Source: Hansschlegelia beijingensis (GTDB lineage Bacteria; Pseudomonadota; Alphaproteobacteria; Rhizobiales; Methylopilaceae). From it: a stretch of DNA of 64,000 nt. Made by a program: the position numbers and the translations under genes. The notes under the pieces were generated by a model. The model was not told the DNA's origin. It did not search any database and saw only the letters and a program-made list of their open reading frames with translations. This document shows, piece by piece, positions 1 through 64,000 of this stretch (the first letter of the stretch is position 1; every line of letters begins with the position of its first letter). The stretch is from positions 62,001 to 126,000 of the forward strand of contig NZ_JACIDR010000005.1 of the NCBI RefSeq assembly GCF_014196425.1, read 5' to 3'.

Positions 1-65
1 TCTTCGAAGACCTTCGCCTCGCCGCCCTCCGGGTCAGGAGCGGCGGTTTGAGCCCGCGACAGACC

Positions 66-626
66 TCAGAGGGCGGCCGTATCTGGCCGCCGCGCCGCCC
101 ACTCGCGCTGCAGGAGCGCGTATCCGAGTTCGTCGTGCCAGCGTCCGCCAAGCCATCGGCTCTCCACGGACTGGCTCTCCAATCGCATCCCCACCCGGTC
201 CATCAGGCGGCGGGACGCGTCGTTGGTCCGAAGACAATGTGCAGTGACGCGATGGAGGTCTCGGCCGGAGAAACACCAGCCAATCAAGGCCTGTACGGCC
301 TCGGTTGCAAAACCCTGCTTCTGGTGGACGGGATTCAACCACCAACCCAGGTCGCCCTCACGTGGACGCTCAGCAGAGCTGAAGACCCCGACCTCCCCCA
401 CAATGCCGGGTTCTTCGCGGCGCTCGACCGCGAACATTCTCCATCCGCAGGCATCTTCCCCCAGGCTGGACTGCGTATCGAGAAACGTCAGAGCGCGATC
501 CGCATCCACGGCCGCCATCATCTGCGTGGCCAGGCCCGATAGCTCGTTGCGATAGGCCAGATAACCGCTGAGATCATCGGGACTTGGGGTGCGCAACACC
601 AGACGAGGGGTGAACAGCCTTAGCAA
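66..626 (-). CDS. GNAT family N-acetyltransferase (RimJ/RimL-like)
   Basis: Probable acetyl-CoA-dependent acetyltransferase of about 186 residues. It opens with the usual RimJ/RimL beginning (FTPRLVLRTPSPDD), has the GWWLNPVHQKQGFATEAV segment corresponding to the acetyl-CoA loop, and ends with the typical NDASRRLMDRVGMR segment. The frame is open for a further 125 residues upstream, but that part has no recognisable domain. I therefore choose a TTG start, preceded at about six bases by GGAGCGGGA. The substrate cannot be told: family members acetylate ribosomal protein N-termini, antibiotics or small amines. It is divergent from the histidine kinase downstream. The family call is solid; the start is less so. 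Confidence 0.8.
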   Translation of the reverse strand: MLRLFTPRLVLRTPSPDDLSGYLAYRNELSGLATQMMAAVDADRALTFLDTQSSLGEDACGWRMFAVERREEPGIVGEVGVFSSAERPREGDLGWWLNPVHQKQGFATEAVQALIGWCFSGRDLHRVTAHCLRTNDASRRLMDRVGMRLESQSVESRWLGGRWHDELGYALLQREWAARRPDTAAL

Positions 627-803
627 TATTCCCGCTCCGCCTTGAGTAACGGGCCAGCGGCGCACGTCGCCCCGACCCTGAGACTCTCCTGAGGCGGAAG
701 TGAGGGCCCCTCGCCTCCGGGGGAACCCGGAGGTCAATCCCCACTCCGATGGATGGGAGGATCGGGCGGAGCCAATTGCGGGACGATACGGGCCATGTGC
801 TCC

Positions 804-828
804 GTGTCGGTCGGAGACCGACCTACAC
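804..828. promoter_or_regulatory. 25-base dyad, possible operator upstream of the histidine kinase
   Basis: In the 341-base gene-free stretch between the GNAT gene and the kinase, GTGTcGGTCGG and CCGACCtACAC form a near-perfect inverted repeat around AGA, with one mismatched pair. It lies about 140 bases before the kinase start and has no T-run, so an operator is likelier than a terminator. I see nothing else in this stretch. Confidence 0.4.
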
Positions 829-967
829 AGTCGGCCGATTCCGCCTGCGCCGTTCAACGCCTCGACGGCACACGAACGTTTCACTACGCCGGCTCGACAA
901 TCGACAGCCGGCGTCTGGTAGGTATGGCTGACGAGCCACGCCAGGCCGAGCAGGCGGTCGACTCCCG

Positions 968-2548
968 ATGCTGCTGCACGATCGACCTCCGACACGAGCA
1001 CAGACGTTGCTCGCCCTCTGGGTGGCGGCCGCCCTTCTTCTCGCGTTCTTCGCCGCCCTGCCCTTCGCCCGCGTTCAGTTGCCGGGCACGGAAGCCGCGC
1101 TGCCGGCCTACGCGACAGCCATTCTGATCAATGACGTCCTCACGGCCGCCCTTCTGCTCGCCCTGTTTTCGGCCCAGCCCGCGCCGGGAGTTCTTTTTCT
1201 CGCGATCGGCTATCTGTTCGTCGGGCTGCTCGCGGTTCCTTGGGCGCTGACGTTCCCGGGGGTGTTCGCGGAGCACGGACTCTTGGACGCCGGCCAGCAG
1301 ACCACCGCGGCGATCGCGGCGCTCCGGCGATGCGGGTTTCCGGTCTTCGTGCTCGCCTACGCGCTGCTGCGCGGCGCTCGGTTTCCGCAGGGAAGCCTTC
1401 GGATCTGGTCAGGCCGGCGCGCGATTGCGGGCGCGGTCTTTCTGGTCTGCGCGGGCACGATCGTCGTGACGGCCGTCATCGTCGCGCATGACCAGAACAT
1501 GCCGAAGTTGATGGCCGGCAGAATGGAGGCGTCCAGCCTCTGGACCTACGTGGCCGGCGCGTCGGTCGTGCTCTACGTGGCCGCGATCGTCGCCCTCCTG
1601 AGGGGCCCTCGTTCGGTGCTCGATCTGTGGCTGCTCGTCGTTCTCTTCGCGCTGCTGCTCGAGATCGTGCTGCTGTCGTTCATCAGCTCCGGGCGGCTGA
1701 GCGTCGGCTGGTGGGCAGGGCGCGGCTTCGGCCTCGCCGCCGCCAGCGTCGTGCTGTTCCAGATGATGTGGGAGACCACCGCGCTTTACGCGCATCTCGT
1801 GCGCTCCATCGTCGTGGAACGGCGCGCCAACCAGATGCGCCTCGCCAGCCTGGAGGCGCTCTCGGCCTCGATCGCGCACGAGCTGAACCAGCCGCTGGCG
1901 AGCATGGTCACGAACGCCGACGCCGGGTTGCTATGGCTGGACAGACCCGAGCCGAACGTGACGGAATGCAGGGGGGCGCTCGACCTCATCGCGTCGGAGG
2001 GGCATCGGGCCGGCAAGGTGATCGAGGCGATCCGGACCCTGTTCAGAAAGGACACGCGCGAGCGGGTCATGTTGGACCTGAACGAGGTCGTCACCGAAAT
2101 GCTGCCCGAGATCCGTCGCCATGCTCGCCTCGGCGGCGCCGCCGTGCAGGTCGATCTGGCCGAGGGGGCGCCGCCGGTCGTCGGCAACGCCGTCCAGCTT
2201 CAGCAGGTGGTCTCGAACCTCGCCACGAACGCCGTCGAGGCGATGACCGATGTGGCGGATCGGCCGAAAATCCTTTCGATCAGGACGGCCGCGCGGGGGC
2301 CGAACGACGTGCTGATCGAGGTCACCGATACGGGCGAAGGGCTCGGCGCCGAAGACGCTTCGCGCCTGTTCGAGCCGTTCGTCACCACGAAGCCTGCGGG
2401 ACTTGGCATGGGCCTGATGATCTGCCGCTCGATCGTCGAGGCGCATGGCGGACGGATCTGGGCGACCGCGAACGGTACGGCGGGCTCGACATTCACGGTC
2501 GCCCTGCCAGCGGCCGACGACCACGCGCCAGGGATCGCGGGATCATGA
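968..2548 (+). CDS. MASE4-type membrane sensor histidine kinase
   Basis: Membrane-bound sensor kinase of 526 residues. Residues 1–270 hold about seven to eight hydrophobic segments resembling the MASE4 integral membrane sensor domain. The transmitter follows: H-box with phospho-acceptor H304 in SIAHELNQPL, N-box around N417–N421 (NLATNAVEAM), D-box D454 (VTDTGEG) and a G-rich ATP lid (GLGMGLMICRSIVEAHGG). This NtrB/FixL-like (HPK4) transmitter should autophosphorylate and pass phosphate to the adjoining response regulator, whose ATG overlaps this stop (ATGA). The signal is unknown and no PAS domain is visible. Co-orientation with the hydrolase run that follows suggests that run as a target, but this is inference. 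Confidence 0.88.
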   Translation: MLLHDRPPTRAQTLLALWVAAALLLAFFAALPFARVQLPGTEAALPAYATAILINDVLTAALLLALFSAQPAPGVLFLAIGYLFVGLLAVPWALTFPGVFAEHGLLDAGQQTTAAIAALRRCGFPVFVLAYALLRGARFPQGSLRIWSGRRAIAGAVFLVCAGTIVVTAVIVAHDQNMPKLMAGRMEASSLWTYVAGASVVLYVAAIVALLRGPRSVLDLWLLVVLFALLLEIVLLSFISSGRLSVGWWAGRGFGLAAASVVLFQMMWETTALYAHLVRSIVVERRANQMRLASLEALSASIAHELNQPLASMVTNADAGLLWLDRPEPNVTECRGALDLIASEGHRAGKVIEAIRTLFRKDTRERVMLDLNEVVTEMLPEIRRHARLGGAAVQVDLAEGAPPVVGNAVQLQQVVSNLATNAVEAMTDVADRPKILSIRTAARGPNDVLIEVTDTGEGLGAEDASRLFEPFVTTKPAGLGMGLMICRSIVEAHGGRIWATANGTAGSTFTVALPAADDHAPGIAGS

Positions 2549-3180
2549 CCCACTCCGGCTCGATCGTGTTCGTGGTCGACGACGACGCGGCGGTCCGCGC
2601 CTCGCTCGAGAACCTGTTCCGCTCCGTCGGGCAGGACGTGCGGACCTTCGCGTCCACGAAGGCGTTCGCGCTGGCCGACCCCGGGAACGCGGCGGCCTGC
2701 ATCGTGCTGGACGTCCGGCTTCCGGGCCAGAGCGGGATCGAGTTCCAGCGTGAGCTCGCGCTCACCGGCCGGTCGCTACCGATCGTCTTCATCACCGGGC
2801 ATGGCGACATCGCGATGTCGGTCGCCGCGATGAAGGCCGGCGCCGTCGAGTTCCTGACGAAGCCCTTCCGGCAGCAGGATCTGCTCGACGCGGTTCACCG
2901 CGCGCTCGAGATGGACCGGGCGCGGCGGTCGGCCTTGGCCGAGGCGCAGACGCTAAGAGACCGCTTCAACGCGCTCACGCCACGCGAGCGCGAAGTCATG
3001 GCGCTGGTGGCGACCGGAAAGCTCAACAAGCAGATCGCGGCCGAGCTCGAACTGAGCGAGATCACGGTGAAGGTTCACCGCGGCCACATCATGCGCAAGA
3101 TGCAGGCGACCACCCTCCCCGACCTGGTGCGGTTCTGGGACCGCCTGTTGTCTGATCCAAACCGGCCGGCAGCCGGCTGA
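2545..3180 (+). CDS. FixJ/NarL-type response regulator
   Basis: Two-domain transcriptional regulator of 211 residues. The receiver domain (residues about 7–120) has the acidic cluster D12–D14, phospho-acceptor D56 (VLDVRLPG) and conserved K106 (LTKPF). The C-terminal LuxR-type helix-turn-helix is seen in LTPREREVMALVATGKLNKQ and the recognition region ITVKVHRGHIMRKM. Its start overlaps the kinase stop by four bases, so the two are translationally coupled and very probably form one signalling pair. Phosphorylation of D56 would be expected to promote dimerisation and DNA binding. The target genes are not shown by the sequence. Confidence 0.92.
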   Translation: MTHSGSIVFVVDDDAAVRASLENLFRSVGQDVRTFASTKAFALADPGNAAACIVLDVRLPGQSGIEFQRELALTGRSLPIVFITGHGDIAMSVAAMKAGAVEFLTKPFRQQDLLDAVHRALEMDRARRSALAEAQTLRDRFNALTPREREVMALVATGKLNKQIAAELELSEITVKVHRGHIMRKMQATTLPDLVRFWDRLLSDPNRPAAG

Positions 3181-3320
3181 CCGCACCGGCCGCCGAACTC
3201 GGGTTAGGCCGTCGGCGCCACCGTATAATTGAAGCCAACCTTTTCGCCGGCTTTCATTCGCGCACGTTCGATCGGATCCGCCATCGCGGAAAGGATCGGG
3301 CCCATCGAGGCGCGACCCGC

Positions 3321-3692
3321 GTGGCTTTGCTGATTTCTGTCGTGGACGACGACGGCGCCTCGCGCGCCGCCGTGACGGGACTGCTCCGTTCAATGGGCCA
3401 CGACGCCGTCGGCTTCGCCAGCGCCGCGGAGTTTCTCGCGTCGGATGAACTCGGGAGGACGGGTCTCTTGATTGCGGATCAGCGCATGCCGGAAATCACC
3501 GGGCTCGATCTCCGCCGTCGCCTCCTTGCCGCCGGCGCGCCGATCCCGATGGCGCTCATGACCGCCTATCCAACCGAAGCCGGCCGCCGGCAGGCGCTGG
3601 ACGCCGGAATATTTTCTTATCTGACCAAGCCGGTCTCTCCCGGCGAACTCGCAGCCTGCGTCGCCGCCTCTCAGGGCGGACCGCTCCGCTGA
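3321..3692 (+). CDS. Single-domain response regulator (receiver only)
   Basis: A 123-residue CheY-like receiver without an output domain. Acidic residues D9–D11, phospho-acceptor D53 (IADQRMPE) and K103 (LTKP) are present, so it should be phosphorylatable. It resembles the FixJ receiver subgroup of its neighbour rather than CheY. The start is GTG with GAGG ten bases upstream. A stand-alone receiver beside a kinase/regulator pair may act as a phosphate sink or feedback element, as known for rhizobial single-domain regulators; this role is inferred. It lies 140 bases after the FixJ-type gene and just before the cysteine hydrolase. Confidence 0.85.
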   Translation: MALLISVVDDDGASRAAVTGLLRSMGHDAVGFASAAEFLASDELGRTGLLIADQRMPEITGLDLRRRLLAAGAPIPMALMTAYPTEAGRRQALDAGIFSYLTKPVSPGELAACVAASQGGPLR

Positions 3693-3729
3693 GCGCGACC
3701 GCCCCTTTCAGCCAGACATGGAGCTGACC

Positions 3730-4389
3730 ATGACCATCACCGCCACCCCGACGCCCGGCTCCAGTCTCGTCTCGCCGGCAAACCACGCGCTCATCCTCAT
3801 CGACTTTCAGTCGCAGATGTCGTTCGCGACCAAGTCGATCGACGCGGTCGCGCTGCGCAACAACGCCGCCCTCATCAGCCATGCGGCGAAGGGCTTCGGC
3901 GTGCCCACCATTCTGACCACGGTCGCGGAGAAGAGCTTCTCGGGTCCGATGTTCTCCGAGATCACCGACGCGTTCCCGGGCCAGAAGCTGCTCGACCGCA
4001 CCTCGATGAACACCTGGGAGGACGCGGCCGTCATCGAGGAGGTGAATCGTATCGGCAAGACGCGTCTCGTCTTCGCGGGCCTCTGGACGTCGGTCTGCAT
4101 CGTCGGCCCGACGCTTTCGGCGCTCGACCAGGGCTTCGAGGCCTATGTCATCGCCGACGCCTGCGGCGACGTCTCGGACGAGGCGCATGAGCGCGCCATG
4201 GAGCGCATGATCCAGGCGGGGGTGCGCCCGATGACCTCGCTCCAGTACATCCTCGAGCTCCAGCGCGACTGGGCCCGCGCCGAGACCTACGACTTCACCA
4301 CCGGCGTCGCGAAGAAGTACGGCGGCGCCTACGGGCTCGGGATCGTCTACGCCAAGACCATGTTCGGCGCCTCCGAAGGCGGCCACTAG
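3730..4389 (+). CDS. Isochorismatase-like cysteine hydrolase (YcaC type)
   Basis: Probable cysteine amidohydrolase of 219 residues in the isochorismatase superfamily. Visible are a nucleophile-activating Asp (D25, in ILIDFQSQ), a candidate lysine (K86) and the nucleophile C123 in GLWTSVC. The tail resembles YcaC-type hydrolases, whose physiological substrate is unsettled; related enzymes cleave amides such as nicotinamide, carbamoylsarcosine or biuret. I chose the ATG with GGAG six bases upstream; an in-frame ATG twelve bases earlier has no such site. The next genes encode a RidA-like protein and an amidohydrolase, which suggests a pathway breaking C–N bonds. Confidence 0.85.
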   Translation: MTITATPTPGSSLVSPANHALILIDFQSQMSFATKSIDAVALRNNAALISHAAKGFGVPTILTTVAEKSFSGPMFSEITDAFPGQKLLDRTSMNTWEDAAVIEEVNRIGKTRLVFAGLWTSVCIVGPTLSALDQGFEAYVIADACGDVSDEAHERAMERMIQAGVRPMTSLQYILELQRDWARAETYDFTTGVAKKYGGAYGLGIVYAKTMFGASEGGH

Positions 4390-4448
4390 AGCCCCGCGCC
4401 GGGACGCCGCCTGCGCGGTGAGAACACAGTCGAAATGGGAGGACGATG

Positions 4449-4916
4449 ATGACCGATCGCGGCGACGCGCGCGTCAGGCGGCTCGAAAACCTCGGCATGC
4501 CCTGGGAAAAGCTCTTCGGATACTATCAGGCGGTCCAGTACCGAGACACGATCTACCTCTCGGGGCAGCTCGGCCATGACGACGAGGGCCGGATCGTCGG
4601 GCCCGCCGGGCTCGACGACGCCGGCAAGGTCATCGACGTCTCGGGCATGGAGCAGCAGATCCGACAGACCTACGCGAACGCGTCGCGTCTGCTGGAGCGG
4701 TTCGGCGCGAGCCTCGACGACGTCGTCGAGGAGACGCTTTTCGTCCTCGACATGGACGAGGCCTTTGCGACCGCGCCCCAGGTCAGAAAAGAAGCCTACC
4801 GGACCGACATGCCGCGCTGCGCCAGCACGCTGGTCGCCACGCCGCGGCTCGCCATGCCCGAGCAGCTCGTCGAGATCACGTTCCGCGCCGTCCTCGGCGG
4901 CGGCGCCTCGTCCTGA
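4449..4916 (+). CDS. RidA/YjgF/UK114-family protein
   Basis: Family protein of 155 residues. RidA hydrolyses reactive enamine/imine intermediates to keto acids and ammonia. The carboxylate-binding arginine and the conserved glutamate of the canonical site are recognisable as R123 (MPRCAS) and E142 (QLVEITF), so deaminase-type chemistry is plausible, though many paralogues of this family differ. GGGAGGA lies six bases before the chosen ATG; another ATG directly before it is an alternative. Its place between a cysteine hydrolase and an amidohydrolase suggests removal of an imine or enamine made in the same pathway. Confidence 0.85.
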   Translation: MTDRGDARVRRLENLGMPWEKLFGYYQAVQYRDTIYLSGQLGHDDEGRIVGPAGLDDAGKVIDVSGMEQQIRQTYANASRLLERFGASLDDVVEETLFVLDMDEAFATAPQVRKEAYRTDMPRCASTLVATPRLAMPEQLVEITFRAVLGGGASS

Positions 4917-4919
4917 CCA

Positions 4920-4955
4920 CGGCGAGGGCGCGCCCTGCTGGCGGCGCTCTCGCCG
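4920..4955 (+). terminator. Strong GC hairpin, possible terminator after the RidA-like gene
   Basis: A 12-base stem (one G·T pair) closes a 12-base loop just after the RidA stop. A short TTTT follows about ten bases later, too far for a classic intrinsic terminator. It may be a weak terminator or a 3'-end stabiliser between the RidA-like gene and the amidohydrolase. Confidence 0.35.
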
Positions 4956-4989
4956 ACCCTCGCTTTTCCGCTGAACCGGAGACACGCCC

Positions 4990-6975
4990 ATGAGCCCGAC
5001 GCGCCGCGAAGCGAGCTTCGGCGCGGCCGCCGCCGCTCTCGCCGCAGGCCTCATGTCGCCGGCGCGGGCCGCGCCCGCCGAAGGGACGAACATGACCGAC
5101 GCGACGAACGCAGACCTCATCATGATCAAGGGCCTCGTGACGACGCTCGACCGTTCGGCGCCGACCGCCGAGGCGTTCGCGATCCGGGACGGACGCTTCC
5201 TTGCGGTCGGCCGCGAGACTGAGGTCATGGCCCATCGCGGGCCGGACACGAAGGTCGTCGATCTCAAGGGCCGGCGCGTGTTGCCGGGCCTCATCGACAA
5301 CCACCTCCACATCATCCGCGGCGGGCTCAACTTCAACATGGAGCTGCGCTGGGACGGCGTGCCGTCGCTGAAGGACGCGATGGACATGCTGCGCGCGCAG
5401 GTCGCCATCACCCCGCCTCCGCAATGGGTGCGGGTCGTGGGCGGGTTCACCGAGAACCAGTTCGCGGAAAAGCGCCTGCCGACCATCGAGGAGCTCAATC
5501 AGGTCGCGCCGGAGACCCCCGTCTTCATCCTCCACCTCTATGACCGCGCGCTGCTGAACGGCGCGGCGCTGCGGGCGGTGGGCTACGGCAAGGACACGCC
5601 GAACCCGCCCGGCGGCGAGATCACCCGCGACGCGAAGGGAGAGCCGACCGGTCTGCTGCTCGCAAGACCGAACGCCGGCATCCTCTATTCGACGCTGTCC
5701 AAGGGTCCGAAGCTGCCGCTCGAGCACCAGGTCAACTCGACGCGCCACTTCATGCGCGACCTGAACCGCCTCGGCGTCACGGGCGCGATCGACGCGGGCG
5801 GCGGCTTCCAGAACTATCCGGACGACTATGCGGTCATCCAGAAGCTCGCCGACGAAGGCCAGCTCACCATCCGGCTCGCCTACAACCTCTTCACCCAGAA
5901 GCCGAAGCAGGAGAAGGAGGACTTCCTCGCCTGGACCAGGACGTCCAGGTACCGGCAGGGCGACGACTACTTCCGCCACAACGGCGCTGGCGAGATGCTG
6001 GTCTTCTCCGCCGCCGATTTCGAGGATTTCCGCGAGCCGCGGCCCGAATTGCCGGCCGAGATGGAGGCTGACCTCGAGGGCGTCGTCCGCGTGCTGGCCG
6101 AAAACCGCTGGCCGTGGCGGATGCACGCGACCTATGACGAGACGATCTCGCGCGCGCTGGACGTGTTCGAGACGGTCGACCAGGAGATCCCGCTGAAGGG
6201 CCTGAACTGGTTCTTCGACCACGCCGAGACGATCTCGGAGCGCTCGATCGACCGGGTCGCGGCGCTCGGGGGCGGCGTCGCGGTCCAGCACCGCATGGCC
6301 TATCAGGGCGAATACTTCGTCGAGCGCTACGGCGCCGAGGCCGCGGAAGAAACGCCGCCCTTCGCGCGGATGCTGGACAAGGGCGTGAAGGTCTCGGCCG
6401 GCACCGACGCGACCCGCGTCGCCTCGTACAATCCGTGGGTCTCGCTGTCCTGGCTCGCGACCGGCCGCACCGTCGGCGGTCTGAAGCTCTATCCCTCCCG
6501 CAGCCTTCTCGACCGCGAGACGGCGCTCAGGATGTGGACCGAGAACGTCACCTGGTTCTCGAACGAAGAGGGCAAGAAGGGCCGCATCGCGCCCGGCATG
6601 CTGGCCGACTTCATCGTGCCCGACCGGGACTATTTCGCCTGCGCGCCCGAAGAGATTTCGGCGATCACCTCCGACCTCACCGCCGTCGGCGGCAAGGTCG
6701 TTTTCGCCAAGGCGGACTTCGCGAAGCTCGACGAGACCGAGGTTCCCCCGGCCATGCCGGACTGGTCGCCAGTGCGCGCCTATGGCGGCTACGGCGCCTG
6801 GAAGGCGGAAGCCAGGAAGGACAGCGCGCTTCGCCTCCAGTCGGTCGCCTGCGGCTGCGCCACCGCCTGCGGCGTGCATGGCCACGCCCATGCCCGCGCA
6901 GCGTCCGGCCGGCTGCCCGTCGCCGATCTCAAGGCGTTCTGGGGCGCGCTCGGCTGCGCATGCTGGGCGGTGTGA
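4990..6975 (+). CDS. Exported YtcJ-like amidohydrolase with Cys/His-rich C-terminus
   Basis: Metal-dependent amidohydrolase-superfamily enzyme of 661 residues. The N-terminus has a twin-arginine-like signal (SPTRREASFGAAAAALAAGL, then ARA), so Tat export is likely. The mature part has the amidohydrolase-3 layout: beta strands leading to RRVLPGLIDNHLHI with the first metal-binding HxH, and ending in GRIAPGMLADFIVPDRD. The last 45 residues are unusual: C621, C623, C627, H630, H632, H634, then C656 and C658, a spacing that looks like a metal or Fe–S site. I recall similar tails in other amidohydrolase-3 proteins, but their role is unknown to me. The substrate is unknown; an amide or cyclic amide is inferred from neighbours. 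Confidence 0.85.
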   Translation: MSPTRREASFGAAAAALAAGLMSPARAAPAEGTNMTDATNADLIMIKGLVTTLDRSAPTAEAFAIRDGRFLAVGRETEVMAHRGPDTKVVDLKGRRVLPGLIDNHLHIIRGGLNFNMELRWDGVPSLKDAMDMLRAQVAITPPPQWVRVVGGFTENQFAEKRLPTIEELNQVAPETPVFILHLYDRALLNGAALRAVGYGKDTPNPPGGEITRDAKGEPTGLLLARPNAGILYSTLSKGPKLPLEHQVNSTRHFMRDLNRLGVTGAIDAGGGFQNYPDDYAVIQKLADEGQLTIRLAYNLFTQKPKQEKEDFLAWTRTSRYRQGDDYFRHNGAGEMLVFSAADFEDFREPRPELPAEMEADLEGVVRVLAENRWPWRMHATYDETISRALDVFETVDQEIPLKGLNWFFDHAETISERSIDRVAALGGGVAVQHRMAYQGEYFVERYGAEAAEETPPFARMLDKGVKVSAGTDATRVASYNPWVSLSWLATGRTVGGLKLYPSRSLLDRETALRMWTENVTWFSNEEGKKGRIAPGMLADFIVPDRDYFACAPEEISAITSDLTAVGGKVVFAKADFAKLDETEVPPAMPDWSPVRAYGGYGAWKAEARKDSALRLQSVACGCATACGVHGHAHARAASGRLPVADLKAFWGALGCACWAV

Positions 6976-7074
6976 AACAAGCGGCTCCGACGCTCCGTCG
7001 CACTCGTCTCTTTTACTTCCGGAGCCGCAGACGCAAAGATTTCGTCGGCCACCCGCCCTCATGGAGGACACACT

Positions 7075-7917
7075 ATGACCAGCGCATTCGTGAAGACCAA
7101 AGACGGGGTCGACATTTTCTACAAGGACTGGGGTCCGAAAGACGCGCAGCCGATCATGTTCCATCATGGCTGGCCATTGTCATCTGACGACTGGGACGCG
7201 CAGCTTCTGTTCTTCCTGGCGAAGGGCTATCGCGTCATCGCGCATGACCGCCGGGGCCACGGGCGCTCCGCGCAGGTCTGGGACGGCCACGACATGGACC
7301 ACTACGCCGCCGACGCCTCGGCGGTGGCCGAGCATCTCGACCTGAGGAATTCGATCCACATCGGCCATTCGACCGGCGGCGGCGAGGTCGCGCGCTATGT
7401 CGCCCGCCACGGAGAGCCGCAGGGCCGCGTCGCCAAGGCGGCGCTGGTCAGCGCGGTGCCGCCGATCATGCTGAAGACCGAAGCGAACCCCGGCGGCCTG
7501 CCGGTCGAGGTGTTCGACGGCTTGCGCGCCGCCACTGCGGCGAACCGCGCCCAGTTCTTCCGCGATCTTCCGTCCGGCCCGTTCTACGGCTTCAACCGGC
7601 CCGGCGCGAAGGTCGACGAGGGGGTGATCCAGAACTGGTGGCGGCAGGGCATGACGGGCTCGGCCAAAGCGCACTACGACGGCATCAAGGCGTTCTCGGA
7701 GACCGACCAGACCGAGGACCTGAAGGCGATCTCGGTCCCGACGCTGGTGCTGCACGGCGAGGACGACCAGATCGTGCCGATCGACGCCTCGGCGCGGCTA
7801 TCGGTCAAGCTGCTGAAGAACGGGACCCTGAAGACCTATCCGGGCCTCTCCCACGGCATGCTGACCGTCAACGCAGACGTCCTCAACGCGGACCTGCTGG
7901 CCTTCGTGCAGTCCTGA
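7075..7917 (+). CDS. Alpha/beta hydrolase, non-heme chloroperoxidase/arylesterase type
   Basis: Alpha/beta hydrolase of 280 residues. The catalytic triad is readable: nucleophile S99 in GHSTGGGE, acid D231 in HGEDDQIVP and H260 in LSHGM. The oxyanion region [12 protein letters not shown] is diagnostic of the cofactor-free chloroperoxidase/esterase group, which hydrolyses esters and can form peracids from acids and peroxide. There is no signal peptide, so it is cytoplasmic. It lies 99 bases after the amidohydrolase on the same strand, with GGAGGA before the ATG. The natural substrate is unknown. Confidence 0.9.
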
Positions 7918-8056
7918 CAGCCCGCCGCCGTCGCTGTCCGCCCTCGCCCGTCCGGGGGCGTTCGGACCTCCGTCACGCGGCGTCCGATGAACTGGCCGTC
8001 CTCTCCCGGGCAAGCCGGGAAAGGACGGGCGGCGGAACACGCGGAACGAGACCGCC

Positions 8057-9652
8057 ATGACCCAGACCCAGAACGCCTTCGCTCCTCTTCGCCGGCCCAT
8101 CTTCGTCGTGCTGTGGGTCGCGACGGTCGTCGGCAACATCGGATCCTTCATGCGCGACGTCGCGAGCGCCTGGCTCGTGACGGACCTCGCGGCCTCGCCC
8201 GTCGCGGTCTCGCTGGTGCAGGCGGCCGCGACGCTGCCCATCTTCCTGCTGGCGATCCCCGCCGGCGTCCTCTCCGACATCATCGACCGCCGAAAGCTCC
8301 TGATCGCCATCCAGGCGCTGCTCGGGACGACCAGCCTGACGCTCGCAATCCTTGCCGCTTCGGGCGGCCTGACGGTCTATTCCCTCGTCGCGCTCACCTT
8401 CGTGGGCGGCGTCGGCGCGGCCCTGATGGGCCCGACCTGGCAGTCGATCGTGCCCGAGCTCGTGCCGCGGGGAGAGCTCCGCGACGCGGTGGCGCTGAAT
8501 TCGCTCGGCATCAACGTCGCACGCTCGATCGGGCCGGCCGCGGGCGGCGTCCTGCTCGGCGTCGCGGGCGCCGCAGCGACCTATGGCGTCGACGTCGCCT
8601 CCTATCTGCTGGTGATCGCCGCCCTGCTCTGGTGGCCGCGGCCGAAGGCGGCCGAGGACGTTCTCGCCGAGCGCTTCCCGGGCGCCTTCCGGGCGGGGCT
8701 TCGCTACGCCAAGGCGAGCCGCGAACTGCATCGCGTGCTGTTCCACGCCGGCATCTTCTTCGCCTGCGCCAGCGCCGTCTGGGCGCTTCTGCCGCTGGTC
8801 GCCCGCAGCCTGCTGGGGGGCGACGCGAGCTTCTACGGTCTGCTGCTTGGCGCGGTGGGGCTCGGCGCCATCCTGGGCGCCCTGGTGATGCCGAGCCTTC
8901 GCGCCCGGCTCGGAGCGGACGGACTGCTGCTGTCCGCCGCGATCGTCGCGGCCCTGGTGATGGCCGGCCTCTCCTTCGCGCCCCCGAAGCCCGTCGCCCT
9001 CGCCGGCCTCCTGCTGCTCGGCGTCGCCTGGATCGTCGCGCTGACGACGCTGAACGGCGCCGCGCAGGCGATCCTGCCGAACTGGGTGCGCGGGCGTGGG
9101 CTCGCCGTCTATCTCACGGTCTTCAACGGGGCGATGACGGGCGGGAGCGTCCTGTGGGGTCTGGTCGCCTATCGCCTCGGCGTCGCGTCGACCCTGCTGG
9201 TCGCGGCCGCGTGCCTTGCCGCCGCAGGCCTGCTGCTGCGTCGCCGCGCGCTGCCGAAGGGCGAGACGGACCTCACGCCCTCGAACCATTGGCCGGAGCC
9301 CCTGACGGCCGCCCCCGTGGAGCACGACCGCGGCCCGGTGCTGATCCAGATCGAGTACCGGGTGCGCCGGGAGGACCGGGTCGGGTTTCTCGAGGCCATG
9401 GCGAGGCTCGCCGACGAAAGGCGGCGCGACGGCGCCTATGCGTGCGGCGTGACGGAGGACGCCGAGGATCCGGAGAAGATCGTCGAGTGGTTCCTGGTCG
9501 AGAGCTGGGCCGAGCACCTTCGCCAGCACAAGCGCGTCTCCAACGCCGACGCGGACCTGCAGCAGGCGACCCGGCGCTTCCATGTCGGTCCCGGGGCTCC
9601 GGTCGTGCGCCACCTGCTTGGCCTCGACCTGAAGACCGTCGCGGCGGGCTGA
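8057..9652 (+). CDS. MFS transporter (MFS_3) fused to a C-terminal antibiotic-monooxygenase-like domain
   Basis: A 531-residue inner-membrane protein. Residues 1 to about 410 contain twelve hydrophobic segments of an MFS_3/enterobactin-exporter-like carrier, starting with FAPLRRPIFVVLW and carrying the loop motif GVLSDIIDRRK. Residues about 425–520 form a soluble ferredoxin-like alpha/beta domain similar to ABM or dimeric-barrel proteins. This fusion recurs in alphaproteobacterial MFS_3 proteins; the tail may be a dimerisation or sensing module rather than an enzyme. Likely role: drug or metabolite efflux. It is co-oriented with the hydrolase genes upstream and is followed after seven bases by the outer-membrane channel gene. 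Confidence 0.88.
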   Translation: MTQTQNAFAPLRRPIFVVLWVATVVGNIGSFMRDVASAWLVTDLAASPVAVSLVQAAATLPIFLLAIPAGVLSDIIDRRKLLIAIQALLGTTSLTLAILAASGGLTVYSLVALTFVGGVGAALMGPTWQSIVPELVPRGELRDAVALNSLGINVARSIGPAAGGVLLGVAGAAATYGVDVASYLLVIAALLWWPRPKAAEDVLAERFPGAFRAGLRYAKASRELHRVLFHAGIFFACASAVWALLPLVARSLLGGDASFYGLLLGAVGLGAILGALVMPSLRARLGADGLLLSAAIVAALVMAGLSFAPPKPVALAGLLLLGVAWIVALTTLNGAAQAILPNWVRGRGLAVYLTVFNGAMTGGSVLWGLVAYRLGVASTLLVAAACLAAAGLLLRRRALPKGETDLTPSNHWPEPLTAAPVEHDRGPVLIQIEYRVRREDRVGFLEAMARLADERRRDGAYACGVTEDAEDPEKIVEWFLVESWAEHLRQHKRVSNADADLQQATRRFHVGPGAPVVRHLLGLDLKTVAAG

Positions 9653-9659
9653 CGGGACC

Positions 9660-11048
9660 GTGCTCCGCGCCCTCCGGACGGCCGCCGCGGCGGCCGTCGT
9701 CGGCGCGGCGGTCGCCGCCCCGGCGGCCGCCGAGCCGCCGTCCTTCTCGAACAACCGGGCGGACGAGGACTGGGGCGCCCTCCGGGATCCGGCCAACCGC
9801 ACCGGCGCGGCATGGGAGTCGTTCAAGTTCCTGCCCCTCGACGCCGCGGGAGCAAGCTTTCTGACGCTGGGCGCCGACCTGCGGCTCCGGTTCGAGCGCT
9901 ACGACAACAATTTCGATTCCGCGAAGCCCGACGAGGGGTACGGCTGGACGCGGATCATGCCCTATGCGGAACTCCGTCTCGGGCCGCACCTCCGTGTCTT
10001 CGGCCAGGCGCTGGGCGCGTGGGCGGACCGCAGCGCGCTGACCGAGGGGCCGGTGGACGAGACCGGGCTCGAGGTCCTGCAAGGCTTCGCGGAGCTCGCC
10101 GGGCCGGCGGGCACGGGCGAGCTTTCGGTCCGGGCCGGCCGGCAGATGGTCGCCTTCGGATCGGAGCGCCTGATCGGCCTGCGCTTCGGGCCGAACGTGC
10201 CGCTGTCGTTCGACGGCGCGCGGGCGCGGCTGCAGCTCGGCGGCTGGACCGCCGACGCGTTCGCCTATCGCCCCGTCGCGAACGCGCCGGGGGACTTCGA
10301 CGACCGCGCCGACCTCGGCCGCAAGGTCTACGGCCTGTACGCCACCCGCGCTTCGCCCGAAATCGCGCCGAACGCCGGCCTCGATCTCTACTGGATCGGA
10401 TATGAGCGCGAGGACGCGCGCTTTGACAGCGGCGTCGCCGACGAGCGACGGCAGACCTTCGGGGCCCGGTTTTTCGGCTCGCTCGACGGCTGGAGCTGGA
10501 ACCACGAGGCGATGCTGCAACTCGGCTCCTTCGGCCGGGAGAGCATCTTCGCCTGGTCGGTGGCGACGGACACCCGCTACACCTTCTCCACAGTTCCCCT
10601 TGGGCCGTTCGTCGAGCTCAAGGCCAACGTCATCAGCGGCGACGGCGGGCCGGGCGGCCGCCTCGGCACGTTCAACGCGCTGTTCCCCAAGGGCAAGTAT
10701 TTCGGAGAGATCGGGCTGATCGGCCCCGCCAACCTCATCAACCTGCATCCGGTCATCGGGGTGTCGCTCGGGTCGGGCTGGTCGCTGACGGCGGCCGCCG
10801 TCTTCTACTGGCGCCAGTCGCTCGACGACGGCGTCTACGGCAATCCCGGAAACCTCATCCGCCCGTCGGCCGGGAGCCGGGCGCGCTATGTGGGGACGCA
10901 GGCCGAGATCGTTCTGGGCTGGGAGGCGACGCGGAACATCACGCTCGAGTTGTCCTCCGCCGTCTTCGAACCCGGCCGCTTCCTGAGCGAGACCGGCCCC
11001 GGAAAGACCGTCCGCTTCGTCGGCGGAGAGATCCAGTTCCGTTACTAG
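9660..11048 (+). CDS. Alginate-export-family outer membrane protein
   Basis: Outer-membrane beta-barrel of 462 residues in the alginate_exp (AlgE-like) family. A Sec signal peptide of about 23 residues ends at AAA before EPPSF. The mature protein alternates hydrophobic and polar residues as in amphipathic strands, with the family stretch LGADLRLRFERYDNNF near its start, and ends in an aromatic-rich strand (GGEIQFRY). No alginate biosynthesis gene is nearby, so it is better read as a channel for a small anionic compound. GTG start seven bases after the transporter stop: the two probably share a transcript and may give inner- and outer-membrane steps of one export or uptake route. Confidence 0.82.
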   Translation: MLRALRTAAAAAVVGAAVAAPAAAEPPSFSNNRADEDWGALRDPANRTGAAWESFKFLPLDAAGASFLTLGADLRLRFERYDNNFDSAKPDEGYGWTRIMPYAELRLGPHLRVFGQALGAWADRSALTEGPVDETGLEVLQGFAELAGPAGTGELSVRAGRQMVAFGSERLIGLRFGPNVPLSFDGARARLQLGGWTADAFAYRPVANAPGDFDDRADLGRKVYGLYATRASPEIAPNAGLDLYWIGYEREDARFDSGVADERRQTFGARFFGSLDGWSWNHEAMLQLGSFGRESIFAWSVATDTRYTFSTVPLGPFVELKANVISGDGGPGGRLGTFNALFPKGKYFGEIGLIGPANLINLHPVIGVSLGSGWSLTAAAVFYWRQSLDDGVYGNPGNLIRPSAGSRARYVGTQAEIVLGWEATRNITLELSSAVFEPGRFLSETGPGKTVRFVGGEIQFRY

Positions 11049-11223
11049 AACCGGTCCTGCACTGCGGCCCGCGACGGCGCCGGGCCTGCGCCCCGGCGTC
11101 GCTTGGCCCTCACGCCGCCCGGATGGCCTCTTTGCCTCTCCCGTCATGGTGGAGCGAGTGGACAAGGCTCCCGTTCAGCGTAGGAACCGGTGAGCGGGAC
11201 CCGCGTCGCGAGGAGGATCAGCC

Positions 11224-12150
11224 ATGGCGCAGCAGAATTTCGACGACGTCGCGACGCTCGGCGCGCGGATCGCGAACCTCCGCCAGGACGGAGGTTACGC
11301 GCTCGGCGTCGAGACCGAGCAGGGCGTGCTGGACGTCGGCGCGACGGCTCGGGCCTTCGGGCTTCCGGCGCCGACCGACGTCGACGACCTCCTCCAGAAT
11401 GGGCGCGGCGCGGAGCTTCGCGCGGTCATCGAGGCCGCGAAGGCGGCGCCGGCCGACGCCGTCCTGCTCGACCTTTCGGCCGTGGCCTTCGCGCCGCTCG
11501 TGACGCGGCCGGAGAAGATCATCTGCATGGGCTTCAACTACCGGGAGCACGCCCACGAGACCGGCACGCCGATCCCGAAGATCCCGCCGCTGTTCAACAA
11601 GTTCAACAACGCGCTCAACCACCATGGGGGCACGATCGCGCTGCCCACGCGGGTGGCGCGCCATTTCGACTTTGAAACCGAACTCGTCATCGTTTTCGGC
11701 CGGGAGTGCCGCGACGCGACGGAGGAGAACGCCCTCGACTTCGTCGCCGGCTACGCCACCGGCAACGATTTCAGCGCGCGCGACCTGCAGACGGCGACCT
11801 CGCAGTTCATGATCGGCAAGACGTCCGACGGCTTCGCGCCGATCGGCCCCTGGCTCGTCACCCGCGACAGGGTGGCGGACCCCAACGACCTGAAGCTCAA
11901 GACCGTGGTGAACGGCCAGATCCGGCAGGACTGGTCGACCAACGACATGATCTTCAACTGCCGCCAGCTGATCAGCTTCGCGTCCGGGATCATGACGCTG
12001 AAGCCCGGCGACGTGATGTTCACCGGCACGCCCCAGGGGGTGATCTTCGGAGAGAAAGCCCCGCCGGAGGAGCGCCGCTGGCTGCGGGCGGGAGATGAGA
12101 TCGTGTCGACGCTCGAGGGCCTCGGCGACCTCAGGTTCACGCTGACCTGA
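11224..12150 (+). CDS. Fumarylacetoacetate hydrolase-family protein
   Basis: Protein of 308 residues with the FAH C-terminal catalytic domain. It shows the opening KIICMGFNYREHAHETG, the metal-binding acids in FDFETELVIVFG (E151 and E153) and NDFSARDLQ (D182), and the closing SFASGIMTLKPGDVMFTGTP. Such enzymes use Mg or Mn to cleave C–C bonds of 2,4-diketo acids, or act as oxaloacetate decarboxylase or hydratase; the exact substrate is not readable. GGAGGATCAGCC precedes the ATG. It ends 120 bases before the phosphonate operon, but the LysR-site-like motif lies after its stop, so it is probably not part of that regulon. Confidence 0.9.
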   Translation: MAQQNFDDVATLGARIANLRQDGGYALGVETEQGVLDVGATARAFGLPAPTDVDDLLQNGRGAELRAVIEAAKAAPADAVLLDLSAVAFAPLVTRPEKIICMGFNYREHAHETGTPIPKIPPLFNKFNNALNHHGGTIALPTRVARHFDFETELVIVFGRECRDATEENALDFVAGYATGNDFSARDLQTATSQFMIGKTSDGFAPIGPWLVTRDRVADPNDLKLKTVVNGQIRQDWSTNDMIFNCRQLISFASGIMTLKPGDVMFTGTPQGVIFGEKAPPEERRWLRAGDEIVSTLEGLGDLRFTLT

Positions 12151-12175
12151 TCCGCGCGGGGGGCTAAGCGTCCGG

Positions 12176-12217
12176 CATAGCTTTTCTGTATGGCGGTCGC
12201 TCCAACTATCAATTGGA
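12176..12217 (+). promoter_or_regulatory. Probable LysR-type regulator site upstream of the phosphonate operon
   Basis: A bipartite element: CATAGCTTTT followed by TAT and GC, and, starting 32 bases after its first base, ATCAATTGGA. The same two ten-base blocks at exactly the same spacing occur at 17014–17055 over the start of the LysR gene of this cluster. Conservation of the blocks but not of the bases between them is what a regulator with two contact regions leaves. It lies 56 bases before the dehydrogenase ATG. Confidence 0.65.
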
Positions 12218-12242
12218 ATGCGACAGCGATTGGCTGTCCTTT

Positions 12243-12267
12243 CTCCCCGACAGTCCTTGTCGGGGAG
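12243..12267 (+). promoter_or_regulatory. Hairpin covering the ribosome-binding site of the dehydrogenase gene
   Basis: CTCCCCGACA and TGTCGGGGAG form a perfect ten-base stem with a five-base loop (GTCCT). The 3' arm contains GGGGAG, part of the Shine-Dalgarno region of the gene starting at 12273. Folding would hide the ribosome-binding site, so translation may be regulated, or the stem may be a chance or repeat-derived palindrome. No T-run follows. Confidence 0.5.
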
Positions 12268-12272
12268 CGGAG

Positions 12273-13382
12273 ATGTCGGCGGCGTGGGGATACGCGAACC
12301 CGGTCAGGGTGACCTTCGGGGAGGACGCAGCCTCCGCGATCCGCGAGAAGGTGGCGGGGCGCAGCTACTGCCTGCTCACCTATAACGATCACCCCTATTT
12401 CGACGAGATGGTCGAGGCGATCTCCCGGGCCGCCGGCGCGCCGGCGGTGGTGGTGCGCGACGTCGAGCCGAACCCGAGCTTCATCGGCCTGAGCACCGCC
12501 TGCCGCTCCTACGGCGCGGCGCCCACGGCGCCGGAAGTCATCGTCGCCTTCGGCGGCGGTTCCGTGATCGACACCGCCAAGGTGCTCGCCGCCGCCGGCT
12601 CAGACTTCGGACGGGTTCAGGCGTTCCTCGAAGGCCGCGCCGGAGCGGAGACGCTGAGCGCGACCCCGATCATCGCCGTGCCGACCACTGCGGGCACCGG
12701 AAGCGAGGTCACCAGCTGGGCGACCGTCTGGGACACCGAGGCCAGGAAGAAGTACTCGCTGAACCGGCCGAACCTCTATCCCGAGCATGCGATCCTCGAC
12801 CCGAAGGCGTCGCTCGCCGCGCCCCGCGGCCTGACCATGTCGACCGGCCTCGACGCCCTCAGCCACGCGCTTGAGAGCATCTGGAACGTCAACGCCAATC
12901 CGGTTTCGGCCAATCACGCCGTGTTCGCCGCGACCGAGATCCTCGACGCACTTCCGAAGCTGCTCGACCGGCTCGACGACGTGGCGCTGCGCGTGCGCGT
13001 GGCCCAGGCGAGCCTCTTCGCCGGGCTCTCCTTCTCGAACACGAAGACGGCGCTCGCCCATTCGCTGTCCTACTACCTCACGCTGAACCACGGCACGGTG
13101 CACGGCATCGCCTGCTCATTCAGCCTGCCGGCGGTCATGCGCAGCGTGATCGGCCGGAACGCGGCTTGCGACGCGACCCTCCAGCGCATCTTCGGCCACG
13201 ATCTCCACGTGGGGGCCGACAAGCTCGAGGCCTTCCTGAAGGCGCTCGGCGTCGCCACCCGCGCCACGGATTACGGAGTGACGCAGAATGACTGGCTGGC
13301 GGCGATCGAAGACGCCCTGAAGGGCGAGCGCGGCCTGAACTTCATCGGCAGCCGCGACGCCGTGCTCGCGGCGGCCGCCTGA
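12273..13382 (+). CDS. Iron-containing alcohol dehydrogenase, probable phosphonoacetaldehyde reductase
   Basis: Group III metal-dependent alcohol dehydrogenase of 369 residues. The nucleotide-binding GGGSVID motif lies near residue 95. Metal ligands can be placed at D194, H198, H263 and H277 (DALSH, LAHSL, NHGTVH), numbering almost identical to that of E. coli FucO. It is the first gene of an operon with phnA and phnY, so it most plausibly interconverts phosphonoacetaldehyde and 2-hydroxyethylphosphonate, the reaction of PhpC-like enzymes. That would either let hydroxyethylphosphonate enter the pathway or drain excess aldehyde. The family is certain; the substrate is inferred from context. 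The ATG follows GGGGAGCGGAG. Confidence 0.82.
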   Translation: MSAAWGYANPVRVTFGEDAASAIREKVAGRSYCLLTYNDHPYFDEMVEAISRAAGAPAVVVRDVEPNPSFIGLSTACRSYGAAPTAPEVIVAFGGGSVIDTAKVLAAAGSDFGRVQAFLEGRAGAETLSATPIIAVPTTAGTGSEVTSWATVWDTEARKKYSLNRPNLYPEHAILDPKASLAAPRGLTMSTGLDALSHALESIWNVNANPVSANHAVFAATEILDALPKLLDRLDDVALRVRVAQASLFAGLSFSNTKTALAHSLSYYLTLNHGTVHGIACSFSLPAVMRSVIGRNAACDATLQRIFGHDLHVGADKLEAFLKALGVATRATDYGVTQNDWLAAIEDALKGERGLNFIGSRDAVLAAAA

Positions 13383-13392
13383 GGAGAGCATC

Positions 13393-14643
13393 ATGAACAT
13401 GCACGCCAACACCGGCGCCGACGTCGTGGCGAACGGCCGGAGCTACAGGCGGCCGGAACGGCCCGTGGTCGTGATCTGCATCGACGGCTCCGAGCCCGGC
13501 TATATCGAGCGCGCGATCGAGGCCGGCCTCGCCCCGAACCTCGACCGCCTGATGAAGACCGGCGCGAACACGACCGCGCTGTCGGTCATCCCGAGCTTCA
13601 CCAATCCGAACAACCTGTCGATCATCACCGGCCGTCCGCCGGCGATGCACGGGATCGCCGGCAATTTCTTCTACGACCGAGACGCCGGCGTCGAAGTGAT
13701 GATGAACGACGCCCGGTTCCTGCGCGCGCCCACCATCCTGGCCGCGTTCCAGAAGGCCGGCATGAAGGTCGCGATGGTGACCGCCAAGGACAAGCTGCGC
13801 GTCCTGCTCGGCAAGGGCCTCGATTTCACCTACGGAACCGCGATCGCGTTCTCGTCGGAGAAGGCGGACAAGGCGAATCTCGTCGAAAACGGGATCGAGA
13901 ACGTGCTCGAATTCGTCGGACTGCCGCTGCCGGAGGTTTACTCGGCCGACCTGTCGGAGTTCGTGTTCGCCGCCGGCGTGAAGCTCCTGAAGACCTTCCG
14001 CCCGGACGTCATGTACCTCTCGACCACGGATTACGTGCAGCACAAGGCGGCACCGGGCTCCGAGGTCGCGAACGCCTTCTACGCGATGTTCGACCGCTAT
14101 GTCGGCGAACTCGACGCAACAGGCTGCACGCTCGTCATGACCGCCGACCACGGCATGAACGACAAGCATCTCCCGGACGGCTCTCCCGCCGTGATCTACC
14201 TGCAGGAGATCCTGGACGCGACGCTCGGCGCGGGCGCCACGCGGGTGATCCTGCCGATCACCGATCCCTACGTCGCCCATCACGGCGCGCTCGGCTCGTT
14301 CGCGACCGTCTATGTCGACGCGGCGATGAAGCCGGCCGTGATCGAGGTCGCCAGGGCGATCGAGGGCGTAACGGTCGCGATCACGGCCGAGGAGGCGTGC
14401 GAGCGCTTCGAGCTGCCGGCGGACCGCATCGGCGACGTCGTGGTGCTCTCCGACCGCAACAAGGCGCTCGGCGCGTCGGCGGCGAAGCACGATCTGTCCG
14501 GCCTCACCGAGCCGCTCCGCAGCCACGGCGGCCTCACCGAGCAGACCGTGCCGATGATCGCGAACCGCCCGATCGAAGTTCCGGCCGGGCGGACCCTGCG
14601 CAATTTCGACGTCTTCGACGTCGCGCTCAACCTGGTCCGGTGA
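13393..14643 (+). CDS. phnA: Phosphonoacetate hydrolase
   Basis: Alkaline-phosphatase-superfamily enzyme of 416 residues that cleaves the C–P bond of phosphonoacetate to acetate and phosphate with two zinc ions. The nucleophile T70 is in PSFTNPNN. Metal ligands are visible in CIDGSEP (D31), STTDYVQH and TADHGMND, and a later RSHGGL. Length and motifs match the characterised Sinorhizobium meliloti PhnA. It follows the dehydrogenase by ten bases with GAGGAGAG before the ATG, and its stop overlaps the phnY start. It is cytoplasmic and acts last in the AEP degradation route. Confidence 0.95.
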
Positions 14644-16100
14644 TGCCCATGAACGTCATCGTCAAGCCGCCCTTCCGCCGCGAGGCCATGCGGATCGCGG
14701 GCAAGCTCGTCCAGACCGACGACATCGTCGAGGTCTTCCACCCTTACGACAACTCCGTCGTCGGCACGGTGCCGGCGGCGCGGCCGGAGCACGTGCGCGA
14801 CGCCTTCGCGAAGGCTCGCGCGTTCAAGCCGAAGCTCACCCGCTACGAGCGTCAGCAGATCCTGCAGAGAACCGCCGAGATCCTGCGGGACCGCAAGGAG
14901 GAGTTCGCCCGCCTCATCGTCGCCGAGACAGGGCTCTGCTGGAAGGACGGGCTTTACGAGGCCTCGCGCGCCTATGACGTCTGGTCGTTCGCGGCGCAGC
15001 TCACGATCAGGGACGACGGCGAGATCTACGCCTGCGACATCTCCCCGATGGGCAAGGCGCGCAAGATCTTCACGACGCGCACGCCCTTGCTCGGCGTCAT
15101 CTCCGCGATCACGCCATTCAATCACCCGCTCAACATGGTGAGCCACAAGCTCGCGCCGGCGATCGCGACCAACAATCGCGTGGTGCTGAAGCCGACGGAG
15201 CTGACGCCGCTGACCGCTCTCGCGCTCGCCGACGTGCTGTACGAGGCGGGGTTGCCGCCCGAGATGCTGTCGGTCGTGACCGGCAACCCCTCCACCATGG
15301 GCGACGCCATGATCACCGACCCGGACGCCGATCTCGTGACGTTCACGGGCTCTGTGCGCGTCGGTAAGCACATCGCGAACACCGCGGGCTACAAGCGCGT
15401 CGTGCTGGAGCTCGGCGGCAACGACCCGCTGATCGTCATGGAGGACGCCGACCTCGACAAGGCGGCGGAGCTCGCGGTGGCGGGCGCCACCAGGAACTCC
15501 GGCCAGCGCTGCACGGCGGTGAAGCGCATTCTCGTGGTGAACGCCGTCGCCGACGAATTCTCGAAGCTCGTGGCGGAGATAGCGAAGACGCTGAAGTCGG
15601 GCGATCCGCTCGACCCTTCCACCGACGTCGGCACGGTGATCAACGAGCGCTCGGCCATCCTGTTCGAGAACAGGGTCAACGCGGCGGTCGAGCTCGGCGC
15701 CGAGGTGCTGCATGGCGCGCCGCGCCAGGGCGCGCTGTTCGCCCCGACCGTGGTCGATCACGTGCCCTATGACTGCGAGCTGGTGCGCGAGGAGACCTTC
15801 GGGCCGGTGATCCCGATCATCCGCTGCCCCGGCGACATCGCGGAGGTGATCCGCATCTCGAATTCGACCGCCTACGGCCTGTCGTCGGGCGTGTGCACGG
15901 ACCGCCTCGACTACATCAACCGCTTCGTCACGGAGCTCGAGGTCGGGACAGTGAACGTGTGGGAAGCGCCGGGCTACCGGATCGAGATGTCGCCCTTCGG
16001 CGGCATCAAGGATTCCGGCCTCGGCGACAAAGAAGGCGTGGTGGAGGCCATGAAGAGCTTCACCCATGTCCGGACATGGTCGATGCCCTGGACGGCGTGA
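14643..16100 (+). CDS. phnY: Phosphonoacetaldehyde dehydrogenase
   Basis: NAD(P)-dependent aldehyde dehydrogenase of 485 residues. It oxidises phosphonoacetaldehyde to phosphonoacetate, linking PhnW to PhnA. The catalytic cysteine is C290 ([10 protein letters not shown]) and the general base E256 (VLELGG); the cofactor region FTGSVRVGK is intact. The positions agree closely with the S. meliloti PhnY I know. The first ATG overlaps the phnA stop (TGATG); an ATG two codons later is an alternative. The gene converges on the LysR gene with a 22-base gap. Confidence 0.94.
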
Positions 16101-16122
16101 GCGCCCCCGAGGGTCCTCGAGA

Positions 16123-17016
16123 TCACCTGCCCGCTTCGCCTTCGCGCGCTTCGCTCAAGGCGGCGGCGACCTCCATGAACGCGGCGATCAGCCGGGACTG
16201 GACGCGGTCGCGGACGCAGGCGACATGGGCGTGATTGAAGATGCTCGCGTCGGCGATCGGGCGGCACGTCAGGCGCTCGTCGCCCACATACTCCGCGAGC
16301 GAGACGAAGCCGAGGCCCACTCCGCTCGCCACCGCCTCGCGCACGGCCTCGCGGCTGCCAATCTCCATGACGATCTGCGGCGTGACGCCGGCCGTCCTGA
16401 GAGCCGCCTCGCTCGCGCGGCGGGTGTTCGATCCCCGCTCGCGATAAACCATCGGCTGGCCGTCAAGCTGCGCGATCCGCAGGCCGCCGGCCTCTTGCAT
16501 GAGCGGGTGGTCGCGCCGACCAAAGACGACGATCGGATCCTCGCTGTACTGCCGGACCCACAGGCGCGGGTCGTTCTCGACATAGGCGAGCACCGCGACG
16601 TCCGAGCGAAAGTCGAGCAGGCTTTCGAGCACCTCCACCGAGTTGCCGACCGAGACGGAGATCTCGATCTGCGGATAGCGCGCATGGAACGCGACCAGCA
16701 TCTCGGTCACGTGGAACGGGCCGACCGCGCCGACCCTGAGCTTGCCCGTCTTCAGCTCACGGCTCTCGGTCAGGAAGTGCCGGGCGTCGGCCTCCTCGGC
16801 GAACAGGCGGCGCGTGATCTGCTGGAGCTGCCGGCCGGCCTCCGTCAGCCGCATGCGCCCGCCTGCGCGAATGAACAGCTCGACGGAATACGCTTCCTCG
16901 AGCGCGCGGACCTGAGTCGTCAGGGTCGGCTGGCTGACGTTCAGCTGCTGGGAGGCGGCGGTCACGCTCTCCGCTGCGGCGACGGCGTGGAACGAGCGGA
17001 GCTGCGTGAACCTCAT
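16123..17016 (-). CDS. LysR-family regulator of the phosphonate cluster
   Basis: LysR-type regulator of 297 residues. The N-terminal winged helix (FTQLRSFHAVAAAESVTAAS, then SQPTLTTQVRALEE) is followed by a ligand-binding domain beginning GKLRVGAVG. It probably senses AEP, phosphonoacetaldehyde or phosphonoacetate. I chose the ATG six codons inside the open frame because LysR proteins begin just before the first helix. It sits between phnY (convergent) and phnC (divergent). The motif over its start is repeated upstream of the dehydrogenase operon, supporting autoregulation and control of that operon. It could be called PhnR-like, but orthology to the known PhnR is untested. Confidence 0.88.
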   Translation of the reverse strand: MRFTQLRSFHAVAAAESVTAASQQLNVSQPTLTTQVRALEEAYSVELFIRAGGRMRLTEAGRQLQQITRRLFAEEADARHFLTESRELKTGKLRVGAVGPFHVTEMLVAFHARYPQIEISVSVGNSVEVLESLLDFRSDVAVLAYVENDPRLWVRQYSEDPIVVFGRRDHPLMQEAGGLRIAQLDGQPMVYRERGSNTRRASEAALRTAGVTPQIVMEIGSREAVREAVASGVGLGFVSLAEYVGDERLTCRPIADASIFNHAHVACVRDRVQSRLIAAFMEVAAALSEAREGEAGR

Positions 17017-17055
17017 AGCTTTTTCATATAGCAAAAGTCTAAGCGATCAATTGGA
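17014..17055 (-). promoter_or_regulatory. Second copy of the bipartite LysR-site motif, over the LysR start
   Basis: On the plus strand this reads CATAGCTTTT, TAT, GC and then ATCAATTGGA, with the same 32-base offset as at 12176–12217. One block covers the start codon of the LysR gene and the other its promoter region. This fits autorepression, which is usual in LysR regulators, with the same protein acting at the dehydrogenase operon. Confidence 0.65.
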
Positions 17056-17241
17056 GGCGCATCAGCGCGCCGGCCGTAGTCGCCACGTCAGGCGCCAGAG
17101 ATGCGGCCGCGATGGCGCCGCCTCATTCGCAAGCCTCGGGACGATCACTCCGGATCTTTGAAACCGCGGGCCGGGGGTGGGCCACGCGGCCGCTCGCGCC
17201 CGCTTTATCAAGTAATTATCCCCAGATCGCGTCGATTTAGA

Positions 17242-17259
17242 CTGTCACGAAGGTGTAAT
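17242..17259 (+). promoter_or_regulatory. Pho-box-like site upstream of phnC
   Basis: CTGTCAC, four bases, then GTGTAAT: two heptamers eleven bases apart, matching the PhoB half-site CTGTCAT at six and five of seven positions. It lies 83 bases before the phnC ATG. PhoB control of phosphonate uptake genes under phosphate starvation is well established. The remainder of the 325-base gap shows nothing else I can interpret. Confidence 0.5.
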
Positions 17260-17341
17260 ACAGCAGCGCTAACCAAGATCTCACAAACCTGGCGCAGCGC
17301 TTGATCGCCGCTCTGCAAGTCACTCCGGCTCCGGGATCGAA

Positions 17342-18154
17342 ATGCTCGAACTCAATGGCCTGACACGACGATACGGGAGCAACCTCGCCGTCGCGGACGT
17401 GGACCTCAAGGTCGAGATGGGGGCCTTCGTCGGCGTGATCGGACGCTCCGGCGCCGGGAAATCCACTCTTCTTCGGATGATCAACCGGCTCAGCGCGCCC
17501 TCGGCGGGGACGATCCGCTTCGACGGTCGCGACGTCGGGGCGCTCAAGGGCGCGGCGCTTCGCGCCTGGCGCGCCGACTGCGCGATGATCTTCCAGCAGT
17601 TCAACCTCATCGGACGGCTCGACGTGCTGACGAACGTGCTGATGGGCCGGCTCAGCCACGCCTCCGCGATGCGTTCGCTGCTGCGCCTGTGGTCGGACGT
17701 GGACCGCGCGATCGCGTTCGTGGCTCTCGAGCAGTTCGACATCGCGCATCTCGCCTCCGAGCGCGCGGAGAACCTCTCCGGCGGCCAGCAGCAGCGCGTC
17801 GCCATCGCCCGGGCGCTGGTCCAGGAGCCGCAGATCATCCTCGCCGACGAGCCGATCGCGTCGCTCGACCCGCGCAACACCCGCGTCGTGATGGACGCGC
17901 TGGGCGCCATCAACCGGCGCTACGGCATCACCGTGCTCTGCAACCTCCATTCACTCGACCTCGCCCGGAGCTACTGCGACCGGCTCGTCGGGATGGCGGC
18001 GGGGCGCGTGGTGTTCGACGGCGCGCCCCGGGATCTCACCGACGACGTCGCCCGCGCGCTCTACGGCATCGAAGCCGATGACGCGGCGGGCGAGCGGCAG
18101 GCGGCTCCGGAACCGCGGTCCCCCGCCCTGGCGCGAGCCGTGGCGGTCGCCTGA
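17342..18154 (+). CDS. phnC: Phosphonate ABC transporter, ATP-binding protein
   Basis: ATPase subunit of 270 residues. Walker A ([11 protein letters not shown]), the signature LSGGQQQR and Walker B (IILADEP) are intact, and the phosphonate-type segments [23 protein letters not shown] and the closing D-loop/His region ([13 protein letters not shown]) are typical of PhnC. It powers import through PhnE from the periplasmic binding protein PhnD. It is the first gene of phnCDEE, 48 bases before phnD, with a Pho-box-like site upstream. A tail of about 25 residues beyond the core is Ala/Arg/Glu-rich. Confidence 0.93.
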
Positions 18155-18202
18155 GCCCATCCATCCGGCTTGGCCGGCGGCTTTCATGACGAGGACAATC
18201 CG

Positions 18203-19135
18203 ATGCTCAACCGCAGAACCCTGATCGCGGCCGCGCTCGCGGCGGGCGTCATGGCGCCGCCCGCAGCCCAGGCGCAGGGCTGGAAGGAGAAATATCCCGA
18301 GCTCACCTTCGCCGCGATCCCGACCGAGAACCCGTCGGTCACGACGGACCGCTACAGCAAGCTCGCCGACTACCTGTCCAAAGAGCTTGGCGTGAAGGTC
18401 GACTTTCGCATCGCCAACGACTACGCGGCGATCATCGAGGGCCAGCGCGCCGGCAACATCCAGATCGCCTATTACGGCCCTGCCTCCTACGCCCGCGCGC
18501 TGATGACCGGCGTCGAGACCGAGGCGATCACGCGGGCCCGCCGCAACAACGGCTCCACCGGCTACACCTCCGTGCTGCTGGTGCGCGCCGACAGCCCCTA
18601 TCGGACGCTCGAGGACCTCAAGGGCAAGACGCTCGCCCTGGTCGATCCGAACTCGACCTCGGGGAATAACGCGCCGCGCTTCTTCCTCGACAAGAAAGGC
18701 GTCAAGACCGACAGCTACTTCGGCAAGGTGTTCTTCGCCGGCAGCCACGAGAACGCGGTGCTGGCGCTGACCCAGGGCACGGCCGACGTCGCGGCGAACG
18801 CCTGGTACGCCGATACCGACACCCACGTCACCCGCATGGCCGAGAAGGGCATGCTCAAGGACGCCGCCGGCAAGCCGCTCACTCCTGACGACTTCCGCGT
18901 CGTGTTCCGCACCGATCTCCTGCCGGGCGATCCCTACGCAGTGCTGGCGAGCCTCCCGGCCGAGCTGAAGCAGGCGATCAAGCAGGCGATGCTCGACATG
19001 CCGAAGAAGGACGCGGCCGGCTTCAGAGCGCTCTCGGACGGCAAGGACATCGAGTTCGTGCCGACGGAAGCGAAGGAATATGACGGCGTCATCGAGATGC
19101 TGAAGTTCAACGACCGCGCCCGCAGGACCGGCTGA
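18203..19135 (+). CDS. phnD: Phosphonate ABC transporter, periplasmic binding protein
   Basis: Periplasmic phosphonate-binding protein of 310 residues. A signal peptide (LNRRTLIAAALAAGVMAPPAAQAQ) is cleaved after AQA. The mature part has the PhnD features: the AAIPTENPSVTTDRY opening strand, an IAYYGPASYARAL segment lining the pocket, and the LVDPNSTSGNNAPR loop that contacts the phosphonate group. The ATG follows GAGGA at seven bases. It should deliver AEP or a related phosphonate to the PhnE permeases. Confidence 0.93.
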   Translation: MLNRRTLIAAALAAGVMAPPAAQAQGWKEKYPELTFAAIPTENPSVTTDRYSKLADYLSKELGVKVDFRIANDYAAIIEGQRAGNIQIAYYGPASYARALMTGVETEAITRARRNNGSTGYTSVLLVRADSPYRTLEDLKGKTLALVDPNSTSGNNAPRFFLDKKGVKTDSYFGKVFFAGSHENAVLALTQGTADVAANAWYADTDTHVTRMAEKGMLKDAAGKPLTPDDFRVVFRTDLLPGDPYAVLASLPAELKQAIKQAMLDMPKKDAAGFRALSDGKDIEFVPTEAKEYDGVIEMLKFNDRARRTG

Positions 19136-19160
19136 CGCCCCCAGCCCGGGACCCGAGATC

Positions 19161-20054
19161 ATGACGGACCGCGTCCCCGTCGCGCCGAGCCTTCCGGGCG
19201 GTCAGGCTCAGGCTCTGCTCGCCGGCTACGACCGCGCGCTCGCGGCGCGGCGGGGGCGCAGCCTGACCGCGCTCGGCGTGGTTCTCGGCTGCGCCCTGCT
19301 CTCCGCATGGGCCGCGGAGGTGCGGCCGGGCGACCTCGCCGCCAACCTGTATCGCTTCACGAGCTACATCGGCCGCATCACCCCGACGCTGACCTGGGCG
19401 AACCTCTTCGGGGACCTGGCCGAGTGGTACTGGAACGTCGGTCTCTGGACGCGGCTCCTCGTGGAGACGCTGCTGATCGCCTATGTGGGCACGCTGGTCG
19501 GCGGGGCGATCGCCGTCTGCCTTTGCTTCACGGCTTCCGGAAATCTCGGCGAGATCGCCTGGGCGCGCTTCGCCGTGCGGCGCGTGCTGGAGTTCCTGCG
19601 CACCGTGCCGGAGGTCGTGTTCGCGCTGCTCTTCGTCATCGCGTTCGGGCTCGGGCCGATGGCGGGCGTGATCGCCATCGCGCTTCACACCGCCGGGGCG
19701 CTCGGAAAACTGTTCTTCGAGATCGTCGAGAACATCGACATGAAGCCGGTGGAGGGCGTCCGCTCCTCCGGGGGCTCGTGGCTCCACGCGGTGCGCTTCG
19801 CGGCGCTGCCCCAGGTGGCGGCCGGCTTCGCCTCCTACGCCCTGCTCCGGTTCGAGATCAACGTGCGCGGGGCCTCGGTGATGGGCTTCGTCGGCGCAGG
19901 CGGCATCGGCCAGGAGCTGATCTCCGCCATCCGGCAGTTCTACTACCCGGACGTCAGCGCGATCCTGCTGATGATCATCGCGACCGTGTTCGTGATCGAC
20001 ATTGCGGACGAACGAATCCGCCACCGGCTGGCCGCCGTGGAGAGCCCGAAATGA
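19161..20054 (+). CDS. phnE: Phosphonate ABC transporter permease (first PhnE)
   Basis: Inner-membrane permease of 297 residues with about six hydrophobic segments. The binding-protein-dependent transport motif in the cytoplasmic loop is present (EGVRSSGGSWLHAVRFAALPQV), which docks on PhnC. It precedes a second, diverged PhnE and overlaps its start by four bases (ATGA), so the membrane part is probably a heterodimer. Confidence 0.92.
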   Translation: MTDRVPVAPSLPGGQAQALLAGYDRALAARRGRSLTALGVVLGCALLSAWAAEVRPGDLAANLYRFTSYIGRITPTLTWANLFGDLAEWYWNVGLWTRLLVETLLIAYVGTLVGGAIAVCLCFTASGNLGEIAWARFAVRRVLEFLRTVPEVVFALLFVIAFGLGPMAGVIAIALHTAGALGKLFFEIVENIDMKPVEGVRSSGGSWLHAVRFAALPQVAAGFASYALLRFEINVRGASVMGFVGAGGIGQELISAIRQFYYPDVSAILLMIIATVFVIDIADERIRHRLAAVESPK

Positions 20055-20923
20055 AAGGCCCCGTTCCGAGCGTCCGCGCCGACGCGGTCGCGGACATGGC
20101 GCGGCTGATGGCGGCCTATCCGGCCGGCTTCGGCAACCGCCGACGCGCCGCCGGCCTCCTGCTGCTCGCCGCCGCCGTCGGTCTCTTCACCGGCTTCGCG
20201 ATGTGGCGGCTCGATTTCTCGCTCGCGCGCATCCTGTCCGGGCTCGGAAGGCTCGCCGACTTCTCGCTGATGATGTTTCCCCCGTCGGCGGGCGGGCGCT
20301 TCTGGATCTATCTGCAGTCGCTCGGAGAGACGGTCGCGATCGCCTTCCTCGGCACCCTGAGCGCGGCGCTGCTCGCGTTCCCCTTCTCCTTCCTCGCGGC
20401 CAAGAACGTCATCCCCAACGTGTTCGTGCATTTCGGCGCCCGGCGCGTCCTCGACGTGATCCGCGGGGTCGACACGCTGATCTGGGCGCTGCTGTGGGTG
20501 AGCGTCGTCGGCCTCGGGCCCTTCGCCGGCCTGCTCGCCATCGCCTGCTCGGATTTCGGCGCGCTCGGCAAGCTGTTCTCGGAGGCGATCGAGACCGCCG
20601 ACCGCAGGCCGGTGGACGGCGTCGCGTCGTCCGGCGGAAGCCGTATGCAGCAGGTGCGGTTCGGCGTCCTGCCGCAGGTGCTGCCGGTGATCGGCGGCCA
20701 GTGCCTCTACTATTTCGAGTCGAACACCCGCTCGGCGACCATCATCGGCATCGTGGGCGCAGGCGGGATCGGCGTGCATCTCGCCGAGCAGATCCGCGTG
20801 CTGAACCTGCAGGACGTCTCGTTCCTGGTGCTGATGATCCTGGCGGCGGTGACGGTGATCGACGTCGTCTCGACGCGGTTGCGCACGGCGCTCGTGGGCC
20901 GCAGGGCGGCGCCGCTCGGATGA
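20051..20923 (+). CDS. phnE: Phosphonate ABC transporter permease (second PhnE)
   Basis: Second permease subunit of 290 residues, starting at the ATG that overlaps the previous stop. It has about six membrane segments and the coupling-loop motif DGVASSGGSRMQQVRFGVLP. It shares the GAGGIG element with its partner but differs elsewhere, so it is a paralogue rather than a recent duplication. Tandem phnE genes are common in rhizobial phosphonate loci. It converges on rppH. Confidence 0.92.
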   Translation: MKGPVPSVRADAVADMARLMAAYPAGFGNRRRAAGLLLLAAAVGLFTGFAMWRLDFSLARILSGLGRLADFSLMMFPPSAGGRFWIYLQSLGETVAIAFLGTLSAALLAFPFSFLAAKNVIPNVFVHFGARRVLDVIRGVDTLIWALLWVSVVGLGPFAGLLAIACSDFGALGKLFSEAIETADRRPVDGVASSGGSRMQQVRFGVLPQVLPVIGGQCLYYFESNTRSATIIGIVGAGGIGVHLAEQIRVLNLQDVSFLVLMILAAVTVIDVVSTRLRTALVGRRAAPLG

Positions 20924-20988
20924 TCCGCCTGGCCGGAACGCACGCCCTGGACCGAACTCCGCGGCCTCAAGGCGTTGCGGGCGGGCGT

Positions 20989-21513
20989 TCAGGCCGCGAA
21001 GCGCCGGAACGCTCGTCCGATCTCGGCGTAAACCGCCCGCTTGAACGGCACGACCAGCTCGACCGCCGTCTCCAGCCTCTCCCAGCGCCAGTCGGAGAAC
21101 TCCTGCGGGACGCCGGCCGGGGACCGCGTGACGTCGATCTCGTCGTCCGTTCCCTCGAAGCGCATCGCGAACCAGCGCTGCCGCTGGCCCCGGAAGCGCG
21201 ACAGCCTGTGGGGCGGACCGTCATAGGGCGGGAAGTCATAGCTCAGCGTCTCGGGATGAACGGCGAGCAGCGACGCCCGGGTCACGCCGGTCTCCTCCGC
21301 GAGCTCGCGCCAGGCGGCCGCCTCCGGAGTTTCTCCCGGATCGATCCCGCCCTGCGGCATCTGCCACTCATGGCCGGGCGAGATGGTCTCCGGGCCGTCG
21401 TCGCCGATCCGCCGCGCGATCAGCACAAGGCCGCGGGCGCTGAACAGCGCCACCCCGACATTGGGGCGGTAGGCGCGATCGCCCCGCCCGCCATCATGCT
21501 CCTGCAGCGCCAT
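20989..21513 (-). CDS. rppH: Nudix hydrolase, RNA pyrophosphohydrolase
   Basis: Nudix protein of 174 residues. The full Nudix box is readable from GGIDPGETPEAAAWREL to AEETGV, preceded by the RppH signature YRPNVGVALFS and WQMPQGG. RppH removes pyrophosphate from 5'-triphosphorylated RNA and so starts mRNA decay; in alphaproteobacteria the family also covers (di)nucleoside polyphosphate hydrolases. It lies on the opposite strand between phnE and phnW and has no evident link to phosphonates. Confidence 0.9.
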   Translation of the reverse strand: MALQEHDGGRGDRAYRPNVGVALFSARGLVLIARRIGDDGPETISPGHEWQMPQGGIDPGETPEAAAWRELAEETGVTRASLLAVHPETLSYDFPPYDGPPHRLSRFRGQRQRWFAMRFEGTDDEIDVTRSPAGVPQEFSDWRWERLETAVELVVPFKRAVYAEIGRAFRRFAA

Positions 21514-21648
21514 GGCGCTCCCTGTCAGCCCAGCGTCGCCCGCCTGTGGCGGTCCGTCATGCCAGCCGCCTGGACGACGCGTCCAGCCCGGCGCATCTCT
21601 TCACGTTCCCGTCGCCCCGTCGCGCCCTCTCCTGCCGCGAGTGTCCCG

Positions 21649-22791
21649 ATGTCCTCAACCAAACCCGCATCCTCGACGACAGGCGATCCGCTTCTTCTGA
21701 CGCCCGGTCCGCTGACGACCTCCCGCTCGGTGAAGGAGGCCATGGTTCACGACTGGGGCTCGCGCGACGCCCGCTTCATCGCGATCAACAGGGCGGTGCT
21801 CGAAACTCTTCCGCGGGTGATCCTCGGCGAAGGCGCGTTCGTCGCCGTGCCGATGCAGGGCTCCGGCACCTTCGCGATCGAGGCGATGCTGACGAGCTTC
21901 GTGCCGCGCGACGGCAAGGCGCTGGTGCTCGTGAACGGCGCCTATGGCCGCCGCGCCAGGACGATCCTCGACATCGCGGGGCGCGCCAGCGTGGTCTACG
22001 AGACGACGGAGGACGTTCCGCCGGAGCCCGGCGAGATCGACGCGATGCTCGCGGCCGACGCGGCGATCACACACGTCTTCATCGTCCACTGCGAGACCAC
22101 GAGCGGCATCCGCAATCCGGTCGAGGCGGTGGCGGCGGTGGTGGAGCGCCACGGCCGGCGCCTGCTGATCGACGCCATGAGCGCGTTCGGCGCGCTGGAG
22201 CTCGACGCCCGCGAGGTCGCCTTCGACGCCGTCGCGGCCTCCTCGAACAAGTGCCTCCAGGGCGTGCCGGGGCTCGGCTTCGTGCTGGCGCGCAAGTCCG
22301 CGCTGGAGGCGACGAAGGGAAACGCGACCACGCTGACGCTCGACCTGTTCGACCAGCACCAGGCGCTGTCCAGCAGCGGCCAGTACCGGTTCACGCCGCC
22401 GATCCACGTCATCGCGGCGCTGCATCAGGCGCTCGAGGAATTCTGGGCCGAAGGCGGAACCGCGGGGCGCGGCCGGCGATACGCCGAGAACGCCCGCATC
22501 CTGATCCAAGGGATGGGCAGGCTCGGCTTCCGGACGCTGCTTCCGGAGACCCTGCAAGCGCCGATCATCGTCACCTTCCGGACGCCGGAGCACGAGCGCT
22601 TCGTGTTCCAGCGCTTCTACGACGCGCTGAGGGACCGGGGCTTCGTGATCTACCCCGGCAAGCTGACCGTCGCCGACACCTTCCGTGTCGGCTGCATCGG
22701 CGAACTCCATGCGGCCGACATGGCGGCCTTCGTCGCCGCCGTGAAGGACACGCTCCTGGAAATGGGAGCGGGGCTGAGGACCGCGGCCTGA
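21649..22791 (+). CDS. phnW: 2-Aminoethylphosphonate–pyruvate transaminase
   Basis: PLP-dependent class V aminotransferase of 380 residues. It transfers the amino group of AEP to pyruvate, giving phosphonoacetaldehyde and alanine. It begins LLLTPGPLTTSRSVKEAM and has PLP-binding D175 (LLIDAMSAFG) and the Schiff-base lysine K201 (ASSNKCLQG). C-terminal PGKLTVADTFRVGCIG is typical of PhnW. It supplies the substrate for PhnY. The chosen ATG gives the usual family length; the ribosome-binding site is weak. It stands alone after rppH, so its promoter may differ from that of phnCDEE. Confidence 0.95.
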   Translation: MSSTKPASSTTGDPLLLTPGPLTTSRSVKEAMVHDWGSRDARFIAINRAVLETLPRVILGEGAFVAVPMQGSGTFAIEAMLTSFVPRDGKALVLVNGAYGRRARTILDIAGRASVVYETTEDVPPEPGEIDAMLAADAAITHVFIVHCETTSGIRNPVEAVAAVVERHGRRLLIDAMSAFGALELDAREVAFDAVAASSNKCLQGVPGLGFVLARKSALEATKGNATTLTLDLFDQHQALSSSGQYRFTPPIHVIAALHQALEEFWAEGGTAGRGRRYAENARILIQGMGRLGFRTLLPETLQAPIIVTFRTPEHERFVFQRFYDALRDRGFVIYPGKLTVADTFRVGCIGELHAADMAAFVAAVKDTLLEMGAGLRTAA

Positions 22792-22916
22792 CATGACATC
22801 GAGGACGGGCGGCTCTGCACGGCGCCGGCTGACCGCCATGCCGGAAGCAGCTATAACGGCTGCGGAATTCGCTCCGGACCTTCAGGCCTCGCGAATCCCG
22901 ACAGCCCGGAAGCACC

Positions 22917-24311
22917 GTGTTTCTCAGCGTCTTCGACATCTTCAAGATCGGCGTCGGGCCGTCGAGCTCGCACACGATGGGGCCGATGCTGGCCGCCGCG
23001 CGGTTTCTGGACGCCCTGCGGGGCGGCTCGCGACGCGCGCCGGGCGCCGGCGCCCCCGCCCGGCTGGAGGCAAGCCTGCATGGCAGCCTCGCCTATACGG
23101 GCAAGGGCCACGCGTCGGATCGCGCCGTCCTTCTCGGCCTGCTCGGCTTCAGCCCCGAAACGCTCGATCCGGACGAGGCCGAGCGGCGGCTGGCGGCGCT
23201 GGCCGACGCCTGCCGGATAGACGTCCCCGGGGTCGGCGCGCTGGAACTCGACCCGCAGCGCGGCGTGATCTTCGATTACGGCCCGCCCCTGCCCGGCCAC
23301 GCAAACGGCCTTGTGTTCCGCGCCTTCGACGCCGCCGGCGGTCTCTGCTTCACGCAGACGTACTATTCGATCGGCGGCGGCTTCGTGATGACCGACCGCG
23401 AGATCGCTCAGGCCAAGATCGAGAGCGACGACGCTCGCGCGAGCCGGCCCTATCCGTTTGCGACCGCAGCGGAGATGCTTGCTATGGGCGAGGCGTCCGG
23501 CCTCGGCGTCGCCGCGATGAAGCGCGCCAACGAGATGGCGGCGGGCCATGGCGATCTGGACGCAGGGCTCGACCGGATCTGGTCGGTCATGGACCAGTGC
23601 ATCGACCGGGGCCTCGCGACTGACGGCGTGCTGCCCGGCGGCCTGAACGTCCGGCGCCGCGCCTGCGCGATACACCGGACGCTGCTCGCCGAACGGGGCA
23701 GCAACAGCGTGCAGCCGCACAGCGCCACCGAGTGGCTGCTCGTCTACGCGATGGCGGTGAACGAGGAGAACGCCGCGGGCGGCCGCATCGTCACCGCGCC
23801 GACCAACGGCGCCGCGGGCGTCACGCCGGCCGTCATCCGCTACTATCGCGACCACTGCGTCGGCGCCACCGCGCAGGGCGTGCGCGACTTCCTTCTCGTC
23901 GCGGCGGCGATCGGCGGGATCATCAAGACCAACGCGTCGATCTCCGGCGCGGAGGTCGGCTGCCAGGGTGAGGTCGGCTCGGCCGCCGCGATGGCCGCCG
24001 CCGGCCTCTGCGCTGCGCTCGGCGGCCGCAACGACCAGATCGAAAACGCCGCCGAGATCGCGCTCGAGCACCATCTCGGCATGACCTGCGATCCGGTGCG
24101 TGGCCTCGTGCAGGTTCCCTGCATCGAGCGGAACGGCATCGGCGCCGTGAAGGCCGTCGCCGCAGCCTCGCTCGCGCTGCGCGGCGACGGCTCCCACATC
24201 ATTCCGCTCGACGCCTGCATCGAAACCATGCGGCAGACAGGGCAGGACATGAGCCTCCGGTACAAGGAGACCTCTACCGGCGGCCTCGCGGTCAACCTGC
24301 CGGAGTGCTGA
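22917..24311 (+). CDS. sdaA: L-serine ammonia-lyase (single-chain, 4Fe-4S)
   Basis: Enzyme of 464 residues converting L-serine to pyruvate and ammonia. The beta domain comes first ([22 protein letters not shown]) and the alpha domain second, with [32 protein letters not shown] and [18 protein letters not shown] containing the cluster cysteines. GTG start. It follows phnW by 125 bases on the same strand. Pyruvate is the co-substrate of PhnW, so a metabolic link is conceivable, but the spacing does not prove co-transcription. Confidence 0.94.
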
Positions 24312-24372
24312 GCCCGGCTCCTATTGCGGCAGATCAAGGCAGGCGGTTCGGGACCAGCCTCAATTGCAGACG

Positions 24373-24392
24373 CGCGGCCTCCCCAGGCCGCG
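24373..24392 (+). promoter_or_regulatory. Short stable hairpin in the hsp20 leader
   Basis: CGCGGCCT and AGGCCGCG form a perfect eight-base stem with a CCCC loop, ending a few bases before the probable Shine-Dalgarno GCGAGGCG. Rhizobial small heat-shock genes often carry temperature-sensing leaders (ROSE elements). This one is not a recognisable ROSE sequence, so a thermosensor role is only a possibility. Confidence 0.3.
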
Positions 24393-24408
24393 GATGCGAG
24401 GCGAAGCC

Positions 24409-24903
24409 ATGTCAAAGGAACTTGTCGAGACGACGATGTCTCAGTTGGCCCCTGCGTCGACCCGCCGAAGCCTGCTGCGCGAGTTCGACCGGCTGCTCGA
24501 CCGGATGGGCTCCGCGATGGAGCTGCCGACGATGGAGCGCTTCTTCGAAGGCGCGCTCGGCCAGCCGGTGTTCGCGCCGGCCATAGAGGTCGCCGAGACC
24601 AAGGACGAGTACAAGCTGACCGCCGAAGTTCCGGGGCTCGATCCTTCCCAGGTCGACGTCTCGGTCGCCGGCGGAATGCTCGTCATCAAGGGAGAGAAGA
24701 AGCGCGAGGTCGACAAGAACGAAGCCGGACTGCAGTTCTCGGAGCGGTCTTTTGGCTCCTTCCGCCGCAGTTTCCGACTTCCGGACGATGTCGACGCCAG
24801 CGGGATCGAAGCTGATCACCGCAACGGAGTGCTGACCATCAGGCTGCCGAAGACCAGCGAGGCCAAGGAGCCGCAGAAGATCGAGGTCAAATCCGCGAGC
24901 TAA
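24409..24903 (+). CDS. Small heat-shock protein, Hsp20/alpha-crystallin family
   Basis: ATP-independent chaperone of 164 residues. Residues about 55–155 form the alpha-crystallin domain (PAIEVAETKDEYKLTAEVPGL to GVLTIRLPKT), with an N-terminal amphipathic arm. The C-terminal I-x-I/V-like tail motif is weak. It should bind unfolding proteins as oligomers. I start at the ATG after GCGAGGCGAAGCC; an in-frame ATG 45 bases earlier would translate the leader hairpin and is less likely. Confidence 0.9.
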   Translation: MSKELVETTMSQLAPASTRRSLLREFDRLLDRMGSAMELPTMERFFEGALGQPVFAPAIEVAETKDEYKLTAEVPGLDPSQVDVSVAGGMLVIKGEKKREVDKNEAGLQFSERSFGSFRRSFRLPDDVDASGIEADHRNGVLTIRLPKTSEAKEPQKIEVKSAS

Positions 24904-24932
24904 CCGGACGTCGGCCGCCCAGCCCGCAAGCG

Positions 24933-25637
24933 TCAGAGCCTCTCCCTGATCTCGCCGAGCCTTGCGATCTGGACGCCGCGGGCGTCGAAGTTCGCCGGAT
25001 CGAGCCATGCCTGGAAGGCCGCCCTGACCCGAGGCCATTCGTCGTCCACGATCGCGAACACCGCCGTGTCGCGGCTGCGTCCCCTGACGATCACGTTCTT
25101 CCTGAACACGCCCTCGGGCCGGAAGCCGAAGCGAAGCGCGGCGTCCCGGGCGGGCGCGTTCAGGGCGTCGCAGGTCCACTCGTAGCGTCGGTAACCCAGA
25201 TCCTCGAAGACGTGGCGGGCCATCAGATACATGGCCTCGGTCGCGCCGGAGGTGCGGGCGAGCAGCGGCGTGAACAGCACGCCGCCGATCCCGATCGAGC
25301 GATGCTCCGGCTCTATCCGCACATAGGAGGCGCGCCCGACGGTCCGGCCGGTCGCGGCGTCGCGGATCGCTAGGGTGACGGTCGAGAGCGATGCGGACGC
25401 CGCCGCGATGTCGGCCTGCAGCGCGGCCTCGTCCGCGAACGGCCCCGAAGGGAGATATCTGAACAGCGGCTCGGCCGACGGCCCGCTGATCTCGGGAAAG
25501 AGGTCGGCGGCGTCGCGTCTCGGGACAGTCGGACCGATGCGGACGTAGCGGCCCGACAGCGCCGACGGAGACGGCCGGCGAGCCGGCGTGTCCGGAACCG
25601 GCTGCCTGCGCTGGGGCGCCCTGCTCACAACGGGCAT
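24933..25637 (-). CDS. GNAT family N-acetyltransferase (RimJ/RimL-like)
   Basis: Protein of 234 residues with the GNAT fold: GRYVRIGPTVPRRDAADLFPE at the start, YVRIEPEHRSIGIGG near the acetyl-CoA site, and AMYLMARHVFEDLGYRRYEW with NAPARDAALRFGFRPEG in the C-terminal half. It resembles acetyltransferases of the RimL/succinyltransferase group; the substrate is unknown. Its ATG overlaps the end of the preceding winged-helix-like gene by 13 bases, so the two are probably co-translated. An upstream extension of the frame has no domain and runs inside that gene. Confidence 0.82.
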   Translation of the reverse strand: MPVVSRAPQRRQPVPDTPARRPSPSALSGRYVRIGPTVPRRDAADLFPEISGPSAEPLFRYLPSGPFADEAALQADIAAASASLSTVTLAIRDAATGRTVGRASYVRIEPEHRSIGIGGVLFTPLLARTSGATEAMYLMARHVFEDLGYRRYEWTCDALNAPARDAALRFGFRPEGVFRKNVIVRGRSRDTAVFAIVDDEWPRVRAAFQAWLDPANFDARGVQIARLGEIRERL

Positions 25638-26491
25638 GTGCGCACCATGAAACGACCCGCGTCGGCGCTGACCCGCGCGGAGCGAGGGTCCATCGTGATC
25701 ATCTTGCGCTTCTTGAGCTCTGCCAGGGAGCTCTCGACATGGGCCTCGCGGAGCCCCGTGAGGTCGACGATCTCGGCCCGGTTCGTGACGACGCTGTCCA
25801 CCTCGCCGCGGCGAAGAGCGCTCAGCAGCATGTAGACCTTCATCGCGCGAAGGCTGCTCGCCCGTCGACACGACAGCTTTCGCAGGCCGGCGATGCCGAC
25901 GGCCGACTCGCGGGCGGGCGCCCCGGCGTGATGGATGCTGCCGAACGTCGAGCCGAGGCCCCGGAGAACGTAGATGGTCCGGCCCGTCGACGCGTCCTGG
26001 TCCGTTTCGACAAGCCCTCGCGCCGACAGGAACTTCTTGGCGGCGACGACCAGCGGGCGGGAAAGGCCGGCGAGCGCGTTGAGTTCGTCATGCGTGATCT
26101 GCGCCGCGAACATGCGATCCGGCGCCATGAATCTTTCGCTATCCGCCGCAATGGCGATGGCCGCCAGGAGCTTCAGCGCCGCGGTCGAACGCCCGGCGCA
26201 GGCGAGGTCCTCGCGGAAAGCCCTCAGCCCGCCCTCAAGGATCCATCGGTTGGGAAGCGGCGACCAGCACGTGCGGGGCTGCGGCGGCTCAGGCCGCGCG
26301 ACGGGCTCGGCGCGGACGCGCGCCAGCCAGCCGGCGTCGACGGCCGCCTCGGTCAGCCCTACAGTCGGTGCATCGAGATCAGCCGCCGGCGCTCTGTCCA
26401 TCATCCGCACATCTCGCGACGCGAGGCGCGCGCGCGTTTCCGCCCGGTCTTCATTGCTCGGCAACGCGAGCAGCTTAACCACCAAAAGCAC
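25625..26491 (-). CDS. Unrecognised protein with two winged-helix-like segments
   Basis: Protein of 288 residues that I cannot assign. Two regions look like winged helices: about 125–165 (ITHDELNALAGLSRPLVVAAKKFL, then GLVETD and IYVLRG) and about 225–275 (VTNRAEIVDLTGLREAHVESSL, then MITMDP). The layout resembles replication-initiator or MarR-like DNA-binding proteins, but the central part matches nothing I know. It starts with GTG only 27 bases from the divergent ModE-like gene; an ATG pair thirty codons inside is an alternative start. Overlap with a GNAT gene suggests a two-gene unit. Confidence 0.6.
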   Translation of the reverse strand: MLLVVKLLALPSNEDRAETRARLASRDVRMMDRAPAADLDAPTVGLTEAAVDAGWLARVRAEPVARPEPPQPRTCWSPLPNRWILEGGLRAFREDLACAGRSTAALKLLAAIAIAADSERFMAPDRMFAAQITHDELNALAGLSRPLVVAAKKFLSARGLVETDQDASTGRTIYVLRGLGSTFGSIHHAGAPARESAVGIAGLRKLSCRRASSLRAMKVYMLLSALRRGEVDSVVTNRAEIVDLTGLREAHVESSLAELKKRKMITMDPRSARVSADAGRFMVRTCPL

Positions 26492-26518
26492 CTAATCGAA
26501 CGTTACGGGCGGCTCAAT

Positions 26519-27547
26519 ATGAAGAAGACATCCGATGCGGCGTCCGTGTCGGTGGCCCTCCATCTCGGCGGCGCCATCAGGATCGGCGGACAGCGGATCG
26601 CGATCGCCGAGCTGAAGGACCTTCTCGACGCCGTCATGGCCACCGGGTCGGTGCAGGGCGTCGCCGAATGGCAGGGCTTGTCCTACCGGGCCGCGTGGGC
26701 GCGGCTGAAGGAATGCGAGGCCGCGGCCGGCCGACCGCTGGTCAAGAAGATCCGCGGTCACGGCACCGGATTGACCGACGTCGGCAGGGCTCTGCACGAG
26801 GCGCTCGCCCGCGCCGCCTCCGCGCTCGAGGCGCCGCTCGCGCGCGAGACACGGGCCTTGAGCCGGAGCATTGCGGGCGTCCTTGCCGAGGGGACGCAAC
26901 AACTGACATTCGCCGTCAGCCACGACCTCCTGTTCATGGAGGCGCTCTCGCGCCTCGGACTCTCGGACGTGGCGGTGGTGGGGAGCGGCGAAGCGCTCAC
27001 GCGGCTCGTGCAGGGGCGCGCCGACGCCGCGGGATTCCACTTCGGCCCGGTCGAGCCCGCCGAGGCCGGGCCGCCCTTCGCCGACATCATGAAGAACCCG
27101 GGCTTCGTGGTGCGTCCGCTGTTCCTGCGGGAGCAGGGCCTGCTGCTCGCGCGCGGCAACCCGCTGGGGGTCGCCGGGCTCGCCGATCTCGCCGGAGGGC
27201 GCGTGCGGTACGTCAACCGCCAGCCCGGCTCCGGAACGCGGATCTGGTTCGACCAGATGCTGGCGGACGCAGGACTCAAGCCCGCCGATATCGCGGGCTA
27301 TGAGCTGGAGGAGTTCACCCACTACGCGGTGGCGGCGGTGATCGCCTCGGGCGCCGCCGACGCAGGCCTGGCGGCGCGCAGCGCGGCGGAGCGTTTCGGA
27401 CTGGAGTTCCTGCCGCTCGGCTGGGAGACCTACTATCTCGCCAGCATCGCCTCCCTGCCGGAAGACGCGCTGGACGAGCTTGTCGCCGAGCTCTCAGAAA
27501 GAGCGGCGGCGACGCCGGGCTACCGGACGCCGCCACCGGCGGGATGA
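26519..27547 (+). CDS. ModE-like helix-turn-helix regulator with substrate-binding-protein domain
   Basis: Regulator of 342 residues. An N-terminal LysR/ModE-type winged helix (GGQRIAIAELKDLLDAVMATG, then GLSYRAAWARLKECE) is followed from about residue 120 by a periplasmic-binding-protein-like domain of the PBP_like type (QLTFAVSHDLLFMEALSRLG to VRYVNRQPGSGTRIWFDQML). Proteins of this design control molybdate/tungstate or formate dehydrogenase genes in other bacteria. None of those lies in the window, so the target is unknown. It is divergent from the winged-helix-like gene and converges on the translocase-like gene with a 30-base gap. Confidence 0.82.
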   Translation: MKKTSDAASVSVALHLGGAIRIGGQRIAIAELKDLLDAVMATGSVQGVAEWQGLSYRAAWARLKECEAAAGRPLVKKIRGHGTGLTDVGRALHEALARAASALEAPLARETRALSRSIAGVLAEGTQQLTFAVSHDLLFMEALSRLGLSDVAVVGSGEALTRLVQGRADAAGFHFGPVEPAEAGPPFADIMKNPGFVVRPLFLREQGLLLARGNPLGVAGLADLAGGRVRYVNRQPGSGTRIWFDQMLADAGLKPADIAGYELEEFTHYAVAAVIASGAADAGLAARSAAERFGLEFLPLGWETYYLASIASLPEDALDELVAELSERAAATPGYRTPPPAG

Positions 27548-27577
27548 ACCAGGCGGCGCCTCCCGTCGCGCCGCCGC

Positions 27578-28924
27578 CTAGGTGACGAGGACCCGGGCTC
27601 CCTGCGACTCCGGCTCGTCGGCGTCGCGGCCGCGTTCCGCGGCCAGCGCGTCGTGGCGGCTCCCGAGCCACCAGCCATTGGCGAGCCAGAGCGCGGCGAT
27701 CGGGACCGCCGCGACAGACACGCCGACGGTCCCGAGCCCCATCAGCGCGAGCAGGGCGTAGGACCAGCTGCCGACCTGGTCGCCGAGCCGGTAGACCACC
27801 GTGTCGACGACGTTCTTCGCCTTGTACTTGTCCTCACGGTCGAGCACCGTGAACAGCACTTCGCGCGTCGGCTTGGCGAGGCCGAAATTGCCGACGCGCC
27901 GCAACACCTGGAAGACCACCAGCACGCCGATCGTCGGCCAGATCGCGAAGATCGCGAAGCCGATCAGCGTGAGCAGCGGCAGGAAGGCCGCGGCGCGCGC
28001 CGTTCCGAATGTCTGCAGGACGCGCGCCGTCAGGAACAGCTGGACCGCGAGCGTCAGCACGTTCACCGCGAGATCCACGGAGGCGAAGAAGGCCGTGCGG
28101 CTGCCGCTGTCGGCGAAGTAAGCCTTCGCGAGCGCCGCCTGCTGGAAATACAGGAAGGTCGACGTCGTGGCGTAGAGCAGGATGTAGAGGCCGATATTGA
28201 TCAGGTAGGGCGAGCGCGCGACATGCGCGAGGCCCGCCAGCACCCCGCCGCCGATCGGCTTCGACTCGATCGCGGCCCGCGGCTTCTCCGGCAGATCGCG
28301 CGCGAGGCGGAAGATCCGCAGCACGCAGGCCGCGGCGAAGACCAGCAGCAGGGCCGCGATCAGAAGCATCATGCCGGGGCTGAGCGTCCTGGCGAGGCTC
28401 GCCGCGATGGTCGAGCCGAGCGTCGCGCCGAGGGTGGCGGCGGCCGAAAACAGCCCGAACAGCCGCTTCGCCTGGGCCGAGTCGAGCAGATCGACCATCA
28501 GCGTCCAGAACACGGACACCACGAACAGGTTGAACACCGACAGCCAGATGAAGAAGGCGCGGCCGAGCCAAAGATGCGCCTCGCCGGTGGTGCGCGTCAT
28601 CAGAGCGCCGAACACGCCGAGATTGGCGGCGAAGAACAGATAGACGATCGGGATGAACACCCGGCTCGGCAGCGCCCGGACCAGCGAGGCGTAGAGCGGG
28701 TTGATCGCGACCATCACCACGAGGGTCGCGGTGAACAGCCAGGGCAGGTTCTCGATCCCGCCCTCGACGCCCATGTTGTCGCGGATCGGCCGCAACACGT
28801 AATAGGCCGTCATCAGGGCGAAGATGTAGAGCCCGCCCCAGACGACGAGCGCGCCCTCGCCCGGCCGCACCTCGATGAAGCGCGCGAACCGGTTGCGCGC
28901 CTCAGGCGCGGCTTCCGCCGTCAT
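27578..28924 (-). CDS. ATP/ADP-translocase-like (NTP/NDP exchanger family) MFS-type carrier
   Basis: Polytopic inner-membrane protein of 448 residues with about twelve hydrophobic segments. The N-terminal YYVLRPIRDNMGVEGG and PLYASLVRALPSR segments resemble the bacterial/plastid nucleotide carrier (Npt1/TlcC) family rather than standard MFS exporters. In obligate intracellular bacteria these exchange host ATP; free-living members have unknown substrates. It is followed by the aldo/keto reductase gene on the same strand, about 34 bases away, so co-transcription is possible. Confidence 0.75.
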   Translation of the reverse strand: MTAEAAPEARNRFARFIEVRPGEGALVVWGGLYIFALMTAYYVLRPIRDNMGVEGGIENLPWLFTATLVVMVAINPLYASLVRALPSRVFIPIVYLFFAANLGVFGALMTRTTGEAHLWLGRAFFIWLSVFNLFVVSVFWTLMVDLLDSAQAKRLFGLFSAAATLGATLGSTIAASLARTLSPGMMLLIAALLLVFAAACVLRIFRLARDLPEKPRAAIESKPIGGGVLAGLAHVARSPYLINIGLYILLYATTSTFLYFQQAALAKAYFADSGSRTAFFASVDLAVNVLTLAVQLFLTARVLQTFGTARAAAFLPLLTLIGFAIFAIWPTIGVLVVFQVLRRVGNFGLAKPTREVLFTVLDREDKYKAKNVVDTVVYRLGDQVGSWSYALLALMGLGTVGVSVAAVPIAALWLANGWWLGSRHDALAAERGRDADEPESQGARVLVT

Positions 28925-28958
28925 TGCATCGCCGCCGCGACGCCGCGCGGCCTCGGGA

Positions 28959-29864
28959 TCAACCCACCGCCTCGATCAGCGACTGGCGCTGCTGCGCGTC
29001 CAGCGTCGGCCCCCTGCCCGCCTGCAGATTGTCGGCCTGCCGGTTCGGCTTGCCGGTCGCCGGGATGACGACCGTCACCGCTGGGTCGCTGAGCGCGAAC
29101 TTCAGGAAGGCCTGGGCCCAAGACGTGATCCCGACCTCCTTGGCCCAGGCGGGCAGCTCCTTGCCCTTCACCCGCGCGAACAGCCTGCCGTCCTCGAAGG
29201 CGCGGTTGATCATCACCGCGACGCCGAGCTCGCGCGCCTCGGGCAGGACGCGCTTCTCCGCGCCCCGGGCCCCGACGGAATAGTTGATCTGGAGGAAGTC
29301 CGGCTTGTGCCGGCGCACCAGCTCCGCAAGCTCGTCCTGCGCGGACTCGAGGTAGTGCGTCAGGCCGACATAGCGGACCTTGCCCTCCTTCTTGAGCTCG
29401 CGCGCGAGAGCCAGCTGGGTGTCGACGTCGCGCAGATTGTGGACCTGCAGCAGCTCGACCTTGTCGGTCTTCAGCCGCTTCAGCGTGGATTCGAACTGCT
29501 CCAGCCCTTCGTCACGTCCCCTGACGCCGGAAAGCTTGGTGGCGAGCCAGCATTTCGGCCGCAGCCCCTGCTCGGCCAGGATCGCGCCCAGGATGTCCTC
29601 CGCGTTGGAGTAGGTCGGCGCGGTGTCGATGACGGTTCCGCCGCCGGCGAAGAAAACCCGGACAACCTCCTGAAGCTGCTTGTATTCGTCCGATGCGGCC
29701 TCGACCTCGAAGCTGCCGGAGGTGCCCATGCCGATCACCGGGATCTTCTCGCCCGTGGAGGGGATCGCCCGCATCTCCATCGCAGCCTCCGCGAAAACAG
29801 GGCCTGCGGCCAGCAGCGCCGCGCCGGCCGCCCCCGCCTGCAGAACGTAGCGCCTGGTCATCAT
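28959..29864 (-). CDS. Tat-exported aldo/keto reductase
   Basis: NADPH-dependent aldo/keto reductase-family protein of 301 residues with a twin-arginine signal (TRRYVLQAGAAGAALLAAG, cleavage near VFA). The catalytic tetrad can be seen: Asp and Tyr in VIDTAPTYSNAED, Lys in LATKL and His in LLQVHNL. GGAGG lies seven bases before the first of two ATG codons. Export of an AKR is uncommon, as the cofactor would have to be loaded before Tat transport, which Tat allows. The gene comes before the carrier gene on the same strand. Substrate unknown. Confidence 0.85.
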   Translation of the reverse strand: MMTRRYVLQAGAAGAALLAAGPVFAEAAMEMRAIPSTGEKIPVIGMGTSGSFEVEAASDEYKQLQEVVRVFFAGGGTVIDTAPTYSNAEDILGAILAEQGLRPKCWLATKLSGVRGRDEGLEQFESTLKRLKTDKVELLQVHNLRDVDTQLALARELKKEGKVRYVGLTHYLESAQDELAELVRRHKPDFLQINYSVGARGAEKRVLPEARELGVAVMINRAFEDGRLFARVKGKELPAWAKEVGITSWAQAFLKFALSDPAVTVVIPATGKPNRQADNLQAGRGPTLDAQQRQSLIEAVG

Positions 29865-30041
29865 CCGTCCGCCTCCTTCCGAAGCTTCACGATCCGCCGC
29901 CGACACCTAGGGCGGCGGCGGCGCGATGACGTCGGGACGCCGTTCACTTCATGATGAGGCCCGCGTCGCGAACGCGGCCGGCCGGCCTCCTCGCCCCCGC
30001 CGCGCCCTCGTCCGGCCTCCGGGACCGCCAAGCGTAAGGCG

Positions 30042-31034
30042 TCAGTTCGCCGTCAGGAATCCGACGACCATCGGGTTGAGCGTCCCGCCGCACTCCTCCG
30101 GCAGCCAGTGGCCGCAGCCGGGCAGGACCTCCGCGCGCACATTCTTGGCGTATTCGCGGGTCTGCTCGCCCTGCAACGCTCCCAGTCCGCCATGGCCGCC
30201 CCCGCCGATCGCGAGCACCGGCATGGTCAGCTTCGTGGCGGCGAGCGGCGCGTTGCGGCGCGCCGTCTCGTTGAGCGCGCGGTAGTATTCGAAGCTTCCA
30301 TGAAGCGTCCGCGGCTTCGCGTAGGAGCGGCCGTAGAGATCGAAAAGCTCCGGCGTGAACGCATCCTTGTTCGTGGCGTGCTGGCTTATGAAGTGCTCAA
30401 GGAAGAAGCGCTCCTTTCCGCTCACCAATCGCTCGGGCAACAGATCTCCGGCCGCGAAGAAGCTGAAGTGCCAGACCAGCGACTCACCTTCGGGCGTGAA
30501 GGCGGGAAACTGGTAGAGCCGCTGATCGGGTATCGGCGCCTCCATGTAGACGAGCCGGCGAATGTCGCCTTGATGCTGCACGGCCATGGGAAAGGTGTTC
30601 CAGATGCCGATGTCGTGCGCGACCAGATCGAAAGGCTCGCTCGGGCTGAAGCTCTTGGCGAACTTGTGGAGCAGCACCGCGACGTCCTGCCCGGCATAGG
30701 ATTTCGGCGGCTCCGACAGACCGAGCGCGGGCAGATCCACGGCGACGACAGCGTGCGTCTTCGCCAGCAGGGGCATGAGCTGGCGCCATTCGTACCATGC
30801 CTGTCCAAAGCCGTGGACCAGCAGGACGAGCGGGCCCGACCCGCCCTGGACGTAGTGAAGCTTCACCCCGTCCACCTCCCGGAAGCCCGAGGTGAACCCC
30901 TCGGGCAAGGGAAACTCCTCGGCCGCGGGCTGCGCGCGCTCGACGGGCTCCGAAGCGGCGGCCTGCGGCGCGGTCTGATGCGCGCTCATAAGCACAAAGG
31001 CCAGCGCCACGCGTTTGAAGATGGAGGAAATCAT
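30042..31034 (-). CDS. Secreted alpha/beta hydrolase, epoxide-hydrolase/dehalogenase type
   Basis: Alpha/beta hydrolase of 330 residues with a Sec signal peptide ([20 protein letters not shown], cleaved near AAA). The nucleophile elbow reads VAHDIGIW: an Asp nucleophile, as in epoxide hydrolases and haloalkane dehalogenases rather than esterases. [12 protein letters not shown] is the oxyanion region and GCGHWLPEE carries the catalytic His. It is the last gene of a three-gene operon after an SDR and an EthD-domain protein, 23 bases downstream of the latter. A detoxification or ring-degradation role is inferred. Confidence 0.85.
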
Positions 31035-31057
31035 GTCCTGATCCTTTCAACAGGTCT

Positions 31058-31357
31058 TCAGAGCGGGACGGCCACGCTGCGCTGCGGCTTGACGGGGGTG
31101 ACGAGATCGACGTCGGCCATCACCCGGGCCGTGCCGGGCGATGCGAGCGCCGCATCCATCGCGGCCCGGTCCCGGAAGTCGCAGGTCGCGATCGCAATCA
31201 GCCCGCCCCCGATACCCTGCGGGAAAAAGCCGGCGACGCGCTCGAGCCCGTAGGGGCCCCAGCATTCCTGCACGAGCGGCAGATGGACGCTGATCCAGTG
31301 CGCGCGATCGAACGGCGTTTCGGCGTCGCCCGCATAGGTCACGTACATGGTGATCAT
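31058..31357 (-). CDS. EthD-domain protein
   Basis: Small dimeric-barrel protein of 99 residues with EthD features (MYVTYAGDAETPFDRAHWIS, then HLPLVQECWGPYG). EthD proteins are needed for some monooxygenase-based degradation pathways, or act as cyclases or decarboxylases; here the role is open. Its start overlaps the SDR stop (ATGA), so the two are translationally coupled. Confidence 0.85.
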   Translation of the reverse strand: MITMYVTYAGDAETPFDRAHWISVHLPLVQECWGPYGLERVAGFFPQGIGGGLIAIATCDFRDRAAMDAALASPGTARVMADVDLVTPVKPQRSVAVPL

Positions 31358-32205
31358 GACGCGGCTCGCCGGCTCGGCGCGTCGAAGTCGGTCGCGATGG
31401 ACAGGGCGCGCCAGGCGTCGATGTCGGCCCGGAAGGCCTCCAGCTTCGTCTCCGCGATCCGGTGCGCGACGGGCCCGATCGGGAAGTGCAGCGGCGGGCG
31501 CTCCGCGTCGATCGCCTGCAGCATCACGGCGACCGCCTTGGCGGGGTCGCCGGCCTGCCTGCCGTCATTGGTCTGGCGGTACTGCCGCCGCCTGCCCGAC
31601 GTCTCTTCATAGGCGGGGATTTCGCGCGCCGCGACGGCCAGCGAACGGCCCAGGAACTCGGTGCGGAACGGGCCGGGCTCGACGATGATCACGTTCAGCC
31701 CCAGGGGGCGGAGTTCCTGCGCCAGCGCTTCGGACAGGCCCTCCACGGCGAACTTGGTCGCATTGTAGAAGCCGGAGCCGGCGGCGCCGGCGATGCCCGC
31801 TCCGGAGGAGAGATTGACGACGCAGGCGCCCCGCCTCCTGCGGAGCGCGGGCAAGGCCGCGCGGGTCGTCTCGATCAGGCCGAAGACATTCGCCTCGAAC
31901 ACCGGGCGGTATTCGCTCGGCTCGGTTTCCTCGATCGCCCCGATAAAGCCGAAGCCGGCGTTGTTGACGAGGACGTCGAGGCCCCCGAACGCGCTCTCGG
32001 CCAGCGCGACCGCGGCTGCGGCGTCGCCAGGGCGCGTGACGTCGAGGGAGACGGCCCGCACCGTGTCGGGATAGCTCTCGCAGAGCTCTCTCAACGTCTC
32101 GGCGTTGCGCGCGGTGGCGACCAGACGGTCGCCCCGGCCGGCGACCGCCTGGGCGAGCTGCCTGCCCAGGCCAGTCGAACACCCTGTGATCAGCCATGTC
32201 TTCAT
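31354..32205 (-). CDS. Short-chain dehydrogenase/reductase
   Basis: NAD(P)-dependent oxidoreductase of 283 residues of the classical SDR type. The cofactor motif TGCSTGLG is at the N-terminus, the NNAG motif in VLVNNAGFGFIG, and the catalytic Ser and YxxxK in the stretch ending YNATKFAVEG. I start at the ATG with GGAG eight bases upstream. It is the first gene of the SDR–EthD–hydrolase operon and divergent from a LysR gene that probably controls it. The substrate is not readable. Confidence 0.88.
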   Translation of the reverse strand: MKTWLITGCSTGLGRQLAQAVAGRGDRLVATARNAETLRELCESYPDTVRAVSLDVTRPGDAAAAVALAESAFGGLDVLVNNAGFGFIGAIEETEPSEYRPVFEANVFGLIETTRAALPALRRRRGACVVNLSSGAGIAGAAGSGFYNATKFAVEGLSEALAQELRPLGLNVIIVEPGPFRTEFLGRSLAVAAREIPAYEETSGRRRQYRQTNDGRQAGDPAKAVAVMLQAIDAERPPLHFPIGPVAHRIAETKLEAFRADIDAWRALSIATDFDAPSRRAAS

Positions 32206-32300
32206 GGCGCTCTCCATTCCATTGCTGTGGGGGCGAGCGCTGGACCGCTCCGGCTCCCGTCCGGACGACCCGCGATGTCGAGCCGCCGCTGCGGAGGAAG

Positions 32301-32312
32301 CTAGGCGCCTAG
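32301..32312. promoter_or_regulatory. Perfect palindrome between SDR and LysR genes
   Basis: CTAGGCGCCTAG, a twelve-base perfect palindrome, in the 165-base divergent intergenic region 59 bases before the LysR start. A candidate operator for the LysR protein, but LysR sites more often contain T-N11-A, so the assignment is tentative. Confidence 0.35.
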
Positions 32313-32370
32313 ATTTGTTCGATAACTGACGATGCCGTACGATCTCCGTTCAGTTTCGTGGGGGGCTCGC

Positions 32371-33243
32371 ATGGAGTGGAGCGACGTTCGGGTGTTCCTC
32401 GCGATCGCGCGGTCAGGCACCCTGGGGGGCGCCGCGCGTGCGCTCCGACTGAGCCATCCAACCGTCGGCAGGCGCCTCAGGGCGCTCGAGGAGGCCACCG
32501 GGCAGACGCTGTTTCAGAGAACGGCCGACGGCTTCGTGCCGACCGAAGAAGGCGCCGCCATCATCCCGCTGGCCGAGCAGATGGAGGAAGGCGCCCTCGC
32601 CATGCAAAGGCGCCTCGCAGGGCAGGAGCAGAAGCTGCAGGGCAGCCTGCGCATATCCTCGGCCGACTGGTTCGGCGCCTATGTCTTGCCGCCGATCATC
32701 GACCGTTACGCCAAGGCCTATCCGGACGTTGATCTCGAGATCCTGACCGGCACCCGCCTGTTCAGCCTGGCGCAGCGGGAGGCCGACATCGCCTTCCGGA
32801 TCGTTCCGTTCGACGCGCCCGACGTCGTGCAGCGCCGGCTGATGCGTCTGCCCTACGGGGTCTATATCGCGGCGGACGCGCCAGAGCCCGTGTTCGGAGA
32901 CGGCGCAGGCTTCCGGCTCATCACCCACGACACGTCGACAGGCCAATTCCCGGACATCGCATGGCTCGGAAAGTGTTTTCCGAACGCCAGGCCGATCCTC
33001 CGGTCGAACAATCGCAACGTGCAGGGGCGAATGAGCGCGCAAGGCGTCGGCATCGCCGTCCTGCCGAGGCCCGTCGGCGACCAGATGGCCGACCTGCGTC
33101 GGCTGAACCTGCCGGAAGAGCCGCCGGCCCGTGAGATCTGGATGGGATATCATCGTGATCTGAAGCGGCTAAATCGCTTGCGCGCCTTCATCACCGCAGT
33201 GACGGATGACATCGCGAAGACACGCTTTGACCGGGAGGACTGA
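32371..33243 (+). CDS. LysR-family transcriptional regulator
   Basis: LysR regulator of 290 residues. The N-terminal winged helix is readable (SDVRVFLAIARSGTLGGAAR, then SHPTVGRRLRALEEATG), followed by a ligand-binding domain starting at GSLRISSADW. The ATG at a good distance from a G-rich site and just before the first helix was chosen over one 39 bases upstream. It is divergent from the SDR–EthD–hydrolase operon, so it probably regulates it in response to a substrate or product. Confidence 0.9.
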   Translation: MEWSDVRVFLAIARSGTLGGAARALRLSHPTVGRRLRALEEATGQTLFQRTADGFVPTEEGAAIIPLAEQMEEGALAMQRRLAGQEQKLQGSLRISSADWFGAYVLPPIIDRYAKAYPDVDLEILTGTRLFSLAQREADIAFRIVPFDAPDVVQRRLMRLPYGVYIAADAPEPVFGDGAGFRLITHDTSTGQFPDIAWLGKCFPNARPILRSNNRNVQGRMSAQGVGIAVLPRPVGDQMADLRRLNLPEEPPAREIWMGYHRDLKRLNRLRAFITAVTDDIAKTRFDRED

Positions 33244-33393
33244 GGACCGTCATGGGCCGCGCGTTCTTAAGGATTCGCGGCGGCGGTTCGTCTGCCCCGG
33301 CCAGCCCATTCTTGTCCGACCGCATCACCGCACCTCCTGCGGAACGAATCCCCGCGCGGCCCGTTGGCGGAGTCCACGAGTCAAGGGCTTCGC

Positions 33394-34077
33394 ATGCTGG
33401 ATGTTGCGTCGGCTCCCCGCCCGGTGGAGCAGTTTCGGGACTTCGTCGAAAAGAGTGATTTCCCCTGTGTCGGCGCCAAATCTGCGCTGAAACGCGATCA
33501 GACGCGTTTCTGGGTCGGACGTGACTTCCTGAGCGGCGAGGACGACGAGGATCTTCTGCGCGAGCTCTACGACTTCATCGACTGGTACGGAGAGGAAACC
33601 CCGATGTTCGCGACCTTCGTCGCGACCTTCGACGGTCCGCTCGGCCTGTCCGAAACGGCGTTCGAGACAGCGCTTTGGGCGCGCCTCGACGCGCTGCACC
33701 GGCTGGACGCCAGGAGCTACCAATGGGATAGCCGGGTCTCCAGGGACCCGGAGTCGTCCGCTTTCGCCTTCAGCCTGAAGCAGGAGGCCTGCTTCGTCAT
33801 CGGGCTGCATGACGGCGCGAGCCGGGCGGCGCGGCGGTTCGAGCGGCCGACGCTGGTGTTCAACCTCCACGACCAGTTCCGCAAGCTGCGGGAGGACGGG
33901 CGCTACGAGGCCCTTCAGGCGGCGATCCGCAAGCGCGACACCGCGCTCGACGGCGCGCCGAACCCGATGCTCGCTGACTTCGGCGACAGCAGCGAGGCGC
34001 GCCAGTACAGCGGCCGACGCGTCGGCGGCGCGTGGCGCTGCCCCTTCCAGCCCTCCGGACGCAAGGACGCGGCGTGA
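33394..34077 (+). CDS. YqcI/YcgG-family protein (heme-dependent N-hydroxylase family)
   Basis: Protein of 227 residues with the full YqcI/YcgG (PF08892) pattern: FPCVGAKSALKRDQ near the start, FAFSLKQEACFVIGLHDGAS in the middle, RPTLVFNLHDQFRKLREDG, and near the end NPMLADFGDSSEARQYSGR and WRCPF. Family members studied in natural-product pathways are heme-dependent N-hydroxylases of guanidino compounds (GntA; possibly DcsA). Whether this one is an enzyme of that type is inferred from family only. AAGGG precedes the ATG; a TTG ten codons earlier is an alternative. Its stop overlaps the GTG start of the DUF1989 gene. Confidence 0.82.
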   Translation: MLDVASAPRPVEQFRDFVEKSDFPCVGAKSALKRDQTRFWVGRDFLSGEDDEDLLRELYDFIDWYGEETPMFATFVATFDGPLGLSETAFETALWARLDALHRLDARSYQWDSRVSRDPESSAFAFSLKQEACFVIGLHDGASRAARRFERPTLVFNLHDQFRKLREDGRYEALQAAIRKRDTALDGAPNPMLADFGDSSEARQYSGRRVGGAWRCPFQPSGRKDAA

Positions 34078-34661
34078 GCCTCCAGATCATTCCGCCGCGC
34101 TCCGGCGCCGCGTTCGAACTCACGCGTGGACAGACGCTGACGGTGATCGATCCGGAAGGCGAGCAGGTCTCGGATCTGGTCGCCTTCGCGCGCGAGGACC
34201 TCGACGAGGCGATTTCGTCCGGCCGCTCGCTGGACTACGCCTCGCGGATCTTCCTGACGACCGGCGACCCCCTCTATTCCAACCGCAGCCGGATCATGCT
34301 GGAGATCGTCGAGGACACGGTCGGCCGCCATGATTTCCTGCTGACGCCGTGCAGCGCCGACACTTTTCGCATCATCTACGGCCATGAGCATCCGCACCGC
34401 GGCTGCCACGGCAATCTGGTGGCCGCGCTCGAGCCATGGGGGATCGGCCCGGACCGCATCCCGATCGCGTTCAACATCTTCATGCATGTCGACGTGAACG
34501 GGACGACCGGCGAGCTGAAGGTGCTGCCGCCGAAGAGCAAGGCGGGCGACCGGATCGTGCTCCGGGCGGAGATGGACCTCGTCGTGGGCCTGACCGCCTG
34601 CTCGGCCGAGCAGTCCAACAACTACGCGTTCAAGCCGATCCACTACCGCATCGACGGATGA
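34074..34661 (+). CDS. DUF1989 / urea-carboxylase-associated family protein
   Basis: Protein of 195 residues in the DUF1989 family (urea amidolyase-associated proteins). It has the conserved core PCSADTFRIIYG, HPHRGCHGNL and IPIAFNIFMHVDVNGTTG, and closes with LTACSAEQSNNYAFKPIHY. The His/Cys cluster suggests a metal site. Related proteins accompany urea carboxylase and guanidine degradation genes, but none lies here. The GTG start overlaps the YcgG stop (GTGA), so the two proteins are made together and probably act together on a nitrogen compound. Confidence 0.85.
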   Translation: MSLQIIPPRSGAAFELTRGQTLTVIDPEGEQVSDLVAFAREDLDEAISSGRSLDYASRIFLTTGDPLYSNRSRIMLEIVEDTVGRHDFLLTPCSADTFRIIYGHEHPHRGCHGNLVAALEPWGIGPDRIPIAFNIFMHVDVNGTTGELKVLPPKSKAGDRIVLRAEMDLVVGLTACSAEQSNNYAFKPIHYRIDG

Positions 34662-34697
34662 GCGCGGGCGGCGATGGGCCGCCTGCGCTCTGGCCGC

Positions 34698-35264
34698 TCA
34701 GCTCCTGCCGCCGGCCATCTGCTGGAACACGCCGTCGCGCCGCACCAGCGCATGGAACAGCGCCGCCGCGAGGTGGAGCAGCACCAGCGCGAACAGCACG
34801 AAGGCCAGCGTGCGGTGCGCGTTCCACAAGGCCGCGTGCAGCTCGCGGCTGGGCGACACGATCGGCGGCAGATTGAAGCCGCTCCACAGCGTCACCGGAT
34901 AATCGGCCGCCGACAGCATCGCCCAGCCGATCAGCGGCATTGCGATCATCAGGGCGTAGAGGACGACGTGCGAGAGCCGGGCCGCGAGCTTCATCGGCTC
35001 CGGCAGGTCGGCTGGGAGCGCCGGCGCGCCGCGGGAGAGGCGGACCCCGACGCGGAGGATCACGAGGAGGAGCAGCGCGATCCCGAGCGGCTTGTGGATC
35101 GACACCAGCGTGAGATGCGCCTGCGAGACGGTCGACACCATGCCGACGCCGATGAACAGCATGGACAGGATGCCGATCGCCATCAGCCAGTGAAGCAGGC
35201 GCTGCAGCGGCGTGAAGCGGCCCGTGGCGACGGAGACGGCGTTCGGTTCGGCGATCGCGCTCAT
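34698..35264 (-). CDS. Cytochrome b561
   Basis: Di-heme membrane cytochrome of 188 residues with four membrane helices. Candidate heme ligands: His in RLLHWLMA, SIHKPLG, LSHVVLYA and in the last helix (VLLHLAAALFH). Prokaryotic b561 proteins pass electrons from the quinone pool, for instance oxidising superoxide or feeding periplasmic redox partners. Its ATG overlaps by one base the stop of the catalase-like gene, suggesting it serves as electron partner to that peroxidase. Confidence 0.88.
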   Translation of the reverse strand: MSAIAEPNAVSVATGRFTPLQRLLHWLMAIGILSMLFIGVGMVSTVSQAHLTLVSIHKPLGIALLLLVILRVGVRLSRGAPALPADLPEPMKLAARLSHVVLYALMIAMPLIGWAMLSAADYPVTLWSGFNLPPIVSPSRELHAALWNAHRTLAFVLFALVLLHLAAALFHALVRRDGVFQQMAGGRS

Positions 35265-36298
35265 CACTGCGCTCCGTAGTTCTTGGCTTCGGCGGTGCGG
35301 CGATCGAAGGAGACCGCGTAGGCCGCCGATCGCGCGGCCGGGAACGGATCGTCCGACGTGCGAATGCCGTCGGGCAGGACGGTCGGGTCGAAGTTCACGT
35401 CGCGGCACGGGCCGTCGACCTCCTGCTCGACCTTGTCGGCGACGAGCGTGCCCGCCTCCACGGTCCGGCGGCCCTCGGGCCAGGGTTGGCTCGGATCAGC
35501 GGCCGGATCGCCGGGGCCGGCCACCGTGACTACCAGCTTCCAGCGCGCGGGCGCGGCCGCGATGCGCTGCGCGATCTCCTGCTCCAGAAAGTCCGGCCCG
35601 CGCTTGGCGAGTTCCTCCGCAGGCGCCGGCGTCGGCGTCGCTTCGGGGATCAACGACCAGCGCACGGCGTGGTCCTTGCCGCCCGCATCGGTGAAGATGA
35701 AGCTGTTCAGCCCGTTATAGCGCTCCTCGGCGTAGCTCCCGGTCCATGGCGCGGACTTGGTCCAGGCGCCGAACGCCGCGAACCGGGGATGGGCGCCGGC
35801 GAAGGCCTTCACCTGCTCGGGGTCCTTGGCGGCCAGCAGCTTCAGCAGCTGGTAGAAGTCCTGCGGCGTCGAGACCGGGAAGAACGGCGCGCTGATCATG
35901 GCGCTGCGCCATTCCTGCCCGTCCGGCGTCTGGATCCTGACGCTGAAGCCGCGCACGCGCGCGCTGGCGTCGGGGGCGTGCGGATCCGGCGTGCCGAAGT
36001 TGAAGCGGCCGACGATCGGATAACGGCCGGCCTCGAAGACCTTCGCCCTGGAAAGCTCCGCGCCGGCGCCGTTCGCCTCGAAGAAGCCGGTGAAACATAT
36101 GCCCTTGGCATGGTTGCGGCGATGGCCGAGCGCCGGGCCGCCGGGCGGCGCGAAGGCGTCCACCACCTTGTCCGGCGTCAGCCGGCCGGGCGAAAGCCAT
36201 CCGGCCGTATAGGCGAAGGCGGCGGCGCTTCCGCCGACCACGAGGGCGATCGCCGCGAGCGATACGAGCAATGAGCGTGGGCGGCGTGTCTCTGCCAA
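35264..36298 (-). CDS. Membrane-anchored catalase-family peroxidase
   Basis: Small catalase-related heme peroxidase of 344 residues. An N-terminal hydrophobic segment (LLVSLAAIALVVGGSAAAFAY) should be a membrane anchor or signal. The catalase-like core includes HRRNHAKGICFTGFFEANG with the distal His region, GRFNFGTPDPHAP, and SAPFFPVSTPQDF; a C-terminal AAYAVSFDRR end is typical of this subgroup. Such proteins reduce organic peroxides using an outside electron source. TTG start with GGGGGAA seven bases upstream; the frame continues 20 codons further upstream. Overlap with cytochrome b561 suggests quinol-driven periplasmic peroxide reduction. Confidence 0.82.
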   Translation of the reverse strand: MAETRRPRSLLVSLAAIALVVGGSAAAFAYTAGWLSPGRLTPDKVVDAFAPPGGPALGHRRNHAKGICFTGFFEANGAGAELSRAKVFEAGRYPIVGRFNFGTPDPHAPDASARVRGFSVRIQTPDGQEWRSAMISAPFFPVSTPQDFYQLLKLLAAKDPEQVKAFAGAHPRFAAFGAWTKSAPWTGSYAEERYNGLNSFIFTDAGGKDHAVRWSLIPEATPTPAPAEELAKRGPDFLEQEIAQRIAAAPARWKLVVTVAGPGDPAADPSQPWPEGRRTVEAGTLVADKVEQEVDGPCRDVNFDPTVLPDGIRTSDDPFPAARSAAYAVSFDRRTAEAKNYGAQ

Positions 36299-36520
36299 TG
36301 GAGTTCCCCCTGTCCCAGGTGAGGCGGGCTTGCAAGGGCGTGGCGCCCGGCGTGTCACCGGGCGTCTACGGAGGGGGTCCGGGCGTCGTTACGGTCTGTC
36401 GAAACCAAATCGCCGCAGCGGGGCCGCCTGATTTGACCGCGCATGGTCTTCGATCCTAAGCGGTGGCCCCCGAGCGCCGCATTCCCGGCGCGGCAGGATG
36501 CGCCGAGCCCCGAAACGCCC

Positions 36521-37246
36521 ATGATCCCATGGATTCACCTGGACACCGCGCAGGCGCCGGGCGGCGGCGAGCTCAAGCTCTCCCGGCGAGGCGACGAGTT
36601 CTCGATCAAGATCGGCGGCGCCGAGCTGATGAACAGCCGCCTCAGCGGCTCCGAGAAGGCGCTCGCGACGCTTGCTTGCGAGCGGATCAGGGACCGGCCG
36701 CGGCCGCGGCTCCTGATCGGCGGCCTCGGCATGGGGTTCACGCTTCGCGCGGCGCTGGAGGCGCTGCCGCCCGGCTCCTCCGTCGTGGTGGCCGAGCTGG
36801 TTCCGGCGGTCGTCGCCTGGGCCCGCGGGCCGATGGCCGAGCTGTTCGGCGACAGCCTCGACGACCCGAGGGTCACGATCGTCGAAGAGGATGTCGGCGC
36901 CGTGATCTGCGCGGCGCGTGGCGAGTACGACGCCATCCTGCTCGACGTCGACAACGGCCCCGAGGCCATGACCAGCGCTGCGAATGACGGGCTGTACGGC
37001 CCCGAAGGGCTCGGCGAGGCCCGTGGGGCGCTGAAGGGCGGGGGCGTGCTCGCGGTGTGGTCGCAGGGGCCGGACAGGGCGTTCGGCGGGCGGCTGTTCA
37101 AGTCGGGCCTCTCGGTGGAGGAGGTCCGCGTCCGCGCCCACCGCCCCGGCAAGGGCGCCCGCCACGTGATCTGGCTCGCGACCAAGGCCCCCGAGGGCCG
37201 GCCGGGCAAGTCGAAGCCCCGCCGGAGCCCGCCGGCGCGCCCCTAG
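36521..37246 (+). CDS. Spermidine-synthase-like SAM-binding protein
   Basis: Protein of 241 residues with a Rossmann-type SAM-binding fold: motif I in LLIGGLGMGFTLRAAL, the acidic loop in VVVAELVPAVVAW, the DPRVTIVEEDVG segment and YDAILLDVDNG. It resembles polyamine-synthase-like proteins that lack a clear putrescine-binding domain, so it may be a methyltransferase of other function. The ATG starting at MIPWIHLD was chosen because upstream sequence has no homology. Its stop and that of the convergent GntR gene share one CTAG. Confidence 0.75.
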   Translation: MIPWIHLDTAQAPGGGELKLSRRGDEFSIKIGGAELMNSRLSGSEKALATLACERIRDRPRPRLLIGGLGMGFTLRAALEALPPGSSVVVAELVPAVVAWARGPMAELFGDSLDDPRVTIVEEDVGAVICAARGEYDAILLDVDNGPEAMTSAANDGLYGPEGLGEARGALKGGGVLAVWSQGPDRAFGGRLFKSGLSVEEVRVRAHRPGKGARHVIWLATKAPEGRPGKSKPRRSPPARP

Positions 37247-37902
37247 GGCCGCGCGCGCTCCGCGAAGGCGGAGAGCAGGTCGCCGAACCGGTCGCCCTGC
37301 ACCACCACGTGGGCGCGCAGCCGGGCGCGGGCGGCCTCCTCGTCGCCGGCGAGGATCGCCTTCACGATCTGCTCGTGTTCGTCGAACGACGCCCTCAGGC
37401 GGTTCTGCACGCGAAGCTGCAGGCGGCGATAGGGGCGCAGGCGGCGATGCAGCGCGCCGCACTGCTCGGCCAGGAAGCCGCTGTGGCTCGCCGCGTAGAT
37501 CGCGTGGTGGAACTCCTCATTGTCGTAATAGTAGGCGTCCGTGCCGCCGGCCTCGGCCGAGGCGCGGCAGCGCTCATGGGCCGCGCTCAGCGCCGCCCGG
37601 TCGGACGCCGTGCAGCGCCGGGCCGCGAGCGAGCCGGCCAGCCCCTCGAGCTCGGCCATCACCTCGAACATCTCGTAGACGCGCTGCGGGCTGTGATCGA
37701 CCACGATCGCGCCGCGGCGCGGCCGGAGCTCCACCGCGCCCGTGGCGCTGAGCTGCATCAGCGCCTCGCGCACCGGCGTGCGCGACACCCCGAAACGCTT
37801 CGACAGCGTGACCTCGTCGAGCCGCGAGCCAGGCGCGAACTCGCCGGCCACGATGCCGTTCTCGATATCGTCGCGCACCTTGCGCACCGCATTGTCGGCC
37901 AT
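37243..37902 (-). CDS. matR: GntR/FadR-family regulator of malonate genes
   Basis: Regulator of 219 residues. N-terminal winged helix (VRDDIENGIVAGEFAPGSRLD, then SKRFGVSRTPVREALMQL) and a C-terminal all-alpha FCD ligand-binding domain with metal/ligand His residues (DNEEFHHAIYAASH; DEHEQIV). It is divergent from the TRAP–malonate operon. A sequence between the two closely resembles the MatR operator I recall from Rhizobium leguminosarum, so it is very probably the malonate repressor. Confidence 0.88.
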   Translation of the reverse strand: MADNAVRKVRDDIENGIVAGEFAPGSRLDEVTLSKRFGVSRTPVREALMQLSATGAVELRPRRGAIVVDHSPQRVYEMFEVMAELEGLAGSLAARRCTASDRAALSAAHERCRASAEAGGTDAYYYDNEEFHHAIYAASHSGFLAEQCGALHRRLRPYRRLQLRVQNRLRASFDEHEQIVKAILAGDEEAARARLRAHVVVQGDRFGDLLSAFAERARP

Positions 37903-37925
37903 GCCGGGCTCCGCGCTCACCCAGC

Positions 37926-37939
37926 TCTTGTATACACGG
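37926..37939. promoter_or_regulatory. Probable MatR (GntR) operator
   Basis: TCTTGTATACACGG, containing the perfect palindrome TGTATACA, in the 133-base divergent region between matR and the TRAP operon. From memory it differs at one base from the MatR site reported in R. leguminosarum. Its position suits control of both genes. Confidence 0.65.
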
Positions 37940-38035
37940 CTTCGGAGTTTGCGCGCAGACGGTTTGACAGCGTCGACGATCGCGGCGCAACCTTCGCGGG
38001 AACGGCCAGACACATGGCCGGCGCAGGAGGGAACG

Positions 38036-39043
38036 ATGGGAAGAGCAGGTCTCACTCTGCTGGCCGGCGCATGCGCGGCCGCATTCATCTCGCTCGCAGG
38101 ACCCGCGGCGCAGGCCGACACGGTCCTCAAGGCCTCGCACCAGTTTCCGGGCGGCAAGGGCGACGTCCGCGACGAGATGGTCCAGATCATCGCGCGAGAG
38201 GTCGAGGCGGCCAATGTCGGCCTGAAGATCCAGGTCTTCCCGGGCTCGTCGCTCTACAAGCCGAACGACCAGTGGAACGCGCTGGCGCGCGGCCTGCTGG
38301 ACATGTCGTCCTTCCCGCTCGACTACGCCTCCGGCAAGGTGCCGCAGTTCTCCGCGACCCTGATGCCAGGGCTCGTGGGCAATCTCGACCGGGCGAAGCG
38401 GCTCAATGACTCGCCCTTCATGGCCGACATCAAGAAGCTGATCTCCGACGCCGGCGTGGTGGTGATCGCCGACGCCTGGCTGTCCGGCGGCTTCGTGTCC
38501 AAGAAGGACTGCATCACCTCGCCCGAGAGCATCAAGGGTCAGGTGGTGCGCGCGGCCGGCCCCGCCTTCGAGCAGATGCTCGCCGCGGCCGGCGCGTCGA
38601 TCTCCTCGATGCCATCCTCCGAGATCTACACCGGCATGCAGACCGGCGTGCTCGACGCAGCCAACACGTCTTCCGCGAGCCTCGTGTCCTATCGCCTGTT
38701 CGAGCAGGGCAAGTGCCTGACGGCGCCGGGCGAGAACGCGCTCTGGTTCATGTATGAGCCGGTGCTGATGTCGAAGCGCGTGTTCGAGGGGCTCACCGAG
38801 CCGCAGCGCGCGGCGATCCTGGCGGCGGGCAAGAAGTCCGAGGCGTTCTTCGACGCCGAGATCCGCAAGGGCGACCAGAAGATGATCGACGCCTACAAGA
38901 AGGCGAACGTCCAGGTCGTCGAGATGTCGAAGGGCGACTACGACGCCTGGCTCGCGGTCGCGAAGAGCTCCGCCTACGACAAGTTCGCCAACGACGTGCC
39001 GGGCGGCGGCGAGCTGATCGAGAAGGCCCTCGCGGTCAAGTAA
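38036..39043 (+). CDS. TRAP transporter solute-binding protein (malonate, DctP type)
   Basis: Periplasmic binding protein of 335 residues. Signal peptide about 27 residues (LLAGACAAAFISLAGPAAQAD). The mature protein has DctP features: LKASHQFPGGKGDVRDEM, QVFPGSSLYKPNDQ and the GMQTGVLDAANTSSASL loop that holds the carboxylate-binding region. AGGAGG precedes the ATG. As the first gene of an operon with malonyl-CoA synthetase and decarboxylase, its ligand is very likely malonate (MatP). Confidence 0.9.
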   Translation: MGRAGLTLLAGACAAAFISLAGPAAQADTVLKASHQFPGGKGDVRDEMVQIIAREVEAANVGLKIQVFPGSSLYKPNDQWNALARGLLDMSSFPLDYASGKVPQFSATLMPGLVGNLDRAKRLNDSPFMADIKKLISDAGVVVIADAWLSGGFVSKKDCITSPESIKGQVVRAAGPAFEQMLAAAGASISSMPSSEIYTGMQTGVLDAANTSSASLVSYRLFEQGKCLTAPGENALWFMYEPVLMSKRVFEGLTEPQRAAILAAGKKSEAFFDAEIRKGDQKMIDAYKKANVQVVEMSKGDYDAWLAVAKSSAYDKFANDVPGGGELIEKALAVK

Positions 39044-39108
39044 CCGCGCCGCATCGGCGGGCGGCGGAAGCGCCGCCCGCCTCCCACCCTCCGGCCCGGG
39101 GCGCCCGC

Positions 39109-39672
39109 ATGATCTCCGCCTTTGTGTCCGCTGTCGGCGCGCTGTCGCGGCTGCTCGCGATCGTCGCCACCCTGTTGCTGATCGCCGCCATGCTGGTGGT
39201 CTGCGAGATGATCCTGGTGCGCTACGTCTTCCGCGCGGCGACGATCTGGCAGACCGACTTCGTGATCTTCGCGGCGACGGCCTCGGTCTTCCTCGGCGCG
39301 CCCTACGTCCTGCTCAAGAACGGCCATGTCGGGGTCGATGTGGTCGAGCTCCTGCTGAAGCCGAGGCCGCGGCGCGTGCTCAGGATCATCGGGGCGCTGT
39401 GCGGGCTCGCCTTCTGCGCCGCCATGCTGGCGGCGAGCTACATCAATTTCGAAGAGGCCTGGTCGGCCGGCTGGAAGCATTCGAGCGTCTGGGCGCCGCG
39501 GCTGTGGATCCCGCTGTCGGCGCTGCCGGTCGGCTTCGGGATGCTCTGCCTCCAGTATGTCGCGCAGATCCTCGTGATGCTGCGCGAGCCGCTGCAAGCC
39601 GACCCGGCGGCCGAGCACATCGCGATGGCCCACGCGGTCGCGCCTCACGCTCTCGAGGAGACCGCGCGATGA
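39109..39672 (+). CDS. TRAP transporter small permease (DctQ type)
   Basis: Membrane protein of 187 residues with four hydrophobic segments and the DctQ pattern (MLVVCEMILVRYVFRAATIWQ, then ASVFLGAPYVLLKNGHVGVD). It forms the membrane unit with the large subunit, whose ATG overlaps this stop by four bases. It belongs to the malonate operon (MatQ). Confidence 0.92.
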   Translation: MISAFVSAVGALSRLLAIVATLLLIAAMLVVCEMILVRYVFRAATIWQTDFVIFAATASVFLGAPYVLLKNGHVGVDVVELLLKPRPRRVLRIIGALCGLAFCAAMLAASYINFEEAWSAGWKHSSVWAPRLWIPLSALPVGFGMLCLQYVAQILVMLREPLQADPAAEHIAMAHAVAPHALEETAR

Positions 39673-40985
39673 GCCCCGTCAGCTCCGGACTGCTGCTCGT
39701 GGGCGGCCTGTTCGCCCTGCTCGCCACCGGGATGCCGATCGCCTTCGCGCTCGGCCTCGCTGCCGTCGGCGCGCTCGTCCTGCAAGGCGGATTTCCGATC
39801 TTCTACGTGCTGTCGGAGACGATGTTCGCCGGCATCGCCAACCTCGCCTACGTGTCGATCCCGATGTTCGTGCTGATGGGCGCGGCGGTCGCCTCCTCGC
39901 CCGCCGGCGGCGACCTCTACGCCTCGCTCGACCGCTGGCTGAACCGGGTGCCGGGCGGCCTCGTGCTGTCCAACATCGGCGCCTGCGCGATCTTCTCGGG
40001 GATGACCGGCTCCTCGCCCGCGACCTGCGCGGCGATCGGCAAGATGGGCATCCCGGAGATGATGAACCGGGGCTATCCGGCCTCGGTCGCGACCGGCTCG
40101 ATCGCCGCCGGCGGCACGCTCGGCATCCTGATCCCGCCCTCCGTGACGCTGATCGTCTACGGCATCTCCACCGAGACCTCGATCGGCCGGCTGTTCATGG
40201 CCGGCGTGCTCCCGGGGATCATGCTGACCGCGATGTTCATGGTCTGGGCGGTGTTCGACGCCAAGCGGAAGGGCTTCGAGTTCGGCGCGCGCGCGATGCG
40301 CTACACGCTCGCGCAGAAGCTCGAGACGCTGCCGCGGATCGGGCCCTTCCTGCTGATCATCGCGGGCACGCTCTATGTGCTCTACGGCGGCATCGCCACG
40401 CCCTCGGAGGCGGCCGGCGCCGGCGCGCTGCTGACCCTGCTCGTCGTGGTCATCGCCTACCGGCTGTTCCGCTTCAGACCGATCGCGGGGATCTTCGGCT
40501 CCGCGATGCGCGAGAGCGTCATGATCATGATGATCATGGCCGCCGCCGAGCTGTTCAGCTTCGCGCTGTCGTCGCTGTTCGTGACGCAGACGGTCGCGAG
40601 CGCGATCGCCTCGCTGGAGGTGAACCGCTGGGTCCTGATGGCGGTCATCAACCTCTTCCTGCTGGTCGCCGGCATGTTCCTGCCGCCGGTCGCGGTGATC
40701 GTGATGTCGGCGCCGCTGTTGTTCCCGATCGTCACCCAGGCCGGTTTCGATCCCTACTGGTTCGCCATCGTGCTGACGATCAACATGGAGGTCGGGCTGA
40801 TCACCCCGCCGGTCGGGCTCAACCTGTTCGTCATCAACGCGATCGCCCCGCAGGTGCCGACGCGGGACATCCTCTGGGGCTCCCTGCCCTATGTGCTGGT
40901 GATGTTCCTGGCGATCCTGATCCTCTGCATCTTCCCGGAGATCGCCACCTGGCTTCCGAACCAGATGATGGGGGCGGCCACATGA
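39669..40985 (+). CDS. TRAP transporter large permease (DctM type)
   Basis: Transport channel of 438 residues with about twelve membrane segments. It has DctM hallmarks: YVSIPMFVLMG, the hairpin region IFSGMTGSSPATCAAIG, GGTLGILIPPSV and LNLFVINAI near the end. It uses the sodium gradient to import the ligand passed by the binding protein. It overlaps both neighbours with ATGA junctions, giving tight coupling DctQ–DctM–MatA. It belongs to the malonate operon (MatM). Confidence 0.93.
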   Translation: MSPVSSGLLLVGGLFALLATGMPIAFALGLAAVGALVLQGGFPIFYVLSETMFAGIANLAYVSIPMFVLMGAAVASSPAGGDLYASLDRWLNRVPGGLVLSNIGACAIFSGMTGSSPATCAAIGKMGIPEMMNRGYPASVATGSIAAGGTLGILIPPSVTLIVYGISTETSIGRLFMAGVLPGIMLTAMFMVWAVFDAKRKGFEFGARAMRYTLAQKLETLPRIGPFLLIIAGTLYVLYGGIATPSEAAGAGALLTLLVVVIAYRLFRFRPIAGIFGSAMRESVMIMMIMAAAELFSFALSSLFVTQTVASAIASLEVNRWVLMAVINLFLLVAGMFLPPVAVIVMSAPLLFPIVTQAGFDPYWFAIVLTINMEVGLITPPVGLNLFVINAIAPQVPTRDILWGSLPYVLVMFLAILILCIFPEIATWLPNQMMGAAT

Positions 40986-42358
40986 GCGGCGCATCCTTCT
41001 TCGGCGACATGTTGCAGACCATCACGGAGCGCGGCCGGCAGCTGCTGGCGCTCGCCCCGTTCGGCGGCGACGCGCCGCGCCCCTCGCTCGAGCAGCTCTG
41101 CGAGCGCCTGCTGGGCGGCAACGGCGAGGCCTCGGGCATGGCGCTCGCGAGCCTGATCCTGGAGCGCTGGCGATCGCTCGACGGGCCCGAACAGGCGGCG
41201 TTCATGACGATGCTGCTCGAGCGCTTCGGCGCGGACGAGAGCCGGCTCGACGCCGCGATCGACGCCCACCGCGCGAAGCCGTCGGCGGACACGGTGCGGG
41301 CCTTGCACGCCGCCGCCGAGCCGCGCCGGCAGGAGATCATCCGGCGTCTCAACCTCGCGCCGGAAGGCGTCGGCCAGCTCGTGCGAATGCGCGAGGCGCT
41401 TCTCAGGATGCTGCCGGAGCGCCCGGAGCTCGCCGCCGTGGACGCCGACTTCGCGCATCTGTTCGGCTCGTGGTTCAACCGCGGCTTCCTGGTCCTGAAG
41501 CCGGTCGACTGGGCGACGCCCGCGAATGTTCTGGAGAAGATCATCCGCTACGAGGCGGTCCACGAGATCAAGGACTGGGATGAGCTGCGCCGCCGGGTGC
41601 AGCCGGTGGACCGGCGCTGCTTCGCCTTCTTCCACCCGCGCCTGCCGGACGAGCCGCTGATCTTCGTCGAGGTCGCGCTCACCACGTCGATCGCCGCCAC
41701 CATCAGCGACGTGCTCGACGAGGACCGCGCGCAGATCCGCGCCGAGGACGCCACCACGGCGGTGTTCTACTCGATCTCGAACTGCCAGGAGGGGCTGCGC
41801 GGCGTCTCGTTCGGCAACTTCCTGATCAAGCAGGTCGTGGCGGATCTGCGCCGCGACCTCCCGAAGCTCTCGACCTTCGTGACGCTGTCGCCGATGCCGG
41901 GCTTCGCGGCGTGGCTGGCGCGGCAGCGCGCGGCGGAGCGGCCGGACCTGCTGGACCCCGCCGAACGCGCGCAGCTCGCGCCGCTCGACGATCCCGCGTG
42001 GGACAGGAACCCGGACGCCGTCGAGGAGCTGCAGCCGGCGCTCTGCCGGGCGGCCGCGACCTATCTGCTCCGCGCGAGGAACCCGGCCGGGCTCGCGGCC
42101 GACCCCGTGGCCCGTTTCCACCTCGGCAACGGCGCGCGGCTCGAACGCATCAACTTTCTCGGAGACCGCTCTCCCCGCGGCCTCCGCCAGGCGCATGGCA
42201 TGATGGTGAACTATCTCTACGACCTGTCCGACATCGAGAAGAACCACGAGGCCTTCATCGGCCGCGGCGAGGTGATCGCCTCGCCCGCGGTCCAGCGGCT
42301 CGCGCCGACGACCAGGGCGTCGCAGCCGCGCTCCGTGCGGCCGGAGCACGCCGCATGA
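40982..42358 (+). CDS. matA: Malonyl-CoA decarboxylase
   Basis: Enzyme of 458 residues of the MLYCD family converting malonyl-CoA to acetyl-CoA and carbon dioxide. The N-terminal helical part is followed by the GNAT-like catalytic domain: family segments FAFFHPRLPDEPLIFVEVAL, ISNCQEGLRGVSFGNFLIKQV, LSPMPGF, and the ending FHLGNGARLERINFLGD with HGMMVNYLYDL. It lies between the TRAP permease and malonyl-CoA synthetase with ATGA overlaps on both sides. Together they turn malonate into acetyl-CoA. Confidence 0.95.
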   Translation: MSGASFFGDMLQTITERGRQLLALAPFGGDAPRPSLEQLCERLLGGNGEASGMALASLILERWRSLDGPEQAAFMTMLLERFGADESRLDAAIDAHRAKPSADTVRALHAAAEPRRQEIIRRLNLAPEGVGQLVRMREALLRMLPERPELAAVDADFAHLFGSWFNRGFLVLKPVDWATPANVLEKIIRYEAVHEIKDWDELRRRVQPVDRRCFAFFHPRLPDEPLIFVEVALTTSIAATISDVLDEDRAQIRAEDATTAVFYSISNCQEGLRGVSFGNFLIKQVVADLRRDLPKLSTFVTLSPMPGFAAWLARQRAAERPDLLDPAERAQLAPLDDPAWDRNPDAVEELQPALCRAAATYLLRARNPAGLAADPVARFHLGNGARLERINFLGDRSPRGLRQAHGMMVNYLYDLSDIEKNHEAFIGRGEVIASPAVQRLAPTTRASQPRSVRPEHAA

Positions 42359-43884
42359 GCAACTGGCTGTTTGACGCCATCCGGGCGGCGGCCCCGGATC
42401 CGTCCACGCTGTTCCTCGAGACGCCGCGCGGCGACTGGAGCTATGCGGACCTGTTCGCCCGCTCGGCCCGGCTCGCCAACGCGCTCGTCGCGATGGGCGT
42501 CGCGCCCGGGGAGCGGGTGGCCGTGCAGGTCGAGAAGAGCGCGGAGGCGCTGACCCTCTATCTCGCCTGCGTGCGGGCGGGCGCCGTCTACCTGCCGCTC
42601 AACACCGGCTACACCCAGACGGAGCTCGATTATTTCGTTGGCGACGCCGAGCCGCGCGTGCTGGTCGTCGACCCGGCGGCCGAGCAGGCGCTGGCGCCGG
42701 TCGCGGCGAAACACCGGGCGAGGCTCGAGACGCTGTCGGCCGACGGCGGGGGATCGCTGCTGACGGCGGCAGCCCACGCCTCCGACCGCTTCGAGGACGT
42801 CGCGCGCGGGCCGGACGACCTCGCGGCGATCCTTTACACCTCCGGCACCACCGGTCGCTCCAAGGGCGCGATGCTGAGCCACGACAATCTGCTGTCGAAT
42901 GCGCTCACCCTGAAGGATCTGTGGCGGTTCTCGCGCGAGGACCGGCTGATCCACGCTCTGCCGATCTTCCACACGCACGGGCTGTTCGTCGCGACCAACA
43001 TCGTGCTGGCGGCCGGCGCCTCGATGATCTTCATGCCGCGCTTCGACGCCGCATCCGTGATCGCCGCGATGCCGCGCGCGACCGTGCTGATGGGGGTGCC
43101 CACCTTCTACGTGCGCCTGCTCCAGCAGCCCGGCCTGACCCGGGAGGCGACGGCCGGCATGCGCCTGTTCGTCTCCGGGTCGGCGCCCCTGCTCGCCGAG
43201 ACCCACCGGGCGTTCGAGGAGCGGACCGGGCAGAAGATCCTCGAGCGGTACGGCATGACCGAGACCAACATGATCACCTCGAACCCCTATGACGGCGAGC
43301 GGGTCGCGGGGGCGGTCGGCTTCCCGCTGCCGGGCGTCTCGCTCAGGGTGGCGGACCCCGAGAGCGGCGCCCCGCTCCCCGACGGCGAGGTCGGCATGAT
43401 CGAGGTGAAGGGGCCCAACGTCTTCAAGGGTTACTGGCGCATGCCGGAGAAAACCCGGGCCGAGTTCCGCCCCGACGGCTTCTTCATCACCGGCGATCTC
43501 GGCCGGATCGACGAGCGCGGCTATGTCTGGATCGTCGGTCGCGGCAAGGACCTCGTGATCTCCGGCGGCTACAACATCTATCCGAAGGAGGTCGAGCTCG
43601 AGATCGACCAGTTGCCCGGCGTGGTGGAGAGCGCCGTGATCGGGGTTCCGCATCCGGACTTCGGCGAAGGCGTCACGGCGGTCGTCGTCCCAGTCCAGGG
43701 GCATGCGGTCGACGAGAGCGGCGTGCTCGCGGCGCTCGAGGGACGGCTCGCGCGCTACAAGCAGCCGAAGCGGGTGATGTTCGTGGACGAGCTGCCCCGC
43801 AACACGATGGGCAAGGTCCAGAAGAACGTGCTGCGCGACCGCTACGCCGACCTTTACGCCAGACCAAGGGCGATTGGCGGCTAG
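42355..43884 (+). CDS. matB: Malonyl-CoA synthetase
   Basis: AMP-forming acyl-CoA synthetase of 509 residues. It activates malonate to malonyl-CoA. P-loop YTSGTTGRSKGA, the A5 motif ERYGMTETNM, hinge GRGKDLVISGGYN and the adenylation lysine K487 (NTMGKVQKN) are present. The gene set TRAP–MCD–synthetase makes malonate the obvious substrate. Its stop shares CTAG with the convergent methyltransferase gene. Confidence 0.95.
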   Translation: MSNWLFDAIRAAAPDPSTLFLETPRGDWSYADLFARSARLANALVAMGVAPGERVAVQVEKSAEALTLYLACVRAGAVYLPLNTGYTQTELDYFVGDAEPRVLVVDPAAEQALAPVAAKHRARLETLSADGGGSLLTAAAHASDRFEDVARGPDDLAAILYTSGTTGRSKGAMLSHDNLLSNALTLKDLWRFSREDRLIHALPIFHTHGLFVATNIVLAAGASMIFMPRFDAASVIAAMPRATVLMGVPTFYVRLLQQPGLTREATAGMRLFVSGSAPLLAETHRAFEERTGQKILERYGMTETNMITSNPYDGERVAGAVGFPLPGVSLRVADPESGAPLPDGEVGMIEVKGPNVFKGYWRMPEKTRAEFRPDGFFITGDLGRIDERGYVWIVGRGKDLVISGGYNIYPKEVELEIDQLPGVVESAVIGVPHPDFGEGVTAVVVPVQGHAVDESGVLAALEGRLARYKQPKRVMFVDELPRNTMGKVQKNVLRDRYADLYARPRAIGG

Positions 43885-44513
43885 CTCAGCAGCCAGACCT
43901 TCTCGGTCGCCGGGCACTTGCCCTTCATGCCGGCGGGGTCCTCCGCGCACTCGAGCAGCGTGACGCCGTAGGACCCGCCGTAGAGCGCCCTCACCTCCTG
44001 CTCGTCGACCGAGAAGGGCGGCCCGTCCGCGCGCGTCTGGTCATACACGAAGGTCACGAGCAGCTGCGGCGCGCCTCTGGCGATCGCGGTGACATGCGCG
44101 GCGTAGCGGGCGCGGTCGGCCCGCGGCAGAGCCACCAGGGCCGCGCGGTCATAGACGGCCTCCACCGAGCCGAGCGCCTCGCCGGTCAGCGCGAAAATGT
44201 CGCCGACGAACACGTCCACGCCCGGCGCGCTGTAGCGCCTCAGCGGCCCGGCGGGCTCGATCGCCGGCTCGACGCCGAGCTCCGCGAACAGCTGCTCCAC
44301 AGCGGTCTCGACCAGCTCCACGCCGACCACGGGGTAGCCGTTGGCGAGCAGCCAGTGGATGTCGAGGGTCTTGCCGCACAGCGGCAGGAGCAGCCGCGCC
44401 CCCGGCTCCACGCCAAGCGCCGCGAAATTCCTGAGCAGCAGCGGGTTGGGTGAGGAGCGGTGGAACCCGATCGCGTTGTCGCGCCACCGCCGGCGCCAGA
44501 AATCCGCCTCCAC
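43881..44513 (-). CDS. Thiopurine S-methyltransferase-like protein
   Basis: SAM-dependent methyltransferase of 210 residues in the TPMT family: DFWRRRWRDNAIGFHRSSPN at the N-terminus, LLLPLCGKTLDIHWLLANGY as the SAM site, and AVYDRAALVALP. Bacterial members methylate selenium, tellurium or thiol compounds; some are annotated tpm. GTG start with AGGGAGG five bases upstream. It sits between matB (convergent) and msrA (divergent) and has no evident functional tie to either. Confidence 0.85.
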   Translation of the reverse strand: MEADFWRRRWRDNAIGFHRSSPNPLLLRNFAALGVEPGARLLLPLCGKTLDIHWLLANGYPVVGVELVETAVEQLFAELGVEPAIEPAGPLRRYSAPGVDVFVGDIFALTGEALGSVEAVYDRAALVALPRADRARYAAHVTAIARGAPQLLVTFVYDQTRADGPPFSVDEQEVRALYGGSYGVTLLECAEDPAGMKGKCPATEKVWLLS

Positions 44514-44616
44514 CGCATCCTCCCTGCCCTCATGCGCGCCCTGACAACGCGCGTCTTTTGAAAAACCGCAGGCGCCGCCCGATATTGGGCTCACCGATCA
44601 ACCCGAGGAGCCGGCG

Positions 44617-45141
44617 ATGACCACTGCCACAGAACGCGCGATCCTCGCAGGCGGATGTTTCTGGGGGATGCAGGACCTGATCCGCAAGCAGCCGGGGGTG
44701 GTCGCCACCCGGGTCGGCTACACCGGCGGCGACGTCCCGAACGCCACCTACCGCAACCACGGCACCCACGCCGAGGCGATCGAGATCGTGTTCGACCCCG
44801 CCGTCACGAGCTTCAGGCGGATGCTGGAGTTCTTCTTCCAGATCCACGACCCCACCACCAGGAACCGGCAGGGCAACGATCTCGGCCTGAGCTACCGGTC
44901 CGCGATCTTCTATCTCGACGAGGAACAGAAGCGCGTCGCGGAGGAGACCATCGCGGATGTCGACGCCTCGGGCCTGTGGCCCGGCAAGGTCGTGACGGAG
45001 GTCGCGCCCGCAGGTCCGTTCTGGGAGGCCGAGCCGGAGCACCAGAATTATCTGGAGCGCTTCCCGGCCGGCTACACCTGCCACTTCATCCGGCCGAACT
45101 GGCGCCTGCCGGCGCGCGAGGAGGTCCGCCGCGCGGGCTGA
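44617..45141 (+). CDS. msrA: Peptide methionine-S-sulfoxide reductase A
   Basis: Enzyme of 174 residues reducing methionine-(S)-sulfoxide in proteins. The catalytic cysteine is C14 in [17 protein letters not shown] and [14 protein letters not shown] are typical. A second cysteine near the C-terminus (GYTCHFIRP) may serve as recycling cysteine. GAGGAGCC before the ATG. It should act in the cytoplasm, as no signal peptide is seen. Confidence 0.95.
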
Positions 45142-45165
45142 ACGGCGGGCGGGTCTCTGCCCCGC

Positions 45166-45582
45166 TCAGCCCCGCGGGCTCTCCGGACCGCGCGCGTAAT
45201 CCTCGTCGGCCACCTGCTCGAGCCAGTCGACGACCTTGCCGTCCTGCGCCTCGCCGACCGCGACGTGGCTCATGGCGCTGGTCGCGGTCGCGCCGTGCCA
45301 ATGCTTTTCTCCGGGCGCGAACCACACCACGTCGCCGGGCCGGATCTCCTCCACCGGCCCGCCCTCGCGCTGCGCCCAGCCGAGCCCGGAGACGACGATC
45401 AGGGTCTGGCCGAGCGGATGGGTGTGCCAGGCGGTGCGGGCGCCGGGCTCGAAGCTGACGGTGGCGGCCGAGACCCGCGCCGGCGCGGGCGCCTGGAAGC
45501 GGCCCTCGATCCGGACGGCTCCGGTGAAGTAGTCCGGCGAACCCGCCGTCGCGGCGATCGTTCCGTTGCGCTGGATGTTCAT
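45166..45582 (-). CDS. Cupin-domain protein
   Basis: Single-domain cupin of 138 residues. Cupin motif 1 is seen in [20 protein letters not shown] with the metal-binding His pair, and motif 2 in [17 protein letters not shown]. It matches the small (R)-mandelonitrile-lyase-like/quercetinase-like cupins in oxidative-stress loci. Its function is unknown. It converges on msrA with a 24-base gap. Confidence 0.85.
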
Positions 45583-45654
45583 GGCCTTCTCCGCTGGGCC
45601 GGCAAATCTATCGCGCGGCGCTGCGCCGGACAAAGGCGCGCGGAGCGCGGACAT

Positions 45655-46085
45655 GAGGCCTCTTCTCCCTCCACGAGGCGAAGCCGTGGGGAGGGTGGCC
45701 TCGGCAGCAAGGCCGAGGCCACGTGGGCCTTGGGCGTGAAGCGCAAATCGTCATGTCCGCTTGCGGGCATCCACGACGTCCTTCCCCGTCACGCTTGAGA
45801 GCAAGTCGTGGATACCCGCGCGAAGGCGCGGGCACGACGCGCGCGTTCGGGCGGCTCCGTCTGAAGACACCCCATCCGGCCGGGCTTCGCCCGCCTGCCC
45901 TCCCCTCTGCCGGGGAGGGAGAAGAGCGGCCTTCGCCTGACGGAGCGCTTCCAAAGCCGTGCGCGGGGGCGCCACAGCGCCACCACACAGAAAAGTGAGG
46001 CGGTGCGGCGTGCCCGCGCTTCCACCCGCTGTGGGACGCCATCGCGACCCTTCCTGCCCTCCGGCGCGTACAGCGCCGGAGCGAA
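45655..46085. repeat. Palindrome-rich intergenic mosaic
   Basis: This gene-free stretch holds at least four strong dyads: an 11-base stem at 45695–45722 (loop AGCAAG), a 13-base stem with a GATA bulge at 45805–45838 (loop GAAG), an 8-base CCCTCCCC/GGGGAGGG stem at 45898–45919 and a 9-base stem at 46059–46081 (loop GTACA). An imperfect stem precedes the first. The pattern resembles the mosaic intergenic palindromes (RIME/BIME-like) of alphaproteobacteria. Short open frames across it look like translated palindromes, not genes. The stretch 46086–46265 then holds the presumed leader of the tct operon. Confidence 0.65.
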
Positions 46086-46265
46086 TAACCATGCCGGAAG
46101 AAGTGTTTCCGTAGTAGTGATCGACCGAACACTCGTAAGTACTAAGACAAAAGGTTAGTGGCGGCAGTCCTCGCGGCGTCGGACAACAATTCGTCGCCAT
46201 CTGGCATACCTGGCGGCGGATTCGGGCGGCGGGCAGGCCCCGCAATAGAAGGTCGGGGGACCCGC

Positions 46266-47777
46266 ATGGAGGAAATCAGCGCGCTGCTCGGCGGCTTCGC
46301 AGTCGCCATCACGCCGTACAACATGATGCTGATGGTCGTCGGCATCGTGCTCGGCGTGATCATCGGCGTGTTGCCGGGACTTGGCGGCGCGAACGGCGTC
46401 GCGATCCTGCTGCCCCTCACCTTCTCGATGGAGCCGACCTCGGCGATCATCATGCTGAGCAGCATCTACTGGGGCGCGCTGTTCGGCGGCGCGATCACGG
46501 CGATCCTGTTCAACATACCCGGCGAACCATGGTCGGTGGCGACGACCTTCGACGGCCACCCCATGGCGATGCGCGGCAAGGCCGACGAGGCGCTGGTCGG
46601 CGCCTTCACCTCCTCCTTCGTCGGCGCGATCTTCGCCGTTATCCTGATCACCTTCCTCGCGCCGATGATCGCCAAGTTCGCGCTGCGCTTCGGGCCGGCG
46701 GAGTTCTTCGCGGTCCAGTTCCTGACATTCGCGAGCTTCCTCGGCATGGGGCGCGGCTCGCCCTTCAAGACCCTCGCCTCGATGTGCCTCGGCTTCGCGC
46801 TGGCCTCGGTGGGACTCGACGGCGTCACCGGCACGCTGCGGCTGACCTTCGGCCATGAGGAGCTGCTGAACGGCTTCAAGTTCCTGGTCGCGGTCATCGG
46901 CCTGTTCGGCATCGGCGAGATCCTGTCCTCGATGGAGGAAGGGCTGAGCTTCCGCGGCGCGCACGCCAAGCTGAAGATGGACGCGGTGATCCGCACCTGG
47001 CGGCAACTGCCGCGGATGACCTTCACCTTCCTGCGCAGCTGCATCGTCGGCTGCTGGATGGGCATCACGCCGGGCGGCGCCACGCCGGCCTCCTTCATGG
47101 GCTACGGCCTCGCCAAGCGCTTCTCGAAGAACGGCCGGAACTTCGGCAAGGGCGAGCTGGAAGGCGTCGTGGCGCCCGAGACGGCCGCCCACGCCGCCGG
47201 CACCTCCGCGCTGCTGCCGATGCTCACGCTCGGCATCCCGGGCTCGCCGACCGCCGCCGTGCTGCTGGGCGGCCTGCTGATCTGGGGTCTGCAGCCCGGG
47301 CCGCTCATGTTCGTCGAGCAGAAGGAGTTCGTCTGGGGCCTGATCGCCTCGATGTACATGGGCAACCTCGTCGGCCTGGTGCTGGTGCTGACCTGCGTGC
47401 CGTTCTTCGCCGCCATCCTGCGCGTGCCGTTCTCGATCATCGCTCCCGTGATCGTCGTGATCTGCGCCATCGGCGCCTACACGGTGAACAACGCGATGTT
47501 CGATGTCTGGATGATGCTGGTGTTCGGCGTGATGGGCTACCTGTTCACCAAGCTCGGCTACCCGCTGCCGCCGCTCGTCCTCGCGCTGGTGCTCGGCGAC
47601 CAGGCGGAGAGCTCCTTCCGTCAGGCGATGCTGAGTTCGCAGGGCGACGTCACGGTGTTCTGGTCGAACTGGCTGTGCGGCGGGATCATGACGCTCGGCC
47701 TGGTGCTCGCGTTCTGGCCGCTGGTCCAGACGGTTCTTGAAAAATGGAGAGGCGGAGCGGTCGCGACGCCCGCGTGA
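46266..47777 (+). CDS. Tripartite tricarboxylate transporter, large permease (TctA family)
   Basis: Inner-membrane protein of 503 residues with about ten to twelve membrane segments. TctA motifs: GVIIGVLPGLGGANGVAILL near the start, the signature IYWGALFGGAITAILFNIPGE and later a second, related TLGIPGSPTAAVLLGGL. It imports a carboxylate passed by the binding protein encoded next. The ATG at MEEISALLGG gives the usual length. Confidence 0.92.
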   Translation: MEEISALLGGFAVAITPYNMMLMVVGIVLGVIIGVLPGLGGANGVAILLPLTFSMEPTSAIIMLSSIYWGALFGGAITAILFNIPGEPWSVATTFDGHPMAMRGKADEALVGAFTSSFVGAIFAVILITFLAPMIAKFALRFGPAEFFAVQFLTFASFLGMGRGSPFKTLASMCLGFALASVGLDGVTGTLRLTFGHEELLNGFKFLVAVIGLFGIGEILSSMEEGLSFRGAHAKLKMDAVIRTWRQLPRMTFTFLRSCIVGCWMGITPGGATPASFMGYGLAKRFSKNGRNFGKGELEGVVAPETAAHAAGTSALLPMLTLGIPGSPTAAVLLGGLLIWGLQPGPLMFVEQKEFVWGLIASMYMGNLVGLVLVLTCVPFFAAILRVPFSIIAPVIVVICAIGAYTVNNAMFDVWMMLVFGVMGYLFTKLGYPLPPLVLALVLGDQAESSFRQAMLSSQGDVTVFWSNWLCGGIMTLGLVLAFWPLVQTVLEKWRGGAVATPA

Positions 47778-47848
47778 GGGCCCGGCCGAACTGCGCGCGT
47801 CGTGTCGAGACAAGCCGCGACCACAAGCGGCGATGCAGGAGAAATGAG

Positions 47849-48862
47849 ATGTCCGTTCGTTCTCTGAAAGCCTCCGCCCTGGTGCTCGGCGCCGCGCTCG
47901 GCCTCGCGGCCGGCCCTGCGGCGGCCGCCTGGGAGCCCACAAAGGCCGTCACCTTCGTCATCCCGGCCGGCACCGGCGGCGGCGCGGACCAGATGGCGCG
48001 CTTCATCCAGGGCGTGATCCAGAAGAACAACCTGATGAACAAGCCCGTCGTCGTGCTCAACAAGGGCGGCGGCGCAGGGGCCGAAGGCTTCCTGGAGATG
48101 AAGGCCTCGGCGCGGGATCCGCACAAGATCATCATCACCCTGTCGAACCTGTTCACGACCCCGATGGGCACCGGCGCCCCCTTCAACTGGAAGGACATGA
48201 AGCCGGTCTCGATGCTGGCGCTCGACCAGTTCGTGCTGTGGACCAACGCCGAGAAGAACTATCCGGACGCCAAGGCCTATATCGACGCCGTGAAGGCCGC
48301 GCCCGACCGCCAGTTCAAGATGGGCGGCACCGGCTCCAAGCAGGAAGATCAGATCATCACCGCCGCGATCGAGCGGCACACCGACGGCAAGAAGTTCACC
48401 TACATCCCGTATGACGGCGGCGGAAAGGTCGCGGTCCAGCTCGTCGGCGGGCACGTCGACTCGAGCGTGAACAACCCGATCGAGGCGGTCGCGCAGTGGC
48501 GCGGCAAGCAGCTCAAGCCGCTGTGCATCTTCGACTCCAAGCGCTCGACCCACACGGGCAAGATCACCGAGGACATGGCCTGGAGCGACATCCCGACCTG
48601 CACCGAGGCGGGGCTTCCGGTCGAGTACCAGATGCTGCGCGGCATCTTCACGACGAGCGGCGCGACCGACGAGCAGGTCGCCTTCTATGTCGACCTGTTC
48701 AAGAAGGTGATGGCGACCGAAGACTGGAAGGCCTTCATGGACAAGGGCGCGTTCAACGAGACCACGATGAGCGGGGCGGAGTTCGAGGCCTGGCTCACGG
48801 AAGCCGAGAAGAAGCACCGCGAGCTGATGCAGGAAGCCGGCTTCCTCGCGCAGGCGCAGTGA
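47849..48862 (+). CDS. Tripartite tricarboxylate transporter binding protein (TctC/Bug family)
   Basis: Periplasmic binding protein of 337 residues with a signal peptide of about 26 residues (ALVLGAALGLAAGPAAAA). Bug-family features: VTFVIPAGTGGGADQMARF and the NKGGGAGAEGFLEM loop. AGGAGA precedes the ATG. The ligand is unknown; family members bind citrate, tartrate, aromatic acids and others. It lies between TctA and TctB, a common alternative order. Confidence 0.92.
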   Translation: MSVRSLKASALVLGAALGLAAGPAAAAWEPTKAVTFVIPAGTGGGADQMARFIQGVIQKNNLMNKPVVVLNKGGGAGAEGFLEMKASARDPHKIIITLSNLFTTPMGTGAPFNWKDMKPVSMLALDQFVLWTNAEKNYPDAKAYIDAVKAAPDRQFKMGGTGSKQEDQIITAAIERHTDGKKFTYIPYDGGGKVAVQLVGGHVDSSVNNPIEAVAQWRGKQLKPLCIFDSKRSTHTGKITEDMAWSDIPTCTEAGLPVEYQMLRGIFTTSGATDEQVAFYVDLFKKVMATEDWKAFMDKGAFNETTMSGAEFEAWLTEAEKKHRELMQEAGFLAQAQ

Positions 48863-48896
48863 CCCGATACGACTGAGCGGAGACGACGAGGCAGCC

Positions 48897-49412
48897 ATGA
48901 GCCACGCCCCAGAAGTCCAAGAAGAACGCCCGCTGGTCAGCACCCGCGCGGCCGACATAGCGGTGGCGCTGCTGTTCCTCGTCGCCTCCGCGGTCGTGAT
49001 CGCCGACAGCATGCGGCTCGGCTTCAACTGGCGGCCGAACGAGGGGCCGGCCCCTGGCTACTTCCCGTTCTACATCGCCGTGGTCATGGCGCTTGCGAGC
49101 GCCGTGAACCTCGCCCGCGCCGTGGCGCTCCCGCCGGAGGGCGAGGCGACGCTGACCACCCGGCCGGGCTTCATGCGGATGATGGCGATCTTCATCCCGG
49201 CGGTGGTCTACGTGGCCGCGACGACCTGGATCGGGATCTATGTGGCGTCGGCGATCTACATCGCCGGCTTCATGATCTTCTTCGGGCGGTTCGCCCTCTG
49301 GAAGGCCGCCGGCGTGTCCCTCTCGATCGCCGCGATCGCCTTCATGATGTTCGAGGTCTGGTTCCTGGTGCCGTTGCCGAAGGGCCCGCTCGAGGCCGCG
49401 ATCGGCTACTGA
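48897..49412 (+). CDS. Tripartite tricarboxylate transporter small subunit (TctB family)
   Basis: Membrane protein of 171 residues with four hydrophobic segments and the TctB pattern (IADSMRLGFNWRPNEGPAPG, followed by YFPFYIAVVMALAS). It completes the transporter with the upstream TctA and binding protein. No TctDE-type regulatory pair is nearby. Confidence 0.88.
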   Translation: MSHAPEVQEERPLVSTRAADIAVALLFLVASAVVIADSMRLGFNWRPNEGPAPGYFPFYIAVVMALASAVNLARAVALPPEGEATLTTRPGFMRMMAIFIPAVVYVAATTWIGIYVASAIYIAGFMIFFGRFALWKAAGVSLSIAAIAFMMFEVWFLVPLPKGPLEAAIGY

Positions 49413-49420
49413 GGCGGGAC

Positions 49421-49681
49421 TCAGTCGGCGAAATAGGCCTGTTCGGCCGCCAGCCGCGCCGCCTCGCGGCTGGCCGACACGCCTTCGAAGCCGTGCGGCG
49501 CGCGGGCGCCGCGGAAGCCGGTCCACTTCCAGCGATCGTCGCGCGCCGAGAAGCCGACGCGCGTGACTTGGAGGAAATCCTGGGGCTCGAGCTGGCCGGG
49601 CGCCGGCACGAGGTCTTCGAGGGAGAGCGCCCCGGCCCCGGGGCTGATCCATTCAAGCTGAGAGCTGCGTTCCAGGCTCAT
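49421..49681 (-). CDS. Small hypothetical protein
   Basis: An 86-residue protein that I do not recognise. It is hydrophilic, without membrane segment or signal, with an aromatic-basic stretch (DDRWKWTGFRGARAP) and an Ala/Glu-rich C-terminal helix. GGAG lies eight bases before the ATG, which supports its being a gene. It converges on tctB with an eight-base gap. It may be a false open frame, since GC is high. Confidence 0.5.
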   Translation of the reverse strand: MSLERSSQLEWISPGAGALSLEDLVPAPGQLEPQDFLQVTRVGFSARDDRWKWTGFRGARAPHGFEGVSASREAARLAAEQAYFAD

Positions 49682-49818
49682 GGGACTACTCCGACGCGCC
49701 GCCGCCTCCTGCGGGGGCGCTTTCCCTATAGCCCGCCTTCCCCTTCGGCCCGGTTAAGCGCAGGCCGCGCATTCGAACGGCCTTCTTCACGGCCGGTCAG
49801 CGTGCTAACCGAGCCCAC

Positions 49819-50718
49819 ATGTCCCGCCTCTATGTCATCCTCGACGTCTTCACCGACGCCGCCCTCGCCGGAAACCCGCTCGCGGTGGTGCTCGACGCAT
49901 CCGGCCTCGACGGCGCGGCGATGCAGCGGATCGCCCGCGAGTTCAACCTCTCCGAGACGGTGTTCCTGCTGCCCGCGGAGGACGAGGCCCGCAAGGCGCG
50001 CCTGAGGATCTTCACGCCGCACCGCGAGCTGCCTTTCGCCGGCCACCCCACGGTGGGCGCTGCGACGCTGCTCGGGCTGATGGAGGCCATGGCCGGCAAG
50101 GGCCGCGAGGCCGCCTTCGAGATCGAGGAAGCGGTCGGGGTGATCGCCTGCCGCACGGTCGCGAGCGGCAAGCGGGCCGGGCGCGCGGCGTTCGACCTGC
50201 CGCGCCTGCCGCAGCCGTCGGGCGCGCCGCCGGAGCCGGCGGCGGTCGCGGCCGCGCTCGGGCTGGCGACCGAGGATCTGGGATTCGACGGCCATGCGCC
50301 GTCGCGCTTCGACGCCGGAAACGCGTTCTGCTTCGTCCCGCTCTCGAGCCTCGACGCCCTCGCGCGCGCGAAGGCGAACAGCGCATGCTGGGGCGCCGGC
50401 TTCGGCGGCGACCTCGGCGCGTTCCTCTACACGCGCGAGACCGCCGACCCCGCCCTCGCCTTCCGGGCGCGGATGCTGGCGCCGGGCGTCGGCGAGGACC
50501 CGGCGACCGGCTCCGCCGCGGCCGCCTTCGCGGGCGTCGTCATGGCGTTCGACCGGCCATCGGATGGCGAGCATCTGCTGCGCATCGGGCAAGGCTACGA
50601 GATGGGCCGACCGAGCGTGATCGAGCTCGGCCTCACCGTCCGCGACCGCGCGCTGAGCTCCGCCAGCATCGGCGGCGCAGCCGTCGTGGTCGCCGAGGGC
50701 ACGCTGTTCCTGCCGTGA
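49819..50718 (+). CDS. PhzF-family isomerase-like protein
   Basis: Protein of 299 residues with the duplicated PhzF/diaminopimelate-epimerase fold. The catalytic glutamate lies in FNLSETVFLLP, and RIFTPHRELPFAGHPTVGA and GEDPATGSAAAAF are family hallmarks. PhzF proper isomerises a phenazine precursor, but most relatives in bacteria without phenazines have unknown substrates. No other phenazine gene is present. It converges on parC. Confidence 0.9.
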   Translation: MSRLYVILDVFTDAALAGNPLAVVLDASGLDGAAMQRIAREFNLSETVFLLPAEDEARKARLRIFTPHRELPFAGHPTVGAATLLGLMEAMAGKGREAAFEIEEAVGVIACRTVASGKRAGRAAFDLPRLPQPSGAPPEPAAVAAALGLATEDLGFDGHAPSRFDAGNAFCFVPLSSLDALARAKANSACWGAGFGGDLGAFLYTRETADPALAFRARMLAPGVGEDPATGSAAAAFAGVVMAFDRPSDGEHLLRIGQGYEMGRPSVIELGLTVRDRALSSASIGGAAVVVAEGTLFLP

Positions 50719-50722
50719 AGCG

Positions 50723-52966
50723 CTAGCCCGAGAACTTGTTGGAGGCCGAGAAACCGCGCGGCGGAAGGCGGCCGGCCTCGGCGCGGTTTCCGACCCAGTC
50801 CCGAAGCTCCTCGCCCTTCAGCGACCAGACCTTGCCGCCATTGGTGACGAAGGAGAAGCCGTCGGCGAGGTTGAACACCTTGACGTCCGAGACGCTGCCG
50901 TCGCGATAGCGCTGCAGCCGCACGCCACGGCCGCGCGCCATCTCGGCGATCTGCGAGATCGGAAACAGCAGCAGCTTGCGGTTCTGGCCGATGATCGCGA
51001 CCGTGTCGCCATCAGCGGGCGCAAAGCAGAGCACGCTCGCACCCTGGTCGAGGTTGACGACCTGCCGGCCCTTGCGGGTCGAGGAGAGCAGTTGGTCCTC
51101 CCCGACCACGAAGCCGCGCGCGTCGCTCGCCACGACGAGGCGTCGCGCTCCGGGCCTGTGCGCGAACACGTCCAGCACGTCCGCGCCCTCGTCGACGTCG
51201 ACCATCAGCCTTATCGGCTCGCCCGCCCCGCGGCCGCCCGGCAGCTTGGAGGCGTCGAGGGTGTAGGCCTTGCCGTTCGTCGTCAGGACGATGAGCTTGG
51301 CGGTCGTCTCGGTCTGGAAGGTGAGCTTGAGGCTGTCGTCGGCCTTGAAGGTCAGGCCCGAGACGTCCTGGACATGGCCCTTCAGGGCGCGGATCCAGCC
51401 CTTCTCGGAGACCACGACGGTGATCGGCTCGCGCTCGATGAAGGCGTCCGCGACGTCCGCGGCTGCGGACGCAGGCGGCGTCTCGAAGGTGGTGCGGCGT
51501 CTGCCGAGCGGCGTGTCCGGACCGAAGCTCTTCGCCAGCCCGTCGAGCTCCTTGCCGACGCGCCGCCACTGCTTCGCCTCTGACGCCAGCAGGCCGCGCA
51601 GTTCCTCGCCTTCCTTCGTGAGCTTGTCGTGCTCCCGCCTGATCTCGATCTCCTCGAGCTTGGCGAGCGAGCGCAGCCGGATGTTGAGGATCGCGTCGGC
51701 CTGAAGCTCGGTCAGCGAGAACGCGGCGATCAGTTCGGCCTTCGGCTCGTCCGCCTGGCGAACGATGCGGATCACCTCGTCGACGTTCAGATAGGCGATC
51801 AGCAGGCCGTCGAGGATCTCGAGGCGTCGAACGATGGCGTCGAGTCGATGCTGCGAGCGACGCTGAATCACCTCGCGGCGATGGTCCAGCCAGTGCCGCA
51901 GCGCGTCCTTCAGGCTGAGCACGACCGGCGTCTGGCCGCGCACCAGCACGTTCATGTTGAGCGGAATGCGGGTTTCGAGCTCCGTCAGCCGGAACACCGA
52001 CTCCATCATCACCGCGGCGTCGACGGTCCTGGCCCGCGGCTCGATCACCAGACGGATCTCGTCGGTCGACTCGTCGCGCACGTCGACCACCAGCGGCAGC
52101 TTGCGGTCGGTGATCAGCTCGGCCAGCCGCTCGACCAGCCGGCTCTTCGGCACGAGCCAGGGAATCTCCGTGACGACCGCCACCCAGGTCCCGCGGCCGA
52201 GATCCTCGACCTTCCAGCGCGCCCGCGTCCGGAACGCGCCGCGGCCGGTCCGGTACGCCTCGGCGATGGTCGCCGGACCGTCGATGACGACGCCGCCCGT
52301 CGGGAAGTCCGGGCCCTGCAGATGCGCCAGCAGATCGTCCGTCTCGGCGGCGGGGTTGGCCAGCAGCGCGCGCGCCGCCTCGACAAGCTCGGCGACGTTA
52401 TGAGGGGGAATGGCCGTCGCCATCCCGACCGCGATCCCCTGGCTGCCATTGGCGAGCAGGTTGGGAAACGCGCCCGGCAGCACGATCGGCTCCTGCTCGG
52501 AGCCGTCATAGGTCGGGCGGTAGTCGACGGCGTTCTCTTCCAGCCCGTCGAGCAGCAGGCGCGCCACCTCGGTGAGCCGCGCCTCGGTGTAGCGCATGGC
52601 CGCCGCGTTATCGCCGTCCACATTGCCGAAGTTGCCCTGACCTTCGACCAGCGGCCAGCGCTGCGCGAAGTCCTGGGCGAGGCGGACCAGGGCGTCATAG
52701 ACGGACTGGTCGCCATGCGGATGGTACTTGCCGATGACGTCGCCCACGACGCGGGCGCACTTCTTGAAGGCGGCGCCCGGGTCGAGCTTCAGCTCCCGCA
52801 TCGCCCACAGCACGCGCCGGTGAACGGGCTTCAGCCCGTCCCTGACGTCCGGCAAGGCGCGCTGCGTGATGGTCGAGAGCGCGTAGGCGAGGTAGCGCTC
52901 CTCGAGCGCCGAGCGCAGCTCGACGGGGAGGACGCCATCCTCCGGCGGAGGCGCGAGTTCGCTCAT
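50723..52966 (-). CDS. parC: DNA topoisomerase IV subunit A
   Basis: Type IIA topoisomerase subunit of 747 residues that decatenates daughter chromosomes with ParE. The catalytic tyrosine is Y126 in [24 protein letters not shown] and [14 protein letters not shown] are typical. The length and the absence of a GyrA-box-rich C-terminus favour ParC over GyrA. In the quinolone-contact region the residue aligned to E. coli ParC S80 is Q87 by my reading. It stands alone, with the lipoprotein terminator upstream. Confidence 0.94.
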
Positions 52967-53025
52967 GCCCCCCGATTAAGGGGTCGGCCGATTCGGAGCA
53001 ACAAGCTCAAGGGTCGCGGCGCAAA

Positions 53026-53067
53026 CGCAAAGATCCCGACGCGCCGGCGGCGGTCGGGATCTTTGCG
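53026..53067 (-). terminator. Rho-independent-type terminator after the LysM/LytM gene
   Basis: A perfect 15-base stem (CGCAAAGATCCCGAC with its complement) around a twelve-base loop, 17 bases after the stop of the LysM/LytM gene on the minus strand. There is no long T-run. It would end the long minus-strand housekeeping transcript before parC. Confidence 0.7.
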
Positions 53068-53083
53068 CGAAGCGGCGGAGACC

Positions 53084-54328
53084 TCAGGCGTTCGGCAGAT
53101 GCTGCAGCGGATCGACCGTGGTCGCGCCCTTGCGCACCTCGAAGTGAAGCTGAGGCGAGGAGACGTTGCCGGTGGAGCCGGACTTGGCGATGACCTGCCC
53201 GCGGCGGACGGTGTCGCCGCGCTTCACCTTCAGCGCGCTGTTGTGCGCATAGGCGGTGACCCAGCCATTGGAGTGGCGGATCAGCACGAGATTGCCGAAG
53301 CCCTTGAGCTCGCTGCCGGCGTAGGCCACGACGCCGTCGTCGGAGGCCTTGACGTCGGTGCCTTCCGGGACCGCGACATTGATGCCGTCATTGGTCGTGC
53401 CGCTGGCCTTCGAGCCGTAGGCCGAGATCACCCGGCCGCGGACGGGCCAACGGAACGACGGAGCAGAGTCCGCCGCCGGCGCCGGATCGACCTTGAGAGC
53501 CGCGGTCTTGACGTTGTCGTCCGCCGGCTTCGCCTCCGCGACGGGTGCAGGCGCGGGCTTGGCGACGGGCGCAGCAGCGACCTGCTGGGGCGCGGGCTTC
53601 GCCGCCGGCTCCGCGCCCTTCGGCTGCGCGCCGGTGACGAACTTCATCTCGCCATTGGGCGCAGCGTTCGCGACCTGCGCAGGGCCCGCGGGGCGCATCG
53701 GCGCCGGCGCGGGGCGGGTCATCGGAGCCGGAGCCGCTGCGACGCGCGCGGGACTCGGCGCCGGCGCTGCGGCGACCTGCTGGCCCGAGTAGGACGGGAT
53801 GACGATCTGCTGACCCGGCGCCAGGCCGTTCGCGTTGCGCATGTTGTTGGCCTGCATGATCGCGGTCGCCGGCACGCCGTAGCGCTGCGAGAGCGTGTGC
53901 AGGCTCTCGCCCCGCTGCAGAGTCACGACGGTGCCGCCGTTCGACGACCAGCCGACCGCGCCTGAACGAGGCTCGGGGCTGCGCGCAGGCGGGAGCGCTC
54001 CCGTCGACCGCGGATCGACCGAAGACTGGCGATAGCCGCCGGAGTTCTCGAAGCCCCGCATCGGCCGGGCCTGCGCCGGAGGCGGCGCGCCCAGAGGCGC
54101 GCGCTCGACCCGGCTGCTCGGCGCCGCCTGAACGGAGCTCGTGTAGTCGGGCTCCGGCGCCCGCCTCTCCGCCGAGGCGGTCGAGAACGGATTGGAGAAA
54201 GGATCCTCGCCGAAGCGGGTGGTATCGGAGCTACAGGCTCCGAGAGCGCCAGCGCCAAGAGCGACCACAGCGGCGCGCGCCAGAAGCCGGGAACGCAGGC
54301 ACGGAACGAAGTTACGCATGTTGGACAC
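53084..54328 (-). CDS. LysM and LytM (M23) lipoprotein, probably a non-catalytic amidase activator
   Basis: Envelope protein of 414 residues. A lipobox (LGAC, then SSDT) follows a hydrophobic signal. A single LysM domain (TLQRGESLHTLSQRYGV to LAPGQQIVIPSY) is followed by an Ala/Pro-rich linker and a C-terminal LytM domain. The normal HxGxD zinc motif reads NDGIN, so the first His and Asp are missing, while YAHNS and LHFE remain. That pattern fits NlpD/DipM-type activators of cell-wall amidases in division rather than an active endopeptidase. It is the last gene of the minus-strand block. Confidence 0.85.
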   Translation of the reverse strand: MSNMRNFVPCLRSRLLARAAVVALGAGALGACSSDTTRFGEDPFSNPFSTASAERRAPEPDYTSSVQAAPSSRVERAPLGAPPPAQARPMRGFENSGGYRQSSVDPRSTGALPPARSPEPRSGAVGWSSNGGTVVTLQRGESLHTLSQRYGVPATAIMQANNMRNANGLAPGQQIVIPSYSGQQVAAAPAPSPARVAAAPAPMTRPAPAPMRPAGPAQVANAAPNGEMKFVTGAQPKGAEPAAKPAPQQVAAAPVAKPAPAPVAEAKPADDNVKTAALKVDPAPAADSAPSFRWPVRGRVISAYGSKASGTTNDGINVAVPEGTDVKASDDGVVAYAGSELKGFGNLVLIRHSNGWVTAYAHNSALKVKRGDTVRRGQVIAKSGSTGNVSSPQLHFEVRKGATTVDPLQHLPNA

Positions 54329-54443
54329 TCGCGACGAACTCGACCGACATGATCAGAGTTAAAGCGCGTTGAGGTAAACGGAGGGTTTAGGACGGCGCTC
54401 GCGGCCACGATCCGGCCGCAAATCTTGCCGCCGCGCCACGCGA

Positions 54444-55106
54444 TCAGAGGGCCAACGCGACGCCCTCGAGCATGGGTTGCTGGCGGATCGAGCCGATCGT
54501 CGTCTCGTCGAGCGAGCCATCCTTGCCCTTGATGAAGCGGGTGAGTCGCTGACCGGCGGCGTCGCCGATCGGCGCGATCATCACCCCGCCGGGCTTGAGC
54601 TGGTTGAGCAGCGCCGATGGCGGCCTCTCGACCGCGGCGGCGACGAGGATGCGTTCGAAGGGCGCCTGAGCCGGACGGCCAAGAGCGCCGTCGCCGAGCA
54701 CGAGCGTGCAGTTCGACGCTCCGCCAAGCTCCGCAATCCGGCGCTCGGCGTTCTCGATCAGCGTGCGGAACCGGTCGACGCTGACCACCCGGCGCGCGAG
54801 CCGGGACAGGATCGCGGCGCAGTAGCCCGTGCCGGTCCCGATCTCGAGCACGTTATCGAGATCGCCGACCGCTAGCCCGTCCACCATCATGGCGATCTGC
54901 GACGGCGATTCGAGCGTCTGCCCGCAGGCGATCGGCAGGGAGCGGTCCGCATAGGCCACGGCGCGGTGGCGGGCAGGCGCGAACAGCGCACGCGGAATCG
55001 TCTCGAGCGCCTTCAGGGTGCGGGTGTGCAGCACGCCCCGGCTTCTCAGCGCAAGCACCAGCTCGGCGCGCCGGGTGCGTTCGGCGTCGTCGGCGGTCAT
55101 GCTCAT
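54444..55106 (-). CDS. pcm: Protein-L-isoaspartate O-methyltransferase
   Basis: SAM-dependent repair methyltransferase of 220 residues acting on isoaspartyl residues in aged proteins. PCMT signatures: CGQTLESPSQIAMMVDGL, VLEIGTGTGYCAAILSRL (SAM motif I) and the closing LKPGGVMIAPIG. It follows surE on the same strand, as in many proteobacteria where surE–pcm–lipoprotein form a stress/stationary-phase unit. Confidence 0.93.
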   Translation of the reverse strand: MSMTADDAERTRRAELVLALRSRGVLHTRTLKALETIPRALFAPARHRAVAYADRSLPIACGQTLESPSQIAMMVDGLAVGDLDNVLEIGTGTGYCAAILSRLARRVVSVDRFRTLIENAERRIAELGGASNCTLVLGDGALGRPAQAPFERILVAAAVERPPSALLNQLKPGGVMIAPIGDAAGQRLTRFIKGKDGSLDETTIGSIRQQPMLEGVALAL

Positions 55107-55119
55107 GCGACTCGCATCC

Positions 55120-55887
55120 TCAGGCGTCGGCGAAGGCCGCAGTCAGTCCGTCGAAGAGCGCCTCGTCAGTCAAGTCGATCTTCAGGGGAGTGACCGAGAT
55201 CTGGCGCGACCTGACGGCGGCGAGATCGGTGCCCTCCTGCGCCACGTAGTCGGCGCGACCGAAGACGATCCAGAAATAGGGATTGCCGCGACCATCGTTG
55301 CGGCCCTCGATCTTAAGCAGTTCCTGGTTGCGCTGGCCCTGCCGTGTCACGGCGACGCCGACCACCTCCTCGCCGAGGCAGCCCGGGAAATTGACGTTGA
55401 CCAGGCGATCGCGCTGGAAACCCGCCTTCACGATCCGGCGCACCACGTCGGCGCCGTGGCACCGGGCGGAATCGAAGATGTCTCCGACCTCCCGGGCGCG
55501 GTCGTAGTTCTGCGACAGCGCGATCGACGGGATGCCGAGAAGGGTGCCCTCCATGGCGCCCGCGATGGTGCCCGAATAGGTGACGTCCTCGGCGACGTTC
55601 TGCCCGCGATTGACGCCCGAGAGAATCAGGTCCGGCCGCTTGTCCGCCAGCAGATGGCGGACGCCCATAATGACGCAGTCGCTTGGCGTGCCGCGCACCG
55701 CGAAGCGCTTGTCGCCGATTTCACGCAGCCGGAGCGGATCGCTCAGCGAGATCGAATGCGACGCCCCGGACTGGTCCGTCTCGGGCGCGACGATCCAGAC
55801 GTCGTCGGAGAGCTCCCGCGCGATCTGCTCGAGCGTCTCGAGCCCTTCGGCATGCACGCCGTCGTCATTGGTCAGGAGGATTCTCAA
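55120..55887 (-). CDS. surE: 5'/3'-nucleotidase SurE
   Basis: Metal-dependent nucleoside monophosphatase of 255 residues. [15 protein letters not shown] carries the metal-binding Asp pair; [22 protein letters not shown] and the VNVNFPG segment are diagnostic. Its ATG overlaps the serS stop by four bases and it ends 13 bases before pcm, so serS, surE and pcm are very probably co-expressed. Confidence 0.95.
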
Positions 55888-57164
55888 GACGCCCGCTCAA
55901 TCTTCTCGAGCCCGCCCATATAGGGCTGAAGCGCGGTCGGGATCGCGACAGAGCCGTCTTCCTGCTGGTAGTTCTCCAGGACCGCGACCAATGCGCGCCC
56001 GACAGCGACGCCGGAGCCGTTCAGGGTGTGCACGAAGCGCGGGCCCTTGGAGTCGGCCGGGCGATACCGCGCGTTCATCCGGCGCGCCTGGAAGTCGCCG
56101 CAGACCGAGCAGCTGGATATCTCCCGGTAGGTGTTCTGGGCCGGAAGCCAGACCTCGATGTCGTAGGTCTTCTGCGAGGAGAAGCCCATGTCGCCGGTGC
56201 AGAGCGTCATGGTGCGGAACGGCAGGTCGAGCCGCTTAAGCACCTCCTCGGCGCAGCCGAGCATCCGCTCGTGCTCCTCGAGGCTCTTTTCCGGCGTGGT
56301 GACCGAGACCAGCTCCACCTTGGTGAACTGGTGCTGGCGGATCAGGCCGCGCGTGTCGCGACCGGCCGCCCCCGCCTCGGCGCGGAAGCACGGCGTGCCG
56401 GCGGTGACCCGGAGGGGCAGCTCCTCCTCTGGAAGGATCTGCTCGCGCACGAGGTTGGTGAGAGAGACCTCCGCCGTCGGAATCAGCCAGAAATCGAAAC
56501 TCGTGCGGAACTGGTCATCGGCGAACTTCGGCAGCTGCGCGGTGCCGAACATCGCCTCGTCGCGCACCAGAAGCGGCGGCGCGACCTCAGTGTAGCCGTG
56601 CTCGCTCGTGTGAAGGTCGAGCATGAAGCTCGCCAGCGCGCGCTCGAGACGCGCCACCTGCCCCTTCAGCACCGCGAAGCGCGCGCCCGACATGCGGGCG
56701 GCGGCCTCGAAATCGATCAGGCCGAGAGCCTCGCCAAGCTCGTAATGGGCCCGCGGATCGTGGATCTCGCGCGGCTCGCCGACGCGGCGCAGCTCGACAT
56801 TGTCGCTCTCGTCCTTGCCGTCCGGCACGTCCTCGAGCGGGATGTTGGGGATCTCGGCGAGCGTCGCGTGAAGCTCCTCCTCGATCGCCTTCTGCTCGAA
56901 CTCGACGACCGGAATGTCCTGCTTGAGCTGGGCGACCTCGGCGATCAGGGCCTCTGCGCGCGCCTCGTCCTTCTGAGCCTTCGCCTGGCCGACCTCCTTG
57001 GAGGCGGAGTTGCGACGCTCCTGCATGACCTGCAGCCGCCCGATGATCTCGCGCCGGCGCTCGTCGACCGCGATCAGCCGCGGGCTCTGCGGCGTCAGTC
57101 CCCGACGCGCGAGTCCCCGGTCGAACATCTCCGGATTGTCGCGGATCAGGCGGATGTCATGCAT
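55884..57164 (-). CDS. serS: Seryl-tRNA synthetase
   Basis: Class II aminoacyl-tRNA synthetase of 426 residues charging tRNA-Ser. An N-terminal antiparallel coiled-coil arm (residues about 30–100) contacts the tRNA variable arm. Motif 2 ([21 protein letters not shown]) and motif 3 ([20 protein letters not shown]) are intact. It overlaps surE and lies 130 bases after tatC on the same strand. Confidence 0.96.
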
Positions 57165-57294
57165 TGGAGCAGAAGTCCTTCGATTGATCTGGATGCGGGC
57201 GTCGTGACGCGGCCGCAGTCACTGGCGGAGAAGCCCTGTCCGCCTCCCCGGGATAGGCCAGAGGATCGATGAAGACGCGCAGGGCGGTCGGGCC

Positions 57295-58086
57295 CTACTC
57301 CGGCGCGCTTGCGGCGGCGTCCGCCTTCGCCTGCTTCTTCTCGACCATCTTCACGACCCAGATGGAGGCTTCGTAGAGAAGCAGCGTAGGCACCGCAAGC
57401 GCGACCTGGCTGATGACGTCAGGGGGCGTCAGCACCGCGGCGATCGCGAACACCGCCACGATGGCGTAGCGCCGCTTGGCGATCAGCCAATTGGAGTCGA
57501 TGAATCCGGCGCGCGCCAGCAGCGTGAGGATCACCGGCGTCTGGAAGCAGATCCCGAAGGCGAAGATCAGCGTCATGATCAGCGAAAGATACTCGCTGGT
57601 CCGCGCGATCAGCTCGATCGAGGCGTGTCCGTCCCCGCCGGTCTGCTGCATCGACAGGAAGAACCGCATCGCCAGCGGCATCGCGGCGAAATAGACGAAC
57701 GCCGCGCCGAGCAGGAACAGGACCGGCGTCGCGATCAGGTAGGGCAGGAAGGCCTGCCGCTCGTTCTTGTAGAGGCCGGGAGCGACGAACTTGTAGATCT
57801 GGTTCGCGACCAGCGGGAAGGAGATGAAGCCCGCGCCGAACATCGCGAGCTTGATCTGGGTGATGAAGAACTCCTGCGGCGCGGTGTACTGCAGCCGGAT
57901 CGCCTCGGCCGACCCGGCCGCGATCTCGTAGGGCACGAGCAGGATGTTGAAGATGTGGCCCGCCACCGAGAAGCAGATCGCGAAGGCGACCACGAAGGCG
58001 AGGATGGATTTGATCAGCCGCGAGCGCAGCTCGATCAGATGGTCCATCAGCGGCGCCTTGGTGGCGTCGATGTCGGCCTGGGTCAC
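57295..58086 (-). CDS. tatC: Sec-independent protein translocase TatC
   Basis: Polytopic membrane protein of 263 residues with six helices; with TatB it recognises twin-arginine signals of folded proteins. It has the conserved N-terminal APLMDHLIELRSRL, the first periplasmic-loop proline region and FGICFQTPVI. Its start overlaps the tatB stop by four bases. At least two Tat-type substrates lie in the window (the amidohydrolase and the aldo/keto reductase). Confidence 0.95.
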   Translation of the reverse strand: MTQADIDATKAPLMDHLIELRSRLIKSILAFVVAFAICFSVAGHIFNILLVPYEIAAGSAEAIRLQYTAPQEFFITQIKLAMFGAGFISFPLVANQIYKFVAPGLYKNERQAFLPYLIATPVLFLLGAAFVYFAAMPLAMRFFLSMQQTGGDGHASIELIARTSEYLSLIMTLIFAFGICFQTPVILTLLARAGFIDSNWLIAKRRYAIVAVFAIAAVLTPPDVISQVALAVPTLLLYEASIWVVKMVEKKQAKADAAASAPE

Positions 58087-58595
58087 GCGCGCGCTCCGGG
58101 AGCGGGATCACCGGACGCCGCCACAGGATCGGAACCGGAGGGGTGAGTTGATCCGTTGGCCCTGGCCGGCAGCTCAGGGTCGGCGGTCGGCGCGCTGCTC
58201 GGCGCCGGAGTCGCATCCGCCTCGGGCTCGGGAGCGAGAGCCGAGGGCGCGTCCGCCGCGCCGGTCGCCGCTGCGCCGGCCAGCGCAGACGGCGTGGGTT
58301 TGGAAGGCGCGGTCAGCGCGCTTCTGATCTCGTCGCGCGCCATTTTGAACGGATCGGGCGCGCTGACCATCTTGTTCGCAGTGTCCTTCAGGCCCGTGAG
58401 GTCCTTCTGGAGATCGTCGAGTTCGGCCTCCCGCAGGGCCTCGTTGAACTGCGACTGGAAATCGCCGGCCATCCGCCGCAGCGTGGCGACGGTCTTGCCC
58501 AGCTGACGCAGCAGCGGCGGCAGGTCGCGCGGCCCTATGACGACGAGCGCGACCACTGCGACGACCAGGAACTCGGACCAGGCTATGTCGAACAT
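58083..58595 (-). CDS. tatB: Sec-independent protein translocase TatB
   Basis: Protein of 170 residues: one membrane helix (SEFLVVAVVALVVIGPRDLP), an amphipathic helix with a conserved GP hinge, then a long Ala/Pro/Thr-rich tail. The E in position 8 of the mature helix (SE) is typical of TatB. It lies between tatA and tatC. Confidence 0.93.
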   Translation of the reverse strand: MFDIAWSEFLVVAVVALVVIGPRDLPPLLRQLGKTVATLRRMAGDFQSQFNEALREAELDDLQKDLTGLKDTANKMVSAPDPFKMARDEIRSALTAPSKPTPSALAGAAATGAADAPSALAPEPEADATPAPSSAPTADPELPARANGSTHPSGSDPVAASGDPAPGARA

Positions 58596-58662
58596 CTGTC
58601 AGGCCGCCGGCGGGCAAGGCGACAAGCGGCGCCCCGCGGCGCCGCCCGGCCGAGCCTGCAAG

Positions 58663-58905
58663 TTACGACTGGCGGCCGTCGACGCTGCCGACGGTCGGCC
58701 GAACCTGCGGATCGGCGCGGTGTTCGATCGTCTGGGCGCCCCGCTGCTGGGACATGCCGTCGGCGACCTCGTCCTCTTCCGAAAGGCCCTTCTTGAAGCT
58801 TTTGATGCCCTTGGCCATGTCGCCCATGATGTCGGAGATCTTCCCGCGGCCGCCGAACAGCAGCAACACGAGAACGCCGACGACCAGCCAGTGCGTGAGG
58901 CTCAT
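58663..58905 (-). CDS. tatA: Sec-independent protein translocase TatA
   Basis: Pore-forming Tat subunit of 80 residues. A single membrane helix ([20 protein letters not shown]) is followed by the [21 protein letters not shown] amphipathic helix and an acidic tail. GGAAA precedes the ATG. It begins the tatABC set, 67 bases before tatB, and is separated from scpB by about 155 bases in which I see no other gene. Confidence 0.95.
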
Positions 58906-59061
58906 GACGTTTCCTTTCGATCAGCCGGAAGGCGCTCGCAGCGGCCCGACGCATGACGGAGGCCAGTCCAGCATGATCGGAAACTAGGTCCCGGGAGTCG
59001 GAAACACAAGGACTTCGGCAGGTTGTGGCATCACGCCGCCGTCAGGCGCTAGACGGGCGCG

Positions 59062-59811
59062 CTAGAGGTCTCGACGTTCCTGCGATCCCTCGCCAGCCGC
59101 GTCGTCCGGGGCGACCGCCGGCTCGAACGGGTCGTCGTCCTCGAGCGGATCCTCGTCGGCGCGCAATCCGTCATCGTCGCTCGGCGGCGGCAGGTCGAGG
59201 CCCGGCGGCAGACGGGCGTCGAGCAGTCCGGCCGCCTTCAGCTCGGCGAGTCCCGGGAGGTCGGAGACCTGCTCCAGCCCGAAATGGTCGAGGAACGCCG
59301 GAGTGGTGCCGAAGGTCACGGGACGTCCGGGCGAGCGGCGTCGCCCCCGCAGCCGGATGAAGCCCGCTTCGAGAAGCGTCTCGAGCGTGCCGCGCGAGGT
59401 CGCGACGCCGCGGATCTCCTCTATCTCGGCCCGGGTGGTCGGCTGGTGGTAGGCGATGATCGCCAGGGTCTCGATCGCGGCCCGGGACAGCTTCTTGGTC
59501 TCGCGCGCTCCCGCAACGACAGCGGCGGCGACCTCCGGCGCGGTGCGGAACGCCCAGCCGGCCCCGACGCGTCGAAGATTGACGCCCCGGCCCGCGTAGT
59601 CCTGGACGAGCATCCGCAGGACCAGCCTGAGATCTGCGCCGGGCGGCAGCCGCGCGGCGAGCGCCGCCTCATCCACCGGCGCGGGAGACGCGAACAGCGT
59701 CGCCTCGACGATGTTGCGGTGGAGCGGATCGACACGCGAGCGTTCGTCGGCGGTCAGCCTGCCGTCGAGCCCTTCGAGCGGCAGCGGAGGAGCGTCGTGC
59801 GGCCCGCTCAC
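59062..59811 (-). CDS. scpB: Segregation and condensation protein B
   Basis: Condensin accessory protein of 249 residues with two winged helices (IVEATLFASPAPVDEAALAA; ETLAIIAYHQPTTRAEIEEI) and an acidic Asp/Glu-rich C-terminus. A dimer of ScpB binds ScpA and regulates the SMC ring in chromosome compaction and segregation. The start overlaps the scpA stop (ATGA). Confidence 0.93.
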   Translation of the reverse strand: MSGPHDAPPLPLEGLDGRLTADERSRVDPLHRNIVEATLFASPAPVDEAALAARLPPGADLRLVLRMLVQDYAGRGVNLRRVGAGWAFRTAPEVAAAVVAGARETKKLSRAAIETLAIIAYHQPTTRAEIEEIRGVATSRGTLETLLEAGFIRLRGRRRSPGRPVTFGTTPAFLDHFGLEQVSDLPGLAELKAAGLLDARLPPGLDLPPPSDDDGLRADEDPLEDDDPFEPAVAPDDAAGEGSQERRDL

Positions 59812-60626
59812 CCTTCTTCCTTCCGAACCACTGCGAGCGGAGCGCCGCTGCGCACGAAGAGCGGCCCAAAGGCCCGCTCCTGTCTCAGTTCCAACCGCCC
59901 CTCACGGGCGAGTTCCAGGGAGGCGCCGAAGCCCGCGGCGAGCACCGAGGCCCGCATCTCCGGGTTCATGTAGCGCAACAGCAGCGCGTCGAGCCGCGAC
60001 CAGTCGGCGGCGCGCCCGACGAGCCGCTCAAGAGCGGCGCGAGCTTCGGCGAGCGTCCATGTCGGACGCCGTTCCACGGTCACGGCGCTCTTGAGATTTC
60101 GGGTTCTCTGTCGGGCGTAAGCGCTGAGAAGATCGTACAAAGTCGCCGTCCAGAGAGGCGGCGCCTGCTGCGCCTGCGCTGGCGCCTCGCCTCGCGCGAA
60201 GACATCGCGGTCGAGCAACGGGCGGTCGAACAGCGCGTTGCCTGCGGCCCGCATGGCCTCCAGCCTGCGCAACCGGAACGCCAGAGCGGCCGCCACCATC
60301 GAGGCCGGCGGCTCCTCCTCGTCCGCGGGCGCATCAGGCGCGAGCAGCCGAGACTTCAGATACGCCAGCCACGCCGCCATCACGAGGTAGTCGGCCGCGA
60401 GGTCGAGACGCTCCGCGCGGGCGACCTCCACGAAGGCGAGGTACTGCTCGGCGAGCTCCAGGATCGAGATGCGGGCGAGATCAACCTTCTGGCGGCGCGC
60501 AAGGTCGAGCAGCAGGTCGAGCGGCCCTTCAAAGCCGTCGAGATCGACGACGAAGGCCTTGCCCGCGGTCTCCGCGCGCTCGTCCGCTTCGAAAGAGCCT
60601 GACGCTTCGAGCCCATCTTCGGCCAA
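59808..60626 (-). CDS. scpA: Segregation and condensation protein A
   Basis: Kleisin subunit of 272 residues bridging SMC heads. The N-terminal kleisin motif is VVDLDGFEGPLDLLLDLARR, the middle DLAADYLVMAAWLAYLKSRLL, and the C-terminal winged helix ends near FGASLELAREGRLEL. I choose the TTG start with GGAGG seven bases upstream, 19 bases after the nagZ stop. Upstream frame would lie inside nagZ. Confidence 0.92.
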   Translation of the reverse strand: MAEDGLEASGSFEADERAETAGKAFVVDLDGFEGPLDLLLDLARRQKVDLARISILELAEQYLAFVEVARAERLDLAADYLVMAAWLAYLKSRLLAPDAPADEEEPPASMVAAALAFRLRRLEAMRAAGNALFDRPLLDRDVFARGEAPAQAQQAPPLWTATLYDLLSAYARQRTRNLKSAVTVERRPTWTLAEARAALERLVGRAADWSRLDALLLRYMNPEMRASVLAAGFGASLELAREGRLELRQERAFGPLFVRSGAPLAVVRKEEG

Positions 60627-60645
60627 GGCCGCGCCTCCGGCGGCG

Positions 60646-61665
60646 TCAGACGCTCGCGCTCTCGAGGAGTTGGTCGCGCGCCGCTGCGAGCGCCGCGACA
60701 TCGACCTCCGCGCGCGGCCCCAGCAGAGCAAGCGCCCTGGCGGCCCGATCGGCTGACCGTCCCTCGAGCCGCGGCGCCGCCGCCGCGACCTCGAGCATTT
60801 CACTCATCGCGCCGTTGCAATGCAAGGCGACGTCGCAGCCCGCGGCGAACGCCCTCGCCGCCGAGTCGCCCACGCCCCCGGAGAGGGCCTTCATCGAGAG
60901 GTCGTCGGTCAGCAACAGCCCGTCGAAGCCGATTTGGCCGCGGATGATTCCGCCGATCACGGCCGCCGACAGGGTGGCGGGCTGCTCCGGGTCGATGGCC
61001 TCGAACACGATGTGACCGGTCATGCCGATCGGCGCGTCCGCAAGAGCCCGGAACGGGCGGAAGTCGGTCGCCTCCAACGTGGCGCGGTCGGCGCTGACGC
61101 GGGGAAGGTGGAAGTGGCTGTCGACGGTGGCGCGGCCATGTCCCGGCATGTGCTTGACCACCGGGAGCGCGCCGCCCGCCAGGAGGCCGTCGATGACCGC
61201 CCGGCCCAGCCTTGCGATCGCTTCCGGGGCGGTCGCGTAGGCGCGGTCGCCGATGGCGTCCGTCATGCCCTGGGCCGGGAGATCGAGCACGGGCAGGCAA
61301 TCGACAGTCACGCCGAGGCTCGACAGCTCGGCGCCGAGAAGCTCGGCTCCCAGACGCGCCGCCGTGAGCGCCGCCTGAGGGTCAAACTCGTAGAGCCGTC
61401 CATACGCGGCCGCCGCCGGGTGCGCAGAGGCGAGCGGGGGCCGGATGCGCTGGACGCGGCCGCCTTCCTGGTCGATCAGCACCGGGGCGCCAGAGCGGCC
61501 GACCGCTTCGCGGAACTGGCCGCACAGGCTTCGGATCTGGTCTGGCGACTCGATGTTGCGGCCGAAAAGGATCAGGCCCCACGGCTCGGCGTCACGAAAG
61601 AACGCCCGTTCCTCCGGCGTGAGCGCAAGTCCGTGGCAGCCGGAGATGAATGCGCGGGTCGCCAT
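60646..61665 (-). CDS. nagZ: Beta-N-acetylhexosaminidase
   Basis: Glycoside hydrolase family 3 enzyme of 339 residues. It removes N-acetylglucosamine from muropeptides in cell-wall recycling. VLIDQEGGRVQRIRPP, the KHMPGHGRATVDSHFHLP motif with the catalytic His/Asp pair and the nucleophile Asp in LLTDDLSMKAL are present. No signal peptide, as expected for the cytoplasmic enzyme. Confidence 0.94.
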   Translation of the reverse strand: MATRAFISGCHGLALTPEERAFFRDAEPWGLILFGRNIESPDQIRSLCGQFREAVGRSGAPVLIDQEGGRVQRIRPPLASAHPAAAAYGRLYEFDPQAALTAARLGAELLGAELSSLGVTVDCLPVLDLPAQGMTDAIGDRAYATAPEAIARLGRAVIDGLLAGGALPVVKHMPGHGRATVDSHFHLPRVSADRATLEATDFRPFRALADAPIGMTGHIVFEAIDPEQPATLSAAVIGGIIRGQIGFDGLLLTDDLSMKALSGGVGDSAARAFAAGCDVALHCNGAMSEMLEVAAAAPRLEGRSADRAARALALLGPRAEVDVAALAAARDQLLESASV

Positions 61666-61745
61666 GGAGCCGGACTGATGGGAGGAACTGGTAATGGAGG
61701 TCGCGCGGACGACAGGCGCCGCGCGACGTCTTGCAGCGGCCGGGC

Positions 61746-62978
61746 CTAGTTGCGCGCGACCACGCAGTCGCCGCCGGCGGCGCGCAGGTTGTTGCACACC
61801 GTGGAGGCGTCGGTGCTGCTGCCGAACGGGCCGACGCGGACACGGTAATAGGTCCCACGGTCGCCGACGGTCGCGCTCTGAATCGACGCCTGGTAGCTGC
61901 CCAGCACCTGCGGGAAGCGCTTCTGCAGCGAAGCGAAGGCCGCCCGGGCCTCCTCCTCTGAGCGCTGCGAACTCACCTGAACGACGTAGCCGCCGGCGGC
62001 CGCGCGGGCCGGGGACGGCGTCGGCGCAGGAGCGCGCGGGGCCACGGCGGCGACCTGCTCAGGCTCGGTCCGAGCCGGCGCGGCAGGCTTCGGCGCGGCC
62101 TTCGGAGCCGCGGCGGGCGCAGCTTTCGGGGTGGCGGCGACGCGCTGCTCCGGCTGGGGAGCCGCCCTCTCGGGCTGAGCCGGCCCTTCCGCCATGATGC
62201 CGTCGTCGAAGTCGCTGCGCGGCGCCTCGCCGGTCCTCGCCGCTTCCGCGATGGGATCGGCGGCCGGAGCCGCAGCGCCCGCCGGCGCGGCAGGCGCCTC
62301 CGCCATCGAGCCATCCGGGCGAATGGTCATCGTCTTGACCTTGCGGGGGCCCTCGCCATTGGTGGAGGGTGCCGTTCGCTCCGCCGTCGCGGCCCCCTGC
62401 GGCAGGATGATGCGCGCGCCCTCGTTCCGCGGCGCGGCCGAGGGAGCCGGAAGATCGACCGGCTCCTCCTCGCGGGAGACGACCTTCGAGTTCGCCTGCC
62501 CGCCTGCGTCGACCCTGTCATAGACCGCCTTGGAGGGCTGCTGCGCGGTGTCGGACTTTTCCGGAACGGTCTTCACCGGCTCGGTGTCGGCCCTGATCAG
62601 GGGCGCCTCGCCATTGGCGCCGCCAGAGCCGAGCATCTTGTATCCGACGACGCCGGCGCCGCCGACGAGCGCGACCGCGAGCACCGCGCCCACCATCATC
62701 AGCCCGCTGCGGCCGCCGCCCCCGAGCGAGCGACGATCGGGCTCGTACTCGTAATAGAGCGGGTTGCCGTCCTGATCGTAGCCGTAGGGCTCGTCCGGAT
62801 TGGGCGCATAGGCGCGCGGATCGTAGACCGGCTCCTCGTCAGGGTAGCCGTGCGCAGCCTGAGGCCGGCCGGCCTGATCGTAGTGGTGGCCGGCGCGCAG
62901 GTCGTAGTCGTCATAGGCGGCGAACTCTTCGGTTCGAGCGCCCGCGGCGCCGCCGCGCCTTACAGCTTGGTTTTGCAT
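61746..62978 (-). CDS. SPOR-domain envelope protein
   Basis: Single-pass membrane protein of 410 residues. The N-terminal cytoplasmic part is Tyr/Asp-rich (EYEPDRRSLGGGG), the membrane helix covers residues about 91–115, a long Ala/Pro/Glu linker follows, and the C-terminal SPOR domain (YVVQVSSQRSEEEARAAF to RVRVGPFGS) should bind denuded glycan strands at the division site. Located between argS and nagZ, the typical place for this Hyphomicrobiales protein. Confidence 0.88.
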   Translation of the reverse strand: MQNQAVRRGGAAGARTEEFAAYDDYDLRAGHHYDQAGRPQAAHGYPDEEPVYDPRAYAPNPDEPYGYDQDGNPLYYEYEPDRRSLGGGGRSGLMMVGAVLAVALVGGAGVVGYKMLGSGGANGEAPLIRADTEPVKTVPEKSDTAQQPSKAVYDRVDAGGQANSKVVSREEEPVDLPAPSAAPRNEGARIILPQGAATAERTAPSTNGEGPRKVKTMTIRPDGSMAEAPAAPAGAAAPAADPIAEAARTGEAPRSDFDDGIMAEGPAQPERAAPQPEQRVAATPKAAPAAAPKAAPKPAAPARTEPEQVAAVAPRAPAPTPSPARAAAGGYVVQVSSQRSEEEARAAFASLQKRFPQVLGSYQASIQSATVGDRGTYYRVRVGPFGSSTDASTVCNNLRAAGGDCVVARN

Positions 62979-63050
62979 TTCACCGGCCTCCGCGCGCCTT
63001 CCATAAGAGCGGCCGCGTCCGGATCGCCGTCATCGCCGGCGTCGGCCGCA

Positions 63051-64000
63051 TCACCGCATCTCGTCAGGAGCCGCGACCCCCAGAATACCAAGGCCCGAGG
63101 CGAGAACCAGAATGAAGGCCCTCACCAAGGCCAGGCGAGCATGGGACAACAATGCATTGTTTTCCATAATGAAGCGTAAATCCGGCGAATCCTTGCCGCG
63201 GTTCCAGTGCGCGTGGAACTCGCTGGCGAGGTCGTGGAGGAAGAACGCGATCCTGTGCGGCTGCCGCGCCGCCGCCGCCTGCTCGACCGCCCGCGGCCAG
63301 GCCGCGATGCGCTTGATCAGGGCCTGCTCGCCCGGATCCGTCAGCAGCGACAGATCCGCCTCCGAGCTTTCGCCATGCATCTCCCGCCCATTGCGCAGGA
63401 TCGACTGGGCGCGCGCATGGGCGTACTGGACGTAGAACACCGGATTGTCGCGCGACTGTTCCGTGACCTTGGCGAAGTCGAAGTCGAGCACGGCGTCGTT
63501 CGAGCGGAACAGCATCATGAAGCGCACGGCGTCGCGTCCGACCTCGTCGACGACGTCGCGCAGCGTGACGAAATCCCCTGCCCGCTTCGACATGCGCACC
63601 GGCTCGCCGGCGCGGAACAGCCGCACGAGCTGGCAGAGCTCCACGGTGACGCGGGCCGCGCCGCCCGAGAGCGCGCGGCCGACCGCCTCGAGGCGCTTCA
63701 CGTAGCCGCCGTGGTCGGCGCCGAGCACGAACACCATCTCCTCGAAGCCGCGCTGATACTTCGAGCGGAAATACGCCACGTCGGCCGCGAAGTAGGTGTA
63801 GGAGCCGTCGGACTTCATCAGCGGCCGGTCGATGTCGTCGCCGAACTCCGCCGAGCGGAACAGGGTCTGCTCGCGGTCCTCCCAGTCCTCCGGAAGCTGA
63901 CCTTTGGGAGGCGGCAGCCTGCCCTCATAGACGAGCCCCTGCGCCCGCAGATCCTCGACCGCGCGTACGATCGGGCCATCCGGCCCGTGCAGCGTGCGCT
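63051..64000 (-). CDS. argS: Arginyl-tRNA synthetase, C-terminal part (cut by window edge)
   Basis: The open frame runs off the window end, so only about 316 C-terminal residues are visible. They include [23 protein letters not shown] with its MSK-like region, [29 protein letters not shown] and the closing anticodon-binding helices ([16 protein letters not shown]). It charges tRNA-Arg. It is the first gene visible of the minus-strand block. Confidence 0.95.

Follow-up and report, generated by a model that had tools for sequence, protein, structure and literature searches.

The 42-base motif found twice in this phosphonate cluster is very probably the place on the DNA where the cluster's own LysR-type regulator (P0001) docks. 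Comparison of sequences makes it highly likely that both copies are operators of P0001, each comprising a recognition and an activation part, and that they descend from an ancestral shared site split by a rearrangement. This reading draws on the sequences themselves, their conservation, their specificity within the genus, their co-occurrence with LysR and the order of genes, in the window (the whole 64-kb stretch of DNA analysed) and beyond it.

Two copies of the motif in the phosphonate cluster

The motif, CATAGCTTTT-N22-ATCAATTGGA, is exact in both copies, which lie on the + strand with equal spacing (blocks starting at 12176/12208 and 17014/17046), just as the initial annotation had reported. 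It had also placed one copy before a dehydrogenase-phnA-phnY operon and the other over the start of the LysR gene, and the coordinates confirm this, the CAT at 17014-17016 in copy 2 being the complement of the LysR ATG. The features concerned are as follows:

12176..12217, + strand: candidate operator copy 1, upstream of psrA-phnA-phnY; distal block at 12208-12217, T-N11-A box inside 12177-12191
12273..13382, + strand: psrA, iron-containing alcohol dehydrogenase (P0002); TIGR03405, 416.7 bits, just under the cut-off of 423.7
13393..14643, + strand: phnA, phosphonoacetate hydrolase; TIGR02335, over cut-off
14643..16100, + strand: phnY, phosphonoacetaldehyde dehydrogenase; TIGR03250, over cut-off
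16123..17016, - strand: LysR-type regulator P0001; best family TIGR03339 phn_lysR, 314.8 bits, under the cut-off of 341.1
17014..17055, + strand: candidate operator copy 2, which covers the start codon of LysR and is oriented towards phnC; distal block at 17046-17055, box inside 17015-17029
17342..20054, + strand: phnC, phnD and phnE, phosphonate importer; TIGR02315, TIGR03431 and TIGR01097, all over cut-offs
20989-21513, - strand: RppH-like gene, right of phnCDE
within 21658-22791: phnW, right of phnCDE; over the cut-offs of three PhnW models

Cut-offs for phnA and phnY are those of NCBIfam. P0001 has TIGR03339 as its best family without reaching the threshold (314.8 against 341.1), as is likewise true of its relatives L047 (322.1) and L092 (294.4), and P0002 does not reach that of TIGR03405 PsrA (416.7 against 423.7). 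From left to right the window reads site, psrA, phnA, phnY, LysR (- strand), site, with the LysR gene and the operon tail to tail. The arms of the two copies agree at 20/20 letters and the adjoining 50-base flanks at 17/50 and 14/50; the spacer, in which only TAT and GC had been noted as conserved, keeps both and shares three further scattered letters (8 of its 22 positions in all). With up to three mismatches allowed, the full pattern occurs twice in the 3.66-Mb genome, both times as the window copies, and a looser core, searched with at most two mismatches, again returns only copies 1 and 2 genome-wide. Neither a weight matrix nor the sequence model R1 described below detects a third site in the 64-kb window, so that phnW stands without one.

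The site beside LysR genes of other genomes

Scanning contigs with the weight matrix located a site scoring at least 36 at the LysR gene in 19 of 43 LysR relatives (L003-L021), and no score above 14.2 at the remaining 24 loci. The 19 derive from Sphingopyxis, Bosea, other Hyphomicrobiales and MAGs, three of them being labelled beta-proteobacterial or Burkholderiales. Together with L047, from the same genus, and L048, from the same order, they make up 21 fetched relatives, in each of which one 42-base site lies between LysR and a divergent psrA; phnA and phnY are present in some, not all, of the fetched stretches. CATAG overlaps the LysR ATG in 18 of the 21, and in the other three, those labelled beta-proteobacterial, the site lies 19-23 bases upstream of it. 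As the weight matrix included window copy 2, its scores in the window are not independent; the sequence-only model R1 was instead built from 15 of the 21 relatives' sites and none from the window (L008, L011, L014, L015, L016 and L021 were omitted as near copies). Searched without filters, it finds only copies 1 and 2 in the window, at 13.4 and 11.5 bits (E 0.0083 and 0.032).

The association does have its gaps. Among 16 other LysR loci from the search that yielded L047 and L048, seven had no match above 13, and no site is present in seven LysR relatives that are 50% or more identical (L022-L024, L043 and L065-L067). The last three are 54-55% identical to P0001, stand divergent from psrA and carry a different inverted repeat at their start; since they group with the window LysR in one supported branch of the tree (98/93), the operator must have been lost or replaced at least there.

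Among 13 genomes of the genus, this one included, the exact core is confined to two, the same two that hold a P0001-type LysR, whilst phnA is present in 11 of the 13 and OxyR-like LysR genes, none over its family cut-off, in all 13. Two other genomes have one-mismatch matches, around which no LysR or phosphonate gene was found. The form ATAG-N8-TAT-N20-ATTGGA has ten matches in the 13 genomes, all ten at phosphonate LysR genes, and none when reversed. Seven genomes of the genus (L090-L092, L094-L096 and L109) possess a sister LysR, 41-44% identical and divergent from phnW-phnA-phnY, with CATAG-N7-CTAT and a ATATTGGA block in the intergenic region at the same spacing as in the window copies; the sister LysR starts 1-5 bases beyond this motif in five of the six read, the exception being L094, with an ambiguous start. 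Genome G582, with psrA-phnA and a gene partly matching another LysR, has no site, and all that G581 has is a distant phnA.

Further afield the picture broadens. A 15-base core gave nine matches in eight of 385 genomes of the class (reversed control, one): two in the window, three between a phosphonate LysR (44-47% identical) and phnW (L079-L081), one before an OxyR-like gene (L078), one upstream of an AhpC-like ORF (L075) and two beside neither (L076, L077). L080, next to phnW, also carries ATCAATTGGA, and the distal letters consequently fail to separate psrA-type from phnW-type regulators. The looser CATAG-N8-TAT-N20-ATTGGA was matched 32 times across 397 genomes of the order, in 31 of them (twice in the reversed control). 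Of these, 31 were examined (G077 was left out): two are the window copies, ten adjoin a phosphonate LysR gene, 14 adjoin a LysR gene of another kind (an OxyR-like query being the best match for 11) and five have no LysR beside them. As the loose form so often marks LysR genes of other kinds, the binding LysR cannot be told from the letters alone.

Judged by its sequence, the 42-base grammar is a general LysR operator: a known architecture in a new example. The earlier prediction of an undescribed regulator site holds insofar as the site marks both the promoter of the operon and the LysR gene, and tracks this LysR across genomes; as an undescribed kind of site it does not stand, for it fits the T-n11-A of the LysR family and its loose form marks other LysR genes. 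Copies elsewhere without phosphonate genes, which had been named as evidence against the prediction, do occur with the loose form; the exact pair yields none in this genome or genus.

Site anatomy and proposed mechanism

Sites were tabulated from 14 of the 21 relatives, the two window copies and eight sister-type loci. All 24, chosen by their match and including both window copies, contain an AT-N11-AT box. A second T-N11-A, 31 bp on (about three helical turns), is present in all eight sister-type sites; among psrA-type sites its T34/A46 pair occurs in 4 of 16, neither window copy included, the near half of this second box being conserved and the far half irregular. The available text of PMC5002191 describes a LysR-family site CTATA-n9-TATAG (T-n11-A), bound by dimers of dimers that change sites with inducer. 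Copy 2 fits this at 8/10 letters and copy 1 at 7/10, and the resemblance to the general operator set out there extends to a T-N11-A at the regulator's start, a second block some three turns off towards the target and, in the relatives, the divergent arrangement. Unlike that operator as described (PMC5002191), the window has regulator and target not divergent, each with a copy, and the far half of its second box is irregular.

The mechanism that we infer, from binding, tetramer and inducer to activation, autorepression and the route of rearrangement, would run as follows. The left part of the motif (CATAG...TAT, with its T-N11-A box) would be the recognition site of P0001, and ATCAATTGGA on the right, roughly three turns of the helix away, an activation site adjoining the target promoter. 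Both parts would be spanned by a LysR tetramer, and an inducer from the phosphonate pathway would shift it so that, at copy 1, it helps RNA polymerase to start at psrA-phnA-phnY. At copy 2 bound P0001 would limit LysR expression because the box covers the LysR start. Ancestrally, a single site between divergent LysR and psrA would have served both genes, until a rearrangement separated them and left each with a site.

No consensus promoter or terminator was found near copy 1 or copy 2, which, as far as promoters go, might weakly be expected of an activator-dependent promoter. In LysR activators the box is usually centred near -65; if that is so here, TTGGAA of copy 1 would fall at -35. At the LysR gene the box extends to the ATG, and reading the sequence shows no obvious ribosome-binding site; lysR may therefore have a leaderless transcript and be repressed by its own product through this site. 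A 12-kb search gave no Rfam match to a known structured RNA, and the hairpin before psrA folds unexceptionally (z -1.43; 17 of 200 shuffles as good).

Regulators of this kind have been described for phosphonate use, and P0001 is likened to them by description. AepR of Pseudomonas putida BIRD-1, according to the accessible part of PMC9311074, is LysR-type and needed for substrate induction, which its mutant loses; like P0001 it belongs beside phosphonate genes, and there it controls phnWX. PhnR of Pseudomonas fluorescens 23F, also LysR-type, is required for phosphonoacetate induction of phnA (PMC10574752, a review consulted in excerpt), and the same portion of PMC9311074 reports that PhnR is not close to AepR-type regulators. 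PbfF (PMC12366243) is a member of a different protein family. In those parts of the open-access literature (PMC) that were available, no operator sequence for phosphonate LysR regulators was found; mutants and reporters are the source of what is known of LysR regulators of phosphonate breakdown (PMC9311074, PMC10574752). The grammar described here points to sites that can be tested in genomes of alpha-proteobacteria and some beta-proteobacteria, and it could be of use in assigning regulons or building phosphonate sensors, whilst the window provides a clear natural case of one divergent control region divided in two.

Rival readings and the proposed division of the site

The initial annotation considered coincidence very unlikely, which holds for the composition of the pair rather than for its size. 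In GC-rich DNA it is not unusual for two 10-mers to recur at equal spacing within 60 bases (19 counts in the window; mean 3.7 per shuffle, maximum 13, n=20), and this much could be said for a chance similarity, or a repeat element, with no regulatory role. The motif pair is, however, the only AT-rich one in a window of 69% GC, with 14/20 letters A/T against 6/20 for the next best, and 20 shuffles produced no pair with at least 12; when as many as three mismatches are tolerated, the full pattern is matched twice in the window and never in 100 shuffles. Given that the genome holds two copies and that the motif is conserved at corresponding promoters elsewhere, an explanation by chance or repetition is scarcely credible. 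Greater weight might be given to another LysR-family protein as the owner of the sites, for example an OxyR-like one, which would tie phosphonate use to oxidative stress. The left block resembles the OxyR half-site ATAG-N7-CTAT, OxyR has been footprinted on the phnW promoter of P. aeruginosa (both from the available portion of PMC5720770), loose matches adjoin OxyR-like genes at 11 of 29 loci and the L075 match lies upstream of an AhpC-like ORF. The full OxyR box given in that portion is ATAG-N7-CTAT-N7-ATAG-N7-CTAT (PMC5720770), which neither window copy matches: they read ATAG-N7-GTAT and ATAG-N7-ATAT, resembling the first half-site of that box, with no ATAG seven bases on (by reading) and hence no second. 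Nor does the motif follow OxyR-like genes within the genus, where all 13 genomes have them and only the two with a P0001-type LysR have the exact core. Ownership by such a protein is accordingly quite improbable.

A different doubt concerns whether both copies work, or whether one of them, copy 2 or else copy 1, survives as a decaying remnant from the rearrangement. In the relatives the two genes share one site, and the DNA behind copy 2 is GC-rich, with no recognisable promoter towards phnC. Against this, the arms have remained identical whilst the spacers have drifted and the flanks agree at about a third of positions, so that both copies have apparently been kept; this suggests that both are maintained, and one working copy is rather unlikely.

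On the preferred reading, with two P0001 operators, the rearranged order accounts for the two copies: the relatives have LysR (- strand), site, psrA, as against site, psrA, phnA, phnY, LysR (- strand), site in the window, with both sites in the same direction. This order would result either from a tandem duplication with reciprocal loss or from LysR moving together with its site; no LysR remnants left of copy 1 and no psrA remnants right of copy 2 were seen when the translations were read. No fetched locus other than the window has two full copies; L014 comes with a weak second one (15.9).

Copy 2 may possibly have phnCDE as a further target. In Bosea loci phnDCE lies behind the single site and psrA, so joint control of phnCDE would make sense, although the Bosea proteins are only about 32-46% identical to those of the window. 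Rather tentatively, it may be supposed that the split gave two full operators able to evolve apart, that copy 2 captured phnCDE, and that this would be the first operator described for LysR regulators of hydrolytic phosphonate use. Two points count against control of phnCDE from copy 2: the leader to phnC would be some 290 bases long, and a Pho-box-like sequence, a weak match, lies closer to phnC than copy 2 does.

Kinship of the regulator and placement of the motif at LysR genes

Across the loci that bear on the kinship of the window's LysR regulator (L003-L006 and L047), its nearest relatives come from a single MAG, a single congeneric genome and Sphingopyxis, which belongs to a different order, whereas 7 of the 13 genomes in the genus use a sister LysR with phnW-phnA-phnY. 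This discordance is a sign that the window's LysR/phosphonate locus (12273-17016) may have been transferred or replaced. The loose grammar of the motif (CATAG-N8-TAT-N20-ATTGGA) also occurs at, or adjoining, the start of other LysR genes (L115-L118, L121 and L130-L138; site near 1501-1542), 11 of these 14 being OxyR-like, and an operator at the start codon therefore seems frequent among LysR genes of the window's order.

Irregular features in two relatives

At locus L109 of G580, a genome of the same genus that is 88% complete, phnA and phnY (about 3289-6107, reverse strand) each align as two overlapping pieces in different frames, which may reflect sequencing error or decay. A Bosea MAG (locus L014) carries a second, weak site downstream of LysR (8988-9029, forward strand; score 15.9 under a matrix that contained window copy 2), where the next large ORF, which faces upstream, is by reading not a phosphonate gene.

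Sequences flanking phnC and psrA

17242-17259, forward strand: CTGTCACGAAGGTGTAAT, Pho-box-like, 5' of phnC
11224-12150, forward strand: fumarylacetoacetate-hydrolase-like gene (family matches all below cut-off)
12243-12267, forward strand: perfect inverted repeat (10 bp arms, 5-base loop) immediately 5' of the psrA start

The first of these has one mismatch to a loosened Pho-box pattern, and the assignment is weak because 29 of 100 shuffles also gave at least one such match. The fumarylacetoacetate-hydrolase-like gene ends 25 bases 5' of motif copy 1. As the 3' arm of the inverted repeat, whose fold z-score is just -1.43, includes the GGGGAG preceding the psrA ATG, the repeat could mask the psrA ribosome-binding site.
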